From contig NZ_JAFKRG010000019.1 in assembly GCF_019038415.1 (NCBI RefSeq), positions 1-64,000 of the forward strand: a DNA stretch of 64,000 bases, given 5' to 3'. Of this stretch, positions 1 to 64,000 are shown in pieces. Within the stretch, counting starts at the first letter, position 1; each line of letters opens with the position of its first letter. The DNA comes from Synechococcus sp. CCY 9618. GTDB taxonomy: Bacteria; Cyanobacteriota; Cyanobacteriia; PCC-6307; Cyanobiaceae. The position numbers and the translations under genes were made by a program. The notes under the pieces were generated by a model, which made no database searches, was not told the DNA's origin, and worked only from the letters and a program-made list of their open reading frames with translations.

Positions 1-1
1 G

Positions 2-439
2 GGCCAGCGGGAGCTGAGCCAGGAACTGGGCCGCACCCCCACCTTGAGCGAGCTGGCGGTGGCGGTGGAGCTGCCGGAGGAGGATGTGAAGGACCTGTTG
101 TGCCGGGCGCGTCAGCCGGTGAGCCTGGAGACGAAGGTGGGGGACGGGGAGGACACGGAACTGCTGGATCTGCTGGCGGGGGACGAGCTGCTGCCGGGGG
201 ACCTGGTGGACGGGGAGTGCCTGAAGGGCGACCTGCGGGCGCTGCTGGAGCAGCTGCCGGACCTGCAGGGCCGGGTGATGAAGATGCGCTACGGCATCGA
301 CGGCCAGGAGCCGATGAGCCTCACCGGCATCGGCCGCATCCTGGGCATCAGCCGCGACCGGGTGCGCAACCTGGAGCGTGACGGCCTGGCGGGCCTGCGC
401 CGCCTCAGTGACGCCGTCGAGGCCTACGTGGCCAGCTGA
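2..439 (+). CDS. RNA polymerase sigma factor, group 2 (sigma-70 family), 3' part
   Basis: This is the C-terminal 145 residues of a sigma-70 family factor; the gene starts before the window, because the frame is open to base 2. The visible protein begins in region 3 (GQRELSQELGRTPTLSELA) and runs through region 4.2, where YGIDG..PMSLTGIGRILGISRDRVRNLE is the helix-turn-helix that reads the -35 element. The spacing and the RVRNLE variant (RpoD proteins usually have RVRQIE) fit the non-essential group-2 sigma factors that cyanobacteria carry in several copies. Which paralogue it is cannot be decided without regions 1-2. Confidence 0.9.
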   Translation, partial: GQRELSQELGRTPTLSELAVAVELPEEDVKDLLCRARQPVSLETKVGDGEDTELLDLLAGDELLPGDLVDGECLKGDLRALLEQLPDLQGRVMKMRYGIDGQEPMSLTGIGRILGISRDRVRNLERDGLAGLRRLSDAVEAYVAS

Positions 440-537
440 GCCCTCCGGCACCGCCCACCGTTTGCGAGGCTTGGCAGGCGAGCGCAGTTCTTCCTCCCAT
501 GGTCGGCATGCCCCCTGCATCCCCGGAGGAGCCCGCC

Positions 538-1242
538 ATGGAGGTGATCAGTCTCTTTCCGCGCTATCTGCTCCAGGGCAAGCTGCTTCCTGCCCAGCTG
601 GCCGACCTGCAGGCCATGGCCCGCACCGTGCTGGGTCATCCCGAACGCAGTCCCGATGCCTCGGTGAAGCTGGCCGGCCAGCTCACCCAGCAGCGGGAAC
701 TCGGCCCCGACCATCCCGCCGCTGCTGAGCTCTGCCGCTCCGTGATCCTGCCGGCCTGTGAGCGCTGGATCCGCCACGTGATCGACCGCCAGCCTCCCCA
801 GGGTCGGGGTCCGTGGACACCGGGTCGCTATGGCCTCCAGATGATCGACCTCTGGCTCAACGCCCAGAGATCCGGTGATTACAACCCCACCCACACCCAC
901 GGCGGCAGCTTCTCCGGGGTGCTGTTCCTGCAGGTGCCCCCTCAGATCAGGGCCGACAGCTTCGACGGTCAGCTCTGCTTCCATGGCCCGGAGGAATGGC
1001 ACATCCAGAGTTTCCGCACCGGCATGGCCCACTACGTGCTGCCCGTGCCAGGTGATTTCTATGTTTTTCCGGCCTGGCAGCCCCATTCGGTGCCGCCGTT
1101 CCGCGGCGATGGCGAGCGCTGGTCCATCGCCTTCAACGTCGTGGCCGTGCCCCAGCCGCCGCCCCGGCCCGCGCCGCCGCCGGTGGTCCAGGGGAACGTG
1201 TCCCTCTCCAGTGCCCGCCCCCGGCCAGGGGGATTCCTCTGA
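538..1242 (+). CDS. Putative 2OG-Fe(II) oxygenase (TIGR02466/PF13759-like)
   Basis: A 234-residue protein resembling the putative 2-oxoglutarate/Fe(II) oxygenases that also occur in phages and picocyanobacteria. A His-containing motif, NPTHTHGGSFSGVLFLQVP (H119/H121), lies at the start of the jelly-roll core. FPAWQPHSVPPFRGDGERWSIAFN carries the second candidate iron ligand, H183, and an Arg (R194) placed to bind the co-substrate. The start at 538 is chosen over an in-frame ATG at 499 because GGAGG precedes it at good spacing. The C-terminal 35 residues are Pro-rich and probably disordered. The substrate is unknown. Confidence 0.7.
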   Translation: MEVISLFPRYLLQGKLLPAQLADLQAMARTVLGHPERSPDASVKLAGQLTQQRELGPDHPAAAELCRSVILPACERWIRHVIDRQPPQGRGPWTPGRYGLQMIDLWLNAQRSGDYNPTHTHGGSFSGVLFLQVPPQIRADSFDGQLCFHGPEEWHIQSFRTGMAHYVLPVPGDFYVFPAWQPHSVPPFRGDGERWSIAFNVVAVPQPPPRPAPPPVVQGNVSLSSARPRPGGFL

Positions 1243-1254
1243 TCGGAGACCGCC

Positions 1255-1644
1255 TCAGAGGGCGGAGCGCACAGCCCCCACCACGGCCATCACCAGCAGC
1301 ACGGCGCTGCTGAGGAAGCTGATGCCGAATCCCGGCCCTCGTTTCTCCGGGGCCTGGAGGTACCCCACCGCGTAGGCGATGCGTCCACCCACCCAGATCA
1401 GCCCCAGGGCGCTGGCGATGGTGGGGTTGTCGAGCAGTACGGCCAGCCAGAAGGCCGGCAGGAAGAACACCAGCTGCTCCAGGGTGTTCTGCTGCACCCT
1501 CAGGGCCCGCTCGAAGGGCTCCGGCCCCGTGGTGGCCGGGGCCTTCACACCATGGGCGGCGCGGGCCTGTCCCACGATCAGGGTGGCGGCCTGGAAGACG
1601 AGCAGGGCCAGCAGGCTCACCAAAGCTGGGATCGGGGGAACCAT
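1255..1644 (-). CDS. MAPEG family membrane protein
   Basis: A 129-residue integral membrane protein with about four hydrophobic segments. It resembles the MAPEG (eicosanoid/glutathione metabolism) family, including ERALRVQQNTLEQLVFFLPAFW and GRIAYAVGYL, which match the conserved helix 2 and helix 3 motifs. In bacteria these proteins are mostly uncharacterised; a glutathione-linked role is possible but is not shown here. ATG at 1644 gives the family length. The gene lies 12 bp from the convergent oxygenase and is divergent from mutY, with 42 bp between starts. Confidence 0.8.
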   Translation of the reverse strand: MVPPIPALVSLLALLVFQAATLIVGQARAAHGVKAPATTGPEPFERALRVQQNTLEQLVFFLPAFWLAVLLDNPTIASALGLIWVGGRIAYAVGYLQAPEKRGPGFGISFLSSAVLLVMAVVGAVRSAL

Positions 1645-1686
1645 GGAGGGGGAGAAGCGAGGGAGCGGATCTGCTGATCCCAGGCT

Positions 1687-2925
1687 ATGGATGAGCTGAA
1701 CCTGCGGCCTGCGGCCCGGCAGGATCGGTCCGGTGTGCCTTGCCTCCCGTCGTCCGTGGGCCTCCGGTTCAACTCCCCCAGCGAGGACGGTCACTCCCTG
1801 CAGGCCGAGGGCGCTGCGCTGCGCCGGCAGCTTCTGGAGTGGTGGGAGCGGCATGGCCGCCACGACATCCCCTGGAAGCGCCTCCCCGATGGCCGCCCGC
1901 CGGCGCCGGGCGAGGCGCTCGATCCCTACCCCGTGTACGTGGCCGAGGTGATGCTGCAGCAGACCCAGCTGGCCGTGGTGCTGCCCTACTGGCGCCGGTG
2001 GATGGAGCGGCTGCCCGTCCTCGAGGCCCTGGCCGGCGCCGATGAACACGACGTGCTGCTGCTGTGGCAGGGGCTGGGCTACTACGCGCGGGCCCGGCGG
2101 CTGCGCCTGGGGGCCATCCAGCTGCTGGAGGGAAGGGCGGAGCGGCAGTCAGGCCTGTGGCCCCGCACGGTGGAGGGCTGGTTGGCGCTGCCGGGCATCG
2201 GCCGCAGCACCGCCGGCAGCATCGTGGCCTCGGCGTTCGACCTGCCCGCCCCGATCCTCGACGGCAACGTGGCACGGGTGCTGTCCCGGCTGATCGCCCA
2301 TCCCGGGCCGCCGAAACGGCAGCAGGCCCGGTTCTGGTGGCTCAGCGAGAGCCTGCTCGACCCGCAGCGGCCCCGGGCGTTCAACCAGGCCCTGATGGAT
2401 CTGGGCGCCACGATCTGCACACCCCGACGGCCCGCCTGTGGCAGCTGCCCCTGGCAGGACCACTGCGCTGCCTACGCTGCCGGCGATCCAGGCCGTTTTC
2501 CCGTGAAGGACACCGCCCGTGCCGTTCCCTTCCAGGTGATCGGGGTGGGGGTGGTGCGCGATGAGGGCGGGCGGGTGCTGATCGACCAGCGGTTGCCGGA
2601 GGGCCTGCTGGGTGGGCTGTGGGAATTCCCCGGCGGCAAGCAGGAGCCCGGCGAGCCGATCGCCGCCACGATCCGGCGTGAACTGCGCGAGGAGCTGGCG
2701 ATCGAGGTGGAGGTGGGGGAAGAGCTCATCACCCTTGAGCACGCCTACAGCCACAAGCGGCTGCGCTTCGTGGTGCATCTCTGCCGCTGGCGCTCGGGGG
2801 AGCCCCAGCCGCTGGCCTCCCAGCAGGTGCGCTGGGTGGAGCCCACCGAGTTGGCGTCCTATCCCTTTCCTGCGGCCAACGCCCGCATCATCGCGGCCCT
2901 GCAGGACCGGATCGCGGCAGGCTGA
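1687..2925 (+). CDS. mutY: A/G-specific adenine DNA glycosylase MutY
   Basis: MutY removes adenine mispaired with 8-oxoguanine. The helix-hairpin-helix glycosylase domain is complete: EVMLQQTQ with catalytic E87, [12 protein letters not shown] as the HhH, and [12 protein letters not shown] with catalytic D192. The 4Fe-4S loop is C244-x6-C251-x2-C254-x5-C260. A C-terminal MutT-like domain reads 8-oxoG and contains a recognisable Nudix box, [22 protein letters not shown]. The N-terminal 35 residues before the glycosylase domain look non-conserved, so translation could start further in. The 3' end overlaps convergent tsaE by 38 bp. Confidence 0.96.
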
Positions 2926-3397
2926 GGCGCGGCGGTGTGATCCGGGCCCGCCGTCCATCCTCCAGGTGGGTCAGCTCAACCTCCCAGGCCCCATCGGGAC
3001 GGAAGCTCAGCCGCTCGGGCCATTCCACCGCCAGCACTGCACCCATGCGGCGGGCTTCCTCTTCCTCCTGGGCGAACAGTTCGTCGGCCGCGGCGCTCTG
3101 CTCCAGCCGATAGAGATCGAGATGCACCAGGGCCGCCCCGCCGCCCCCGGAGCCGGTGTCGTAGTGCTGGGCCAGGGCGAAGGTGGGGCTGGTGACCGGC
3201 TCGCTGATGCCCAGGCCGGCAGCGAGACCCTGCACAAGGGAGGTCTTGCCGGCACCCAGCTCCCCCTGCAGCAGCAGGAGTGCGGCCTGCCCGGCGTTGC
3301 CGCAGGCGCTCAGGCGCCCGGCCAGCGTCCGGCCGAGGGCCTCGGTGGCCGAGGGATCCGCCAGATGGCAGACCTCGATCGCGTCATTCCGTTCCAC
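2888..3397 (-). CDS. tsaE: tRNA threonylcarbamoyladenosine biosynthesis ATPase TsaE
   Basis: A P-loop ATPase that supports TsaB/TsaD in making t6A37 on ANN-decoding tRNAs. The Walker A motif is [10 protein letters not shown], followed by TSPTFAL and VHLDLYRLE, and VEWPERL is the usual TsaE ending. The protein is about 169 residues if it starts at the GTG at 3397 ([22 protein letters not shown]). No ATG lies in a sensible position, so the start is inferred from family length. It is divergent from ahcY (90 bp) and overlaps the 3' end of mutY. Confidence 0.92.
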
Positions 3398-3487
3398 CCC
3401 TGTAGATTGCCCTTTAGCGAGCCCGAAGCCTCGGCGTCTCCGCAGATATTTCCCATTGTTCGTCCTCCCGAAAGGGAGCTTCTCTTC

Positions 3488-4930
<1,443 letters not shown>

Positions 4931-5001
4931 TCCGGAACGGCCCGTCGCTGGCAGCGTCCGGGCCGTCATGGGACATTGGCGCTTTTGATCCGGGCGGCTC
5001 G

Positions 5002-5658
5002 ATGGCATTGGAGCTGATGCAGGAACTGCCCCGCATGATCGGGTCGGCCGTGGAGGCCAACCCGGCGGCGGGTTACGGAGCGATTTTCGCGGCCATGTTT
5101 CTGGAGAACCTGTTCCCTCCCATCCCCTCGGAGCTGATCATGCCCCTCGGGGGCTTCTATGTGCAGCAGGGGCAGCTCTCCCTGATTCCAGTCGTGCTGG
5201 CGGGCCTGCTGGGCACCGTGCTCGGCGCCCTCCCCTGGTACGGCATCGGCCGGCTGGTGAACGAGCAGCGCATCGAGCACTGGCTCGAGCGCCACGGACG
5301 CTGGATCGGCATCAGTCCCCGGGAGCTGCAGCGCAGCCGCCGCTGGTTCAACCGCCACGGCACCGCCCTGGTGTTCTGGGGCCGGCTGGTGCCCGGAGTC
5401 CGCACCCTCATCTCCGTTCCCGCCGGCATCGAGATGATGCCGCTCACCCCGTTCCTGCTCTGGACCACCGCCGGCAGCCTGATCTGGACCCTGGCCCTCA
5501 CCCTGGCCGGGCTGGCGCTGGGTGAGGGCTACACCAACGTCGAGCTCTGGATCGCGCCCGCCGCCAGGGTGGTGAAGCTGCTGCTCCTGCTGGCCGCGCT
5601 CGCTGGGGTGGTGGCCCTCGGTCTGCGGATCTGGAAGCGCGGCCGCGACCGCCACTGA
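5002..5658 (+). CDS. DedA/VTT family membrane protein
   Basis: A 218-residue polytopic membrane protein of the DedA family (SNARE-associated / VTT domain), linked in other bacteria to undecaprenyl-phosphate or phospholipid flipping and to membrane homeostasis. It has the re-entrant motif ENLFPPIPSELIMPLGGF near residue 35 and FWGRLVPGVRTLISVPAG in the second half, where the conserved Arg residues lie. About five hydrophobic helices and a basic C-terminus are visible. It stands alone downstream of ahcY, and its exact substrate is not readable from sequence. Confidence 0.9.
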   Translation: MALELMQELPRMIGSAVEANPAAGYGAIFAAMFLENLFPPIPSELIMPLGGFYVQQGQLSLIPVVLAGLLGTVLGALPWYGIGRLVNEQRIEHWLERHGRWIGISPRELQRSRRWFNRHGTALVFWGRLVPGVRTLISVPAGIEMMPLTPFLLWTTAGSLIWTLALTLAGLALGEGYTNVELWIAPAARVVKLLLLLAALAGVVALGLRIWKRGRDRH

Positions 5659-5680
5659 TCCTTCCCTGGCCCCAGACAGC

Positions 5681-5704
5681 AAAAAGGCGCCCCGAAGGAC
5701 GCCT
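5681..5704 (-). terminator. Rho-independent terminator of ssb
   Basis: Read on the minus strand, AGGCGTCC-TTCG-GGGCGCCT forms an 8-bp stem (one G.T pair) closed by a C(UUCG)G tetraloop and is followed by a T run. It lies about 100 bp after the ssb stop codon. On the plus strand no T run follows, so it is probably not the dedA terminator. Confidence 0.85.
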
Positions 5705-5805
5705 CCTCTGGCTTCAGGACGCTTGATAACCCGGCTGGAGCACCGGCACAAGCCCCGGCTGGCGATCCGGGGCTTCCCGGCCCCGGTTCGGCTCCTGCTC
5801 AAGCC

Positions 5806-6204
5806 TCAGAACGGCACCTCCTCTTCGCTGGGTTCGCCGCCGCCGTAGCCACCACCGCCGCCGAAGCTGCCGCCGCCGCCCTCGGCGTCGCGCTTGCTGC
5901 CCAGCAGTTCCAGCCGGTCGACCCGGATCACCGGCTTGCTGCGCTCCTCGCCGCTGGCCCGGTCGGTCCAGCGGTCGAGCTTGAAGGAGCCGATGATGCC
6001 GATCAGGGCCCCCTTGCGGACGTAGTCGGCGGCCACCTGGGCCTGCTTGCCCCAGATCTCCAGGTTGAACCAGTCCGGCTCGTCGTCGCGGCTGCGGCGG
6101 TTCACCGCCAGGGTGAGGTTGGCGACCATGCTGCCGGATTCGAAGTAACGGACCTCCGGGTCGCGGCCGGCCCGGCCGACAAGGGTGATGGAATTGACGC
6201 CCAT
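5806..6204 (-). CDS. ssb: Single-stranded DNA-binding protein
   Basis: A 132-residue SSB with an N-terminal OB fold: MGVNSITLVGRAGRDPEVRYFESG, then WFNLEIWGKQAQVAADYVRKG and GSFKLDRWTD. A Gly-rich linker (GGGGSFGGGGGYGGG) leads to the acidic tail EEEVPF, which recruits repair and replication partners. The start ATG at 6204 follows AGGAG by 7 nt. It is short for an SSB but normal for cyanobacteria. It is divergent from mreB. Confidence 0.97.
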   Translation of the reverse strand: MGVNSITLVGRAGRDPEVRYFESGSMVANLTLAVNRRSRDDEPDWFNLEIWGKQAQVAADYVRKGALIGIIGSFKLDRWTDRASGEERSKPVIRVDRLELLGSKRDAEGGGGSFGGGGGYGGGEPSEEEVPF

Positions 6205-6363
6205 GGCGTGCTCCTGGAACAAGTGGATCAATGATGGGGCACCCCGATCGGGGGCCTCTCCCTTTTCGTTCCACCCTTCGTCCCGGTTGTCACACCCCCG
6301 GCTCCGGCGCCGGTCGGGGGGTATGGCCCCACCTATGATTTGCCGCTGCCAGAGGCCTCGCCC

Positions 6364-7410
6364 GTGTTCTTCCGCCGTTTCCAGTTCTCCCGCGACATCG
6401 GCATCGATCTGGGGACGGCCAACACCCTGATGTACGTGTCCGGCAAAGGCATCGTGCTGCAGGAGCCGTCCGTGGTGGCGATCGATCTGGAGCGGGGCAC
6501 TCCCCTGGCGGTGGGCGAGGAGGCCAAGCTGATGCTGGGCCGCACCCCCGGCAACATCCGGGCGATCCGGCCCCTGCGGGATGGGGTCATCGCCGACTTC
6601 GATGCGGCCGAACAGATGATCAAAAGCTTCATCCAGAAGGGCAATGAAGGCCGGGGCGTGATCGCCCCCCGCCTGGTGATCGGCATCCCCAGCGGGGTCA
6701 CCGGCGTCGAGCGCCGCGCTGTGCATCAGGCCGGCCTGGCCGGCGCACGCCAGGTGCACCTGATCGACGAGCCGGTGGCTGCCGCGATCGGTGCCGGTCT
6801 GCCGGTGACCGATCCGGTGGGAACGATGATCGTCGACATCGGCGGCGGCACCACCGAGGTGGCCGTGCTCAGCCTGGGCGGCACCGTGCTGAGCGAGTCG
6901 GTGCGGGTGGCGGGCGATGAACTCAGCGATGCCATCAGCGTCTACCTCAAGAAAGTGCACAACCTGGTGGTGGGAGAGCGCACCGCCGAGGACATCAAGA
7001 TCCGCATCGGCTCGGCCTTCCCCGACGACGACCACGATGAGACCTCCATGGACGTGCGGGGTCTGCACCTGCTGTCCGGCCTGCCGCGCACCATCAACAT
7101 CCGGGCCGGCGACATCCGTGAAGCGATGGCCGAGCCACTCAACGTCATCGTCGAGGCGGTCAAGCGCACCCTGGAGCGCACCCCGCCTGAGCTGGCTGCC
7201 GACATCGTCGATCGGGGCATCATGCTCGCCGGCGGCGGGGCCCTGGTACGGGGCATCTGTGATCTGATCAGCCACGAAACCGGGATCCTCACCCACGTGG
7301 CCGAAGACCCCCTGCTCTGTGTGGTCAACGGCTGCGGCATGGTCCTGGAGGATTACAGCCGCCTGGAGCGCGTGCTCGACACCCCTGACTTCGCCCGTCA
7401 GGCGGCCTGA
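6364..7410 (+). CDS. mreB: Rod shape-determining protein MreB
   Basis: Bacterial actin homologue that organises elongation of the cell wall. Starting at GTG 6364 gives 348 residues beginning MFFRRFQFSRDIGIDLGTANT, with GAGG eight bases upstream; a TTG at 6340 is less supported. The nucleotide-binding phosphate loops are DIGIDLGTANTLMY and VDIGGGTTEVAVLSLGG, and LAGGGALVRG is the adenosine motif. mreC and mreD follow at once, so this is the standard elongation operon. Confidence 0.97.
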   Translation: MFFRRFQFSRDIGIDLGTANTLMYVSGKGIVLQEPSVVAIDLERGTPLAVGEEAKLMLGRTPGNIRAIRPLRDGVIADFDAAEQMIKSFIQKGNEGRGVIAPRLVIGIPSGVTGVERRAVHQAGLAGARQVHLIDEPVAAAIGAGLPVTDPVGTMIVDIGGGTTEVAVLSLGGTVLSESVRVAGDELSDAISVYLKKVHNLVVGERTAEDIKIRIGSAFPDDDHDETSMDVRGLHLLSGLPRTINIRAGDIREAMAEPLNVIVEAVKRTLERTPPELAADIVDRGIMLAGGGALVRGICDLISHETGILTHVAEDPLLCVVNGCGMVLEDYSRLERVLDTPDFARQAA

Positions 7411-7415
7411 TCGCC

Positions 7416-8156
7416 ATGCCGGCTTGGCGCTGGCTTCGCTTCCCCCAAGGCGCTTCCCTGCGACGGATCGCTCCCTGGCTGCTGGTGCTGCTGGCCCTGC
7501 TGGCGGTGCGACTCAGCAAGGGAGCCGTGCTTGCCGATGCCTATGCCTTCCTGAGCCGGCCCTTCTGGCCCGGCACGGCCCAGGCGGAATGGCTGCGATC
7601 GGCGCGCCGGGTGGAGGACGGAGCCCGGCTGGCCCAGCTGGAACGTGATAACCAGCGGCTGCGGACCCTGCTGGAACTGCAGGAGCAGAACCCCAGCCGG
7701 GTCACGGCTCCGGTGATCTCCCGGGAGGGGGCCGGCTGGTGGCAGCAGGCGCTCCTCGGCCAGGGCTCCCTCAGCGGCATCCGCGCCGGCCAGGCTGTGC
7801 TCGGGCCCGGCGGTCTGGTCGGCCTGGTGGGCAGCGTCACCCCCACCACCGCCACCGTCACCCTGCTGACCGATCCCCGCAGCCGGGTCGGGGTCTGGGT
7901 GGGCCGCACCCAGCACCATGGGCTGCTGTCCGGCGTCGGCACCGCCCGGCCACTGCTGCGCTTTCTCGAGAAGGATCCCCAGGCCCGCCCCGGCGACGTG
8001 GTGGTGACCTCCCCCGCCAGCACCCTGGTGCCGCCGAACCTGCCCGTGGGCGTGATCCAGACCGTCGACGCCAATGCCGATCCCGCCCCGGAGGCGGTGG
8101 TGCAGCTGATCGCCCCGCTGTCGGCGCTGGACTGGGTCCAGGTGCAGGTGCGCTGA
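7416..8156 (+). CDS. mreC: Rod shape-determining protein MreC
   Basis: A 246-residue bitopic protein: one membrane helix near residues 19-36 (WLLVLLALLAVRLS), then a coiled-coil stretch (RLAQLERDNQRLRTLLELQEQ), then the beta-rich periplasmic domain (GPGGLVGLVGSVTPTTATVTLLTDP). MreC bridges MreB/MreD to penicillin-binding proteins. It follows mreB by 5 bp and overlaps mreD by 1 nt (TGATG). Confidence 0.93.
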   Translation: MPAWRWLRFPQGASLRRIAPWLLVLLALLAVRLSKGAVLADAYAFLSRPFWPGTAQAEWLRSARRVEDGARLAQLERDNQRLRTLLELQEQNPSRVTAPVISREGAGWWQQALLGQGSLSGIRAGQAVLGPGGLVGLVGSVTPTTATVTLLTDPRSRVGVWVGRTQHHGLLSGVGTARPLLRFLEKDPQARPGDVVVTSPASTLVPPNLPVGVIQTVDANADPAPEAVVQLIAPLSALDWVQVQVR

Positions 8157-8767
8157 TGGACCTGCTCACCCGGCAGCCCCGACTCGCTGCCACGGCCCTG
8201 CTGGTGCCGCTGCTCGTGCTGGCCTCTCCCGGCTGGCTGCGTCTCGACGGGGTGGGTCCCTGCTGGGCGGTGCTGTGGCTGCTGCCCTGGGCCCTCAGCG
8301 ATGGCCCCTTCTCAGGGGCCTGCGCCGGCCTGGGTCTGGGCCTGCTCATGGACGCCCTCCATCCCGGGGGGGTCACCCAGGTGCCGGCCCTGCTGCTGCT
8401 CGGCTGGTGGTGGGGGCGGATGGGGCGGCGGGCTCCGCCGATCCAGCGCAGCTTCAGCCTCGGTCTGCTGGCCTTGCTCGGCACGGCCCTGCTCGGGCTC
8501 ACCCTGACCCTCCAGTGGGGAGTGCTCGACTGGTTCGGGGCCCGGGAGGCCCTCCAGCAGGGGGGGGCGGTGACGGGGCGCAACCTGGTGGATCAGGGGG
8601 TGAATCCCGCCCTGCTGGCCCTGCCGGGCTGGCGCTGGGATGATCTGGCGGGGGCTGGCTTCCAGGTCCTGCTCGCCCAGACCCTGCTCACGGCCCTGCT
8701 CGCCCCCATGCTCTGTTCCCTGCAGTTGCTGTTCTGGCGCCAGATGGGCGCCGGCTGGCGTCGCTGA
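8156..8767 (+). CDS. mreD: MreD-like membrane protein
   Basis: A 203-residue, very hydrophobic protein with five or six likely membrane helices, in the position where mreD is expected. Sequence similarity to MreD is weak, as is usual in cyanobacteria, so the call rests on topology and gene order. GLGLGLLMDALHP resembles the conserved G-x3-D region of MreD. The start ATG overlaps the mreC stop codon. Confidence 0.75.
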   Translation: MDLLTRQPRLAATALLVPLLVLASPGWLRLDGVGPCWAVLWLLPWALSDGPFSGACAGLGLGLLMDALHPGGVTQVPALLLLGWWWGRMGRRAPPIQRSFSLGLLALLGTALLGLTLTLQWGVLDWFGAREALQQGGAVTGRNLVDQGVNPALLALPGWRWDDLAGAGFQVLLAQTLLTALLAPMLCSLQLLFWRQMGAGWRR

Positions 8768-8769
8768 CC

Positions 8770-10098
8770 ATGGCCGGGTCTCCCCCACGCCTCTCCCTGC
8801 CGCGACGCCAGGCCCTGCGGCTGCTGGCGGGACCCTTCGCCCTGGCCCTCGCCGCCGGAGCCTGCGCCCGGCGGCCCCGGCCGGGTGACGCCAGGGTGCT
8901 CAACGTCTGGACCCTGGATCTGGCCCCCCGCTTCACCCCCTACATGGGGCGGGTGATCGCGGCCTGGGAGAAGCGCCACCCAGGGGTGACCGTGCGCTGG
9001 ACCGACGTGCCCTGGGGATCAGTGGAACGCAAGCTGCTGGCGGCGGTGTTCGCCCGTACCGCCCCTGACCTGGTCAACCTGAACCCCAATTTCGCCGCCA
9101 ACCTGGCCAGCAAGGGGGGGCTGCGGGACCTCACCCCCCTGCTTCCCCCCGATGCCGCCGGCGGCTACCTGGCCAGGATCTGGTCCTCGGGGCGGCAGCA
9201 GGGGGAGCTGTTCGGTATCCCCTGGTATCTGACGGCCCGGGTGACCATCGCCAACCGCCGGTTGCTGGAGCGGGCCGGCCTTGCCGCTCCGCCCCGCCGC
9301 TGGGAGGAGGTGCCGGCCTATGCCGAAGCGGTGAAGCGCCGCACCGGCCGGTATGCCCTGTTCGTGACCGTGGTTCCCGACGATTCCGCCGAGCTGATGG
9401 AGGCGATGGTGCAGATGGGGGTGCGGCTGCTCGACGATCGCCAGCGGGCGGCCTTCAACAGTCCGGCCGGCCGCCGGGCCTTCGCCTTCTGGAGCGATCT
9501 CTACCGCCGCGGCCTGCTGCCTCGGGAGGTGGTGAGCCAGGGCTACCGCCGGGCCATTGAGCTCTATCAGGCCGGCGACCTGGCCCAGGTGGCCAGCGGC
9601 CCCGATTTTCTGCGCAACCTGCAGACCAACGCCCCCGGCATCGCCGCCACCTCGGTTCCTTTCCCGCCGCTGACCGGTCCGGACGGAGAGGCCAACGTGG
9701 CGGTGATGAATCTGGTGGTGCCCCGCCAGAGCGCCATGGCCGCCGAGGCGACCAGCTTCGCCCTGTTCCTCAGCGATGCCGCCAACCAGCTGGCCTTCGC
9801 CGAGGAGGCCCGGGTGCTGCCCTCCTCCACCGGAGCCCTGGAGCAGCTGGAGCGCCGGCTAAGGCAGGCGGTGCCCACGGATCGCCAGGAGAAACTGGTC
9901 CACAGCGCCCGACTGCTGTCGGTGGCCACCCTGGCCCGGGCCAGGGTGCTGGTGCCGGCCAGCCCGGGGGTGAAGCGCCTCCAGTCGATCCTTTACACCC
10001 AGCTGCAGCGCGCCATGCTCGGCCAGCTTGAGAGTGATGCGGCCCTGGCCGAAGCCGAACGTCAGTGGAACCGGTACGCCGAGGCCCGCTGGCCCTGA
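8770..10098 (+). CDS. ABC-type sugar substrate-binding lipoprotein (UgpB/MalE-like)
   Basis: A 442-residue extracellular solute-binding protein of family 1. The N-terminus has twin Arg (SLPRRQALRLL), a hydrophobic stretch and a lipobox-like AAGAC, suggesting Tat- or Sec-dependent export and lipidation. ITIANRRLLERAGL-type and W-x-E-V-P-A-Y-AEAVK motifs match sugar and glycerol-phosphate binding proteins. It starts 2 bp after mreD and so is probably co-transcribed with the cell-shape genes. No permease or ATPase gene is nearby. The ligand is unknown. Confidence 0.85.
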   Translation: MAGSPPRLSLPRRQALRLLAGPFALALAAGACARRPRPGDARVLNVWTLDLAPRFTPYMGRVIAAWEKRHPGVTVRWTDVPWGSVERKLLAAVFARTAPDLVNLNPNFAANLASKGGLRDLTPLLPPDAAGGYLARIWSSGRQQGELFGIPWYLTARVTIANRRLLERAGLAAPPRRWEEVPAYAEAVKRRTGRYALFVTVVPDDSAELMEAMVQMGVRLLDDRQRAAFNSPAGRRAFAFWSDLYRRGLLPREVVSQGYRRAIELYQAGDLAQVASGPDFLRNLQTNAPGIAATSVPFPPLTGPDGEANVAVMNLVVPRQSAMAAEATSFALFLSDAANQLAFAEEARVLPSSTGALEQLERRLRQAVPTDRQEKLVHSARLLSVATLARARVLVPASPGVKRLQSILYTQLQRAMLGQLESDAALAEAERQWNRYAEARWP

Positions 10099-10243
10099 AG
10101 GGCGCCACCATCGCCGCGAAGTTCCGAAGAAATGTTTGATTCTGAATAGATCCCTGCTGCCGTAGGCGATTCCGTGCTCGCGCCCCGCTTCGGCGTCGCG
10201 TTAAGGTTGCGATTCTTCATCCGGTCGGACAGGAGCGATGCAC

Positions 10244-11104
10244 ATGCCCAGGGTTGCATCCTCCACAAGGGACGACTCTGATTTTCAGGGTTCCGGAGGC
10301 TCGGGTCTTCCGTCCCGGTCGTCCTCTTCGGACCAGGTTTCCGACCCTCAGCCCGCCGAACCGATCGCCACCCTCCTGGTCGTCGACGACGAGGCAGCCG
10401 TGCGACGGGTGTTGGTGATGCGCCTCCAGCTGGCCGGCTACCGGGTGCTCTGCGCCGAGGACGGCGAGGAGGCCCTGGCCCTGTTCCATCAGGAGCAGCC
10501 CGATCTGGTGGTGCTCGACGTCATGCTTCCCAAGCTGGACGGCTTCGCCGTCTGCCGGCGCCTGCGGGCAGAATCCTGCGTGCCGATCATCTTTCTTTCC
10601 GCCCTCGATGCCATCGCCGAGCGGGTGGCGGGCCTGGATCTGGGGGCCGACGACTATCTGCCCAAGCCCTTCAGCCCGAAGGAGCTCGAGGCCCGCATCG
10701 CCACCATCCTGCGCCGCATGGGCCGGGGGGCGGCCACGAGTGAACCCCGGGAACTTCCCACCGGCTCCGGCGTGCTGCGGGTGGGCGATCTGGTGGTGGA
10801 CACCAATCGCCGCCAGGTGACCCGCGAGGGCCAGCGCATTGCCCTCACCTACACCGAATTCAGCCTGCTCGAACTGCTGTTCCGCGAACCGGGCCGGGTG
10901 GTGCCCCGGGCCGAGATCCTCGAGCAGCTGTGGGGCTACCCGCCCCGCAGGGCCGCCGATCTGCGCGTGGTCGACGTCTACGTGGCCCGGCTGCGGGGCA
11001 AGCTCGAACCCGACCCGCGCAACCCCGAGCTGATTCTCACGGTGCGGGGCACGGGCTATGCCTCCCAGCGCATGGGTGAGGGGACCCTGGCCGCCGCCGG
11101 CTGA
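10244..11104 (+). CDS. OmpR/PhoB-family response regulator, RpaB/SrrA-like
   Basis: A 286-residue two-component regulator. The receiver domain (about residues 42-160) has VVDDE acidic residues, the phospho-acceptor Asp in VVLDVMLPKLDG and the conserved Lys in LPKPFSPKELEAR. The winged-helix domain has TYTEFSLLELLF and RVVDVYVARLRGKLEPDPRNPELILTVRGTGY, closest in feel to cyanobacterial RpaB rather than RpaA. The N-terminal 40 residues are Ser-rich and look disordered. ATG 10244 is preferred over ATG 10238 because AGGAG is 8 nt away from it but only 2 nt from the other. No histidine kinase is adjacent. Confidence 0.9.
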   Translation: MPRVASSTRDDSDFQGSGGSGLPSRSSSSDQVSDPQPAEPIATLLVVDDEAAVRRVLVMRLQLAGYRVLCAEDGEEALALFHQEQPDLVVLDVMLPKLDGFAVCRRLRAESCVPIIFLSALDAIAERVAGLDLGADDYLPKPFSPKELEARIATILRRMGRGAATSEPRELPTGSGVLRVGDLVVDTNRRQVTREGQRIALTYTEFSLLELLFREPGRVVPRAEILEQLWGYPPRRAADLRVVDVYVARLRGKLEPDPRNPELILTVRGTGYASQRMGEGTLAAAG

Positions 11105-11185
11105 GTCCATCTCCGTTGATCTTCCCTTCGCTGACCGGCCGGTCCTGCAGGATGGGCAGCGTCCTTCTCCTTCGCCCTGCCTGCC

Positions 11186-12706
11186 TTGTCGGATCTGCGT
11201 GAGACCCGTCTGGAGAAAGCCCGGACCCTGGAGGCCCTCGGTCGGGCTCCCTACGGCCTGGGCTTCGCCCCCAGCCACCGCACCGCCGATCTGCAGCAGG
11301 CCCATGCCGACCTGCCCAACGGGGAGGAGCGGGCGGTGCTGGTGGCGGTGGCCGGTCGGGTGATGACCCGGCGGGTGATGGGCAAGCTGGCCTTCTTCAC
11401 CATTGCCGACGAATCCGGTCCGATCCAGCTGTTCATCGAAAAGGCCACCCTGCAGGCGGCCCATCCCCACGACCCCGAGGCCTTCGCCCAGATCACTTCC
11501 CTGGTGGACAGCGGGGACTGGATCGGCGTGCACGGCAGCCTGCGCCGCACCGACCGGGGGGAGCTGTCAGTGAAGCTGACCGACTGGGTGATGCTCTCCA
11601 AGGCGCTCCAGCCCCTGCCCGACAAGTGGCACGGGCTGGCCGACGTGGAGAAGCGCTACCGCCAGCGCTATCTCGACCTGATCGTCTCCCCCCACACCCG
11701 CGAGACCTTCCGTCGCCGCGCCCGGCTGGTGAGCGCCATGCGCCGCTGGCTCGATGACCGCGGCTTCCTGGAAATCGAAACCCCCGTGCTGCAGACCGAA
11801 GCCGGTGGCGCCGACGCCCGCCCCTTCGCCACCCATCACAACGCCCTCGATCTGCCCCTCACCCTGCGCATCGCCACCGAGCTGCATCTCAAGCGTCTGG
11901 TGGTGGGGGGCTTTGAGAAGGTCTATGAGCTCGGCCGCATCTTCCGCAACGAAGGGATCAGCACCCGCCACAACCCCGAGTTCACGTCGGTGGAGATCTA
12001 CCAGGCCTTCGCCGACTATCACGACATGATGGACCTCACCGAGCAGCTGCTGGCGGCAGCCTGCCGGGAGGTCTGCGGTGACACCCGGATCAGCTACCAG
12101 GGAACGGCGATCGACCTCACCCCCCCCTGGCGGCGCGTGACCATGCATGAGCTGGTGGAACAGGCCACCGGACTCGATTTCAACACCTTCGCCGATCGCC
12201 CCCAGGCGGTCGCGGCCATGGAGGCCGCCGGACTGGCTGTGCCTGAAGCGGCCGACAGCGTCGGCCGGTTGCTGGTGGAAGCCTTCGAGCAGGCGGTGGA
12301 GGCCAGCCTGGAGCAGCCCACCTTCGTATTGGATTACCCGGTCGAGAATTCGCCCCTGGCCAGGGCCCACCGCAGCAAGCCCGGCCTGGTGGAGCGTTTC
12401 GAGCTGTTCATCGTCGGCCGCGAGACGGCCAATGCCTTCAGCGAGCTGATCGATCCGGTGGACCAGCGGGCCCGGCTCGAGCTGCAGCAGGAACGGCGCC
12501 AGGCGGGGGATCCGGAAGCCCAGACCGTGGACGAGGATTTTCTGCAGGCCCTCGAGGTGGGCATGCCCCCCACCGGTGGCCTCGGCATCGGCATCGACCG
12601 GCTGGCCATGCTGCTCACCGACAGCCCCTCGATCCGCGACGTGATCGCCTTCCCCCTGTTGCGACCCGAGGCCAGGGAGAGGCCCGCAACCGACGCAGTG
12701 AGATAA
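11186..12706 (+). CDS. lysS: Lysyl-tRNA synthetase, class II
   Basis: Charges tRNA-Lys. The 506-residue protein starts at a TTG ([18 protein letters not shown]). The N-terminal OB-fold anticodon-binding domain covers about residues 55-150. The class-II catalytic core has motif 2, [18 protein letters not shown], and motif 3, [27 protein letters not shown] marks the linker. The C-terminal tail after motif 3 is short. It follows the response regulator by 81 bp. Confidence 0.97.
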
Positions 12707-12745
12707 TGGTCCTCAGTAGGCATTTCCCCAGCCCGGGGCTCTCGT

Positions 12746-13009
12746 ATGAGTGGTGAGCGCGTCGGTTTTCGCTTCCAACACGCCGATGCGGTGGTGAAGC
12801 GCAATCCCCAGGGGCGATCACGCCGTGGCTGGGTCATGGAGCCGGTGGAGCAGACCACCAGCCGGGGCACCAAGATGCCTGCCTACCGCATCCGCTGGCG
12901 GGACAGCGAACGTCCGGAGATCGTGCTGCAGCACATGCTCATCGCCGACCCCGACCCCACCCCTCCGCCCGAGGGCGTGAGCCTGGTGCCGCCCGCCCCC
13001 AAGAAGTAG
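12746..13009 (+). CDS. Conserved small protein of unknown function
   Basis: An 87-residue soluble protein, MSGERVGFRFQHADAVVKR..., rich in Arg and with a Pro-rich C-terminus ending PPAPKK. I do not recognise a family. Its position 39 bp after lysS on the same strand suggests read-through from lysS. Codon use matches the neighbours, so it looks like a real gene rather than a shadow ORF. Confidence 0.65.
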   Translation: MSGERVGFRFQHADAVVKRNPQGRSRRGWVMEPVEQTTSRGTKMPAYRIRWRDSERPEIVLQHMLIADPDPTPPPEGVSLVPPAPKK

Positions 13010-13025
13010 AGGCGGGTCTCCCCCC

Positions 13026-13826
13026 TCAGATCCAGCCCCGCAGCCGGTAGGCCAGCAGCCCAAGGTGTTCGCGCATCGCTGTGGTGGTCAGCACCAGGGC
13101 TTCGGCGCTCGGGAGCACGCTGAGCAGGCTGCCGACCACTGTGGGCGTCCCGAAGGACTCCCTGCCGGGAAGCTGGAAGTCGCAGGCGACCGGGATGATC
13201 CGGATGTCGCCCGCTGCCCGCCTGAGGGTGGCGAAGGACCGGGGCAGGTGGGTGGCGCTGGTGACGAGCAGCAGCGAGGTCCAGCCCCGCCGCCGGGCCA
13301 CCTCCACAAGGGCCCGGCTCTCCTCGGCCGTGTTGCGCCCCTCCTCGCTGGTCACGATCCGGTCGGCCGGCACCCCCAGGCTGGTGGCGAGGACCTTGGC
13401 CAGAGCGGCTTCGCCGGCGGCAGGGTCGTTGGCCATGAACGTGACCCGGCCGCCGGTCACCAGCAGCCAGGGGGCCTTGCCCTCCCGCAGCAGGGCCACG
13501 GCACGCAGCAGCCGGTCGCCGGCTTCATTCACTTCCACTCCCTGGCGAGGGGGCAGGGCCGGCCGCAGGCCTCCCCCCAGTACCAGCACGGCATCCGCCC
13601 GGGGGATCGGGGCGGGGGTCATCCGGGCGGCCCTTTCCTCCAGGCCCCACACCAGCTGGCGGCTGAGCAGGGGTGTGGCGGCCAGCCACAGCAGGGCGAT
13701 GCCGGCCGCGGAGAGGGCGGGCCCCAGGCGGCGCTGCCGCGTCACCAGGCCGGCGATCTGCAGCAGCAGGGCCAGGCCGAGGGGGTAGAGGCCCAGGGGG
13801 AGAAGTTTCGAGAGCAGAAAACCCAT
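13026..13826 (-). CDS. YdcF/ElyC-like DUF218 protein
   Basis: A 266-residue protein with two N-terminal membrane helices (about residues 4-26 and 36-56) and a DUF218 domain: ADAVLVLGGGLRP, LVTGGRVTFM, IVTSEEGRNTAEES and LLVTSATHLPRSFATLRRAA. Relatives such as ElyC and SanA act at the envelope and influence peptidoglycan or lipid-carrier homeostasis. It is the last gene of the minus-strand egt run, 15 bp after the hercynine metabolism gene, but a functional link is not evident. Confidence 0.85.
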   Translation of the reverse strand: MGFLLSKLLPLGLYPLGLALLLQIAGLVTRQRRLGPALSAAGIALLWLAATPLLSRQLVWGLEERAARMTPAPIPRADAVLVLGGGLRPALPPRQGVEVNEAGDRLLRAVALLREGKAPWLLVTGGRVTFMANDPAAGEAALAKVLATSLGVPADRIVTSEEGRNTAEESRALVEVARRRGWTSLLLVTSATHLPRSFATLRRAAGDIRIIPVACDFQLPGRESFGTPTVVGSLLSVLPSAEALVLTTTAMREHLGLLAYRLRGWI

Positions 13827-13841
13827 CGGTCCGAAAGGGAT

Positions 13842-14327
13842 CTAGCGCTGCTGGCGCCGTTTGAGCTCCTGCAGCTCCTGCTGGGCCTCGAAACGGGCCC
13901 AGTCCGCTTCGAGGTCCGGCGTGGAGGCGGCGCGGGAATGGCGGAGGCGCACCAGCTCGGCCAGCTCCGCCTCCACGCCGGTGAAGCGCTGGCCCAGGTC
14001 GGCCAGGGCCTGCCAGCGGTGGCGCCCCTGGTTCATCAGGGTGGCCACATGGGCTTCGGCGCGGCCGGCCAGGGCCTCGGCTCCGGCGGCCCGGGCCCGG
14101 GCGATCCGTCCCTGCCACTGACGGATCTCATCGGCGAGCCTGAGCAGCTCCTGCCGCTGGTCCTCCGCCTGCTGGCGCAGCCTCACCCGCTCTCCCAGCA
14201 GCCTCTGCTGCCGCTCCCGGCCCTCCTGTTCCCTGAGCAGCTCCTCCTGCTGGGGATTGGTGCGCAGGAAGCCCTCCAGCTGCTGCTCCAGCCGCGCCTC
14301 CAGTTCCTCCAGCCAGCTGTTGCTCAT
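13842..14327 (-). CDS. Hercynine metabolism protein (TIGR04376-like coiled-coil)
   Basis: A 161-residue, highly charged, almost wholly helical protein (Glu/Arg/Gln heptads from about residue 4 to the end), predicted coiled coil. It matches the cyanobacterial genes that accompany egtB/egtD and are named only by context. It overlaps the preceding small gene by 4 bp (ATGA), so the two are translationally coupled. The biochemical role is unknown; a scaffold for EgtB/EgtD is a guess. Confidence 0.75.
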   Translation of the reverse strand: MSNSWLEELEARLEQQLEGFLRTNPQQEELLREQEGRERQQRLLGERVRLRQQAEDQRQELLRLADEIRQWQGRIARARAAGAEALAGRAEAHVATLMNQGRHRWQALADLGQRFTGVEAELAELVRLRHSRAASTPDLEADWARFEAQQELQELKRRQQR

Positions 14328-14560
14328 GGCAGCGGCTCACCGGGGGCGCGGGTGATCAGGGGCGCTTCGATCTCCTCCTGCAGGGGCGTGATGGCCGCCT
14401 CGCGGGAGCGGAGCAGCAGCTGGGTGAGCCGGGCGATGGCACCCTCGCCCAGGTCCTGTTCGCCGATGCGGTCGAAGGCCCGCCGGTACAGCCCCTCCAG
14501 TTCCTCGATCAGCCCTTCACGCACGCCCCGCATGGCCTGCCGTTGCTCCTCCCTGCTCAT
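14324..14560 (-). CDS. Hercynine metabolism small protein
   Basis: A 78-residue protein, MSREEQRQAMRGVREGLIEELE..., mainly helical and acidic/basic alternating. It corresponds to the small egt-linked protein found beside egtD in picocyanobacteria. ATGA overlaps at both ends (with egtD upstream and the coiled-coil gene downstream) tie it to the operon and fix the start. No catalytic motif is visible. Confidence 0.75.
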   Translation of the reverse strand: MSREEQRQAMRGVREGLIEELEGLYRRAFDRIGEQDLGEGAIARLTQLLLRSREAAITPLQEEIEAPLITRAPGEPLP

Positions 14561-15528
14561 GGCCCGCTTCGCTGGTCGTCCGAGTCTGCCTGCACCAGCA
14601 GATGCAGGGAGAGATCCCCGGCCGGATCGCTCCAGCGGTCCGCTCCCCGCCAGCCGGCCGCGGCGGCCAGTTCCAGGAAGGCCGCGGGACCGTACTTGTA
14701 GCTGTACTCGGTGATCAGCGGCTCCCCGGCCCTGAAGGGCCAGTGCCGCCCCGCCATCCGCACCTCCTGGTCGCGCTGGCTCACCAGGGCCATGGCGATG
14801 CGGCTCTGTGCGACGTCCCACCAGGCCCGGTAGCGGAAGTCGGCGGCCGAGAAGTCGCCGTCCAGATCGCGGTTGAGCCGGGTCAGCAGGTTGTGGGCGA
14901 AGGCCTCCGACCAGCCGGCCCGATCGTTGTAGGCCGCCTCCAGCCGCTCCACGGCTTTGGGCTGGTCGATGCCGATCAGCAGGCGGCTGTCCGGTCCGAG
15001 CAGCCGCCGGAACTGGCGCAGCAGGGCCAGGGCTCCGGGGGGATCGAAGTTGCCGAGGGAGCTGCCCGGATAGAAGCCCAGCCGCCGCTGCCCCTTGAGC
15101 ATGGGGTGGTCGGGCAGGTGATCCAGGTGGCTGTAGTCGCAGCAGATGCCCAGCACGGGCAGGTCGGGATGGCGCGCCTGCAGGGCGCGGCAGGCCGGGG
15201 CCAGATGGTCGGCGCTGATGTCGAGGGCCACGTAGGCGGCCGGCCCCAGGGCGCTCAGCAGGGGGCTGACCTTGCGGGCACTGCCCGCCCCGAACTCCAC
15301 CACCACCCCGGGCCCCAGGCCGGCCGCCATGGCGTCGGCCCGCGCCTCCAGCAGCGCCGTCTCGGTGCGGGTGAGCCCGTATTCCGGTTGTTCGCAGATG
15401 GCATCGAAAAGACGGGATCCCTCGGCGTCGTAGAGCAGCCAGGCCGGCAGCTGTTTCGGGCTGCGGCCCATGCCTTCGACCACCAGCCGGGCCATGTCGG
15501 CCGGTTCGGGATGGAGGTCGATCAGCAT
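14557..15528 (-). CDS. egtD: L-histidine N(alpha)-methyltransferase
   Basis: EgtD trimethylates histidine with three SAM to give hercynine, the first step of ergothioneine synthesis. The 323-residue protein has the SAM-binding motif VVEFGAGSARKVSPLLSAL, the YDAEGSRLFDAICEQPEYGLTR-type N-terminal family signature, and FYPGSSLGNFDP and TEYSYKYGPAAF, which in the family form the histidine pocket. Its start overlaps the egtB stop by 7 bp, and its stop overlaps the next gene by 4 bp. Confidence 0.95.
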   Translation of the reverse strand: MLIDLHPEPADMARLVVEGMGRSPKQLPAWLLYDAEGSRLFDAICEQPEYGLTRTETALLEARADAMAAGLGPGVVVEFGAGSARKVSPLLSALGPAAYVALDISADHLAPACRALQARHPDLPVLGICCDYSHLDHLPDHPMLKGQRRLGFYPGSSLGNFDPPGALALLRQFRRLLGPDSRLLIGIDQPKAVERLEAAYNDRAGWSEAFAHNLLTRLNRDLDGDFSAADFRYRAWWDVAQSRIAMALVSQRDQEVRMAGRHWPFRAGEPLITEYSYKYGPAAFLELAAAAGWRGADRWSDPAGDLSLHLLVQADSDDQRSGP

Positions 15529-16760
15529 GCGCCCGTGGCGCTGTCACGGGCCAGCCGCAGGCCGGCGGCCATCCAGCGGCTGTGGGGCGGGAAGAAATTG
15601 CGGTAGGTGGGGCGGGCGTGGCCCGCCGGGGTGAGGAAGCTGCTGCCGCGGAGCACGAACTGGGAGGTCATGAACTTGCCGTTGTATTCCCCCACCGCGC
15701 CGGGGGCGGGGAGGAAGCCGGGGTAGGGGCGGTAGGGGCTGGCCGTCCATTGCCACAGGGCGCCGAAGGCCCCGGGAAGCGGGTGGCCGTCGGGTGCGGC
15801 CGGTTCCGCCACCACCACCTCCCATTCCGCCTCGGTGGGCAGCCGGGCGTCGCTCCAGCGGGCGAAGGCATCGGCCTCGAACCAGCTGAGGTGGCGCACC
15901 GGCGAGCGGGGGTGGCGCGGCCGCCGGCCCGCCAGGGTGAACTCCCAGTCGCCGCGCCAGTAGCGCGGCCCGGTCCAGCCCCGCTCCTGCACCAGGGCCC
16001 AGCCCTCGCTCATCCACAGCTCCGGCCGCCGGTAGCCCTCATCGGCGATGAAGGCCGCGTAGTCGCCGTTGGTCACGAGCGCTTCGGCGATCGCGAAGGG
16101 CTCGAGCCACTGCCGGTGGCGAGGCCCCTCGTTGTCGAAGTGGAAGCCGCCGCCGGCGTGGCCGATCTCCACCAGGCCGCCGGGGTGGCGGCGCCAGCCT
16201 CCCTGAATGTCCGTCTCACCGGCACCGGAGGGTTCCTGCCCATAGGCGGGCTCCAGCGGGTTGCGGCTGAAGCCGTCGAGCAGGTCCATCAGCAGCAGTT
16301 CCTGGTGCTGCTGCTCGTGCTGCAGACCCAGTTCCATCAGCGCCAGCAGGGGCTCGGCCTCATCGGAGGGACGGCGATCCACGTCGTTCAGCAGCGCCTC
16401 CAGCCCGGCATCGACCCGATGGCGCCAGGCGAGCACCTCGGCGATGGTCGGGCGGGTCAGCAGGCCCCGCTCGGGCCGGGGATGGCGGCTGCCGATGGCT
16501 TCGTAATAGGAATTGAACAGGTGGCCCCAGCGGCGATCCGGCGTCTCGTGGCCGCGCAGATGGGGCTCCAGCAGGAAGGTCTCGAAGAACCAGGTGGTGT
16601 GCCCCAGATGCCATTTGGCGGGGCTGGCATCGGCCATGCCCTGCAGGCAGAGGTCCTCCGCTTCGAGGCCGGCGATCAGGTCCATGCTGTGCTGACGCAC
16701 CGCCTGCAGCCTGTGCCAGAGCTGGGTGATGTCCGCCGGGGAATGCGCCCTGGAGCCCAT
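15522..16760 (-). CDS. egtB: Hercynine oxygenase / sulfoxide synthase EgtB
   Basis: Non-haem iron enzyme that joins hercynine to a thiol (cysteine or gamma-glutamylcysteine) with O2 to form a sulfoxide. The N-terminal DinB-like domain supplies the iron ligands: KWHLGHTTWFFETF (His51/54) and QHEQQHQELLLMD (H148, H152). The C-terminal formylglycine-generating-enzyme fold shows LPTEAEWE, GALWQWTASPYRPYPGF and FVLRGSSFLTP. It is 412 residues long. First gene of the egt run. No egtA, egtC or C-S lyase gene lies in the window, so the sulfur donor cannot be inferred. Confidence 0.94.
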   Translation of the reverse strand: MGSRAHSPADITQLWHRLQAVRQHSMDLIAGLEAEDLCLQGMADASPAKWHLGHTTWFFETFLLEPHLRGHETPDRRWGHLFNSYYEAIGSRHPRPERGLLTRPTIAEVLAWRHRVDAGLEALLNDVDRRPSDEAEPLLALMELGLQHEQQHQELLLMDLLDGFSRNPLEPAYGQEPSGAGETDIQGGWRRHPGGLVEIGHAGGGFHFDNEGPRHRQWLEPFAIAEALVTNGDYAAFIADEGYRRPELWMSEGWALVQERGWTGPRYWRGDWEFTLAGRRPRHPRSPVRHLSWFEADAFARWSDARLPTEAEWEVVVAEPAAPDGHPLPGAFGALWQWTASPYRPYPGFLPAPGAVGEYNGKFMTSQFVLRGSSFLTPAGHARPTYRNFFPPHSRWMAAGLRLARDSATGAC

Positions 16761-16838
16761 GGGCCTGTCGTTCTCTGGGGCCGACCCTAGGGATGTTCCC
16801 TACGATCCGGCCACGCAGCCATGGAGAAGGCCAACCAC

Positions 16839-17867
16839 ATGGGCGCCCACAACGAAGGCAGCAGCACAGGGATCACCGAGGGCTTCAGCGGGGCTGTCGG
16901 ATCGACACCGCTGATCCGGCTGCATGGGCTCAGCGCGCTGACGGGTTGCGAGATCCTCGGCAAGGCGGAGTTCATGAACCCGGGGGGCTCGGTGAAGGAC
17001 CGGGCCGCCCTGGGAATCCTCCAGGAGGCGGAGGCCAGTGGCGCCCTCCAGCCGGGCGGCACGGTGGTGGAGGGCACCGCCGGCAACACCGGCATCGGCC
17101 TGACCCACCTCTGCAATGCGCGGGGCTATCGCTGCCTGATCGTGATCCCCGACACCCAGTCGGGTGAGAAGATCGGTCTGTTGCGCAGTCTCGGTGCCGA
17201 GGTGCGCACCGTGCCGGCCGTGCCCTACAGCGACCCGGCCAACTACGTACGCCTCTCCGGCCGGATCGCCGAGGACATCCCAGGCGCCCTCTGGGCCAAC
17301 CAGTTCGACAACCTGGCCAACCGCCGCGCCCATTACGGCAGCACCGGCCCGGAGATCTGGCAGCAGACGGCGGGCCGGGTGGATGCCTGGGTGGCGGCCA
17401 CCGGAACCGGGGGCACCTATGCCGGCGTGGCCCTCTACCTGAAGGAACGAAACCCGGCGGTCCGGTGCGTGCTGGCCGACCCCCACGGCAGCGCCCTCTA
17501 CAGCTGGGCCACCGACGGCAACCTGAAGAGTGAGGGTGGCTCGATCACCGAAGGCATCGGCAACAGCCGCGTCACCGCCAACCTCGAGGGGGCGCCGATC
17601 GACGATGCGGTGCGCATCGACGACCCCACGGCCCTGCGCACGATCTACGGCCTGCTCTGGCAGGAGGGTCTGTTCATGGGGGGGTCGGTGGGCATCAATG
17701 TGGCGGCGGCCGTCGAGACGGCCCGTCGCATGGGGCCGGGCCATCGCATCGTCACCGTGCTGTGCGACAGCGGCGACCGCTACCGCTCGCGCCTCTACGA
17801 CCATGATTGGCTCGCGGGCCGAGGCCTGCAGCAACCCCTGCGTTCCGGCCCGGCCCTGATTCCATGA
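16839..17867 (+). CDS. Cysteine synthase family protein (PLP-dependent)
   Basis: A beta-family PLP enzyme of about 342 residues. The Schiff-base Lys is in NPGGSVKDRAALGIL, the substrate loop is EGTAGNTGIGLTHL (the usual form is SGNTG), and the phosphate-binding loop is ATGTGGTYAGVA. It resembles O-acetylserine sulfhydrylase type A. ATG 16839 is preferred over 16821 because GGAGAAGG lies 8 nt upstream of it. It is divergent from egtB (78 bp) and could feed cysteine to ergothioneine synthesis; this is inference from position. It overlaps the next gene by 4 bp. Confidence 0.88.
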   Translation: MGAHNEGSSTGITEGFSGAVGSTPLIRLHGLSALTGCEILGKAEFMNPGGSVKDRAALGILQEAEASGALQPGGTVVEGTAGNTGIGLTHLCNARGYRCLIVIPDTQSGEKIGLLRSLGAEVRTVPAVPYSDPANYVRLSGRIAEDIPGALWANQFDNLANRRAHYGSTGPEIWQQTAGRVDAWVAATGTGGTYAGVALYLKERNPAVRCVLADPHGSALYSWATDGNLKSEGGSITEGIGNSRVTANLEGAPIDDAVRIDDPTALRTIYGLLWQEGLFMGGSVGINVAAAVETARRMGPGHRIVTVLCDSGDRYRSRLYDHDWLAGRGLQQPLRSGPALIP

Positions 17868-19996
17868 CGTCGGCAGCCCCAGCCCAGGGCCAGGTGATCG
17901 GCGGCCGTTACCGCCTCGAACGCTGCCTCGGGCCGGAGGCGGCGGGCCCCCAGGGGGAGCTGTGGCTGGCGAGCGACCAGCTGGCCGCCGACGCCCCCAT
18001 GGCCCTGCGCCGCCTCGGCCCCGATCAGGATCAGGCCCGGGCCCGGGAGCTGTGGGCGCGGCTTCAGGGGGTGCTCCATCCCCAGGTGCCCCGCATCGGT
18101 GCGGTGATCCAGGAACAGGATCAGCTCTGGCTGGTGCGGGAGTGGCAGGCGGGCCGCACCTACCAGCAACTGCTGGACCTGCGGGCGGAACGACAGCTGG
18201 TGTTCGGTGCCGGAGAGGTGCTGTTGCTGCTGCGCCAGCTGCTGCCGGTGCTCGCCGCCCTGCACAGCCAGGATCTGCTGCATGGGGATCTCAGCCCTGC
18301 CAACCTGCTGCGCAGGAACAGCGACGGGCTGCCGGTGCCGCTCGATTTCGGCCTCGTGCGGGGCACCGCCCCGGGATCCGGCGGGGAGCGGCTGCTGGGA
18401 GCCACGCCGGGGTATGCGCCGCCGGAGCTGTTCCGGGGCGAGCCCGCCCAGCCCTGGATGGATCTGCATGCCCTCGGGGTGGTCTCCCTGGTGCTGCTGA
18501 GCGGCGATGGCCCGGCCCAGCTGCTGGACCCGGCCACCATGGAGTGGCGCTGGCCGGCGGTCCTGGAGATCGAGCCGGAGCTGAGCCGTCAGCTGCAACG
18601 GTTGCTGAGCCGCCAGCCCGAACGGCGTTTCGCCTCGGCCGGCCAGGCCCTGGTGGCCTTCCAGTCCCTGGCGATGCCGGACAGCACGGGTCCGGTGCCC
18701 CGTGCCGATCGGACCGTGATGCTGGTGCCGATGGCGGCGCCTGCCCAGCCCCCGTTCGCCGGCGACGGCGCCGAGGGGCCCATCAGCGAGCGCCCGATCG
18801 CGGAGGCCCCGCGCTCCGAGCCCCGCCGCCCTGAGGAGCCGGCGGCCCAGGGCGAGCCCCAGCTTCCCTTCAGGGCCGTGGCGTCCCCCGCCGCGACGGC
18901 CCCCGCCGCCGACCCCGAGGCCCTGCGCCGGCGCTACGAGGAACGGGAGGAAGCGGCGGAAGGGGGCTTCTGGCCCGTGCTGGTCGCCCTGGTGCTGTCG
19001 GCCGTCGTCGGCACCGCCGTGGGCTGGTGGTGGCTGGGCCGCGGCAAGGTGGCTCCCCCGGCTCCGGGTGGGGTTGCCGAGCTCCCCAGCAGCCTTCCCC
19101 CATCGGAGGTGGATCAGCGCCAGCAGCTGCTCAACCGGCTGCGGGCGATGCAGGTGGACCGGGCCTGGTTCCTGAGCCTGGTGGATGCGGCCCTGCTGGC
19201 CCAGTACCCGGAACGCAATGGCCGTCTGCCCTCGGACACGCTGGAGGACGCCCCCCTGCGGCGGGTCTGGAACGAGATCGCCGAGGAATGGCTGGCCCGG
19301 GTGGAGCAGCTGCCCCTGCCCCTGCGCCGCCGCCTGGGCAGCTTCAGCAGCACCGACTGGGAGCAGCGCCAGGCCGCCCTGGTGCGTCAGGGCCTGAGCC
19401 CGGCGGTGCTGCGGGAGCTGGTGTCGGCCAGCGTCCAGAACCTGTTGCCGGGTCGGGCCTCCCAGGCGATGCCACCGGAGCCTTTCCGCCAGATCTGGTA
19501 CGCCGCCGCCGACCTCACCCTGGAGAACCTGCGGATCGAGCCCATCGAGGCCGCCTCCGGCGCCACCGAGGTGCTGGCGGCGGAGGTGCCCGCCAGTGGT
19601 GCCCGTCTGTTCCCGATCCGCCTGCCTGCGGGCCACGGCCTCGCCCTCGGGGTCAACGGCTCACCCCTGCTCCAGATGAGCGTCTTTTCCTCCGAGGGCA
19701 CCCTGCTGGAGCCCAAGGGGCCGCTGCGGGTGGTGACCCTGGGATCCCAGAAACGCTCCCCGGTCCAGTTGCTGCTGACCAACGATGGTGTCGCCCCGGC
19801 GATGATCCGCCTGTCGCTGCGGGCCGATCCACCGCCGCCCACACCTGCCCCGGTGCCGGAGCCCCCGCCGGTGCAGGGGGAGACAACCGAACCGCTGCCC
19901 GATCCGGCACCGGCGACCAGCGGTGGCGGTCGGACGACCGGCGGGGTCCAGCCCCCCCCGGCCGCGCCACCCCCGGTGGAACCCACCAGCCCCTGA
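17864..19996 (+). CDS. Serine/threonine protein kinase-like membrane protein, degenerate
   Basis: A 710-residue protein with a Hanks-type kinase fold at residues 14-280, a Pro/Ala-rich linker, one membrane helix near residues 369-390 (FWPVLVALVLSAVVGTAVGWWW) and an unrecognised C-terminal region ending in a Pro-rich tail. HGDLSPANLL keeps catalytic D142 and N147, and LDFG (D161) and YAPPEL are present, but the ATP-anchoring VAIK lysine is replaced (MALRRL, R49) and the Gly loop is poor. It may be a pseudokinase. The start overlaps the cysteine synthase stop as ATGA. Confidence 0.82.
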   Translation: MTSAAPAQGQVIGGRYRLERCLGPEAAGPQGELWLASDQLAADAPMALRRLGPDQDQARARELWARLQGVLHPQVPRIGAVIQEQDQLWLVREWQAGRTYQQLLDLRAERQLVFGAGEVLLLLRQLLPVLAALHSQDLLHGDLSPANLLRRNSDGLPVPLDFGLVRGTAPGSGGERLLGATPGYAPPELFRGEPAQPWMDLHALGVVSLVLLSGDGPAQLLDPATMEWRWPAVLEIEPELSRQLQRLLSRQPERRFASAGQALVAFQSLAMPDSTGPVPRADRTVMLVPMAAPAQPPFAGDGAEGPISERPIAEAPRSEPRRPEEPAAQGEPQLPFRAVASPAATAPAADPEALRRRYEEREEAAEGGFWPVLVALVLSAVVGTAVGWWWLGRGKVAPPAPGGVAELPSSLPPSEVDQRQQLLNRLRAMQVDRAWFLSLVDAALLAQYPERNGRLPSDTLEDAPLRRVWNEIAEEWLARVEQLPLPLRRRLGSFSSTDWEQRQAALVRQGLSPAVLRELVSASVQNLLPGRASQAMPPEPFRQIWYAAADLTLENLRIEPIEAASGATEVLAAEVPASGARLFPIRLPAGHGLALGVNGSPLLQMSVFSSEGTLLEPKGPLRVVTLGSQKRSPVQLLLTNDGVAPAMIRLSLRADPPPPTPAPVPEPPPVQGETTEPLPDPAPATSGGGRTTGGVQPPPAAPPPVEPTSP

Positions 19997-20005
19997 GGGC
20001 CCCGC

Positions 20006-20524
20006 TCAGAGCCGGGCGACGGCGGCCCGGGTCTCCTTGTCCACCTGTTTGCGTTTCTCTTCCGCACGCTTGTCGTGCAGCTTGCGGCCCTTGCCCAGGC
20101 CGATGGTGATCTTGATCCAGGAGCCCTTGAGGTGCAGGTTGAGGGGGATCAGGGTGAGGCCCTTCTGGTCGAGGGCGACGCGCAGCTTGTCGATCTCGCG
20201 ACGGTGGGCCAGCAGTTTGCGCACCCGCAGCGGCTCGTGGTTGAAGAACTTGCCGGCGTGGCTGTGGGGGGAGATGTGGACGTTGTGGAGCTGCATCTCG
20301 CCGTTGCGGATCAGGCAGAAGCCGTCCCGCAGGTTCACCTGGCCCGCCCGGATCGACTTCACCTCGGTGCCGAGCAGTTCGATGCCCGTTTCCAGGGTCT
20401 CGAGAATCTCGTACTGGTGCCGGGCCAGGCGGTTGTCGGCCAGCAGCCGGTTGGCCGGGTCGGCGCCCTTGGCGCCGCCGCCCTTCCTGCCGGGCCCCTT
20501 CGCCATCGCCGCCGCCCCCGCCAT
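20006..20524 (-). CDS. smpB: SsrA-binding protein
   Basis: SmpB carries tmRNA into stalled ribosomes. The core is complete: [29 protein letters not shown], then [28 protein letters not shown] and the C-terminal [19 protein letters not shown] tail that enters the mRNA channel. The start at 20524 has GGGGAG 10 nt upstream and gives 172 residues; ATG 20506 ([10 protein letters not shown]) is the alternative. It is divergent from ruvB with 47 bp between starts. Confidence 0.95.
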
Positions 20525-20571
20525 CGCCTTGGTGCTCCCCGACCCTAGGCAGCAGCCGGTACCCTCCAACC

Positions 20572-21677
<1,106 letters not shown>

Positions 21678-21681
<4 letters not shown>

Positions 21682-22484
21682 GGAGCCGATCTGCGGCGGT
21701 TCTGGGCCTGCTCAGCCTGCTGCTGGCGGGGCTTCTGGCCTGGCCGGCGGCCGTGCGGGCCGACCCCGGCACGGCGGCGGGTTCGCTGCCGGACTTGTTC
21801 GAGCGGGCCCTGACGGCCAGCCGCGAGGGGCGTTTCGGTGATGCCCTGCCCCTGTGGGATCAGGTGGTGGAGCGGTCACCGCAGGATGCCTCGGCCTGGA
21901 GCAACCGGGGCAACGTGCGGCTGGCCATGGGCGATCCGCAGGGGGCCATCGCCGACCAGGACCGGGCCATCGCCCTGGAGCCCACCAGCGGCGATCCCCA
22001 TCTCAACCGCGGCACCGCCGAGGAGGCCCTGGGCCTCTGGTCGGAGGCTGCCGCCGACTACCGCTGGATTCTGGAGCGGGATCCCCTTGATGCTTCCGCC
22101 CTTTACAACCTCGGCAACGTGGAGGGCTCCCAGGGCGACTGGGGGGAGGCCCGCCGCTGCTTCGAAGCCGCCGTGGCCGCCCGGCCGGGCTTCGCCATGG
22201 CTCGCTCCAGCGCCGCCCTGGCCGCCTTCCAGCTGGGGGAGACGGCGGCGGCGGAAAAGCAGCTGCGCGACCTGATCCGCCGCTACCCCCTGTTCGCCGA
22301 TGCCCGGGCGGGCCTCACCGCCCTGCTGTGGCGACGCGGCGCCCGGGGCGAAGCGGAGAGCCACTGGGCCGCGGCCTCCGGCCTCGATCCCCGCTACCGG
22401 CAGCAGGAATGGCTGCTGCAGATACGGCGCTGGCCGCCGGTTCCCGTTCAGGCTCTGGCCCAGTTCCTGGCGCTGACCCCCTGA
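21678..22484 (+). CDS. Exported tetratricopeptide-repeat protein
   Basis: A 268-residue protein with a Sec signal peptide (hydrophobic residues 7-22, likely cleavage after VRA) followed by about four TPR units, for example [32 protein letters not shown]. It is probably periplasmic or lumenal and acts as a protein-protein adaptor. ATGA coupling to ruvB shows co-translation but no shared function is obvious. Confidence 0.85.
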
Positions 22485-22503
22485 ACTGCCCACCCCCCTG
22501 TCC

Positions 22504-23727
22504 ATGAACCCCCTCTCCTTCTCCCCGATCGCCGCCACCGGCGCCGAACCTTGGGACGTGCTTCAGCTGGAGACGACCCTGCAGGAGGTGCTGCCGGAGC
22601 TGATCCAGGTGCGCCGCCACATCCACCGTCACCCCGAGCTGAGCGGCCATGAACAGCAGACGGCCGCCCTGGTGGCCGGGGAGCTGCGCCGCTGGGGCTG
22701 GCAGGTGCGCGAAGGGGTGGGCCGCACCGGTGTGCTGGCCGAGCTGGGTCCGGCCGATGGCCCCCTGGTGGCCCTGAGGGCCGACATGGATGCCCTGCCC
22801 ATCGAGGAGCGCACCCGGCTGGCCTATGCCTCCAGCCATCAGGGTCTGATGCATGCCTGCGGCCACGACATCCACACGGCCGTGGGCCTGGGGGTGGCCC
22901 GCCTGCTGGCCGGGGTGGCCGAGCGGCTCACGGCGCGGGTGCGGCTGCTGTTCCAGCCGGCGGAGGAGACCGCCCAGGGGGCGGCCTGGATGCGGGCGGA
23001 TGGGGCCATGGAGGGGGTCCAGGCCCTGTTCGGGGTGCACGTCTTCCCCAGCCTGCCGGTGGGCACGGTGGGGGTGCGCAGCGGCAGCCTCACGGCCGCG
23101 GCGGGGGAGCTGGAGGTGGAGGTGCTGGGGGAAGGGGGCCATGGCGCCCGCCCCCACCAGAGCACCGATGCGATCTGGATCGCCGCCCGGGTGGTGAGCG
23201 GCCTGCAGGAGGCGATCAGCCGGCGGCTCGATCCGCTGCATCCGGTGGTGGTCAGCTTCGGGCGCATCGAGGGGGGCAAGGCCTTCAACGTGATCGCCGA
23301 CCACGTGCGGCTGCTGGGCACCGTCCGCTGCCTGGATCTGGAGGTCCACGCCCAGCTGCCCGGCTGGATCGAGGACACCGTCCATGCCCTCTGCCGCGGC
23401 CATGGGGGTGAGGCCCGCGTCCACTACCGCTGCATCTCCCCGCCGGTGCACAACGATCCCGCCCTCACCCAGCTGGTGGCCGATGCGGCGGTGGCCCTGC
23501 TGGGCCGCTCCCGGGTGCAGTGGCTGGAGCAGCCCTCCCTGGGGGCCGAGGACTTCGCCGAGCTGCTGGCGGACACACGCGGAACCATGTTCCGGCTGGG
23601 GGTGGCGGGCCCCGGTGGCTGCTCGCCGCTGCACAGCAACAGCTTCGATCCCGACGAGGGCTGTCTGGGGGTGGGCATCAAGGTGCTCACCCTGAGCCTG
23701 CTGCGCTGGATGGAGCGGCCGGTTTGA
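22504..23727 (+). CDS. M20 family metallo-amidohydrolase
   Basis: A 407-residue member of the M20D group (hippurate / IAA-amino acid / N-acyl-amino acid hydrolases). Metal-binding motifs are MHACGHDIHTA, FQPAEETAQGA and GVHVFPS, with LGAEDFAELL near the C-terminus; the dimerisation domain lies between about residues 190 and 310. It removes an acyl group from an N-acyl amino acid or related amide. The natural substrate is not evident. It follows the TPR gene by 19 bp. Confidence 0.92.
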   Translation: MNPLSFSPIAATGAEPWDVLQLETTLQEVLPELIQVRRHIHRHPELSGHEQQTAALVAGELRRWGWQVREGVGRTGVLAELGPADGPLVALRADMDALPIEERTRLAYASSHQGLMHACGHDIHTAVGLGVARLLAGVAERLTARVRLLFQPAEETAQGAAWMRADGAMEGVQALFGVHVFPSLPVGTVGVRSGSLTAAAGELEVEVLGEGGHGARPHQSTDAIWIAARVVSGLQEAISRRLDPLHPVVVSFGRIEGGKAFNVIADHVRLLGTVRCLDLEVHAQLPGWIEDTVHALCRGHGGEARVHYRCISPPVHNDPALTQLVADAAVALLGRSRVQWLEQPSLGAEDFAELLADTRGTMFRLGVAGPGGCSPLHSNSFDPDEGCLGVGIKVLTLSLLRWMERPV

Positions 23728-23987
23728 GCCCCCGTCGGCCTCCCCGCTTCCGGGCGCCGCTGCTGGCCCTCTCCGTGCCCCTGCTGATCCTGCTGGCCCT
23801 GGTGGTGCTGCTGCAGCGGCAGGGGTCCGACAAGCTGCCGGCCGTGCCCGCCCTGGTGATCGGCAGCGGCCTGCTCACCACCAGCTGGGTCCGCCGGCGC
23901 CGCCGCCGGGCCGAGCTGCTGCGGGCCCTGCGCGAGGAGCGGCCTGCCGCCACGCCGCCGCCGGCGCCGCCGGTTCCACCCGGCTGA
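23724..23987 (+). CDS. Small membrane protein of unknown function
   Basis: An 87-residue protein read from a TTG at 23724 that overlaps the previous stop codon (TTGA). It has a basic N-terminus, two hydrophobic stretches (ALSVPLLILLALVVLL and VPALVIGSGLLTTSWV), an Arg cluster and a Pro-rich tail (PPPAPPVPPG). Coupling to the amidohydrolase is likely. No family was recognised, and the TTG start is the best available because no ATG or GTG precedes the first helix. Confidence 0.55.
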   Translation: MSPRRPPRFRAPLLALSVPLLILLALVVLLQRQGSDKLPAVPALVIGSGLLTTSWVRRRRRRAELLRALREERPAATPPPAPPVPPG

Positions 23988-24028
23988 AGCCCGCTGCGCG
24001 ATGGTGAAGGTTCCCCGCCGAGATCCCC

Positions 24029-24628
24029 GTGACTGCACCCACCCCCGATCTTGAAGCCGCGCGGCAGGCGATCGCCTCGGGCGACCCGTCCCTGGCCATG
24101 CCGGCCCTGGCGGGGTTGCGGGGAGTGGAGCCGGAGGCGGCCATCCCCCTGCTGCTGCTGGGGCTGGAGCAGACCACCTTCGTGATCCGTTCGCTGGCCT
24201 GTGCCGGTCTGGGGGTCAAGCGCAGCGAGGCGGGCTGGCAGGCCCTGGTGAGTGCCCTGCAAGGCGACGAGGACGCCAACGTGCGTGCCGAGGCCTCAAA
24301 CGCCCTCGCCAGCTACGGGGTGGAGCGGGCCTGGCCCCTGCTGCGGGAGGCCTTCGTGGCCGACGACCAGTGGCTGGTGCGCTGCAGCATCCTCTCGGCC
24401 CTGGCGGAGCAGGAGGCCATGCCGCCGGCGTGGCTGCTGGAGCTGGCCCGCCTGGCGGTGGCAGATGGCGACGGCACGGTGCGGGCCGGTGGGGCCGAGA
24501 TCCTGGGCCGCCTGGTGCGCGATGGCCGGGGGCCGGAGGCGGCCGAGGCGCGGGAGGGCCTGGCGGCGCTGCAGGGGGATGGCGACCACCGGGTGGCGGC
24601 CGTGGCGCTGGACGGTCTGCAGGCCTGA
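24029..24628 (+). CDS. HEAT-repeat protein
   Basis: A 199-residue all-helical protein from a GTG start with about five HEAT repeats (for example EDANVRAEASNALASYGVERAWPLLREAF and VRCSILSALAEQEAMPP). In cyanobacteria such proteins include the phycobilin lyase subunits CpcE/CpcF and NblB, but the repeats alone do not identify a role. No phycobilisome genes are close by. Confidence 0.8.
   Translation: MTAPTPDLEAARQAIASGDPSLAMPALAGLRGVEPEAAIPLLLLGLEQTTFVIRSLACAGLGVKRSEAGWQALVSALQGDEDANVRAEASNALASYGVERAWPLLREAFVADDQWLVRCSILSALAEQEAMPPAWLLELARLAVADGDGTVRAGGAEILGRLVRDGRGPEAAEAREGLAALQGDGDHRVAAVALDGLQA
24067..24076. repeat. HIP1 octamer (GGCGATCGCC), one of several in the window
   Basis: GCGATCGC is the highly iterated palindrome of many cyanobacterial genomes. 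Exact copies were also read at 16087, 28986, 30275, 45309, 50790 and 60003. All lie inside coding regions. They support a cyanobacterial origin and match no special local feature. Confidence 0.8.
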
Positions 24629-24676
24629 TGCCTGCGCCGACCTGGATCGCCTGCCCCGGGGACAGGGTTGCGCGCT

Positions 24677-24715
24677 GATTCCCGGTTCTGTACACCTTGT
24701 ACAGAACCGGGAATC
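24677..24715. repeat. Perfect 18-bp inverted repeat with 3-nt spacer
   Basis: The arm GATTCCCGGTTCTGTACA (24677-24694) is matched exactly by its reverse complement at 24698-24715, around CCT. It lies 48 bp after the HEAT gene and about 50 bp before the TPP aptamer. No T run follows on either strand, so it is not a standard terminator. It could be an operator, a T-less terminator hairpin or the trace of a small mobile element. Confidence 0.9.
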
Positions 24716-24753
24716 ATTGCTGTGGAGCCCTTGTCCCCGTTCAACCTTGCTAG

Positions 24754-26346
<1,593 letters not shown>

Positions 26347-26498
26347 GCGGGAGGCCTGATCCCTTCCGTTGGTGACCTGCGAGCCGATACCCAGCCAAGC
26401 GAAGCTTCAGAACCGGCTTGCTGCGTTGCCATTGCCTGCGCGCCGGCAGACATCCTCCGCGTCCCCGGCCAGCACCCCTCCACCGACTTTTCCTGCTG

Positions 26499-27310
26499 GT
26501 GAAAGTCGTCATCCTGGTCGGTGGTCTGGGTACCCGACTGGCGGAGGAAACCCACCTGCGGCCCAAGCCGATTCTCTGGCACATCCTCAAGATCTACAGC
26601 CACCACGGCATCAACGATTTCATCATCTGTTGTGGCTTCAAGAGCAGCTGTTTGGCCCTGTGTCTCTGCGAGCTGGGGGCCAGGGTCACCGGTTTCACCA
26701 TCGAACCGGATACGGAACCCGCCCTGTTCAAGCAGCTGGATCTGGAGCGACGCCTTGACCACAACGAGGGCGATGTGGGGGATTTTGAGGCCGTCGCAGC
26801 CCTGGTGGCGAGTTCCCAGCCGGAGCTGGTGTTGCACTGGCGCCCCATCCCTGCGTGGCCGTGCTGATCACCACCGACAAGGTGTAGCGCAACAACGAGT
26901 GGCTCTACGGCTATCGGGAGAACGATTCCCTCGGCGGCCATGATCCATACAGCAGCAGCAAGGCGGCGGCCAAACTGGCCATCGCCTCTTGGCGCCCCAG
27001 CTTCTGCGGTCCGCGGCCCCACCAGTCGCCCCACCTTCGCCTGGCCAGCGCCCGGGCCGGGAACGTGATCGGCGGTGGCGACTGGGCCGCCGACCGGATC
27101 ATTCCCGACACGGTGCGCTCCCTGCGGGCCGGCGAGCCGATCACCCTGCGCAACCCTGACGCCATCAGCTGGGACTTCGCAACCACCACGGCCCGCACGC
27201 TTCAGTGGTATCTCCGTGTAGTCGAAGCGGGAGAGGACCCCAGGGCCTGTTGCCTCGACGACCTCTCCGCCTATCTCGCCTCTCCCGCGCTGGGCCGCTC
27301 CACCCGATGA
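26499..27310 (+). pseudogene. Degraded rfbF-rfbG fusion (CDP-sugar pathway remnant)
   Basis: The first part, from GTG 26499, encodes the start of glucose-1-phosphate cytidylyltransferase ([24 protein letters not shown]..., [23 protein letters not shown]), lacking the usual six to eight residues after RPKP. It passes at GFKS into CDP-glucose 4,6-dehydratase ([22 protein letters not shown]). Near 26840-26852 the frame shifts and sequence is lost. The second frame then reads [11 protein letters not shown], a TAG stop at 26885, and continues RNNEWLYGYRENDSLGGHDPYSSSKAA... AGNVIGGGDWAADRIIPD. Another deletion joins RNPDAI to the RfbG C-terminus ([27 protein letters not shown]). Confidence 0.9.
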
Positions 27311-27385
27311 CCGCTTGCTGCGGCTGATCCTCAACGAATGGGTTGGACCTGAGGGCAGCCGCCCGGGGGAAGCCCCACTGACGCT

Positions 27386-29404
<2,019 letters not shown>

Positions 29405-29481
29405 GGCTTGGCAGGGGATACGGAGAAAGGGTGGTGTTCCTGGGGATGGAGGTGACCCGGTGCGGCGGTGCGCGTGGGTGT

Positions 29482-30729
29482 TCAGGTCATCCGACGGAAG
29501 GCGAGACAGACGTTGTGGCCGCCGAATCCGAAGGAGTTGGAGAGCACGACGTTGACCGTGCGTTCCCGGGCCTGATTGGGCACCACATCCAGATCGCAGG
29601 CGGGATCGGGCGTGCTGTAGTTGATCGTAGGCGGTACCAGGTTGTGGCCCATTGCCAGCACCGCCGCGACGGCCTCGATGCCGCCGCTGCCGCCCAGCAG
29701 GTGGCCGGTCATCGACTTGGTGGAACTCACCGGGATGGCCATGGCGTGGGCACCGAGGGCCGACTTGATGGCGGCGGTCTCGTTGCTGTCGTTGGCCTGG
29801 GTGCTGGTGCCGTGGGCATTGACGTAATCCACCTCCTCAGGCTCCAGACGGGCGTCGGTCAGGGCGAGGCGGATCGCCTCCGCCGCTCCCACGCCCCCCG
29901 GGGAGGGAAGGGTGTAGTGGTAGGCATCACAGGTCATGCCGTAGCCAACGATCTCGCCCAGTACCGTGGCGCCCCGGGCCCGGGCGTGCTCCAGGCTCTC
30001 GAGCACCAGCACCCCGGCCCCTTCGCCGATCACGAAGCCGTTGCGCTCGGCGTCGAAGGGGCGACTGGCTGTGGCGGGGTCGTCGTTGCGGAAGGACAGG
30101 GCCCGGGCACTGGCGAATCCGGCCACCCCCAGAGGGGTGATCGCTGATTCAGCGCCACCGCAGACCATGGCATCGGCCAGGCCCAGCTGGATCAGACGGA
30201 AGGCATCGCCGATGGCGTTGGAGCCGGCGGCGCAGGCCGTGGCCACGGCGCTGCTGGGGCCCTTGGCGCCGATGGCGATCGCCGCCAGGCCCGTGGCCAT
30301 GTTGGGGATCATCATCGGCACGCAGAACGGGCTGACCCGGTCGGGACCGCGGTCGGCCAGCACGTGGGCCTGGGTTTCCATCATCAGCAGGCCACCCACG
30401 CCGGAGCCGATGGCCACGCCGACCCGCGGGGCGTTGCCGTCATCAATGACGAGGCCGGCATCGGCCACGGCCTGCTTGGCGGCGACCACGCCGAACTGAC
30501 AGAAGCGGTCCCAGCGCTTCGCCTCCTTCGGTTCCAGCCAGCCGGCCGGATCGAAATCCTTGACTTCGGCGCCGAAGCGGCAGGCATGCCGGGAGGCATC
30601 GAACAGGGTGATCGGTGCGACGCCGTTACGACCGCTGCTCAGACCCTCCCAGTACTGCGCGACGTTGTTGCCGATCGGTGTGACCGCGCCCAGGCCGGTG
30701 ACGACGACGCGGCGGAGACCCTCCACCAT
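29482..30729 (-). CDS. fabF: 3-oxoacyl-[ACP] synthase II (KASII)
   Basis: Condensing enzyme of fatty acid elongation. The 415-residue thiolase fold carries catalytic Cys166 ([12 protein letters not shown]) and the His pair in [11 protein letters not shown] and [14 protein letters not shown], with NSFGFGGHN at the C-terminus. It lies 7 bp after acpP on the same strand, giving the usual acpP-fabF pair. Confidence 0.97.
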
Positions 30730-30736
30730 GAACGCC

Positions 30737-30979
30737 TCAGGCCTGCTTCTCTTGGATGTATTTGACGGCGTCGCCCACCGTGGTGATCCCCTCGGCCGAT
30801 TCGTCGGGGATCTCGATGTCGAAGGCCTCCTCCAGGGCCATCACCAGCTCGACGGTGTCGAGGGAGTCGGCTCCCAGGTCGTTCTGGAAATTGGATTCCG
30901 GTTTGACCTCTTCAGCCTCCACGCTGAGCTGTTCAGCAACGATCGACCGGACTTTCTCGAAGATCGCTTCCTGGGACAT
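30737..30979 (-). CDS. acpP: Acyl carrier protein
   Basis: An 80-residue acidic four-helix protein carrying growing acyl chains on phosphopantetheine. The attachment Ser39 is in [16 protein letters not shown]. Length and the start [18 protein letters not shown] are typical. It precedes fabF and is divergent from psaC, with about 150 bp holding both promoters. Confidence 0.98.
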
Positions 30980-31051
30980 GGCTGCTGTGAGGGAGGCAGC
31001 ATCCTACGGGTCTGCCCCTTAGGGGTCCCTGCGCCGTATGAACAAGGGTGA

Positions 31052-31375
<324 letters not shown>

Positions 31376-31410
31376 ACGCCGGCGCTCCAGCTGGCCTCCC
31401 ATAAGCTCAT

Positions 31411-31438
31411 GCCCGGCGCCTGTGCCGGGCTTTTTTTT
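31411..31438 (+). terminator. Rho-independent terminator of psaC
   Basis: GCCCGGC (31411-31417) pairs with GCCGGGC (31424-31430) around a 6-nt loop and is followed by eight T. It lies 35 bp after the psaC stop and 40 bp before the glmS start. Confidence 0.93.
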
Positions 31439-31477
31439 GCCCCGCCGCCCCCGTTCCCCCGCCGGATTTCTGCTCCT

Positions 31478-33376
<1,899 letters not shown>

Positions 33377-33377
33377 G

Positions 33378-33459
33378 GCCGTCGGGCCGCGGACGCCCTG
33401 CGGCGGGCGAGCCCGCTGGCGCGGGCAACGCCGCCTGCGGGCGTCCGCGGCCCGACGGC
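33378..33459 (+). repeat. 82-nt structured element, copy 1 (after glmS)
   Basis: Arm 33378-33398 (GCCGTCGGGCCGCGGACGCC plus C) is exactly complementary to 33439-33459 over 21 bp. The 40-nt core at 33399-33438 begins TGCGGCGGGCGAGCCCGCTG and contains a hairpin GCGGG-CGAG-CCCGC and a second GC-rich hairpin around GGGCAACGCC. It starts 1 nt after the glmS stop. No T run follows. The 33460-33661 stretch beyond it holds no gene, only a 12-bp palindrome GCTCCGCGGAGC at 33521. Confidence 0.9.
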
Positions 33460-33661
33460 GCCTGGGGGTAGGGGGTTGAAGGGCTGGCAGCTCCGGGGCT
33501 TCAGCGGCTCTGGTCCGCGAGCTCCGCGGAGCGCTGGATCGGCTGCGGGCTGGCGGGGCCACGGCCAGCGTTTCGTGCCTGGCAGATCCCCTGGCCGGGC
33601 TTATGCAATCCCTGGTGCCAGATTCCTCTCCCTTCCTCCTCCTCCCGCACCTGCCCCCTGC

Positions 33662-33743
33662 GGTGCTTCGCTGACACCGGCCGAAGGCGGGCGTTGCCCG
33701 CCCAGCGGGCTCGCCCGCCGCAGGCCGGCGTCAGCGAAGCACC
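33662..33743 (-). repeat. 82-nt structured element, copy 2 (after manC)
   Basis: Read on the minus strand, the arms (33723-33743 and 33662-33682, 21 nt with one mismatch; GGTGCTTCGCTGAC outermost) are unrelated to those of copy 1. The 40-nt core (33683-33722) shares the first 21 nt exactly with copy 1 and nearly all of the rest, with offsetting 1-nt indels. Its second hairpin, GGCGGGC-AAC-GCCCGCC, is perfect. It begins 2 nt after the manC stop, in the direction of manC transcription. Confidence 0.9.
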
Positions 33744-33745
33744 CC

Positions 33746-35197
33746 TCAGGAGGGGATCAGGGCCGGCGCATCACTGCGCCCATAGCGGTCGTCGAAGCGC
33801 ACGATGTCGTCCTCGCCCAGGTAGGGGCCGCTCTGCACCTCGATCAGCTCCACGGGAATCTTGCCCGGGTTAGTGAGGCGGTGGCGGGAGCCCAGGGGGA
33901 TGTAGGTGCTCTGGTTCTCCCCCACCAGTTCCTCCACCCCGTCCTTCTCCACCACGGCCGTGCCCCGCACCACCACCCAGTGCTCGGCGCGGTGATGGTG
34001 CATCTGCAGGGAGAGGCTGGCGCCGGGCTTCACCGAGATCTTCTTGACCTGCCAGCGCTCCCCTTCCACCACGCCGTCGTAATGGCCCCAGGGCCGGTAG
34101 ATGCGGCGGTGGGCCCGGCTCTCGGGGGCGCCGTCCCGCTCCAGCCGGCCGACGATGGCCTTCACTTCCTGGGCCCGGTCGCGGTGGGCCACCAGCACCA
34201 CGTCGTCGGTCTCGACCACCACCAGATCCTCCACACCCAGTCCCACCACCAGCCGGTGCTCGCTGCGCAGGTAACAGTTGCGGCTGCCTTCGCTGATCAC
34301 CCGGCCCCGCAGCACGTTGCCCTCCAGGTCCTGTTCGGAGGTCTCCCACAGGGCCGCCCAGCTGCCCACGTCGCTCCAGTCGGCATCGAGGGGCAGCACC
34401 ACGCCCCGGTCGGTCTTCTCCATCACGGCCACGTCGATGGCCACGTTCGGGCCATTGGCGAAGGCCTCCCGCTCCAGTCGCAGGAACTCCAGGTCGGCGC
34501 TGTCGTGCTCCAGGGCGGTGCGACAGGCGTTCACCACCTCGGGGGCGAGTCGATCCAGTTCCGCCAGGATGGAACTGGCCCGGAACAGGAACATGCCGCT
34601 GTTCCAGGTGAAGCGGCCGGTGGCGAGAAACGCCTCGGCGGTGGGGCGATCCGGTTTCTCCACGAAACGGGCAATCGGCACCGGGATGGCGGCCAGGGGC
34701 TCGGCGGCCTCGATGTAGCCATAGCCGGTTTCCGCGCTGGTGGGCACGATGCCGAAGCTGACCAGCTGGCCTGCGGTGGCGGCGGCCATGCCGGCGGTCA
34801 CGGTGGCACGGAAATCGGCCGCCCGCCGGATCACGTGGTCAGCGGCCAGGATCAGCAGCAGGGGATCGTCGCCGCGGGAGGTGGCCTGCAGGGCGGCCAC
34901 CGCCACCGCCGGAGCGGTGTTGCGGCCCACCGGCTCGAGCAGGATGGCCGCCGGCTCCACACCGATCTGGCGCATCTGCTCAGCGACGATGAAGCGATGG
35001 TCTTCGTTGCAGATCAGCAGCGGCGGCGCCAGGCCGGGCAGGCCCTGCAGCCGTTGCTGGGTCTGCTGCAGCAGCGTTTCCTGGTCCGTGCCGGCCAGCG
35101 GCCAGTACTGCTTGGGGTAGCTGGCGCGGGACAGGGGCCAGAGGCGGGTTCCGGTGCCGCCACAGAGGATCACGGGAACCAGGGAGGGGGAAGCCAT
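33746..35197 (-). CDS. manC: Mannose-1-phosphate guanylyltransferase / mannose-6-phosphate isomerase
   Basis: Bifunctional 483-residue enzyme giving GDP-mannose for polysaccharides. The N-terminal nucleotidyltransferase has VPVILCGGTGTRLWPLSRASYPKQ, LLEPVGRNTAPAVA and FVEKPDRPTAEAFL. The C-terminal cupin isomerase has WGHYDGVVEGERWQVKKI, LSLQMHHHRAEHWVVVRGTA and NQSTYIPLGSRHRLTNPG. It probably supplies the glycosyltransferases seen elsewhere in the window. Confidence 0.96.
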   Translation of the reverse strand: MASPSLVPVILCGGTGTRLWPLSRASYPKQYWPLAGTDQETLLQQTQQRLQGLPGLAPPLLICNEDHRFIVAEQMRQIGVEPAAILLEPVGRNTAPAVAVAALQATSRGDDPLLLILAADHVIRRAADFRATVTAGMAAATAGQLVSFGIVPTSAETGYGYIEAAEPLAAIPVPIARFVEKPDRPTAEAFLATGRFTWNSGMFLFRASSILAELDRLAPEVVNACRTALEHDSADLEFLRLEREAFANGPNVAIDVAVMEKTDRGVVLPLDADWSDVGSWAALWETSEQDLEGNVLRGRVISEGSRNCYLRSEHRLVVGLGVEDLVVVETDDVVLVAHRDRAQEVKAIVGRLERDGAPESRAHRRIYRPWGHYDGVVEGERWQVKKISVKPGASLSLQMHHHRAEHWVVVRGTAVVEKDGVEELVGENQSTYIPLGSRHRLTNPGKIPVELIEVQSGPYLGEDDIVRFDDRYGRSDAPALIPS

Positions 35198-35310
35198 CGC
35201 GGCGGCAGCTGTCCCGGAGGACCATCAGACCGACCCATTCAACCGGAATCCACCAGCCCTGTCGGCGTCCGGCCGCACCGTTGGCCTCCGGCGCCTGGGG
35301 TCGGCAGGCC

Positions 35311-35934
35311 TCAGAGGTCCAGCAGGCCCGGCGGCGGAGTGAGGCCGATCCAGCCCTCCGCCAGGTTCACTTCCGGCACGATGGCCTCCACGAAAGGGAT
35401 CAGCAGCCGTCGGGATGGGGACGGACTGCCGCCTGCCTCCCCTGGCCCCGGGGCCAGCTCCACCTCCAGCAGGTCGTTGCCCGCATGGATCAGGTCGGTC
35501 ACCGTGCCCACCGCGACGGTGGGATCCGCCAGCAGGCGCACCTGCAGCCCCACCAGATCGAGCAGGTGGAATTCCCCCGGCTCCAGGGCCGGGCGGTCGC
35601 TGGCCGGCACCAGCAGGTGCTGACCCACCAGGGCTTCGGCGGCGGTGCGGTCGCTGATGCCTTCGAGCCGCAGCACGAACAGGCTCTTGCCCGGCACGGG
35701 CCGCCCGGCCAGCAGCCGCACCCGCTGCGGCGCGCCCCGGGGGGCCTGCAGCCAGCGCTCGCCTGGACGGGTGAAACGCTCCGGGAAGTCGCTGAGGGGA
35801 AGCAGGCGCGCTTCGCCGCCCATACCCTGGGCCGCCACAAAGCGCCCCACCACCATCAGCTCCCCAGGGTCGTCCCCTGGCCCTTCGATCCCGGTGTCGG
35901 CCACGGCCTGCAGGTTTCCGTCGGGGCGCATCAT
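35311..35934 (-). CDS. rimM: Ribosome maturation factor RimM
   Basis: Assists 30S head assembly by binding uS19. The N-terminal RimM domain has [28 protein letters not shown], and the C-terminal PRC-barrel has [48 protein letters not shown] and PPPGLLDL. From ATG 35934 the protein is 207 residues, slightly long because of about 25 extra N-terminal residues. It is divergent from ndhS. Confidence 0.95.
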
Positions 35935-36028
35935 CGCCCCCCGGCCCGGCGGGTGACTGCGGGCACTCCGGCGGGAAAGCCCGGTGCCGATAATGGATCG
36001 ACTGATGGCCCCGATTGCGGGCTCCGCC

Positions 36029-36208
36029 ATGGCCAGCCTCCCGATCCTGCCCGGCTCCACCGTGGTGGTGCGCGACCCCCGCTCCATCTACAACGGCTAT
36101 CAGGGCTTCGTGCAGCGCATCAGCGGAGCCATGGCCGCTGTGCTGTTCGAGGGAGGCAACTGGGACAAGCTGGTGACCGTGCCCCTCAGCACCCTCGAGC
36201 AGGCCTGA
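36029..36208 (+). CDS. ndhS: NAD(P)H-quinone oxidoreductase subunit S
   Basis: A short SH3-like protein that forms part of the ferredoxin-docking site of cyanobacterial NDH-1. [54 protein letters not shown] is the whole conserved region, shown here in pieces: [16 protein letters not shown] and [13 protein letters not shown] 36029 gives 59 residues; in-frame ATGs at 35993 and 36005 would add 8-12 more. The 3' end overlaps convergent rnc by 23 bp. Confidence 0.9.
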
Positions 36209-36941
36209 GCTCCAGCGCGGCCAGGGCTGCCCGGGCCGCCTGCTGTTCGGCCTCCCGTCGGGAGCCCCCGCGGCCCTCACCGCTGAGGCCGGCCGCCAGC
36301 ACCCTGCATTCGAAGCGCTCCGGATCGCCATGCACTCGGCTCCGCTCCCGGCAGCTGTAGGTAGGCAGCCCCTGGCCCTGACCCTGGCTCCATTCCTGCA
36401 GGGCCGATTTCCAGTTGTGGCGCAGGGGGTCGGCCAGAAGCTCGGCGGCGCTGCGCTGCCAGTGGGGGCTGAGCCAGCGCTGCACGACCCCGAGGCCCCC
36501 CTGCGCGCCGCCCCCCAAGGTGTAGATCGCTCCCACCAGGGCTTCGCAGCATTCGGCCCGCACGGTGGAGCGGCCGGCCTGGTCCCCGGCGGCCATCGGC
36601 CCGAGCAGCAGCCGGGGTTCGAGGTCGATGGCGACGGCCAGGTCATTCAGCCAGCGGTCGCTCACCAGCTGGGCCCGCAGGGAGGAGGTGTCCCCCACGC
36701 TCAGGGAGGGATGGTGGCGGCCCAGGAACTCGGCCGCCGCCAGGCGCAGCACCGCATCGCCGAGGAACTCCAGCCGGTCGTGGTGGCGGTGCAGGCCGGT
36801 GGAGCTGTGGGTGAGGGCCTCATCCAGGGTGGCCAGGGCGGTGGCGGCGTCGCCCGGGTCGGTGGGCAGAAATCCGGATGCGGCGCCGAGCCCCAGGCTG
36901 TCCAGAAAGGCCAGGAGCTGCCGGCGGCGCTGGGGTGTCAT
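36186..36941 (-). CDS. rnc: Ribonuclease III
   Basis: Double-strand-specific RNase for rRNA and mRNA processing. The 251-residue protein has the nuclease signature HDRLEFLGDAVLRLAAAEFL and the second acidic motif RAECCEALVGAIYTLGGG, then a dsRNA-binding domain (PLRHNWKSALQEWSQ... GGSRREAEQQAARAALAAL). In the second motif the catalytic Asp of the usual LADxFEALIG is a Glu, and the Glu before RLEFLGD is an Asp. It follows rnpB by about 15 nt on the same strand. Confidence 0.93.
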   Translation of the reverse strand: MTPQRRRQLLAFLDSLGLGAASGFLPTDPGDAATALATLDEALTHSSTGLHRHHDRLEFLGDAVLRLAAAEFLGRHHPSLSVGDTSSLRAQLVSDRWLNDLAVAIDLEPRLLLGPMAAGDQAGRSTVRAECCEALVGAIYTLGGGAQGGLGVVQRWLSPHWQRSAAELLADPLRHNWKSALQEWSQGQGQGLPTYSCRERSRVHGDPERFECRVLAAGLSGEGRGGSRREAEQQAARAALAALELRPARGC

Positions 36942-36954
36942 CGCGGGGGCAAGG

Positions 36955-37384
36955 GGGGAAAGCAGGACGTAAGCCGGGTTCTGTTCTCCCCTGCCCTCGG
37001 CGGTGCCGGCGGCAGGGGGGGTGATCATCTGTCTGGGACCGCCGTTACCGGCGGCCTCGAGCGGCGCATGGGAATCGGGACGGGGAAGATGGCCAACCGC
37101 TGTCCCTGGGCCTTGCTCCCAGCCGGGGTTTACCGAGCCGGCACCTCTCGATGCCGCTGGTGCGCTCTTACCGCACCCTTGCACCCTTGCCTGTGCACCG
37201 GGCAGGGCGAACCTGTCCCGGGAGCCATCGGCGGTGTGTTTCTGTGGCACTGTCCTCACGGTCACCCGCACTGGGCGTTACCCAGCAGGCCTGGCCATTG
37301 GGGAGCCCGGACTTTCCTCAACCGGCCGCGGCGGTTGCCCGAGGGCGACGCCGCACCGATCGCGATCACCTCGCCTGCTTTCCA
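36955..37384 (-). ncRNA. rnpB: RNase P RNA, type A (cyanobacterial)
   Basis: The catalytic RNA that trims tRNA 5' leaders. Read on the minus strand it contains GAGGAAAGTCCGGGCTCCC, the GGGTGACCGTGAGGACAGTG / CCACAGAAA core, GGTAAGAGCGCACC and CAGAACCCGGCTTACGTCCT. Helix P1 is a perfect 10-bp pairing of GGAAAGCAGG (5') with CCTGCTTTCC (3'). Ends are placed from P1 and may be off by a few bases. Confidence 0.97.
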
Positions 37385-37387
37385 GCG

Positions 37388-38194
37388 TCACTTTACGGAG
37401 CCAGCCCGCTTGGCTTCGCTGCCACTGCCGCTGCGGCGACGGCCGCCCCCTCCGATCACCGCCAGCCCCTGGTTCAGCAGGGTGGGATCACCCGGGCGGC
37501 GCTGGGCGAAGGCGGCGAAACCGATCGCCACCAGCAGGGTCTTGAGGCAGTTGCTGGTCGCCTCGCCAAGGAAGTTCTGCCAGCGCTGGGAGCTGGCCTC
37601 GGCGCTCTGGTAACGGAGGGCGTTGAAACGGGAATCGACGTTGGTCAGCAGCTGTTCCTTCAGCACGGGCAGAGGGATGTCGAGCTTGTCGGGCAGCCGG
37701 ACCGGCTGGGGCAGGGTGGCGAGCAGGGAGCGCAACTCCTGCTCACTGGTGGTGGCCTGGAGCTGCGTCTTGAATGTGTTCCACTGGGCCTGCAACTGGG
37801 CCTCCTGGCCGGACTTCTGGCGCAGGAGACGGACACCGGCATGGAGCTGAACGGGGACCAGCAGCAGATAAAGAATGGCCGCCCAGGTACTCAGGCTTCG
37901 CAGCAGTTTCACCCGGCTGATCAGCTGCTTGCTGGCGCCAGTGGACGATCTGGCCAGGCAGAGCAGCAGCAGGCCGATCAACAGGAAGGGGCCGGAGGTG
38001 CTGAAGGCTCCGGACGCCCGCAGTTGCCATTCTGGATCCACAAGCCTGAGCGGCAGACAGGCGAACAGAAGGACGATGAGGCCATAGGCGACCAGCACCA
38101 GCCCGGTGGTGGAGAGCAACTCTGCGATGTCCATCTGGCTGCGCTTGTCCCTGTCGAAGGGCGTCAGGAGCTGTTCCTTCGTCGCGCTGTCCAT
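37388..38194 (-). CDS. HpsJ-like membrane protein
   Basis: A 268-residue protein with three N-terminal membrane helices (starting MDIAELLSTTGLVLVAYGLIVLLF), a helical extracytoplasmic segment of about 80 residues (Gln/Leu-rich, SRFNALRYQSAEASSQRWQNFLGE) and a fourth helix near the end. DPEWQL after the first helix and the general layout match the HpsJ family, linked to hormogonium polysaccharide secretion and cyanoexosortases. ATG 38194 is chosen; TTG 38212 is the alternative. It ends 4 bp before mature rnpB, and a PEP-CTERM gene lies just upstream. Confidence 0.6.
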   Translation of the reverse strand: MDSATKEQLLTPFDRDKRSQMDIAELLSTTGLVLVAYGLIVLLFACLPLRLVDPEWQLRASGAFSTSGPFLLIGLLLLCLARSSTGASKQLISRVKLLRSLSTWAAILYLLLVPVQLHAGVRLLRQKSGQEAQLQAQWNTFKTQLQATTSEQELRSLLATLPQPVRLPDKLDIPLPVLKEQLLTNVDSRFNALRYQSAEASSQRWQNFLGEATSNCLKTLLVAIGFAAFAQRRPGDPTLLNQGLAVIGGGGRRRSGSGSEAKRAGSVK

Positions 38195-38276
38195 GGGCGT
38201 GGCTGATGTCAAGGAAACTTAGCGGCGTTGCGGCTTTTGTCTGGATCTGGCTGATCGGGCCCACGATTCGTGATGC

Positions 38277-38308
38277 AAAAAAAAGCCCCCTGCCGAAGCA
38301 AGGGGGGC
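38277..38308 (-). terminator. Rho-independent terminator of the PEP-CTERM gene
   Basis: On the minus strand GCCCCC-C-TTGC, loop TTCG, GCA-G-GGGGC is followed by eight T (38277-38284). It lies 21 bp after the stop of the PEP-CTERM gene and about 80 bp before the HpsJ-like start. Confidence 0.92.
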
Positions 38309-38329
38309 GATGGAACTGAAGCAGATCGC

Positions 38330-39103
38330 TCAGGCGGTCTGGCGGATGCGACGGCGAAGTTTGCGGGACATACCGAAGGCAGCGCCTGCTCCGAGAATGG
38401 GCAGTGGGCCGGGAACGGATTCGCCGGGAGGCTGGGGAGGAGCATCCAGCCGAATCACCGTGTTGTTGAAACTGCTCACGGAGTTGTCGGGTTCATCATC
38501 CACCGAGAGGAATGAAACGAAATCGGCTGAAATGACGGGGGTGCCGAAGAAACCTGGAGTTTCAATGGCCGGGCCGCCATTGACTCTGATTACACTTGCA
38601 ATTATGGGGTCACCCAGAGGACCTTCACCTGGAGCAACGAGGGTCGGAAAGGCGTCCAAAATCTGGAGGAAGGAAGGGTTGGTGCTGTTTCGGTCAGGAG
38701 TTGCTCCAGTTGATATGCTCGCAATCCTATTGCCCGTCCCAATAGCGTCGAACACCGTCATAGAGTAAGCGAACTCATAATCAGATCCCGGCACGAAAGA
38801 GTCGCCCTGCTGAGGGGAGACTGAAATGGTGAAAAAGGGTGCTGAGTCGGTGAACGTGTAAGTGGCAAAGCGTAGGACTTCGGAGTCAGACTTGTTGACA
38901 AAGCTGCTGTAAACGTTGCCGCCGATGATGCAGGAGTAATTCTGGGAGAAAATCGTGTCGCCGGACTGGACGGCGCATTGTTCGGCCGGCGGGGCATTGC
39001 CCGGGATGGGATTAGCTCGGGCTGGCGATCCAGACAGGAAGGACGCCACCAGACCTGCGGAAAGTGCGACCCCAAGGCTCATGGGCGTTCTGAGCGAAGG
39101 CAT
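38330..39103 (-). CDS. PEP-CTERM sorting domain protein
   Basis: A 257-residue exported protein with no close functional family. A signal peptide ends at SPARA (residue 30). The mature part is Ser/Thr/Asp-rich with two nearby Cys residues (QCAVQSGD and NYSCIIGG) and resembles surface beta-sandwich proteins. The C-terminus, VPGPLPILGAGAAFGMSRKLRRR (shown in part), is the cyanobacterial exosortase recognition tripartite tail: VPGPLP at about residue 230, a hydrophobic helix and an Arg cluster. Composition is visibly more AT-rich than the neighbours. No exosortase gene is in the window. Confidence 0.85.
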   Translation of the reverse strand: MPSLRTPMSLGVALSAGLVASFLSGSPARANPIPGNAPPAEQCAVQSGDTIFSQNYSCIIGGNVYSSFVNKSDSEVLRFATYTFTDSAPFFTISVSPQQGDSFVPGSDYEFAYSMTVFDAIGTGNRIASISTGATPDRNSTNPSFLQILDAFPTLVAPGEGPLGDPIIASVIRVNGGPAIETPGFFGTPVISADFVSFLSVDDEPDNSVSSFNNTVIRLDAPPQPPGESVPGPLPILGAGAAFGMSRKLRRRIRQTA

Positions 39104-39369
39104 GATGAGAGGCCGACAAAATGGAAACTTCTGACGAAATGCTACCACCTCTCACCCAATTCACAGAATGCGCTTCCCCCGGTCTGGGGATCAGCACAAA
39201 AAGCACGGCGCCTGCCGGGTGTCGGAAGCTGGCTGGCGCCAGGGGCTGAGCTCGGTTTCGCCGGCGGCTCCGCTGAGGTCAGGCACCGCTGCAGGGATCA
39301 TGGCTTGCCGCCGCATGCGAGGGATCAGGGTGCCGACATGTCGGGCCGCCACGCATAATCGGGGAACCG

Positions 39370-39443
<74 letters not shown>

Positions 39444-39528
39444 TGGGTTTCTCCTCTCCTCCTCTACTGATGGTGGGATTTTCCGGGATGGACACCGTCG
39501 CTAGCGTGGCTCCAGTCGTCACCGCCGG

Positions 39529-39846
39529 ATGACCCAGCTTCACGACCTGCGCCTGCGGCTGCTGGTGCAGCAGGAGAGCGAACGCATCGCCGACACCCAG
39601 CCCGACGATCTGGATCTCTCGGTGGTGCAGGCCCGTTGTCTCTGCTGGCTGGCTTTGCTGGCCGAAGCCCACGAGGAGCAGGCTGGCGACGCGGAACGCC
39701 GGGGCGATGTGGAGCAGGCCATGGGCTGGTTTGCCGATTCGATGCGGCTGCGGGACGTGATCCAGGTGGTGAGTTCAATCGAAATCCCCCTTCCGGCCGT
39801 CAGTGATCACTCCGATCACCGTGATCAGGGCCCCCTGGCGGCCTGA
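39529..39846 (+). CDS. Hypothetical protein
   Basis: A 105-residue soluble protein, MTQLHDLRLRLLVQQESERIADTQPDD..., mostly helical and rich in Glu/Asp/Arg. No recognised motif. Codon use resembles the neighbours. It starts 85 bp after tRNA-Arg and precedes another unknown gene by 37 bp on the same strand, so the two may form an operon. Confidence 0.55.
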   Translation: MTQLHDLRLRLLVQQESERIADTQPDDLDLSVVQARCLCWLALLAEAHEEQAGDAERRGDVEQAMGWFADSMRLRDVIQVVSSIEIPLPAVSDHSDHRDQGPLAA

Positions 39847-39883
39847 CGATGCCATGATGGTCATTGAATGAAGAAGGGACGCG

Positions 39884-40363
39884 GTGCCAGAAGAGCCCTG
39901 CCAATGTCCTGATTGCCAGCGGTTCTATCGGGAACATGACCGGTTGATCCGCGAGAATCCCAGTCTCCGCCAGCAGCAGGAGCTGAACTGGGCGGCGTTG
40001 CAGTCGTTCCGCACCCTCGCCGGGCGGGTGCTTGAGGAACTGCAGAAGCAGCATGGCGAAGGGGAGCCTTCCTCGCCCCCGGCTGCCACGGAATCCGGAG
40101 CCCAGGCTGTCGCCGGCGGCGGCTCCCCGGACAGTGATGCCATCCAGCAGGCCATGGCCGATCTGGAGAACATCAACGCTCACCTGTTCTCCATCGAAGC
40201 GCTGATGGAGCGCATCTTCGACGTGCGCGTGCCCGAGCCGGTGGAGCAGACCTTCCGTGAAGTGGCCGGGGAACTTGCCCCCGACCCCCTCAATGCCGAT
40301 CGGCTGCGCCTCAACCGGCTGTTGCACCAGACCCCGGACCTGCCGGACCACCGGGGCGGCTGA
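39884..40363 (+). CDS. Hypothetical protein with N-terminal Cys motif
   Basis: A 159-residue protein from a GTG start. CQCPDCQRFY at residues 6-15 could bind a metal as half of a zinc finger, but no second Cys pair follows. The rest is helical with a low-complexity Ser/Gly/Ala segment near residues 60-80. The 3' end lies 9 bp from the convergent glgP. Function unknown. Confidence 0.6.
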   Translation: MPEEPCQCPDCQRFYREHDRLIRENPSLRQQQELNWAALQSFRTLAGRVLEELQKQHGEGEPSSPPAATESGAQAVAGGGSPDSDAIQQAMADLENINAHLFSIEALMERIFDVRVPEPVEQTFREVAGELAPDPLNADRLRLNRLLHQTPDLPDHRGG

Positions 40364-40372
40364 GGCCCTTGC

Positions 40373-42934
<2,562 letters not shown>

Positions 42935-43103
42935 GGCGGTCGGCGCGCGGGGGTCCTTCAGGCGCAAGCCCTCCAGTGCGTTCCCAGACCGTAGCGGTGG
43001 TTGCCGTTTTTCCCGCCCGACCTGTACGGAGATCAGCAAGGGCACACCAGCCCGGCGTCCCTGCCACTAACGTCCTAGCCGCATCGATGACCTCTCCCCC
43101 TTC

Positions 43104-44453
43104 ATGCTCGCGCCCACCCTTCTGCTCGAGGTCGACAACACCCAGATCGAAACGGTGGAGACGTTGCTGGGCGTGGGCCGGTACATGGTGATCTTCATCG
43201 TGGCCCGCGCCCTGGCCGAACTGATGGTCCGCCTCAAGCTGCCCACGATCCTCGGGGAGCTGGTGGCCGGCGTCCTGATCGGCGTCACAGGGCTGCATCT
43301 GATCCTGCCCCCGGCCGTGCACGCCGAGCTCAACCAGGGGATGCTCGACCTGATCGCCAGCTGCTCAGGGGTCACCCCCGAGGACGTGGTCGAGGTCTAC
43401 AACGAGAGTTTCCCCTCCCTGGAGGCCACCTCCAAGCTCGGCCTCTACGCCCTGCTGTTCCTCACGGGCCTGGAGAGCGAACTCGACGAGCTGATGGCGG
43501 TGGGCAAGCAGGCGACCACCGTGGCCCTTACCGGCGTGATCCTCCCCTTCGCCCTGGGGACCGCCGGCCTCTATTACCTCTTCCATGTGCCGCTGTTCCC
43601 GGCGGTGTTCGCCGGTGCGGCCATGACCGCCACCAGCATCGGCATCACCGCCAGCGTCTTCGGTGAGCTGAAGTTTCTCAAGACCCGTGAAGGTCAGACC
43701 GTGATCGGCGCCGCCGTTCTCGACGACATCTTCGGCATCGTCATCCTGGCGGTGGTGGTGGCGCTCGCCGGCGATGGCGTTCTCTCCGCCGGTCCGATCC
43801 TGAAGCTGGTGCTGGCCGCGGCCGTGTTCGTCGCGGTGGCCCTGTTCCTGAGCCGCACCGCCGCCCCCGCCTTCGACTGGATCCTCGATCGGCTCAAGGC
43901 CCCCGGTGAGGTGGTGGTGGCTGGTTTCGTGGTGCTGGGCTTCTGCAGTTTCGCTGCCGAGGCCATCGGCCTGGAGGCCGCCCTGGGGGCCTTCGCTGCC
44001 GGCCTGATCCTCAGCGCCTCCAAGCACACCCACGCCATCCAGCAGTCGGTGAAGCCCCTGGTGGCCCTGTTCGCCACCGTGTTCTTCGTGCTGATCGGCA
44101 GCTCGCTGGACCTTTCGGTGATGAATCCCTTCAACGCCAGCAACCACGAGGGCCTGATCGTCGCCCTGTTCCTGCTGGCCGTGGCCATCGCCGGCAAGGT
44201 GGCCTCCGGCTGGAGCTACTTCAGCAAGGAGAAGACCAACCGCCTGGTGGTGGGGCTGGGGATGATGCCCCGCGGCGAGGTGGGCCTGATCTTCCTGGGG
44301 CTGGGCAGCCAGGCGGGCATCCTCTCGGCCCCCCTGGAGGCAGCCATCCTGCTGATGGTGATCGGCACCACCTTCCTGGCGCCTCTGCTGCTGCGCCTCG
44401 TGCTGGGAGGTGCTGAAGCGCGAGTCGACAAGCCCGCCGAACAGGCGGCCTGA
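43104..44453 (+). CDS. Cation:proton antiporter (CPA2, NapA/KefB-type)
   Basis: A 449-residue protein with about 12-13 membrane helices. The ion-binding Asp pair is in GAAVLDDIFGIVILAVVV, and GAAMTATSIGITASVF forms the crossed unwound helix. A hydrophilic insertion (MLDLIASCSGVTPEDVVEVYNESFPSLEATS) precedes the third helix. It exchanges Na+ or K+ for protons. No TrkA-N domain is present. In cyanobacteria relatives sit in plasma or thylakoid membranes; the location here is not decidable. Confidence 0.92.
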   Translation: MLAPTLLLEVDNTQIETVETLLGVGRYMVIFIVARALAELMVRLKLPTILGELVAGVLIGVTGLHLILPPAVHAELNQGMLDLIASCSGVTPEDVVEVYNESFPSLEATSKLGLYALLFLTGLESELDELMAVGKQATTVALTGVILPFALGTAGLYYLFHVPLFPAVFAGAAMTATSIGITASVFGELKFLKTREGQTVIGAAVLDDIFGIVILAVVVALAGDGVLSAGPILKLVLAAAVFVAVALFLSRTAAPAFDWILDRLKAPGEVVVAGFVVLGFCSFAAEAIGLEAALGAFAAGLILSASKHTHAIQQSVKPLVALFATVFFVLIGSSLDLSVMNPFNASNHEGLIVALFLLAVAIAGKVASGWSYFSKEKTNRLVVGLGMMPRGEVGLIFLGLGSQAGILSAPLEAAILLMVIGTTFLAPLLLRLVLGGAEARVDKPAEQAA

Positions 44454-44474
44454 TCGCTTTCAGCGCTTGAATGC

Positions 44475-44801
44475 TCAGCCGCGATCATCGTCCCTGCCCC
44501 TTCGGGCGGCCAGGCTGAGCCCCAGTCCCCCCAGCACGGCGATCAGCCCCAGGCTGGCCGCCCAGCTGGGGCCCAGGGCCAAGCTCAGCACCAGCGCCAC
44601 CGCCAGGCCCACCGCCAACGACAGCAGCAGGCTGCCGCCCACCAGCACGAGTTGCTGCCATCCCTCATCCAGGGGACCCTCGGCCAGGGCCTGCTCGAGC
44701 CGGGCCAGCGGGACGCTGAGGGGCAGATAGAGCGCCAGGGCCCAGAGGGCGATCCCCGGCAGCAGCGGACGCAGCACGGAGAGGGTGAAGGCTTCAGACA
44801 T
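44475..44801 (-). CDS. Small membrane protein of unknown function
   Basis: A 108-residue protein with three predicted membrane helices (ALWALALYLPLSVPLA, LVLVGGSLLLSLAVGLAVALVLSLAL in part, and SLGLIAVLGGLGLSLA) and a charged C-terminus RRGRDDDRG. No family was recognised. It is convergent with the antiporter (21 bp) and divergent from the alpha/beta hydrolase. Confidence 0.6.
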   Translation of the reverse strand: MSEAFTLSVLRPLLPGIALWALALYLPLSVPLARLEQALAEGPLDEGWQQLVLVGGSLLLSLAVGLAVALVLSLALGPSWAASLGLIAVLGGLGLSLAARRGRDDDRG

Positions 44802-44879
44802 GGCGGCAGTCGCAGGGGGCAGGGCCGCTCGCTGGCCGTGGTTCCTAGCATCGCTCCTCCCTGAGCCACCACCCTGTCC

Positions 44880-45785
44880 ATGGCTTCCACCCCCGAGTCC
44901 CCCTGGCAGTTCCTGGGCCATCGGGTGCACGCCCTGCGGGTGGCACCGCCCGATCCGGTCGGTCCGGCGATCCTGCTTGTCCATGGTTTCGGTGCTTCCA
45001 CCGACCATTGGCGCTTCAACATTCCCGTGCTGGCCGAGACCCACGAGGTCCATGCCATCGATCTGCTGGGTTTCGGCCGCAGCGCCAAGCCCGCCGGCCT
45101 CACCTACGGCGGTGCCCTCTGGCGGGATCAGCTCTGCGCCTATGTGGAGGAGCGGATCGGGCGGCCCACGGTGCTGGTGGGCAACTCTCTCGGGGGCTTC
45201 GCGGCCCTGGCGGCCGGCGCCGCCCTGGGGGAGCGGGCCGCTGGGGTGGCCCTGCTGAACGCGGCAGGACCCTTCAGCGACGAACAGGAGCCCCCCCGGG
45301 GCTGGGGGGCGATCGCCCGCCGCACCGTCGGGGCGGCCCTGCTGCGCAGCCCCGTGCTGCAGCGGTTGCTGTTCGAAAACATGCGGCGGCCGGCCACGGT
45401 GCGACGCACGCTTGAGCAGGTCTACATCGATCGCACCAACGTCGATGACGCCCTGGTGGAGGCCATCCTGCGACCCTCCAGGGATCCCGGCGCCTTCGGG
45501 GTGTTCCGCACGGTTTTCGATATCCCCCGCGGCCAGCCTCTCGATGAACTCTTCATCGAACTCAAGGCGCCGCTGCTGCTGCTCTGGGGCATCCGCGACC
45601 CCTGGATCAATGCCGCCGGCCGGCGGGCCAGCTTCCAGCGCCATGCCCCACCCCGCACCACCGAGGTGGTGCTCGAGGCCGGCCACTGCCCCCACGATGA
45701 GGTGCCCGACCAGGTGAACGCCGTTCTGCTCGACTGGCTGGCGGGCCTCGTGGCCGGCCCCGTTCCGGTGCTGACCGCCGGCTGA
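44880..45785 (+). CDS. Alpha/beta hydrolase
   Basis: A 301-residue alpha/beta-fold hydrolase. The catalytic triad is Ser103 (VGNSLGG), Asp240 (LLWGIRDPWI) and His269 (EAGHCPHDE), and the oxyanion motif is LLVHGFGAS. The cap domain spans about residues 130-215. Similar cyanobacterial proteins are annotated as possible lipases or chlorophyllide-like esterases; the substrate is not inferable here. Confidence 0.9.
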   Translation: MASTPESPWQFLGHRVHALRVAPPDPVGPAILLVHGFGASTDHWRFNIPVLAETHEVHAIDLLGFGRSAKPAGLTYGGALWRDQLCAYVEERIGRPTVLVGNSLGGFAALAAGAALGERAAGVALLNAAGPFSDEQEPPRGWGAIARRTVGAALLRSPVLQRLLFENMRRPATVRRTLEQVYIDRTNVDDALVEAILRPSRDPGAFGVFRTVFDIPRGQPLDELFIELKAPLLLLWGIRDPWINAAGRRASFQRHAPPRTTEVVLEAGHCPHDEVPDQVNAVLLDWLAGLVAGPVPVLTAG

Positions 45786-45819
45786 ATCCTGTCCCAGGCC
45801 AGCCCCCATCTCCGCCGCC

Positions 45820-46661
45820 ATGACCCTCCAGCCCGCCTCCGGTTCCTCCCCCGTCCGCCGCTTCACCGACCCCGCCACGGGCGATGGACTCACCCTCGTG
45901 CCGGAGCGGGGCGGGCTGCTCACCGGCTGGCAGTGCGGCGGCCGCGAGGTCCTCTACTTCGATGCCGAACGCTTCGCTGATCCGGCGAAGTCGGTGCGGG
46001 GGGGGATGCCGGTGCTGTTCCCGATCTGCGGCAACCTGCCCGACGACCTGCTCGTGCTGCCCCAGGGCCGCTTTCCCCTGGCCCAGCACGGCTTCGCCCG
46101 GGATCTGCCCTGGTCGGTGGCCCCGCTGCCGGCGGGTGACGGGGTGGTGATGCGCCTGGAGGATGGCCCCCTCAGCCGCCCCCATTACCCCTTCGCCTTC
46201 GCCCTGGAGCTGGAGCTGCGACTGCAGCCGCAGAGCCTGGCCATCACCGCCCGGATCCACAACCGGGGCGAGGCCGGCACCTCGGCGCTGCCCTTCAGCC
46301 TGGGCCTGCACCCCTACGTCGTCGTGGCTGATCCGGCCCGGGTGCGCCTCGAAGGTCTGCCGTCCGACTGCTTTGACCACCTCACCATGACCCCCGCCGC
46401 CACGGCGGCCCAGCTGGCACGGCTGGAGCAGGGGGTCGATTTCCTCTGCCGGGGCTGCGGCCCGGTGCGGCTGGTGGATCCGGCCGGTGGTCGGGCGGTG
46501 ACGCTGCATCCGGCGGCGCCGATGGATCTGGTGGTGGTGTGGACCGACCCGCCCCGGCCGATGGTCTGCCTGGAGCCCTGGAGCGGCCCCCGGGGAGCCC
46601 TGAGCTCCGGAGACCGGCGCCTGGAGGTGGCCCCCGGCGAGGTTCTGGAGCTGGGCTGCCG

Positions 46662-46683
<22 letters not shown>
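45820..46683 (+). CDS. Aldose 1-epimerase family protein
   Basis: A 287-residue galactose-mutarotase-like protein with GMPVLFPICGNLPDDLL, LAQHGFARDLPWSV and LPFSLGLHPYVVVADPARV, the last carrying the conserved His region. It probably interconverts alpha and beta anomers of a sugar or sugar phosphate (the YeaD-like group). The 3' end overlaps glcE by 22 bp. Confidence 0.88.
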
Positions 46684-47891
<1,208 letters not shown>

Positions 47892-47905
47892 GGCACGATG
47901 GTGCC

Positions 47906-49345
47906 ATGGCGCAGGCGACCGCTGATCCCGGGGTGGTGCTGAAGATCATCGTCATCGACGACGACCCCACCGGCTCCCAGACGGTGCACGGCTGCCCCCT
48001 GCTGCTGCGCTGGGATCGGCAGGCGCTGGCGGCGGGGCTGGCCCATCCCTCGCCGCTGCTGTTCCTGCTGGCCAACACCCGGGCCCTGGCGCCGGCGGCG
48101 GCGGCCGAGCGGGTGCGTGAGATCTGCTGTGCCCTGAAGCCAGCTCTGGCGCGGGCCGTGGCCGCCGGCGCCATCGGCGGCTGGCTGGTGGTGAGTCGGG
48201 GCGATTCGACCCTGCGGGGCCACTTCCCCCTGGAGGTGGAGGTGATCGCCGCGGAACTCGGTCCCTTCGATGCCACCCTGCTGGTGCCGGCCTTCCTGGA
48301 GGGGGGGCGCACCACCGTGGATGGGGTCCACCTGCTGAAGGGGCGGCCGGTGCACGAGAGCCCCTTCGGCCGTGATCGCCTCTTCGGCTACGGCACCAGC
48401 TACCTGCCGGACTGGGTGGCTGAAAAGAGTGGCGGTCGCATCCCGGCCGCCAGCGTGGAGCGCATCGGCCGGCAGGAACTGGAGGGTGGCGGTGCTGTCC
48501 TCCGCCGCCACCTGGCGGAGCTGGAGGGCAATGTCTGTGTGGCGGTGGATGGGGCCTCGCACCGGCAGCTGACGGCCCTGGCGGCGGCGGTGCGGGCCCT
48601 GGCGGTCCCGGAAGGATCCGCGGCACCCAGCGGCCAAGGGCGGCCCCGCCGTTTCCTGTTCCAGAGCGCCGCCAGCCTGATCCAGGCCCTGGCGGCGCTG
48701 CCCCCCCAGCCCCTGCCTCCGGCGGCCCTGGCGGGTCTGCGCCGCCGGGCCGGCACCACGTCGTTGCCGGGACTGGTGCTGGTGGGCTCCCATGTGCCCC
48801 TGGCTGATGCCCAGCTGGAGCGCCTGTTGGCCGAGCCCGGCTGCGTCGGGGTGGAGCTGGACGTGGCCCGGGTGCAGCGGGTGCTGGAGGGTCCGGAGCC
48901 CCGGCTGCTGCTGGCTTCCCTGGAGCAGGCCTGGAGGCAGCGGCTGGCGGCGGTGCTGGCCGACGGCCGAACACCGGTGCTGTTCACCAGCCGAGGTGAG
49001 GCCCGCTGTCGTCACCCGGAGGAACGGCGGGTCCTGGGCCAGGCCCTGGCGGGGCTGATGGCCAGGCTGGCGGCTGCCCTGGCGCCGGAGCTCGGCTACG
49101 TGATCAGCAAGGGGGGCATCACCACCCACACCCTGCTGGCCGATGGGCTGGGTCTGGAGACGGTGGAGTTGCAGGGGCAGCTGCTGCCGGGGCTGTCGCT
49201 CGTGCTGGCCGGACCCGGCGGGGACCCTGACCGGAAAGCGGGAGAGGCGCGGTTGCCGGTGCTCACCTTCCCGGGCAATCTCGGCGAGGCCGGAACCCTG
49301 CGGGAGGCCTGGGGGTGGATGGAGGGTCAGTCGGGGGGGGTGTAG
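47906..49345 (+). CDS. Four-carbon acid sugar kinase family protein (DUF1537)
   Basis: A 479-residue two-domain kinase of the OtnK/DtnK type. The N-terminal domain has VIDDDPTGSQTVHG and SRGDSTLRGHFPLEVE (substrate side). The C-terminal nucleotide domain has LVLVGSHVPLADAQ, YVISKGGITTHTLLADGLG and FPGNLGEAGTL. Known members phosphorylate threonate, erythronate or 3-oxo-tetronate. It sits in opposite orientation between glcF (overlap 19 bp) and glcE (14 bp between starts), suggesting a tie to C2/C4 acid metabolism, which is inference. Confidence 0.88.
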   Translation: MAQATADPGVVLKIIVIDDDPTGSQTVHGCPLLLRWDRQALAAGLAHPSPLLFLLANTRALAPAAAAERVREICCALKPALARAVAAGAIGGWLVVSRGDSTLRGHFPLEVEVIAAELGPFDATLLVPAFLEGGRTTVDGVHLLKGRPVHESPFGRDRLFGYGTSYLPDWVAEKSGGRIPAASVERIGRQELEGGGAVLRRHLAELEGNVCVAVDGASHRQLTALAAAVRALAVPEGSAAPSGQGRPRRFLFQSAASLIQALAALPPQPLPPAALAGLRRRAGTTSLPGLVLVGSHVPLADAQLERLLAEPGCVGVELDVARVQRVLEGPEPRLLLASLEQAWRQRLAAVLADGRTPVLFTSRGEARCRHPEERRVLGQALAGLMARLAAALAPELGYVISKGGITTHTLLADGLGLETVELQGQLLPGLSLVLAGPGGDPDRKAGEARLPVLTFPGNLGEAGTLREAWGWMEGQSGGV

Positions 49346-50664
49346 CTGCGAACAAGCAGCTCCAGGGGGTGAACCACCGGCAGGGGACGGTGCTGACCTC
49401 CCATGGCCTGGCGGATCTGCAGGGTGCAGCCGATGTTGGCGCTCACCGCCAGCTCGGCGCCGGTGCCCGAGAGATCGGCCGCCTTGATGCGGCCCAGTTC
49501 TGCCGCCTCCTCGGGCTGGATGAGGTTGTAGATGCCGGCGCTGCCGCAGCACACCCCGGCCTCGGTCGCCTCCCGGATCCGCACATGGGGGATCCGGCCC
49601 AGCAGGCGGCGCGGCTGGGCCTGCAGGCCCTGACCGTGGAGCTGGTGGCAGGCGTCGTGGTACGCGAGCTCCAGGGGGCGCTCGGCACTGGCGGGGGTGC
49701 CGTCGGCGTGGGGGAGGGGCTGCAGGGCCGCCTGGAAGTCCTCGCTGAGGCCCACCGCGTCGAGGAACTCCTGGATGTCGGCCACCTTCCCCACCAGGGG
49801 GTGCTGGCTGCCGAGGATCTCCCCGTACTTCTTGAGGGTGTGGCCGCAGCCCGAGGCGGCCACCAGCAGGGCGTCGAGGGGCTCCGGGCCCGCCGCTTTC
49901 CCCGGCCCGATCACCGCCGCGAAGCTCTCCATCAGGGCTGAGGCCAGCTCCCGGGTCTGTTCCAGTTCCCCCTGATGGTGCGTCATGGCGCCGCAGCAGC
50001 CCTGGCCGGGGGGGATCACCACCTCGATGCCGTTGGCGGCCAGCACCTGGATGGCGGCGGTGTTCACGGCCGGATCGAACAGCCGCTGCACGCAGCCCAG
50101 CACCAGCCCCACCCGCTGGCGGCGTGGTCCCAGGGCCGGCACCAGCACGGGCAGGTCGTCGCGGAAGGCCTCCTCCGCCAGGGGCGGCAGCAGCTTCTCC
50201 ATCGCCGCGATCTGGGGCCCGAACAGGCGGGTGAGGCCGCTGCGGCGCGCCAGGGCCTGCAGGGGCGTGCCGGCGTAGAGCCGCAGCGGCCGCAGCACCG
50301 CCCGCAGCCGTTGGGGATAGGGCAGCAGGGCGAAGAGCAGGCGCCGGAAGGCCCGCTGGGCCGGGCTGCGCAGCTCGGGTGCATTCAGCAGCGGCCGGGC
50401 CTGTTCGATCAGCTGGTCGTAGCGCACCCCCGCCGGACAGGCGGTGACACAGGCGAAGCAGCCCAGGCAGCTGTCGAAATGCTTCGCCACCGTGGCATCC
50501 AGTTCCAGCTCCCCGGCGTTGATGGCCTTGAGGGCGTGGATCCGCCCTCGGGGGGAATCCATCTCCGTGGCCAGCACCCGGTAGCTGGCGCAGCTGGGCA
50601 GGCAGAAGCCGCAGTGGACGCAGGGGTCGGCCGCGATGAAGGCTTCGGCAGGGGTACCGCTCAT
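49327..50664 (-). CDS. glcF: Glycolate dehydrogenase, iron-sulfur subunit GlcF
   Basis: A 445-residue protein with two 4Fe-4S ferredoxin sets, CVHCGFCLPSCASY and CLGCFACVTACPAGV, and two CCG domains (GQGCCGAMTHHQGE and EAGVCCGSAGIYNLI). It passes electrons from the GlcD/GlcE flavins to the quinone pool. It follows icd by 19 bp on the same strand, so the pair may be co-transcribed. Confidence 0.95.
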   Translation of the reverse strand: MSGTPAEAFIAADPCVHCGFCLPSCASYRVLATEMDSPRGRIHALKAINAGELELDATVAKHFDSCLGCFACVTACPAGVRYDQLIEQARPLLNAPELRSPAQRAFRRLLFALLPYPQRLRAVLRPLRLYAGTPLQALARRSGLTRLFGPQIAAMEKLLPPLAEEAFRDDLPVLVPALGPRRQRVGLVLGCVQRLFDPAVNTAAIQVLAANGIEVVIPPGQGCCGAMTHHQGELEQTRELASALMESFAAVIGPGKAAGPEPLDALLVAASGCGHTLKKYGEILGSQHPLVGKVADIQEFLDAVGLSEDFQAALQPLPHADGTPASAERPLELAYHDACHQLHGQGLQAQPRRLLGRIPHVRIREATEAGVCCGSAGIYNLIQPEEAAELGRIKAADLSGTGAELAVSANIGCTLQIRQAMGGQHRPLPVVHPLELLVRSYTPPD

Positions 50665-50683
50665 GGCGTCCAGTGTGCCGGGC

Positions 50684-52114
<1,431 letters not shown>

Positions 52115-52184
52115 TGCGTCGGCACGAAACACGCGGGCGAGCCTAGGTTTCAGCCAAGTTGGGTTTCTGCTCAGGGGAAACGGC

Positions 52185-52637
52185 ATGAATGCGGCTGACC
52201 AGGCCCGATCGGTGGAACTGGCCGCCGCCATCGCCGCTGTGGTCGGTCAGTTCCGCCTGCACTTCCCCGCCGCCCGGGCCAACCTCACCCCCTGGCGCGA
52301 TGATCCCCTCACCCGGGCCTTCGATGAGCGGGAAAGCCTGGATCTCTCTTTCCACTTCCCCGGCTGGAGTCCCCGCCTCCAGTGCCGCTCGCTGCTGGTG
52401 CAGCTGCGGCTGGAGCGGGCGCCCGCCGGCTCCGGTGAGCGGCCCCGGCTGCTGGGGGTGCTGATCCGCGGGCTCACCTACGAATCGGAGCGCTGGCGGC
52501 TGGCCACCGTGGGTGACTGGCAGCCCTCGGGTTCGCACCTGCCGGTGGCCGAGGTGGTCGGCACCCTCCAGCAGGTGTGCCGTGAGCTGTTCCATCTCTT
52601 CGGCGGCGAGGCGGCCAGCGGGGAGCGAGCCGCGTAA
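52185..52637 (+). CDS. Conserved hypothetical protein
   Basis: A 150-residue soluble protein, [28 protein letters not shown]..., with mixed alpha/beta composition and no recognised domain. AGGGGAAACGGC precedes the ATG. It lies 76 bp upstream of ho1 on the same strand and could be co-transcribed with it. Function unknown. Confidence 0.65.
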
Positions 52638-52713
52638 TCCTTCGCAACCTTGCTGCACGCCCGGGAAAGCCCCACCTACGTTGGATCGTCTGCCCGCGCA
52701 GCCTTCCGAACCC

Positions 52714-53427
52714 ATGTCCGTCGCCCTTGCCTCCCAACTCCGTGAGGGAACGAAGAAAGCCCACACGATGGCCGAGAACACCGGCTTCGTGAGCTGTTTC
52801 CTCAAGGGGGTCGTCGACAAGGCCAGCTATCGCACCCTGGTGGCTGACCTCTGGTTCGTCTACAGCGCCATGGAGGAGGAGATCGGCAAGCTGACCGACC
52901 ACCCGGTGGTCGGACCGATCGCCTCACCCGAGCTCAACCGGCGTGAATCGCTGGAGCAGGACCTGGCCTTCTATTTCGGTGGCGACTGGCGTCAGCAGAT
53001 CCGGGCCACCCCCGGTGCCCAGGCGTACGTGGCCCGGCTGCACCAGGTGGCCCGGGAGTGCCCCGAGCTGCTGGTGGGCCACCACTACACCCGCTACATC
53101 GGCGACCTTTCCGGCGGCCAGATCCTCAAGAACATCGCCCAGAAGGCCATGAATCTGGGCGAACACGACGGCCTGCGCTTCTACGAATTCGACGCCATCG
53201 CCGACGAGAAGGCCTTCAAGACCAACTACCGCGCCACCCTCGACAGCCTGCCCATCGACCAGGCCATGGCCGATCGGATCGTGGAGGAGGCCAACGAGGC
53301 TTTCCACTGCAACATGAAGATGTTCCAGGAGCTGGAGGGCAACCTGGTGGCCGCCATCGGCAAGGTCCTCTTCGGCTTCCTCACCCGTCGCAGCCGCTCC
53401 GGCAGCACCGAGGCCGTACCGGCCTAG
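52714..53427 (+). CDS. ho1: Heme oxygenase (ferredoxin-dependent)
   Basis: Opens haem to biliverdin IX-alpha, the precursor of phycobilins. The 237-residue all-helical protein has the proximal His in REGTKKAHTMAEN and the distal-helix motif YIGDLSGGQILKNIAQKAM. A short Ser/Arg-rich tail follows the last helix. The pbsA/ho1 type typical of Synechococcus; no bilin reductase gene is adjacent. Confidence 0.97.
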   Translation: MSVALASQLREGTKKAHTMAENTGFVSCFLKGVVDKASYRTLVADLWFVYSAMEEEIGKLTDHPVVGPIASPELNRRESLEQDLAFYFGGDWRQQIRATPGAQAYVARLHQVARECPELLVGHHYTRYIGDLSGGQILKNIAQKAMNLGEHDGLRFYEFDAIADEKAFKTNYRATLDSLPIDQAMADRIVEEANEAFHCNMKMFQELEGNLVAAIGKVLFGFLTRRSRSGSTEAVPA

Positions 53428-53467
53428 GGTCCCCGGGCCGTCGGCGGACGCCGCCACCGAGATCCGC

Positions 53468-54526
53468 GTGCGCCCCATTCGCTTTCTGCTTCCCGGCACC
53501 ACCGGACGCTTCAATTGCGGCGGCCTGCTGGTGGAGCTGCAGACGGCCCGGCTCACGGCCCAGCTGGCGCCCACTGAGGTGGTCACCTACCGCCAGCGGG
53601 AGCCCGATCATCCCTTCCTCGACGACCTGCTGGAGCGGGAGCCCACGCCCGGAGACGCCCTCTGGATCGTCAGCTGGGGCTTTGATGTTCCCGGCCTGCT
53701 GCGGCGGCTGAGGGGGCGCCCGGTGGCCTACCACGCCCACAGCAGCGGCTACGGGTTTTCCCTGCCGCCCGGTGTTCCCGTGCTGGCGGTGAGCCGCAAC
53801 ACCCTCGGCTACTGGGGGGACCGGGCCCCCCGCAATCCCCTGTACCTGGTGCCGAATGCCCTGCAGCCCAAATGGCTGGAGCGGGGCCACCGGCCAGGGG
53901 CGGCCCCGGGCGGCGGCAGCCGGCCGATCGATGTGCTCGTGCAGCAGCGCAAGAACAGCCGCTACGTGCTCGAGCTACTGGTGCCGGCCCTGCGCCGGCG
54001 GGGGCTTCGGGTGGAGGTTCAGAGCGGCTGGGTGGACGATCTGGTGGATCTGTTCAACAGCGCGGTGGTGGTGCTCTACGACTCCGCCGACTACTGGCGC
54101 GGCCGGGGGGTGAGCGAGGGCTTCGGGTTGCCCCCGATCGAGGCCCTGGCCTGCGGCTGTGTGGTGTTCAGCAGCCTGAATCACGCCCTGGCCGACCAGC
54201 TGGATCCCGGCCTGGTGGGGCATCAGATCGGTTGCGGCAGCCTGGAGAACGATCTGGAGCGGATCTCCGCAGCCGTGGACGATCCGCAGGCATGGCAGAC
54301 CCCCGTGAGCGGGGTCACGCCTCTGCTGGAGGCCTGCTCCGAGGGGGCGCTGCTGGAGCGCTGGCGAAACGCCCTTGTGGCGATCGATCGCCACTGGGAC
54401 CGGTTGCTGCTCTCCGGCTGCACGCCACTGCGATCTCCGCAGCTGCTTCAGCTCCGTTGCCGCCGTTGGCTGGATCTTCTGGCAAGGCTGCGCCGACGCA
54501 TGGTCCGCCCAGGAAGGGATGGATGA
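53468..54526 (+). CDS. Glycosyltransferase (GT4-like)
   Basis: A 352-residue protein from a GTG start. The C-terminal half has GVSEGFGLPPIEALACGCVVFSS, the nucleotide-sugar-binding E-x7-E region of GT4 enzymes, and the N-terminal half reads MRPIRFLLPGTTGRFNCGGLLVELQTARL. First gene of the right-hand polysaccharide region, 40 bp after ho1. Donor and acceptor are unknown. Confidence 0.82.
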   Translation: MRPIRFLLPGTTGRFNCGGLLVELQTARLTAQLAPTEVVTYRQREPDHPFLDDLLEREPTPGDALWIVSWGFDVPGLLRRLRGRPVAYHAHSSGYGFSLPPGVPVLAVSRNTLGYWGDRAPRNPLYLVPNALQPKWLERGHRPGAAPGGGSRPIDVLVQQRKNSRYVLELLVPALRRRGLRVEVQSGWVDDLVDLFNSAVVVLYDSADYWRGRGVSEGFGLPPIEALACGCVVFSSLNHALADQLDPGLVGHQIGCGSLENDLERISAAVDDPQAWQTPVSGVTPLLEACSEGALLERWRNALVAIDRHWDRLLLSGCTPLRSPQLLQLRCRRWLDLLARLRRRMVRPGRDG

Positions 54527-54601
54527 GGCCTGCCGGCATCGCTGACGTCGGGCCCCACCAGGCATCCGGCGCCTTTGGAAAAGGGGCGGTGTGGAGGGCT
54601 C

Positions 54602-56680
54602 TCAGGGCCTCGAACCCTGGGGAGGAGAAGGTCGATCCCGTGGCGACAGCCTGCCTTCCTTCTCAAGCAGCGTCAGGAGGGGCTGCTCCAGTCGATCCAT
54701 GGCCCCCTCCGCAAGGTGATCGTCGTCTTGGAGAAGCTCGCGCATGGCGGAGAGAGAGCAGCCCTGCCGGCAGATCAGCTTCTCCGCATCGAGGATGTCG
54801 ACCTGAGGAAGGCGTTCCTGCAGCTGGCTGTTGAGTCGACGCGCCCGCTCCAGATCCTGCGCGAGGTTGGCGCTGCAGTCCCTCAGCACACCTTCGGGCC
54901 GGAACCATTCCGGCAGGCATCGATCCCGGTCGAGCAATCTGGGGCCAGCGCCGACAAGCACCACCTGGATCCCTCGCCTGGCCGCAGCCGCCTGGAAGCG
55001 GCGCACCGCATCCGCGTAGAGCGCCAGTTTCGCCTCCCCACCTCTGATGGGCCGTCCGGCGCGATCGAGGAATTCGTTCCGCTGGTCCGGGGTGGTGGTA
55101 TCGCCGAGATGGGAGAGGTGATAGCCCGCGATGATCGCCATGTCGCCGGCCTGGCCGCGCTGCAGCACCGTCTGCTCGGAAAAGGTGTGAAACTCCCGGC
55201 AACCCTGCTGGTCGTGGTCCGTGCCGACCTCAGGGAAGGGGCACCCCTGGCGCGCCAGCATCGTGATGGCGAAGCCACGTTGGTGCAGCCGGCGAGCCAG
55301 GGGCAGAAGGCTGCTGGCATGACTGTCACCGAGAAGAAAGATGCGGCGAACCCCTGGCTGGGGGGTGTCGAGCTCAGCGGTTGAACAGCTCTGCAGCGTG
55401 CGCTCGAGGACGCCGGCATCGATGGGTCTGGAGTTTGGGATCAGGCAGGTGCGACGGTCGATGGAGGTCCCTGGAATGCTCTGGGAAAGGGCCTTCAGCT
55501 CTGAGGACTGTGCGGGCTCACCCAGGAAAAGATGACGCCCCTGCTCGCCTGCCGCCGCCACTGTCAGGGGAATGGCCAGCAGGCCGTTGACCCCCACCCC
55601 CAGCGCGATGGTCTGCCATGCCGTCCCCGCCCAGCGAATGCGCCGCAGGGGGTTTTCGAGGTAGCGCCAGGACGCATCAGCGAGCACGACCATCAACACC
55701 AGCTGCAGCGGAATGGTCCAGCCATGGATGCCGATGGTCCAGCGGCTCAGGGTGAGCACACTCCAGTGCCACAGGTAGAGCGAGTAGGAGATCAGGCCGA
55801 TGTGGCGGATCCACCCGATCAGCAGCAGATTCTTCACCAGGGACTTCTGCATCAGCGCGCCGATCAGAACGCAACTGGCCGCGATCGTGAGGATCGTGGC
55901 CACGGTGGCTGAACTGGCGGGGAGGAACTGAACCGAGATCAGCACCAGCAGAGGTGCCCATGCCGGACAGCGAACCAGCGTTGCCGGCAGTCGATGCCGA
56001 TGGGGACCGTCGTTCCCGGTGCCATGCAGCATGATGTGCAGAAGACAGCCGGCAGCGATTTCCCAGAGTCGTCCCTGGGTGAGGAAGTAGGCGGCCACAT
56101 CTCCTGGCTCCTGCATCACGAACCAGCCCAGGGAAAGCAGCCCAATCAGGCCGATTCCTGCCATGTAGCGTCGAATCGTCAGCGACCCGCTTCTCCCCAT
56201 GCCCAGGAGGAACCAGGCCAGCAGTGGGAAGAACAGATAGAACTGTTCTTCCACGCCAAGGGACCAGGTGTGGGTGAAGGTGTTGTAAAGCGCATCGCTG
56301 CCGAAGTAGTCAACGGACTCCTGATAGAGAAAGAGATTGGAAACGCCGAACATGGCGCTCAGGCCCGTCAGCAGGGAGGCCTCCGGTTCCGGGTCGACCA
56401 TGCAGGTGAGTGCTGCCGTGACGGCCACGAAAACCGCAAGGGCGGGGATCAACCGCTGCACTCGACGGCGATAGAAATCGGCCAGAAAATGGCCCGGGCT
56501 GGGATGAAGTCGCTCTCCGGCGCTGCGCAGGATCGATCCGGTGATCACATAGCCGGAGATGGCGAAGAAGATATCCACCCCGAGGAAGCCTCCTGGCAGC
56601 CACTCGGGCATGATGTGGTTGATGACAACGGCCGAGACAGCCAGTCCCCTGAGGCCGTCAAGCTCAGCTCTGTAGTTCAT
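54602..56680 (-). CDS. Acyltransferase-3 / SGNH membrane protein (OafA/YrhL-like)
   Basis: A 692-residue protein with an N-terminal acyltransferase-3 domain of about ten membrane helices (YRAELDGLRGLAVSAVVINH, FLGVDIFFAISGYVITGSIL, FTHTWSLGVEEQFYLFFPLL) and a C-terminal SGNH hydrolase domain (IFLLGDSHASSLLPLA with the catalytic Ser). Such fusions O-acetylate cell-surface polysaccharide. ATG 56680 has AAGGTGG upstream. It is on the strand opposite the glycosyltransferases around it. Confidence 0.93.
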   Translation of the reverse strand: MNYRAELDGLRGLAVSAVVINHIMPEWLPGGFLGVDIFFAISGYVITGSILRSAGERLHPSPGHFLADFYRRRVQRLIPALAVFVAVTAALTCMVDPEPEASLLTGLSAMFGVSNLFLYQESVDYFGSDALYNTFTHTWSLGVEEQFYLFFPLLAWFLLGMGRSGSLTIRRYMAGIGLIGLLSLGWFVMQEPGDVAAYFLTQGRLWEIAAGCLLHIMLHGTGNDGPHRHRLPATLVRCPAWAPLLVLISVQFLPASSATVATILTIAASCVLIGALMQKSLVKNLLLIGWIRHIGLISYSLYLWHWSVLTLSRWTIGIHGWTIPLQLVLMVVLADASWRYLENPLRRIRWAGTAWQTIALGVGVNGLLAIPLTVAAAGEQGRHLFLGEPAQSSELKALSQSIPGTSIDRRTCLIPNSRPIDAGVLERTLQSCSTAELDTPQPGVRRIFLLGDSHASSLLPLARRLHQRGFAITMLARQGCPFPEVGTDHDQQGCREFHTFSEQTVLQRGQAGDMAIIAGYHLSHLGDTTTPDQRNEFLDRAGRPIRGGEAKLALYADAVRRFQAAAARRGIQVVLVGAGPRLLDRDRCLPEWFRPEGVLRDCSANLAQDLERARRLNSQLQERLPQVDILDAEKLICRQGCSLSAMRELLQDDDHLAEGAMDRLEQPLLTLLEKEGRLSPRDRPSPPQGSRP

Positions 56681-57109
56681 CTGGACCACCTTCCGCCGTC
56701 TCCGCACCCAGAGACGTCCCGGCGACCTGGCAGGAAAGGGGATCGGAACACTCTTCGCACCTGCCCTGGACCTCCACGAGAGCGGCCAGCCTGACAGAAA
56801 GGCCCGTGGCGTGTTCCGGCAGCGATGCTCCATGCCGGTGCAGCCCCCAACGCGCCCGTACAGGCACTGGGCATGGCCCTTCCGGAGGCCGGCTGCCCTC
56901 CCATCCTTCAGGGCTGCCGTCGCCACCCCGACCTCGCCATGCCCTCGCTCGCCAGACCGCTTCCCGGGAGTGCAGGCGGGCAAGGCGGGTGGGCAAACGG
57001 TTCTCTCTCTGGCCTGTGCGCCGCACTGACAGCAGCCCGTGCGCCAGTAGGTTTCCAAGCCGGGGATCATTGCGCACCAACACCATCCGCGCGGACCTCC
57101 TGTGTGCTC
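56681..57109. other. 429-bp intergenic region, no gene seen
   Basis: This gap lies between the divergent acyltransferase and ABC exporter genes. Open frames through it have no recognisable protein and are continuous with the shadow frames of the flanks. It presumably holds the two promoters. No repeat, tRNA or terminator was found by eye. Confidence 0.5.
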
Positions 57110-58927
57110 ATGCCCTTTCGAAGCAAGACCTGGGATCAGCTCCGGTTGCTGTTGCGGGAGCTGCCTCCCAAGCGCCTTCGCCTTCTGAGCTTGGTGCTGC
57201 TGGCCTCCGTCTTCCAGGGTCTGCTCGACATGTTGCTGGTGGGTCTGATGGCCCGACTTGTCGGCCTGTTGGCGGGGGTGAAGCTTCAGGATCAGATTCC
57301 CGCCATCCGCTTTTTCGGTGGTGGCTTTCTTGATCAGACGGGCTGGCTCCTCGCTCTGCTGATCATCGCCTTCTGGTTCACCTCCGCGGTGAGGTTCGGC
57401 GTCGCGATGATGCAAGGCATCCTGAGTGCGGAGATCTGGACGGATCTGGTCAACAAGGTCTACGCAAACCTGCTCTTGCAGCCCTATGAGTTCTTCACGC
57501 GCCAGCGCACGTCACACTTATCCGCCCGTTTCAACAGAATCCTGAATCGCATCACATCTACTGTGGTGGCGCCGATGATCACCATTGCGGGAAATGCTCT
57601 TTCGTTGATGGTGTTGATCGTTGGTGTCTTTGTTGTCCTGGGCTGGGAGGCCGTGCTGATCTTCGGGCTGCTGATGGGCGCCTATTTGCTCGCTTCCAGG
57701 CTGATCACGCCCTACCTCCGCCTCGCTTCGAAGCAGAAGATCCGCTATTCCCGACGAATCAACATGGTGTTGATGGAGTCCTTGCGCTCCATGCGAGATG
57801 TTCAGCTGTATTCGGCCGAAAACTTTTTTCTCAGTCGCTTCTCAAAAGACGGGGCTGTGGCCAAGAAGTTCGAGCGACTGGACAAAATTCTCCCCGATGT
57901 ACCTCGCTACATCATTGAGCCTGCTGCAATCACCATTCTCTTCCTCGTTGGCCTCGCACCGGCGATCATGGCCCAAGACAGCGATGGGGTACGCCAGGCG
58001 CTGCCGGTGCTGGCGGCGATTCTCGTCGCCCTGCTGAGGATCTCCTCCCCCCTCCAGACGATGTTCAAGAGCATCAACAAGTTGCGAGGTGGCTTGCCCG
58101 AAATCGAGGATGCCCTGCAGCTGCTTCAGATCCGTCCGGACCGGTTGATCCTCTCCTCTCCAGGTGTTCCGAGTCCTGATGGCATGATGCCTCGCCGCTT
58201 CATTCAGCTGGAGAACGTGGGGTTCCGCTACAGCGGCAGCGACCGCGATGTGCTCACCGATGTGAATCTGACCATTCCGGTGGGTTCGCGGATCGCTCTG
58301 GTGGGCCGCACCGGCAGCGGCAAAACCACCCTGGCCCATCTGCTGCTCGGACTGTTCCGCCCCACCCAGGGCAACCTCACCCTGGATGGGGTGCCTGTCA
58401 CCGAGGAGGAACTGCCGGCGTGGCAGGCCAATTGCGCCCTTGTCCCCCAGGACATCCGTCTGCTTGATGCCAGCGTCAGGGAGAACGTGGCTTTCGGCCA
58501 GGACCCCGACTCCATTGATGATGCCGAGGTCTGGGCCTCTCTGGAAGCGGCCCAGTTCCATGAGTACGTCGCAGAGATGCCCTATGGGCTGTTCACGATG
58601 ATCGGCGAGAATGGGGTCAAGCTCTCCGGCGGGCAGCGTCAAAGACTCTGCCTGGCACGGGCTTTCTATCGGCAGGCCAGGGTGCTGGTTCTCGATGAAG
58701 CCACCAGCGCCCTCGACAACAAGACCGAACACGATGTTCTCCAGGCTCTCGATCTCATCGGCCGTCGCTGCACCACGATGGTCATCGCCCACCGGCTCTC
58801 GACAGTCAAGAAGTGCGATCGCATCTATGAAGTCGACCAGGGTCGCATCAAGGCCGACGGCGACTTCAGCACACTGCTCGACATTTCACCCAGCTTCCGT
58901 GAGATGACGATGCTGGAACGCCTCTGA
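57110..58927 (+). CDS. ABC exporter, fused permease-ATPase
   Basis: A 605-residue half-transporter with six membrane helices in residues 20-320 and one ATPase domain: Walker A GRTGSGKTT (399-407), signature LSGGQ (505-509), Walker B VLVLDE (525-530) and H-loop His561. The layout resembles MsbA/PglK lipid or lipid-linked-oligosaccharide flippases. The 3' end is 7 bp from a glycosyltransferase, which supports a polysaccharide export role. The first 900 bases are more AT-rich than the neighbours. Confidence 0.92.
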   Translation: MPFRSKTWDQLRLLLRELPPKRLRLLSLVLLASVFQGLLDMLLVGLMARLVGLLAGVKLQDQIPAIRFFGGGFLDQTGWLLALLIIAFWFTSAVRFGVAMMQGILSAEIWTDLVNKVYANLLLQPYEFFTRQRTSHLSARFNRILNRITSTVVAPMITIAGNALSLMVLIVGVFVVLGWEAVLIFGLLMGAYLLASRLITPYLRLASKQKIRYSRRINMVLMESLRSMRDVQLYSAENFFLSRFSKDGAVAKKFERLDKILPDVPRYIIEPAAITILFLVGLAPAIMAQDSDGVRQALPVLAAILVALLRISSPLQTMFKSINKLRGGLPEIEDALQLLQIRPDRLILSSPGVPSPDGMMPRRFIQLENVGFRYSGSDRDVLTDVNLTIPVGSRIALVGRTGSGKTTLAHLLLGLFRPTQGNLTLDGVPVTEEELPAWQANCALVPQDIRLLDASVRENVAFGQDPDSIDDAEVWASLEAAQFHEYVAEMPYGLFTMIGENGVKLSGGQRQRLCLARAFYRQARVLVLDEATSALDNKTEHDVLQALDLIGRRCTTMVIAHRLSTVKKCDRIYEVDQGRIKADGDFSTLLDISPSFREMTMLERL

Positions 58928-58934
58928 GTCCTCG

Positions 58935-61166
58935 ATGGCCGATTTCATTCTTCTGGCCACTGCCGACTGGGACCATCCGCTCTGGACCAACAAGCAGCAT
59001 GTGGCGATTGCCCTGAGCGAACTTGGCCACCGGGTGCTCTACGTCGAATCGCTCGGTCTTCGTGGGGTTCGGGCCGATCGCACCGACGTTGCAAGGATCC
59101 TGCGGCGCATCCTCCGCGGCCTGAGCCCCCCTCGCCGGGTGCGTGAGCGACTCTGGGTGTGGTCACCGCTGGTGCTGCCCGGTGGGACCACGGGCCTGGC
59201 GCTGAAGCTCAACCGCCGGAGTCTCCGCTTCGGCCTCGGTCTGGCAAGCTTTCTCGTCGGTTTCGGACTGCGGCTGGGTCCCCGACGTCCCCGCCCCCTG
59301 CTCTGGACCTTCAATCCGCTGACAGCGGAGTATTTCCTGTCCCTGAAATCCTTTCGGGGCTCCATCTACCACTGTGTCGACCGGGTTCAGGCCCAGCCGG
59401 GCATGCCGGTGCAGCGGATCGATCAGGCCGAACAAGATCTCTGTCGCACGGTGAATGTGGTGTTCACCTCCGCCCCGCGCCTGCAGGAGGCTCTTGCGCC
59501 TCTCAATCTCGCCACCTACCTATTCGGCAACGTGGCCGACGCCGATCACTTCGCCAAGGCGCAGCAGGGTTCGCAGTCCTGTCCGAGCGAACTGGCTGGC
59601 CTGGAAGGCCCTCTGGTGATGTTCGTGGGCGCCATCGATGCCTACAAGCTCGATCTCCTGATGCTCGAGCGACTGGCGCGCAGCACACCCCAGTGGACCT
59701 ACGTGCTGATCGGCCCCGTCGGGGAGACCGATCCCTCCACCGATGTGGCCCCCCTTCGGCGGCTCTCCAATGTGCGTCTGCTCGGCAGGCGGCCCTACGC
59801 GGATCTGCCCTCCTACCTGGCTCGGGCCGATGTGGCGCTTCTTCCCCTGCAGCTGAACGACTACACCCGGCACATGTTTCCGATGAAGTTCTTCGAATAT
59901 CTCGCGGCGGGATGTCCTGTGGTGGCCACGGCGATCCCCTCCCTCGAGGATCAGGCCGATGTGGCGCTCCTCTGCGCCCCCAGGGCGGAGGAGTTCGAGC
60001 GGGCGATCGCCCTGGTGCTGGCTGGGGGCGGGCCGGCCCTGAGGCAGCGTCTGGAGCGTGCCGGTCTCCACACCTACCGCCGCCGCACCCTGAGCATGCT
60101 CGAGGTGCTGGATCTGCATGGGCTGTTGCCCGCCGATGACGCCACCATCGGCAGGCGGCGCCAAACGTACCAGCACCTGCCAGGCACCCTGGCGGCCCAG
60201 ATCCCCATTGCGCTGGCCGGCCTGCTGGATCGACTGGGGCGGCATGGTCAGGCCCTTTCCCTGCTGCAGCGGCTGCAACAGCGCTGGCCCCGCAATCCCG
60301 CCCTGCTGTCGGCACTGGAGCCGCGACTGCTGGCGGCAGGGCAGTACGGCCAGGCCCTGGAGTTGATCGAGCTCCTGTGGGGCGAGACCGCCGATATCGA
60401 TTTCCTGCATCGTCTGCTGTTCCGACGCGGCGCCCGGCCCGCCGTCAAGGCCGACCAGCTCCGCCTGTTCGCCACCCTGGCGTCCAGCCAGGTGCTGCCG
60501 ATGCACTACACCGGCTACTGCCGGGTGGTGTCCACCTACCGGGCCGTCGACGTGAAGGACGAGGAGGCGATCCGTGCCAGCCTCTCGCCCCTGGAGTGCC
60601 TGCTCGATGCGCTGGAGCAGGATCCCGGCACGTTCCGCTGTCTGCGCTCCAACCGGGAGAACCGTGCCAAGTTGCTGATTTCGGCCCAGCTGGCCCTTCT
60701 CCGTGCCCAACTCGGCCTGCAGGACTGGCGGGCTCTGGATGCCTGCGGCAGGCGGCTGATGCGCTGCGTGGAGCGCTACCGGCCGGAGTGCATCGATCCG
60801 AACACGGCGGCTCGCATGACCAGGAACATTCTCCGTTGCCTCACCATCGAGGCCCTGCTGGCCTGGGGCGCCTGCGATGCGTCCCGCTACGACCGGGCCA
60901 TCGACCAGATCCACCGTCTCGCTCGCGCCTGTGAGCTTCCGGCGCTGCAGCCCTACATCGCCTCTGCCCAGGAGGACCACCCCGGCTTCGCGGCCGAGCT
61001 GTTGCGCCATCTCGAGCCCTGCCGCTGGGAGGCGTCGTCTCCCGCCTCACGGCCCCCCTTCGAACAACTGGTCGGAGCCATGATCCTCGTGCTCGAACCC
61101 CGACTCGACTGGAGCAAGACCGAGAAGGCCAGGCGCACCTTCGGTGGCCTGGCGGCTGTCGCATGA
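58935..61166 (+). CDS. Glycosyltransferase with long C-terminal helical extension
   Basis: A 743-residue protein. Residues 1-390 form a GT-B glycosyltransferase (FVGAIDAYKLDLLMLERLA, LLGRRPYADLPSYLARADVALLP, FPMKFFEYLAAGCPVVAT). The remaining 350 residues are helical and resemble degenerate TPR-like repeats (ALSLLQRLQQRWPRNPALLSALEPRLL, QALELIELLWGE). Coupled to the next gene by an ATGA overlap. Confidence 0.85.
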   Translation: MADFILLATADWDHPLWTNKQHVAIALSELGHRVLYVESLGLRGVRADRTDVARILRRILRGLSPPRRVRERLWVWSPLVLPGGTTGLALKLNRRSLRFGLGLASFLVGFGLRLGPRRPRPLLWTFNPLTAEYFLSLKSFRGSIYHCVDRVQAQPGMPVQRIDQAEQDLCRTVNVVFTSAPRLQEALAPLNLATYLFGNVADADHFAKAQQGSQSCPSELAGLEGPLVMFVGAIDAYKLDLLMLERLARSTPQWTYVLIGPVGETDPSTDVAPLRRLSNVRLLGRRPYADLPSYLARADVALLPLQLNDYTRHMFPMKFFEYLAAGCPVVATAIPSLEDQADVALLCAPRAEEFERAIALVLAGGGPALRQRLERAGLHTYRRRTLSMLEVLDLHGLLPADDATIGRRRQTYQHLPGTLAAQIPIALAGLLDRLGRHGQALSLLQRLQQRWPRNPALLSALEPRLLAAGQYGQALELIELLWGETADIDFLHRLLFRRGARPAVKADQLRLFATLASSQVLPMHYTGYCRVVSTYRAVDVKDEEAIRASLSPLECLLDALEQDPGTFRCLRSNRENRAKLLISAQLALLRAQLGLQDWRALDACGRRLMRCVERYRPECIDPNTAARMTRNILRCLTIEALLAWGACDASRYDRAIDQIHRLARACELPALQPYIASAQEDHPGFAAELLRHLEPCRWEASSPASRPPFEQLVGAMILVLEPRLDWSKTEKARRTFGGLAAVA

Positions 61167-62314
61167 GCTCAGGCCGGCGCATCGCCTTCTATATCGATTC
61201 ACTGAAACTCGGGGGCGCCGAGCGGGTTCTGCTCCAGTGGGCCCACTGGTGCCGGGAGGCCGGCTGGGCGGTGGTGGTGCTGACGCGGCGGGGAGCCGAC
61301 CTGGACGCCTATCCCCTGCCGCCCGGGGTGGAGCGCTGGGTGGAGAGTGCCGACCCCGCCTGGCTCTCCCGGCTCGGATGGGGCGCCTTCCCCTGGCGGG
61401 TCTGGCGCCTGCGGCGGCGGTTGCAGCGCGGCAGCGTCCGTCTGGCCGTGGGGGTCACCACCCTGCCGGCGGTGAAGCTGTTGCTGGCCTGCCGCGGCAC
61501 CGCCATCCCCTGTGTGGTGTCGGAGCGGAACTACCCGCCCGCCAAACTCCCCTCCCTGCCATGGCGCTGGCTGCGCCGCCTGACGTATCCATGGGCCGCT
61601 CTGCACCTGGTTCAGACGGACACCACGGCCTCGTGGCTGCGGCGCCACTGTGGCGTGCGCAGCCAGTTGCTCCTCCCCAACCCGGTGGTCTGGCCTCTGC
61701 CCCGCGGTGCGCCGATGCTGGAGCCTGAGCGCTGGCTGCCGGCCGATGCGCCAGTGGTGCTGGCTGCCGGCACCAAAGCGCATCAGAAGGGTTTCGATCG
61801 GCTGGTGCGGGCCCTGCCGGCCCTGCTGCGCCACGTTCCGGAGCTGCGTCTGGTGATTCTCGGTCTTCCCTCCAACCCGTACCACGGGGTGGATCAGCAG
61901 GCCTTGCTCCGGGGCCTGCTCGGTGAGGATCCCGCGCAGGAGCGTCTGGTGATGCCCGGTCCGGTCGGCAACATCGCCGACTGGTACGGACGGGCCACCG
62001 TGTTCGCCCTGCCTTCGCGCTACGAGGGGTTTCCCAACGTGCTGCTCGAGGCGATGGCCGCCGGCTGTGCCTGTGTGGCGTCCGACTGCCCCACCGGGCC
62101 GGCTGAACTCATCCGTCCCGGCGTCGACGGGGTGCTGCTCGGTGTGGATGCCGATGCGCAGGACTGGGCCGATGCAATGGTCCGGCTGCTCAGGGACCCT
62201 GACGAGCGCCGGCGCCTCGGCAGCAGGGCCAGGGAGGTGCGGCGGCGTTTCGATGCGTCAGCATTGCGGCTCCGTTTTCTGGGCCGGATGGAGGAACTGC
62301 TTGCCGATGGATGA
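61163..62314 (+). CDS. Glycosyltransferase, GT4 family
   Basis: A 383-residue GT-B enzyme with the N-terminal loop DSLKLGGAERVLLQWA, the central VLAAGTKAHQKGFDRLVRALP, and PSRYEGFPNVLLEAMAAGCACVASDCPTGPAELI, quoted here in part (RYEGFPNVLLEAMAAGCACV). It overlaps the genes on each side (4 and 8 bp), giving a tightly coupled string of transferases. Confidence 0.93.
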   Translation: MSSGRRIAFYIDSLKLGGAERVLLQWAHWCREAGWAVVVLTRRGADLDAYPLPPGVERWVESADPAWLSRLGWGAFPWRVWRLRRRLQRGSVRLAVGVTTLPAVKLLLACRGTAIPCVVSERNYPPAKLPSLPWRWLRRLTYPWAALHLVQTDTTASWLRRHCGVRSQLLLPNPVVWPLPRGAPMLEPERWLPADAPVVLAAGTKAHQKGFDRLVRALPALLRHVPELRLVILGLPSNPYHGVDQQALLRGLLGEDPAQERLVMPGPVGNIADWYGRATVFALPSRYEGFPNVLLEAMAAGCACVASDCPTGPAELIRPGVDGVLLGVDADAQDWADAMVRLLRDPDERRRLGSRAREVRRRFDASALRLRFLGRMEELLADG

Positions 62315-63584
62315 CCTCTGGGTGGTGTTGCCCCACCTCGGTGCCGGCGGCGCCCAGAAGGTGGCTCTGCTGGCGGCCGACCACTTCGCGTCCCAGGGCT
62401 ACAGGGTGCGGGTGCTGACGCTGACGCACGGCCACCCCGTCGCCCATCGGCTGCCCCCCGGAGTGGAGCATATGGACATCGGTCCGGATCTGCTCCACCC
62501 GTGGCTCGGCGACTACTGGAACCGTTCGCTGCCGGCCCGTGGCCGCCGCTTCTGCATTGCCCAGCTGATCAAGCTCCGCCGCTGGGTGATCAAGGGGCTT
62601 CTCTGGCTGCTCTGGCCATGGATCGAGCGCCGCGCCTGGCCTGGGGAGACGGGGCTGCCGCTGCGGCTCCTCCACGCCGGCATGGCCAGGATCGGAGGCC
62701 ACAAGCTCCTGCGCCTGAGGGAGCTGTTCGTCCAGGAGCGGCCGCGCCGCGTGCTGGCGCTGCTCACCCGCACGAACATCCTCTGCTGCAACGCCGCCTG
62801 GGACCTGCCGATTCACCTGGTGGTGTCCGAGCGCAATGATCCGAGCCGCCAGAAGCTCGAGGGCCTCTGGGCGCGGCTGCGGCTCGTTCACTACCGCCGT
62901 GCCGACGTGGTGACCGCCAACACCGAGGGGGTGCTGCGGGCGCTGCAGGCGATGGGGCACTGGCGGCGCCTCGAACTCCTGCCCAATCCACTGCCGGCGG
63001 GTGTCGGTCGGGGCGGGGCGATCGAGGCGGTGCCGCAACAGCGCGAGCTTCTGGCGGTGGCCCGCCTCGTGCACCAGAAGGGGCTGGATCTGCTGATCCG
63101 CGCCCTGGCCAGCCTGGGGGGGGATTCGACCTGCGCTGACTGGCGGCTGGTGCTGGTGGGGGATGGGCCGGAGCGGGCCGCCCTGGCGGCCCTGGCCGCA
63201 CGGGAGGGCGTGGCCGATCGGGTGCTGTTCGAGGGATTCAAGAGCGATCCGGTCCGGTACATGGCCCGGGCTTCCGTGTTCGTGCTGCCCTCCCGCTTCG
63301 AGGGGATGCCCAACGCCCTGCTGGAGGCGATGGCATCGGGACTGGCTGTGGTGGTGAGCGATGCCTCGCCGGGCCCGCTGGAGATGGTGGACCCTGGCGT
63401 CAACGGGCTGGTGGTGCCCAGCGAGGATGTGGAGGCCCTCGCCGATGCCCTGGGCCGGCTGATGGCGGATCAGGCGCTGCGTGAGCGGCTCGGGGCGGCG
63501 GCCCGGCAGCGCCTGCGGTCCCTCGACTGGGACGTGGTCGAACCCCACTGGCGCTCGGTGCTGGCGTTGCCGGCGCTGCCATGA
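62307..63584 (+). CDS. Glycosyltransferase, GT4 family
   Basis: A 425-residue GT-B enzyme beginning MDDLWVVLPHLGAGGAQKVALLAADHF. SERNDPSRQ and the C-terminal RFEGMPNALLEAMASGLAVV with AVARLVHQKGLDLLIRALA match GT4. It resembles the preceding gene over its whole length, so the two are probably old duplicates. Start at ATG 62307 inside the previous gene; stop overlaps the next start as ATGA. Confidence 0.93.
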   Translation: MDDLWVVLPHLGAGGAQKVALLAADHFASQGYRVRVLTLTHGHPVAHRLPPGVEHMDIGPDLLHPWLGDYWNRSLPARGRRFCIAQLIKLRRWVIKGLLWLLWPWIERRAWPGETGLPLRLLHAGMARIGGHKLLRLRELFVQERPRRVLALLTRTNILCCNAAWDLPIHLVVSERNDPSRQKLEGLWARLRLVHYRRADVVTANTEGVLRALQAMGHWRRLELLPNPLPAGVGRGGAIEAVPQQRELLAVARLVHQKGLDLLIRALASLGGDSTCADWRLVLVGDGPERAALAALAAREGVADRVLFEGFKSDPVRYMARASVFVLPSRFEGMPNALLEAMASGLAVVVSDASPGPLEMVDPGVNGLVVPSEDVEALADALGRLMADQALRERLGAAARQRLRSLDWDVVEPHWRSVLALPALP

Positions 63585-64000
63585 CGGCCTCCGGCGGTGG
63601 AGCTGCCGGCCACCTGCGGCTGCTAGTGCTGGCACCCAGCCGGCGGGCCGCCACCGAGACCTTCGTGCGTGCCAACCTGCAGCGCCTTCCCTTCGACACG
63701 ATCGCCTGCTTCGGAGACGAGCGCCCCTGGCGGCAGCCGCTGCGGCTGGCCTACGGCCTCGCCATCCTCCTGAGCAAGGCCCTCACCCGCCTCGGCCTGC
63801 TGCGCCTGGCGACGCTGCCCGGCTCGCTGGTGGCCTGGCTGCTGATCCGCCGTCACCGCCCCGATGTGGTGATGGTGGAGTTCGGCTTCCATGCCGTGCG
63901 GGTGATGGAGGCCGCCGCCTGGAGCGGGGTGCCGCTGGTGGTGCACTTCCGTGGCTCGGATGCCTCCGCCGACCGCCGGGTCAGGGTGCTGAGGGAGCGC
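63581..64000 (+). CDS. Glycosyltransferase, N-terminal part (runs off the window)
   Basis: The first 140 residues of a GT-B type protein: HLRLLVLAPSRRAATETFVRANLQRLP and VVMVEFGFHAVRVMEAAAWSGVPLVVHFRGSDAS, quoted in part (VPLVVHFRGSDAS). The frame stays open to the last base. ATGA overlap with the upstream transferase places it in the same operon. Confidence 0.85.
   Translation, partial: MTASGGGAAGHLRLLVLAPSRRAATETFVRANLQRLPFDTIACFGDERPWRQPLRLAYGLAILLSKALTRLGLLRLATLPGSLVAWLLIRRHRPDVVMVEFGFHAVRVMEAAAWSGVPLVVHFRGSDASADRRVRVLRER

Follow-up and report, generated by a model that had tools for sequence, protein, structure and literature searches.

A small family of gene-end hairpins with a shared tip and locus-specific stems in several genera of one cyanobacterial family

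Gene-end hairpins and short palindromic repeats

The described structures that most resemble the elements considered here are the I-shaped terminators, which, in the WebGeSTer classes (PMC8355165 and PMC7406221), are stable sense hairpins that lie just past a stop codon and have no U-tract. I-shaped terminators form a class defined by shape, whereas the present elements have a conserved tip, internal loops and a stem of about 33–36 bp that are common to unrelated genes and genera. They too are stable hairpins without a U-tract near stop codons, a comparison to which the stem limit of 12 that PMC7406221 used with the WebGeSTer database was not applied, and in its working the element appears closest to an I-shaped terminator, but one whose tip is conserved. 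Canonical Rho-independent terminators are likewise GC-rich sense hairpins at gene ends, but the stem of the present elements is far longer, the tip is conserved and a T-run is mostly absent.

Short palindromes are also found as repeats. The REP, BIME and REPIN sequences are often downstream of genes and facing one another, and are possible RNA elements; REPs, as PMC3733652 describes them, have stems of 5–13 bp, a GTAG or CGTC tag and mostly 20 to thousands of units. In contrast, the elements have stems of about 33–36 bp that are specific to each locus and occur in 1–5 copies, and inspection of alignments A2, A4 and A6 by eye showed no conserved GTAG or CGTC tag at the stem base. The NEMIS, ERIC and YPAL repeats form transcript hairpins beside genes, and NEMIS transcripts have been proposed as RNase III targets, but these repeats have terminal inverted repeats common to their copies (PMC2229807), whereas in the present family each locus has arms of its own and it is the centre that is common. 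The same feature sets the elements apart from MITEs, which are defined by many copies with common terminal inverted repeats; here the arms are private and a genome gives 1–5 matches. The small dispersed repeats of Nostoc (Elhai 2008) are reportedly tiny multi-copy cyanobacterial repeats found inside other structures; by description they resemble this family in size and setting and differ from it in copy number. The attC sites of integrons are imperfect hairpins at stop codons in which structure is kept over sequence, with conserved boxes at the base and a variable tip. By eye the elements have the reverse layout, a conserved tip on a variable base, and they accompany chromosomal housekeeping genes.

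No family of Rfam (release 15) covers the elements at its curated gathering score, the best sub-threshold hit being to a microRNA family (24.6 bits against 77.5), and no description of such an element was found in the open-licence papers searched. The family is new to Rfam, and on at least one tested feature it departs from each of the definitions of REP, MITE and canonical terminator.

The elements behind glmS and manC

The window is the whole stretch of 64,000 nucleotides of Synechococcus sp. CCY 9618 that was analysed. Direct reading of its sequence shows two elements of 82 nt each, at 33378–33459 on the plus strand and at 33662–33743 on the minus strand. The first follows glmS (31409–33376, plus strand, start codon not settled), an open reading frame with the Pfam domains GATase_6 and SIS, and begins 1 nt after the stop codon at 33374–33376. 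The second follows manC (33746–35197, minus strand), an open reading frame with the Pfam domains NTP_transferase and MannoseP_isomer, and begins 2 nt after the stop codon at 33746–33748. In the glmS element a locus-specific 5' arm (33378–33398) forms 21 of 21 Watson-Crick pairs with the 3' arm (33439–33459), and the two enclose a conserved core, or tip, at 33399–33438. The manC element, on the minus strand, consists of a 5' arm at 33723–33743, a core at 33683–33722 and a 3' arm at 33662–33682, with 20 of 21 positions paired and a G-T at the remaining one. The two 40-nt cores are identical over their first 21 nt and thereafter differ by one substitution and two 1-nt indels that cancel out in length. 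Neither element has a T-run 3' of it in the sequence, and hence neither has the U-run that directly follows the stem of a canonical terminator. The original prediction had made this same description of paired 82-nt elements with complementary 21-nt arms and a common core, lying 1–2 nt past the stop codons in the sense of the gene and with no T-run after them, and it was confirmed at both genes.

Folded with their flanks, the glmS element reaches −85.5 kcal/mol (z −6.39) and the manC element −88.1 kcal/mol (z −9.39), with none of 200 shuffles as stable in either case. When the plus strand is folded in 90-nt pieces at 10-nt steps, they rank as the top two stability sites in the window. In a scan for near-perfect arms the glmS element scores 21 against a best of 14 in 329,473 sampled bases of the same genome (20 stretches, about 11% of the genome). 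Each element is predicted to fold as one continuous hairpin that contains internal loops; the earlier suggestion that the core could fold as two hairpins carried on the outer stem was consequently rejected. The glmS element is followed at once by G-tracts (GGGGG TA GGGGG TTGAA GGG, 33464–33483, plus strand) and the manC element by a G-rich tract (33630–33658, minus strand), neither of which is claimed as part of a mechanism.

Two genes of RNA metabolism are found close to manC on the minus strand. The frame of the RNase III gene (36186–37271; Pfam Ribonuclease_3 and dsrm) is separated from manC by rimM, and the RNase P RNA (Rfam RF00010) occupies 36955–37381. As the full-length RNase III frame overlaps rnpB, its true start is probably further in. 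Elsewhere in the window, a 19-bp perfect inverted repeat with a 3-nt loop (24676–24716) lies just upstream of a TPP riboswitch (24759–24875, plus strand).

Size and spread of the family

The glmS and manC hairpins are members of a small family that recurs at a limited, common set of gene ends across several genera, all within a single cyanobacterial family. Three covariance models, R1, R2 and R3, were built from 10, 41 and 67 elements, and these score the glmS element at 75.6, 70.6 and 68.7 bits and the manC element at 90.2, 86.8 and 83.2 bits, respectively. A search of the source genome with the exact core returns no others, and in sister species it finds copies at glmS and manC as well. By covariance models the genome carries four, the others lying behind atpG (contig C13, 25555–25635) and dps (contig C9, 200216–200297), and one extra match (19 bits, E 5.7) was given by R2 only. 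The original prediction would have been refuted by a lack of further copies in the genome or by their random placing, and neither was the case: the atpG and dps copies are in sense at gene ends.

R1, built from 10 sequence-aligned elements of glmS and manC, matched 18 of 42 genomes of the genus at E ≤0.5, two of these only above 0.2, and brought in new sites behind dps, atpG and a gene with a NYN domain. R2 matched 32 of 201 genomes of the bacterial family at E ≤0.01. R3 matched 52 of 400 such genomes, in 9 of 59 genera, with 1–5 matches per genome at E ≤0.001, a few of the match rows being the opposite strand of the same place. With R3, stricter filters and many draft genomes among those searched, 348 of the 400 genomes gave no match, from which it follows that the element is dispensable. 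Hairpins may be under-counted in draft genomes, since in G132 (L148) and G113 (L138) the contigs stop in or just after the glmS element, that of G132 inside the tip.

Among 292 genomes sampled from across the phylum, three hits are members of the family and one is a palindrome. The latter, from genome G482 in another cyanobacterial family (L111, 1505–1577), is perfect, with 35 bp per arm and the tip GCCCGC-TAC-GCGGGC; it is without the AAC loop and was judged unrelated. A search of 84,980 species genomes for the exact core returned 15 hits, 12 of them cyanobacterial, with records from Cyanobium spp. (Cyanobium sp. Cruz-8D1 included), Synechococcus spp. BO 8801 and CCY 0621, Microcystis elabens FACHB-917 and Aphanothece saxicola among them. 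The other three, two actinobacterial and one from Xanthomonas, are by eye without long complementary arms.

A set of 77 elements was assembled from the 67 of alignment A6 (E ≤7.5e-7) and ten weaker matches. It excludes the manC element of G113 (L007), the tipless glmS hairpin of G090 (L058), the second atpG hairpin of G140 (L097, 2210–2293), and the dps pair of G045 (L112 and L113), as well as loci present twice and matches to the opposite strand of hairpins already counted. The second hairpin of G140 is a strong one, about 90 nt past the first, and its two strands score nearly alike.

Anatomy and covariation

Inwards from the locus-specific stem, the element has an internal loop and a middle stem of about 6 bp; a second internal loop then leads to the 6-bp tip stem, which is closed by a loop of 3–4 nt. 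The near-continuous stem amounts to about 33–36 bp in all. The first internal loop is often CUKCG on both strands. The middle stem covaries, one of its pairs being GC or CG in a ratio of 47:20. The 3' strand of the second internal loop reads AAC or AAU and rarely AAG, GAC, GAU or CAU. The tip stem is mostly GCCCGC paired with GCGGGC, and its exceptions covary. The outer arms are the least conserved sequence, and in the 67-element alignment all 17 modelled arm pairs covary.

Changes on both sides with pairing kept are seen at 17 of 33 pairs among the 10 sequence-aligned elements and at 23 of 30 pairs among the 41 sequence-aligned elements. The latter have 88.8% of cells paired, against a shuffled mean of 69.3% and at most 46% with slid partners, the structure used in this test having been written by hand from the 10-element result together with inspection. 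With the 67 model-aligned elements the figure is 29 of 30 pairs, in an alignment that was fitted to the structure and leans that way.

The 5' arm has a median length of 21 nt (quartiles 19–24, range 8–47) across the 77 elements. The proposed arm length of 21 nt thus holds for both window elements and as the family median, but not as a rule for the family. A fixed ruler of 81–82 nt was rejected for the same reason, element length being moreover partly made by the model; only the tip has a near-fixed layout.

Position and orientation at gene ends

Sixty-three of the 77 elements, five of these assigned separately on the manC side, are in sense and lie 3' of the stop codon of the abutting gene. 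Four (L047, L083, L084 and L089) are antisense to the abutting gene. The remaining ten are turned towards dps (8) or ndhF (2) from the far side, and no gene was found to end next to them on their own side; these ten include L100, which by one assignment is antisense at 35 nt. Measured from the end of the stop codon, the median start of the element is at 1 nt for glmS (15), −3 for dps (23), −17 for ndhF (4) and +18 for atpG (4), whilst most manC elements start at −10. The stop codon is often inside the stem. In the facing pairs that were inspected, the two elements are 22–202 nt apart.

The held-out set comprised 21 of the 23 loci that were new in the 400-genome search. Seventeen of these 21 are in sense, with the stop codon −17 to +68 nt from the element, behind ndhF (8), atpG (4), glmS (2), a small gene family with no Pfam domain (2) and one unnamed gene, so that 16 of the 17 are at a gene already on the list. 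Of the remaining four, one lies beside atpG on the opposite strand, and three are facing or without an assigned gene. The recurrence of these genes is partly expected, since the loci were found with a model that already contained ndhF, atpG, glmS and dps elements. A 94-aa protein of the Pfam-less family, which ends near RCWVRQQ, has no Pfam hit.

The possibility that these are ordinary GC-rich terminators, whose tips are alike by chance or composition, can be weighed at this point. A GC content of 0.64–0.89 per element favours palindromes of any kind, and R3 did pick up the unrelated perfect palindrome of G482. Against this are the fold z-scores, the stability rank within the window and the arm-scan score, top scores of 60–90 bits with the family models, the cyanobacterial origin of 12 of the 15 exact-core hits and the gene-end positions of the held-out elements. 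Chance likeness is accordingly very improbable.

Orientation bears on a second alternative, namely that the element acts in DNA, as a cruciform or single-stranded hairpin bound by a recombinase, gyrase or a nucleoid protein, with a layout like that of REP/BIME or attC. Either orientation is tolerated at times, as shown by the four antisense and ten facing elements, neighbouring elements face each other, and behind dps in G037 (L168) the tip is apparently inverted and the 3' arm decayed. This inverted tip, together with the four antisense elements, suggests occasional inversion between the arms. The sense bias, at 63 of 77 and 17 of 21 held-out elements, does not fit such a role, nor does the lack of any conserved unpaired tag or end motif in the alignments, the outer arms being the least conserved part. 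Action at the level of DNA is therefore quite unlikely.

The same gene ends in related genomes

Comparison of the glmS end was made over the best 30 loci of the genus, out of 38 genomes with a match. Thirteen of the 30 carry a full element, and in G132 the contig ends within the tip. In G090 (L140) the arms are perfect and most of the tip is gone, which is read as a deletion because a piece of the core is kept, and in G175 only a remnant of the 3' arm is present. Other long perfect hairpins with other tips are found in G062, G212 and G214, the tip of G212 being found also in the separate genome G211; in G220 there is a 15-bp hairpin, and in others, G187 and G231 among them, no long hairpin was found. 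Hence, a long stem is common behind glmS, the tip varies by lineage and can be lost, and the whole structure can be absent. The tipless arms and the hairpins with other tips indicate that it is the long stem that tends to be retained at this site.

The glmS-end hairpins of G211 (L195), G212 (L196) and G214 (L158) have arms of about 22–26 bp and a second type of tip, CGCTCGC..GCTCGCT. A pattern for this second tip, with up to 3 mismatches, matches 6 of 42 genomes of the genus. Two of the matches correspond to the glmS hairpins of G211 and G212; the others are one that neighbours an element in G203, those in G220 and G226, and one in G214 (L197) that folds without long arms and is distinct from the glmS hairpin of that genome. 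A hairpin of G203 (L194; contig C17, 25586–25612, minus strand), with arms of about 22 bp and a loop of 9-nt tandem repeats, CACGCTCGC, faces a family element about 150 nt away. Behind dps, nine of 30 loci from the bacterial family have a sense element (E ≤0.1) and G087 has a long hairpin without the family tip, the end motif used in this comparison having missed two of the 30.

How the arms can differ so much and stay complementary is suggested by elements whose 5' arm enters the gene. Behind ndhF (L082, L088 and L091) the coding end is repeated in inverted form as the 3' arm, and behind dps (L053) the arms run a further dozen or so nucleotides into the gene, with the 3' arm again an inverted copy. 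In G175 a different gene follows manC, and the 3' arm of the element there (L005) matches that gene's own end. This gene encodes 344 aa, lies between manC and the element, has no Pfam hit at the cut-off and has its stop inside the 5' arm; an open reading frame with a similar end occupies the same place in G204 (L060). At ndhF and dps the constraint on the coding side allows the direction of copying to be deduced, and these genes offer a natural case of arms that are rewritten in step.

Template switching during replication is reported in PMC8794818 to create and mend hairpin stems, and the copying of coding ends into 3' arms is as such switching would make it. The covariation could then arise in this way alone, without selection, and is weaker evidence for selection than it looks.

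Relationships among the cores

Raw similarity between cores is 0.769 within a genus at different loci, 0.697 at the same locus in different genera and 0.693 where both differ. With one mean per genus and locus these values become about 0.658, 0.71 and 0.677, respectively. A genome-wide concerted evolution of the cores, for which the raw count had seemed to speak, was rejected, as that count rested on many sequences of one genus (g1) and the effect vanished with equal group weights. By permutation the cores show no clustering by genus (p 0.81–0.83) and lean weakly to locus (p 0.077–0.085). Neighbouring pairs have similarities of 0.839 (g1) and 0.743 (g47) for glmS and manC, 0.827 for a dps pair (g30) and 0.743 for an ndhF pair (g47), and a dps element compared with a dps-facing one from a different genome gave 0.586 in g48. 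Local conversion could explain why several facing neighbours are alike, and the identity of the glmS and manC cores over 21 bases may have the same origin.

It had been proposed, as one of two possibilities, that the core is small and mobile and inserts into hairpin loops. The 40-nt core would then be of the MITE or small-dispersed-repeat kind, landing beside stop codons or in the loops of terminators, with arms that are target sequence or copied flank. The same tip at unrelated genes, the facing pairs, the likeness of neighbours and the patchy presence within a genus are what such an element would produce. However, a genome has only 1–5 matches, these recur at the same few genes across several genera, and the cores lean to locus, if weakly, with no clustering by genus. 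Moreover, no empty site with intact arms was seen, as the arms of G090 keep core remnants and what is left behind glmS in G175 is a remnant of one arm. Mobility of the core thus finds little favour and is improbable.

T-runs and G-runs

A T-run of 4–6 is found at the stem base of six of 98 elements, all at atpG, five of them in sense and one on the other strand. These six are among nine atpG elements inspected, and have the layout of a canonical terminator topped by the family tip; in L098, on the plus strand, a T-run lies about a dozen nucleotides past the element. The other 92 of the 98 have no T-run at the stem base, from which it is concluded that the majority do not qualify as canonical terminators. 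PMC7406221 reports that transcripts with U-tract-less hairpins have shorter half-lives in Synechococcus sp. PCC 7002 than those with a U-tract.

Of 62 sense elements, 48 are followed by a G-run of at least four within 40 nt; the control, 40 other gene ends of the window, has 11, but it comes from this one window, and the related elements are not independent. The same run is found at five of the ten facing and one of the four antisense elements, and one of the 77 was short of 40 nt of flank. In the held-out set G-runs are found at 10 of 21 elements and C-runs at 8 of 21; a hairpin with a G-run as a new type of terminator is weak there and is not claimed.

A possible role at the 3' end of transcripts

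Position, direction and the recurrence of the same genes point to the 3' end of transcripts, and we infer that the elements are transcribed and act as RNA. It is suggested, with a probability of roughly 0.6, that they are 3'-end hairpins that would terminate transcription, or set and protect the mature 3' end, or both; most likely the hairpin marks or protects the end of the mRNA. The original prediction of a 3'-end RNA module is supported by the gene strand, the position at the stop codon, the presence at the same genes in other genera and the covariation. The ends of the glmS and manC messages would fold as a very stable hairpin, at which transcription may end or the 3' end may be set and protected. 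The outer stem would provide stability, for which any sequence suffices as long as it is paired. The conserved tip, with its AAC internal loop, 6-bp stem and tight loop, is probably bound by RNA polymerase, by a nuclease such as RNase III or by an RNA-binding protein. Template switching during replication would recopy one arm from the other, so that the arms may differ between loci and species and yet stay complementary.

The main alternative, which overlaps with a 3'-end role, is that the hairpin is an RNase III site, at which the duplex would be cut, with the internal loops steering the enzyme, to set mRNA 3' ends after read-through. The predicted near-continuous stem of about 33–36 bp with internal loops is in its favour, as is a gene for the enzyme in the same window. 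Although that gene lies so near, its presence says little, since RNase III is near universal. Nor would cleavage alone explain the conserved AAC loop. The NEMIS repeats of Neisseria are a described precedent (PMC2229807). On balance, a role principally as a cleavage site seems unlikely, though less so than the other alternatives.

Returning to the 3'-end reading, a bolder form of it is tentatively put forward for a lineage that has no Rho. A trans-acting factor may recognise the tip at the end of a long stem of arbitrary sequence, and so bring about the termination or processing of selected transcripts, the stem being continually rewritten by template switching; this form is speculative and rather doubtful. 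If true, the tip-reading factor would amount to a sequence-specific 3'-end signal unlike the U-tract hairpin.

Cyanobacteria are without Rho, and a study of 2026 (PMC13289151) reports canonical-like intrinsic terminators at only 22% of transcription-unit ends in Synechococcus elongatus PCC 7942, thereby leaving most ends in that strain unexplained. A gene-end hairpin with a shared tip, found in several picocyanobacterial genera behind named housekeeping genes, is a concrete candidate for a 3'-end signal.
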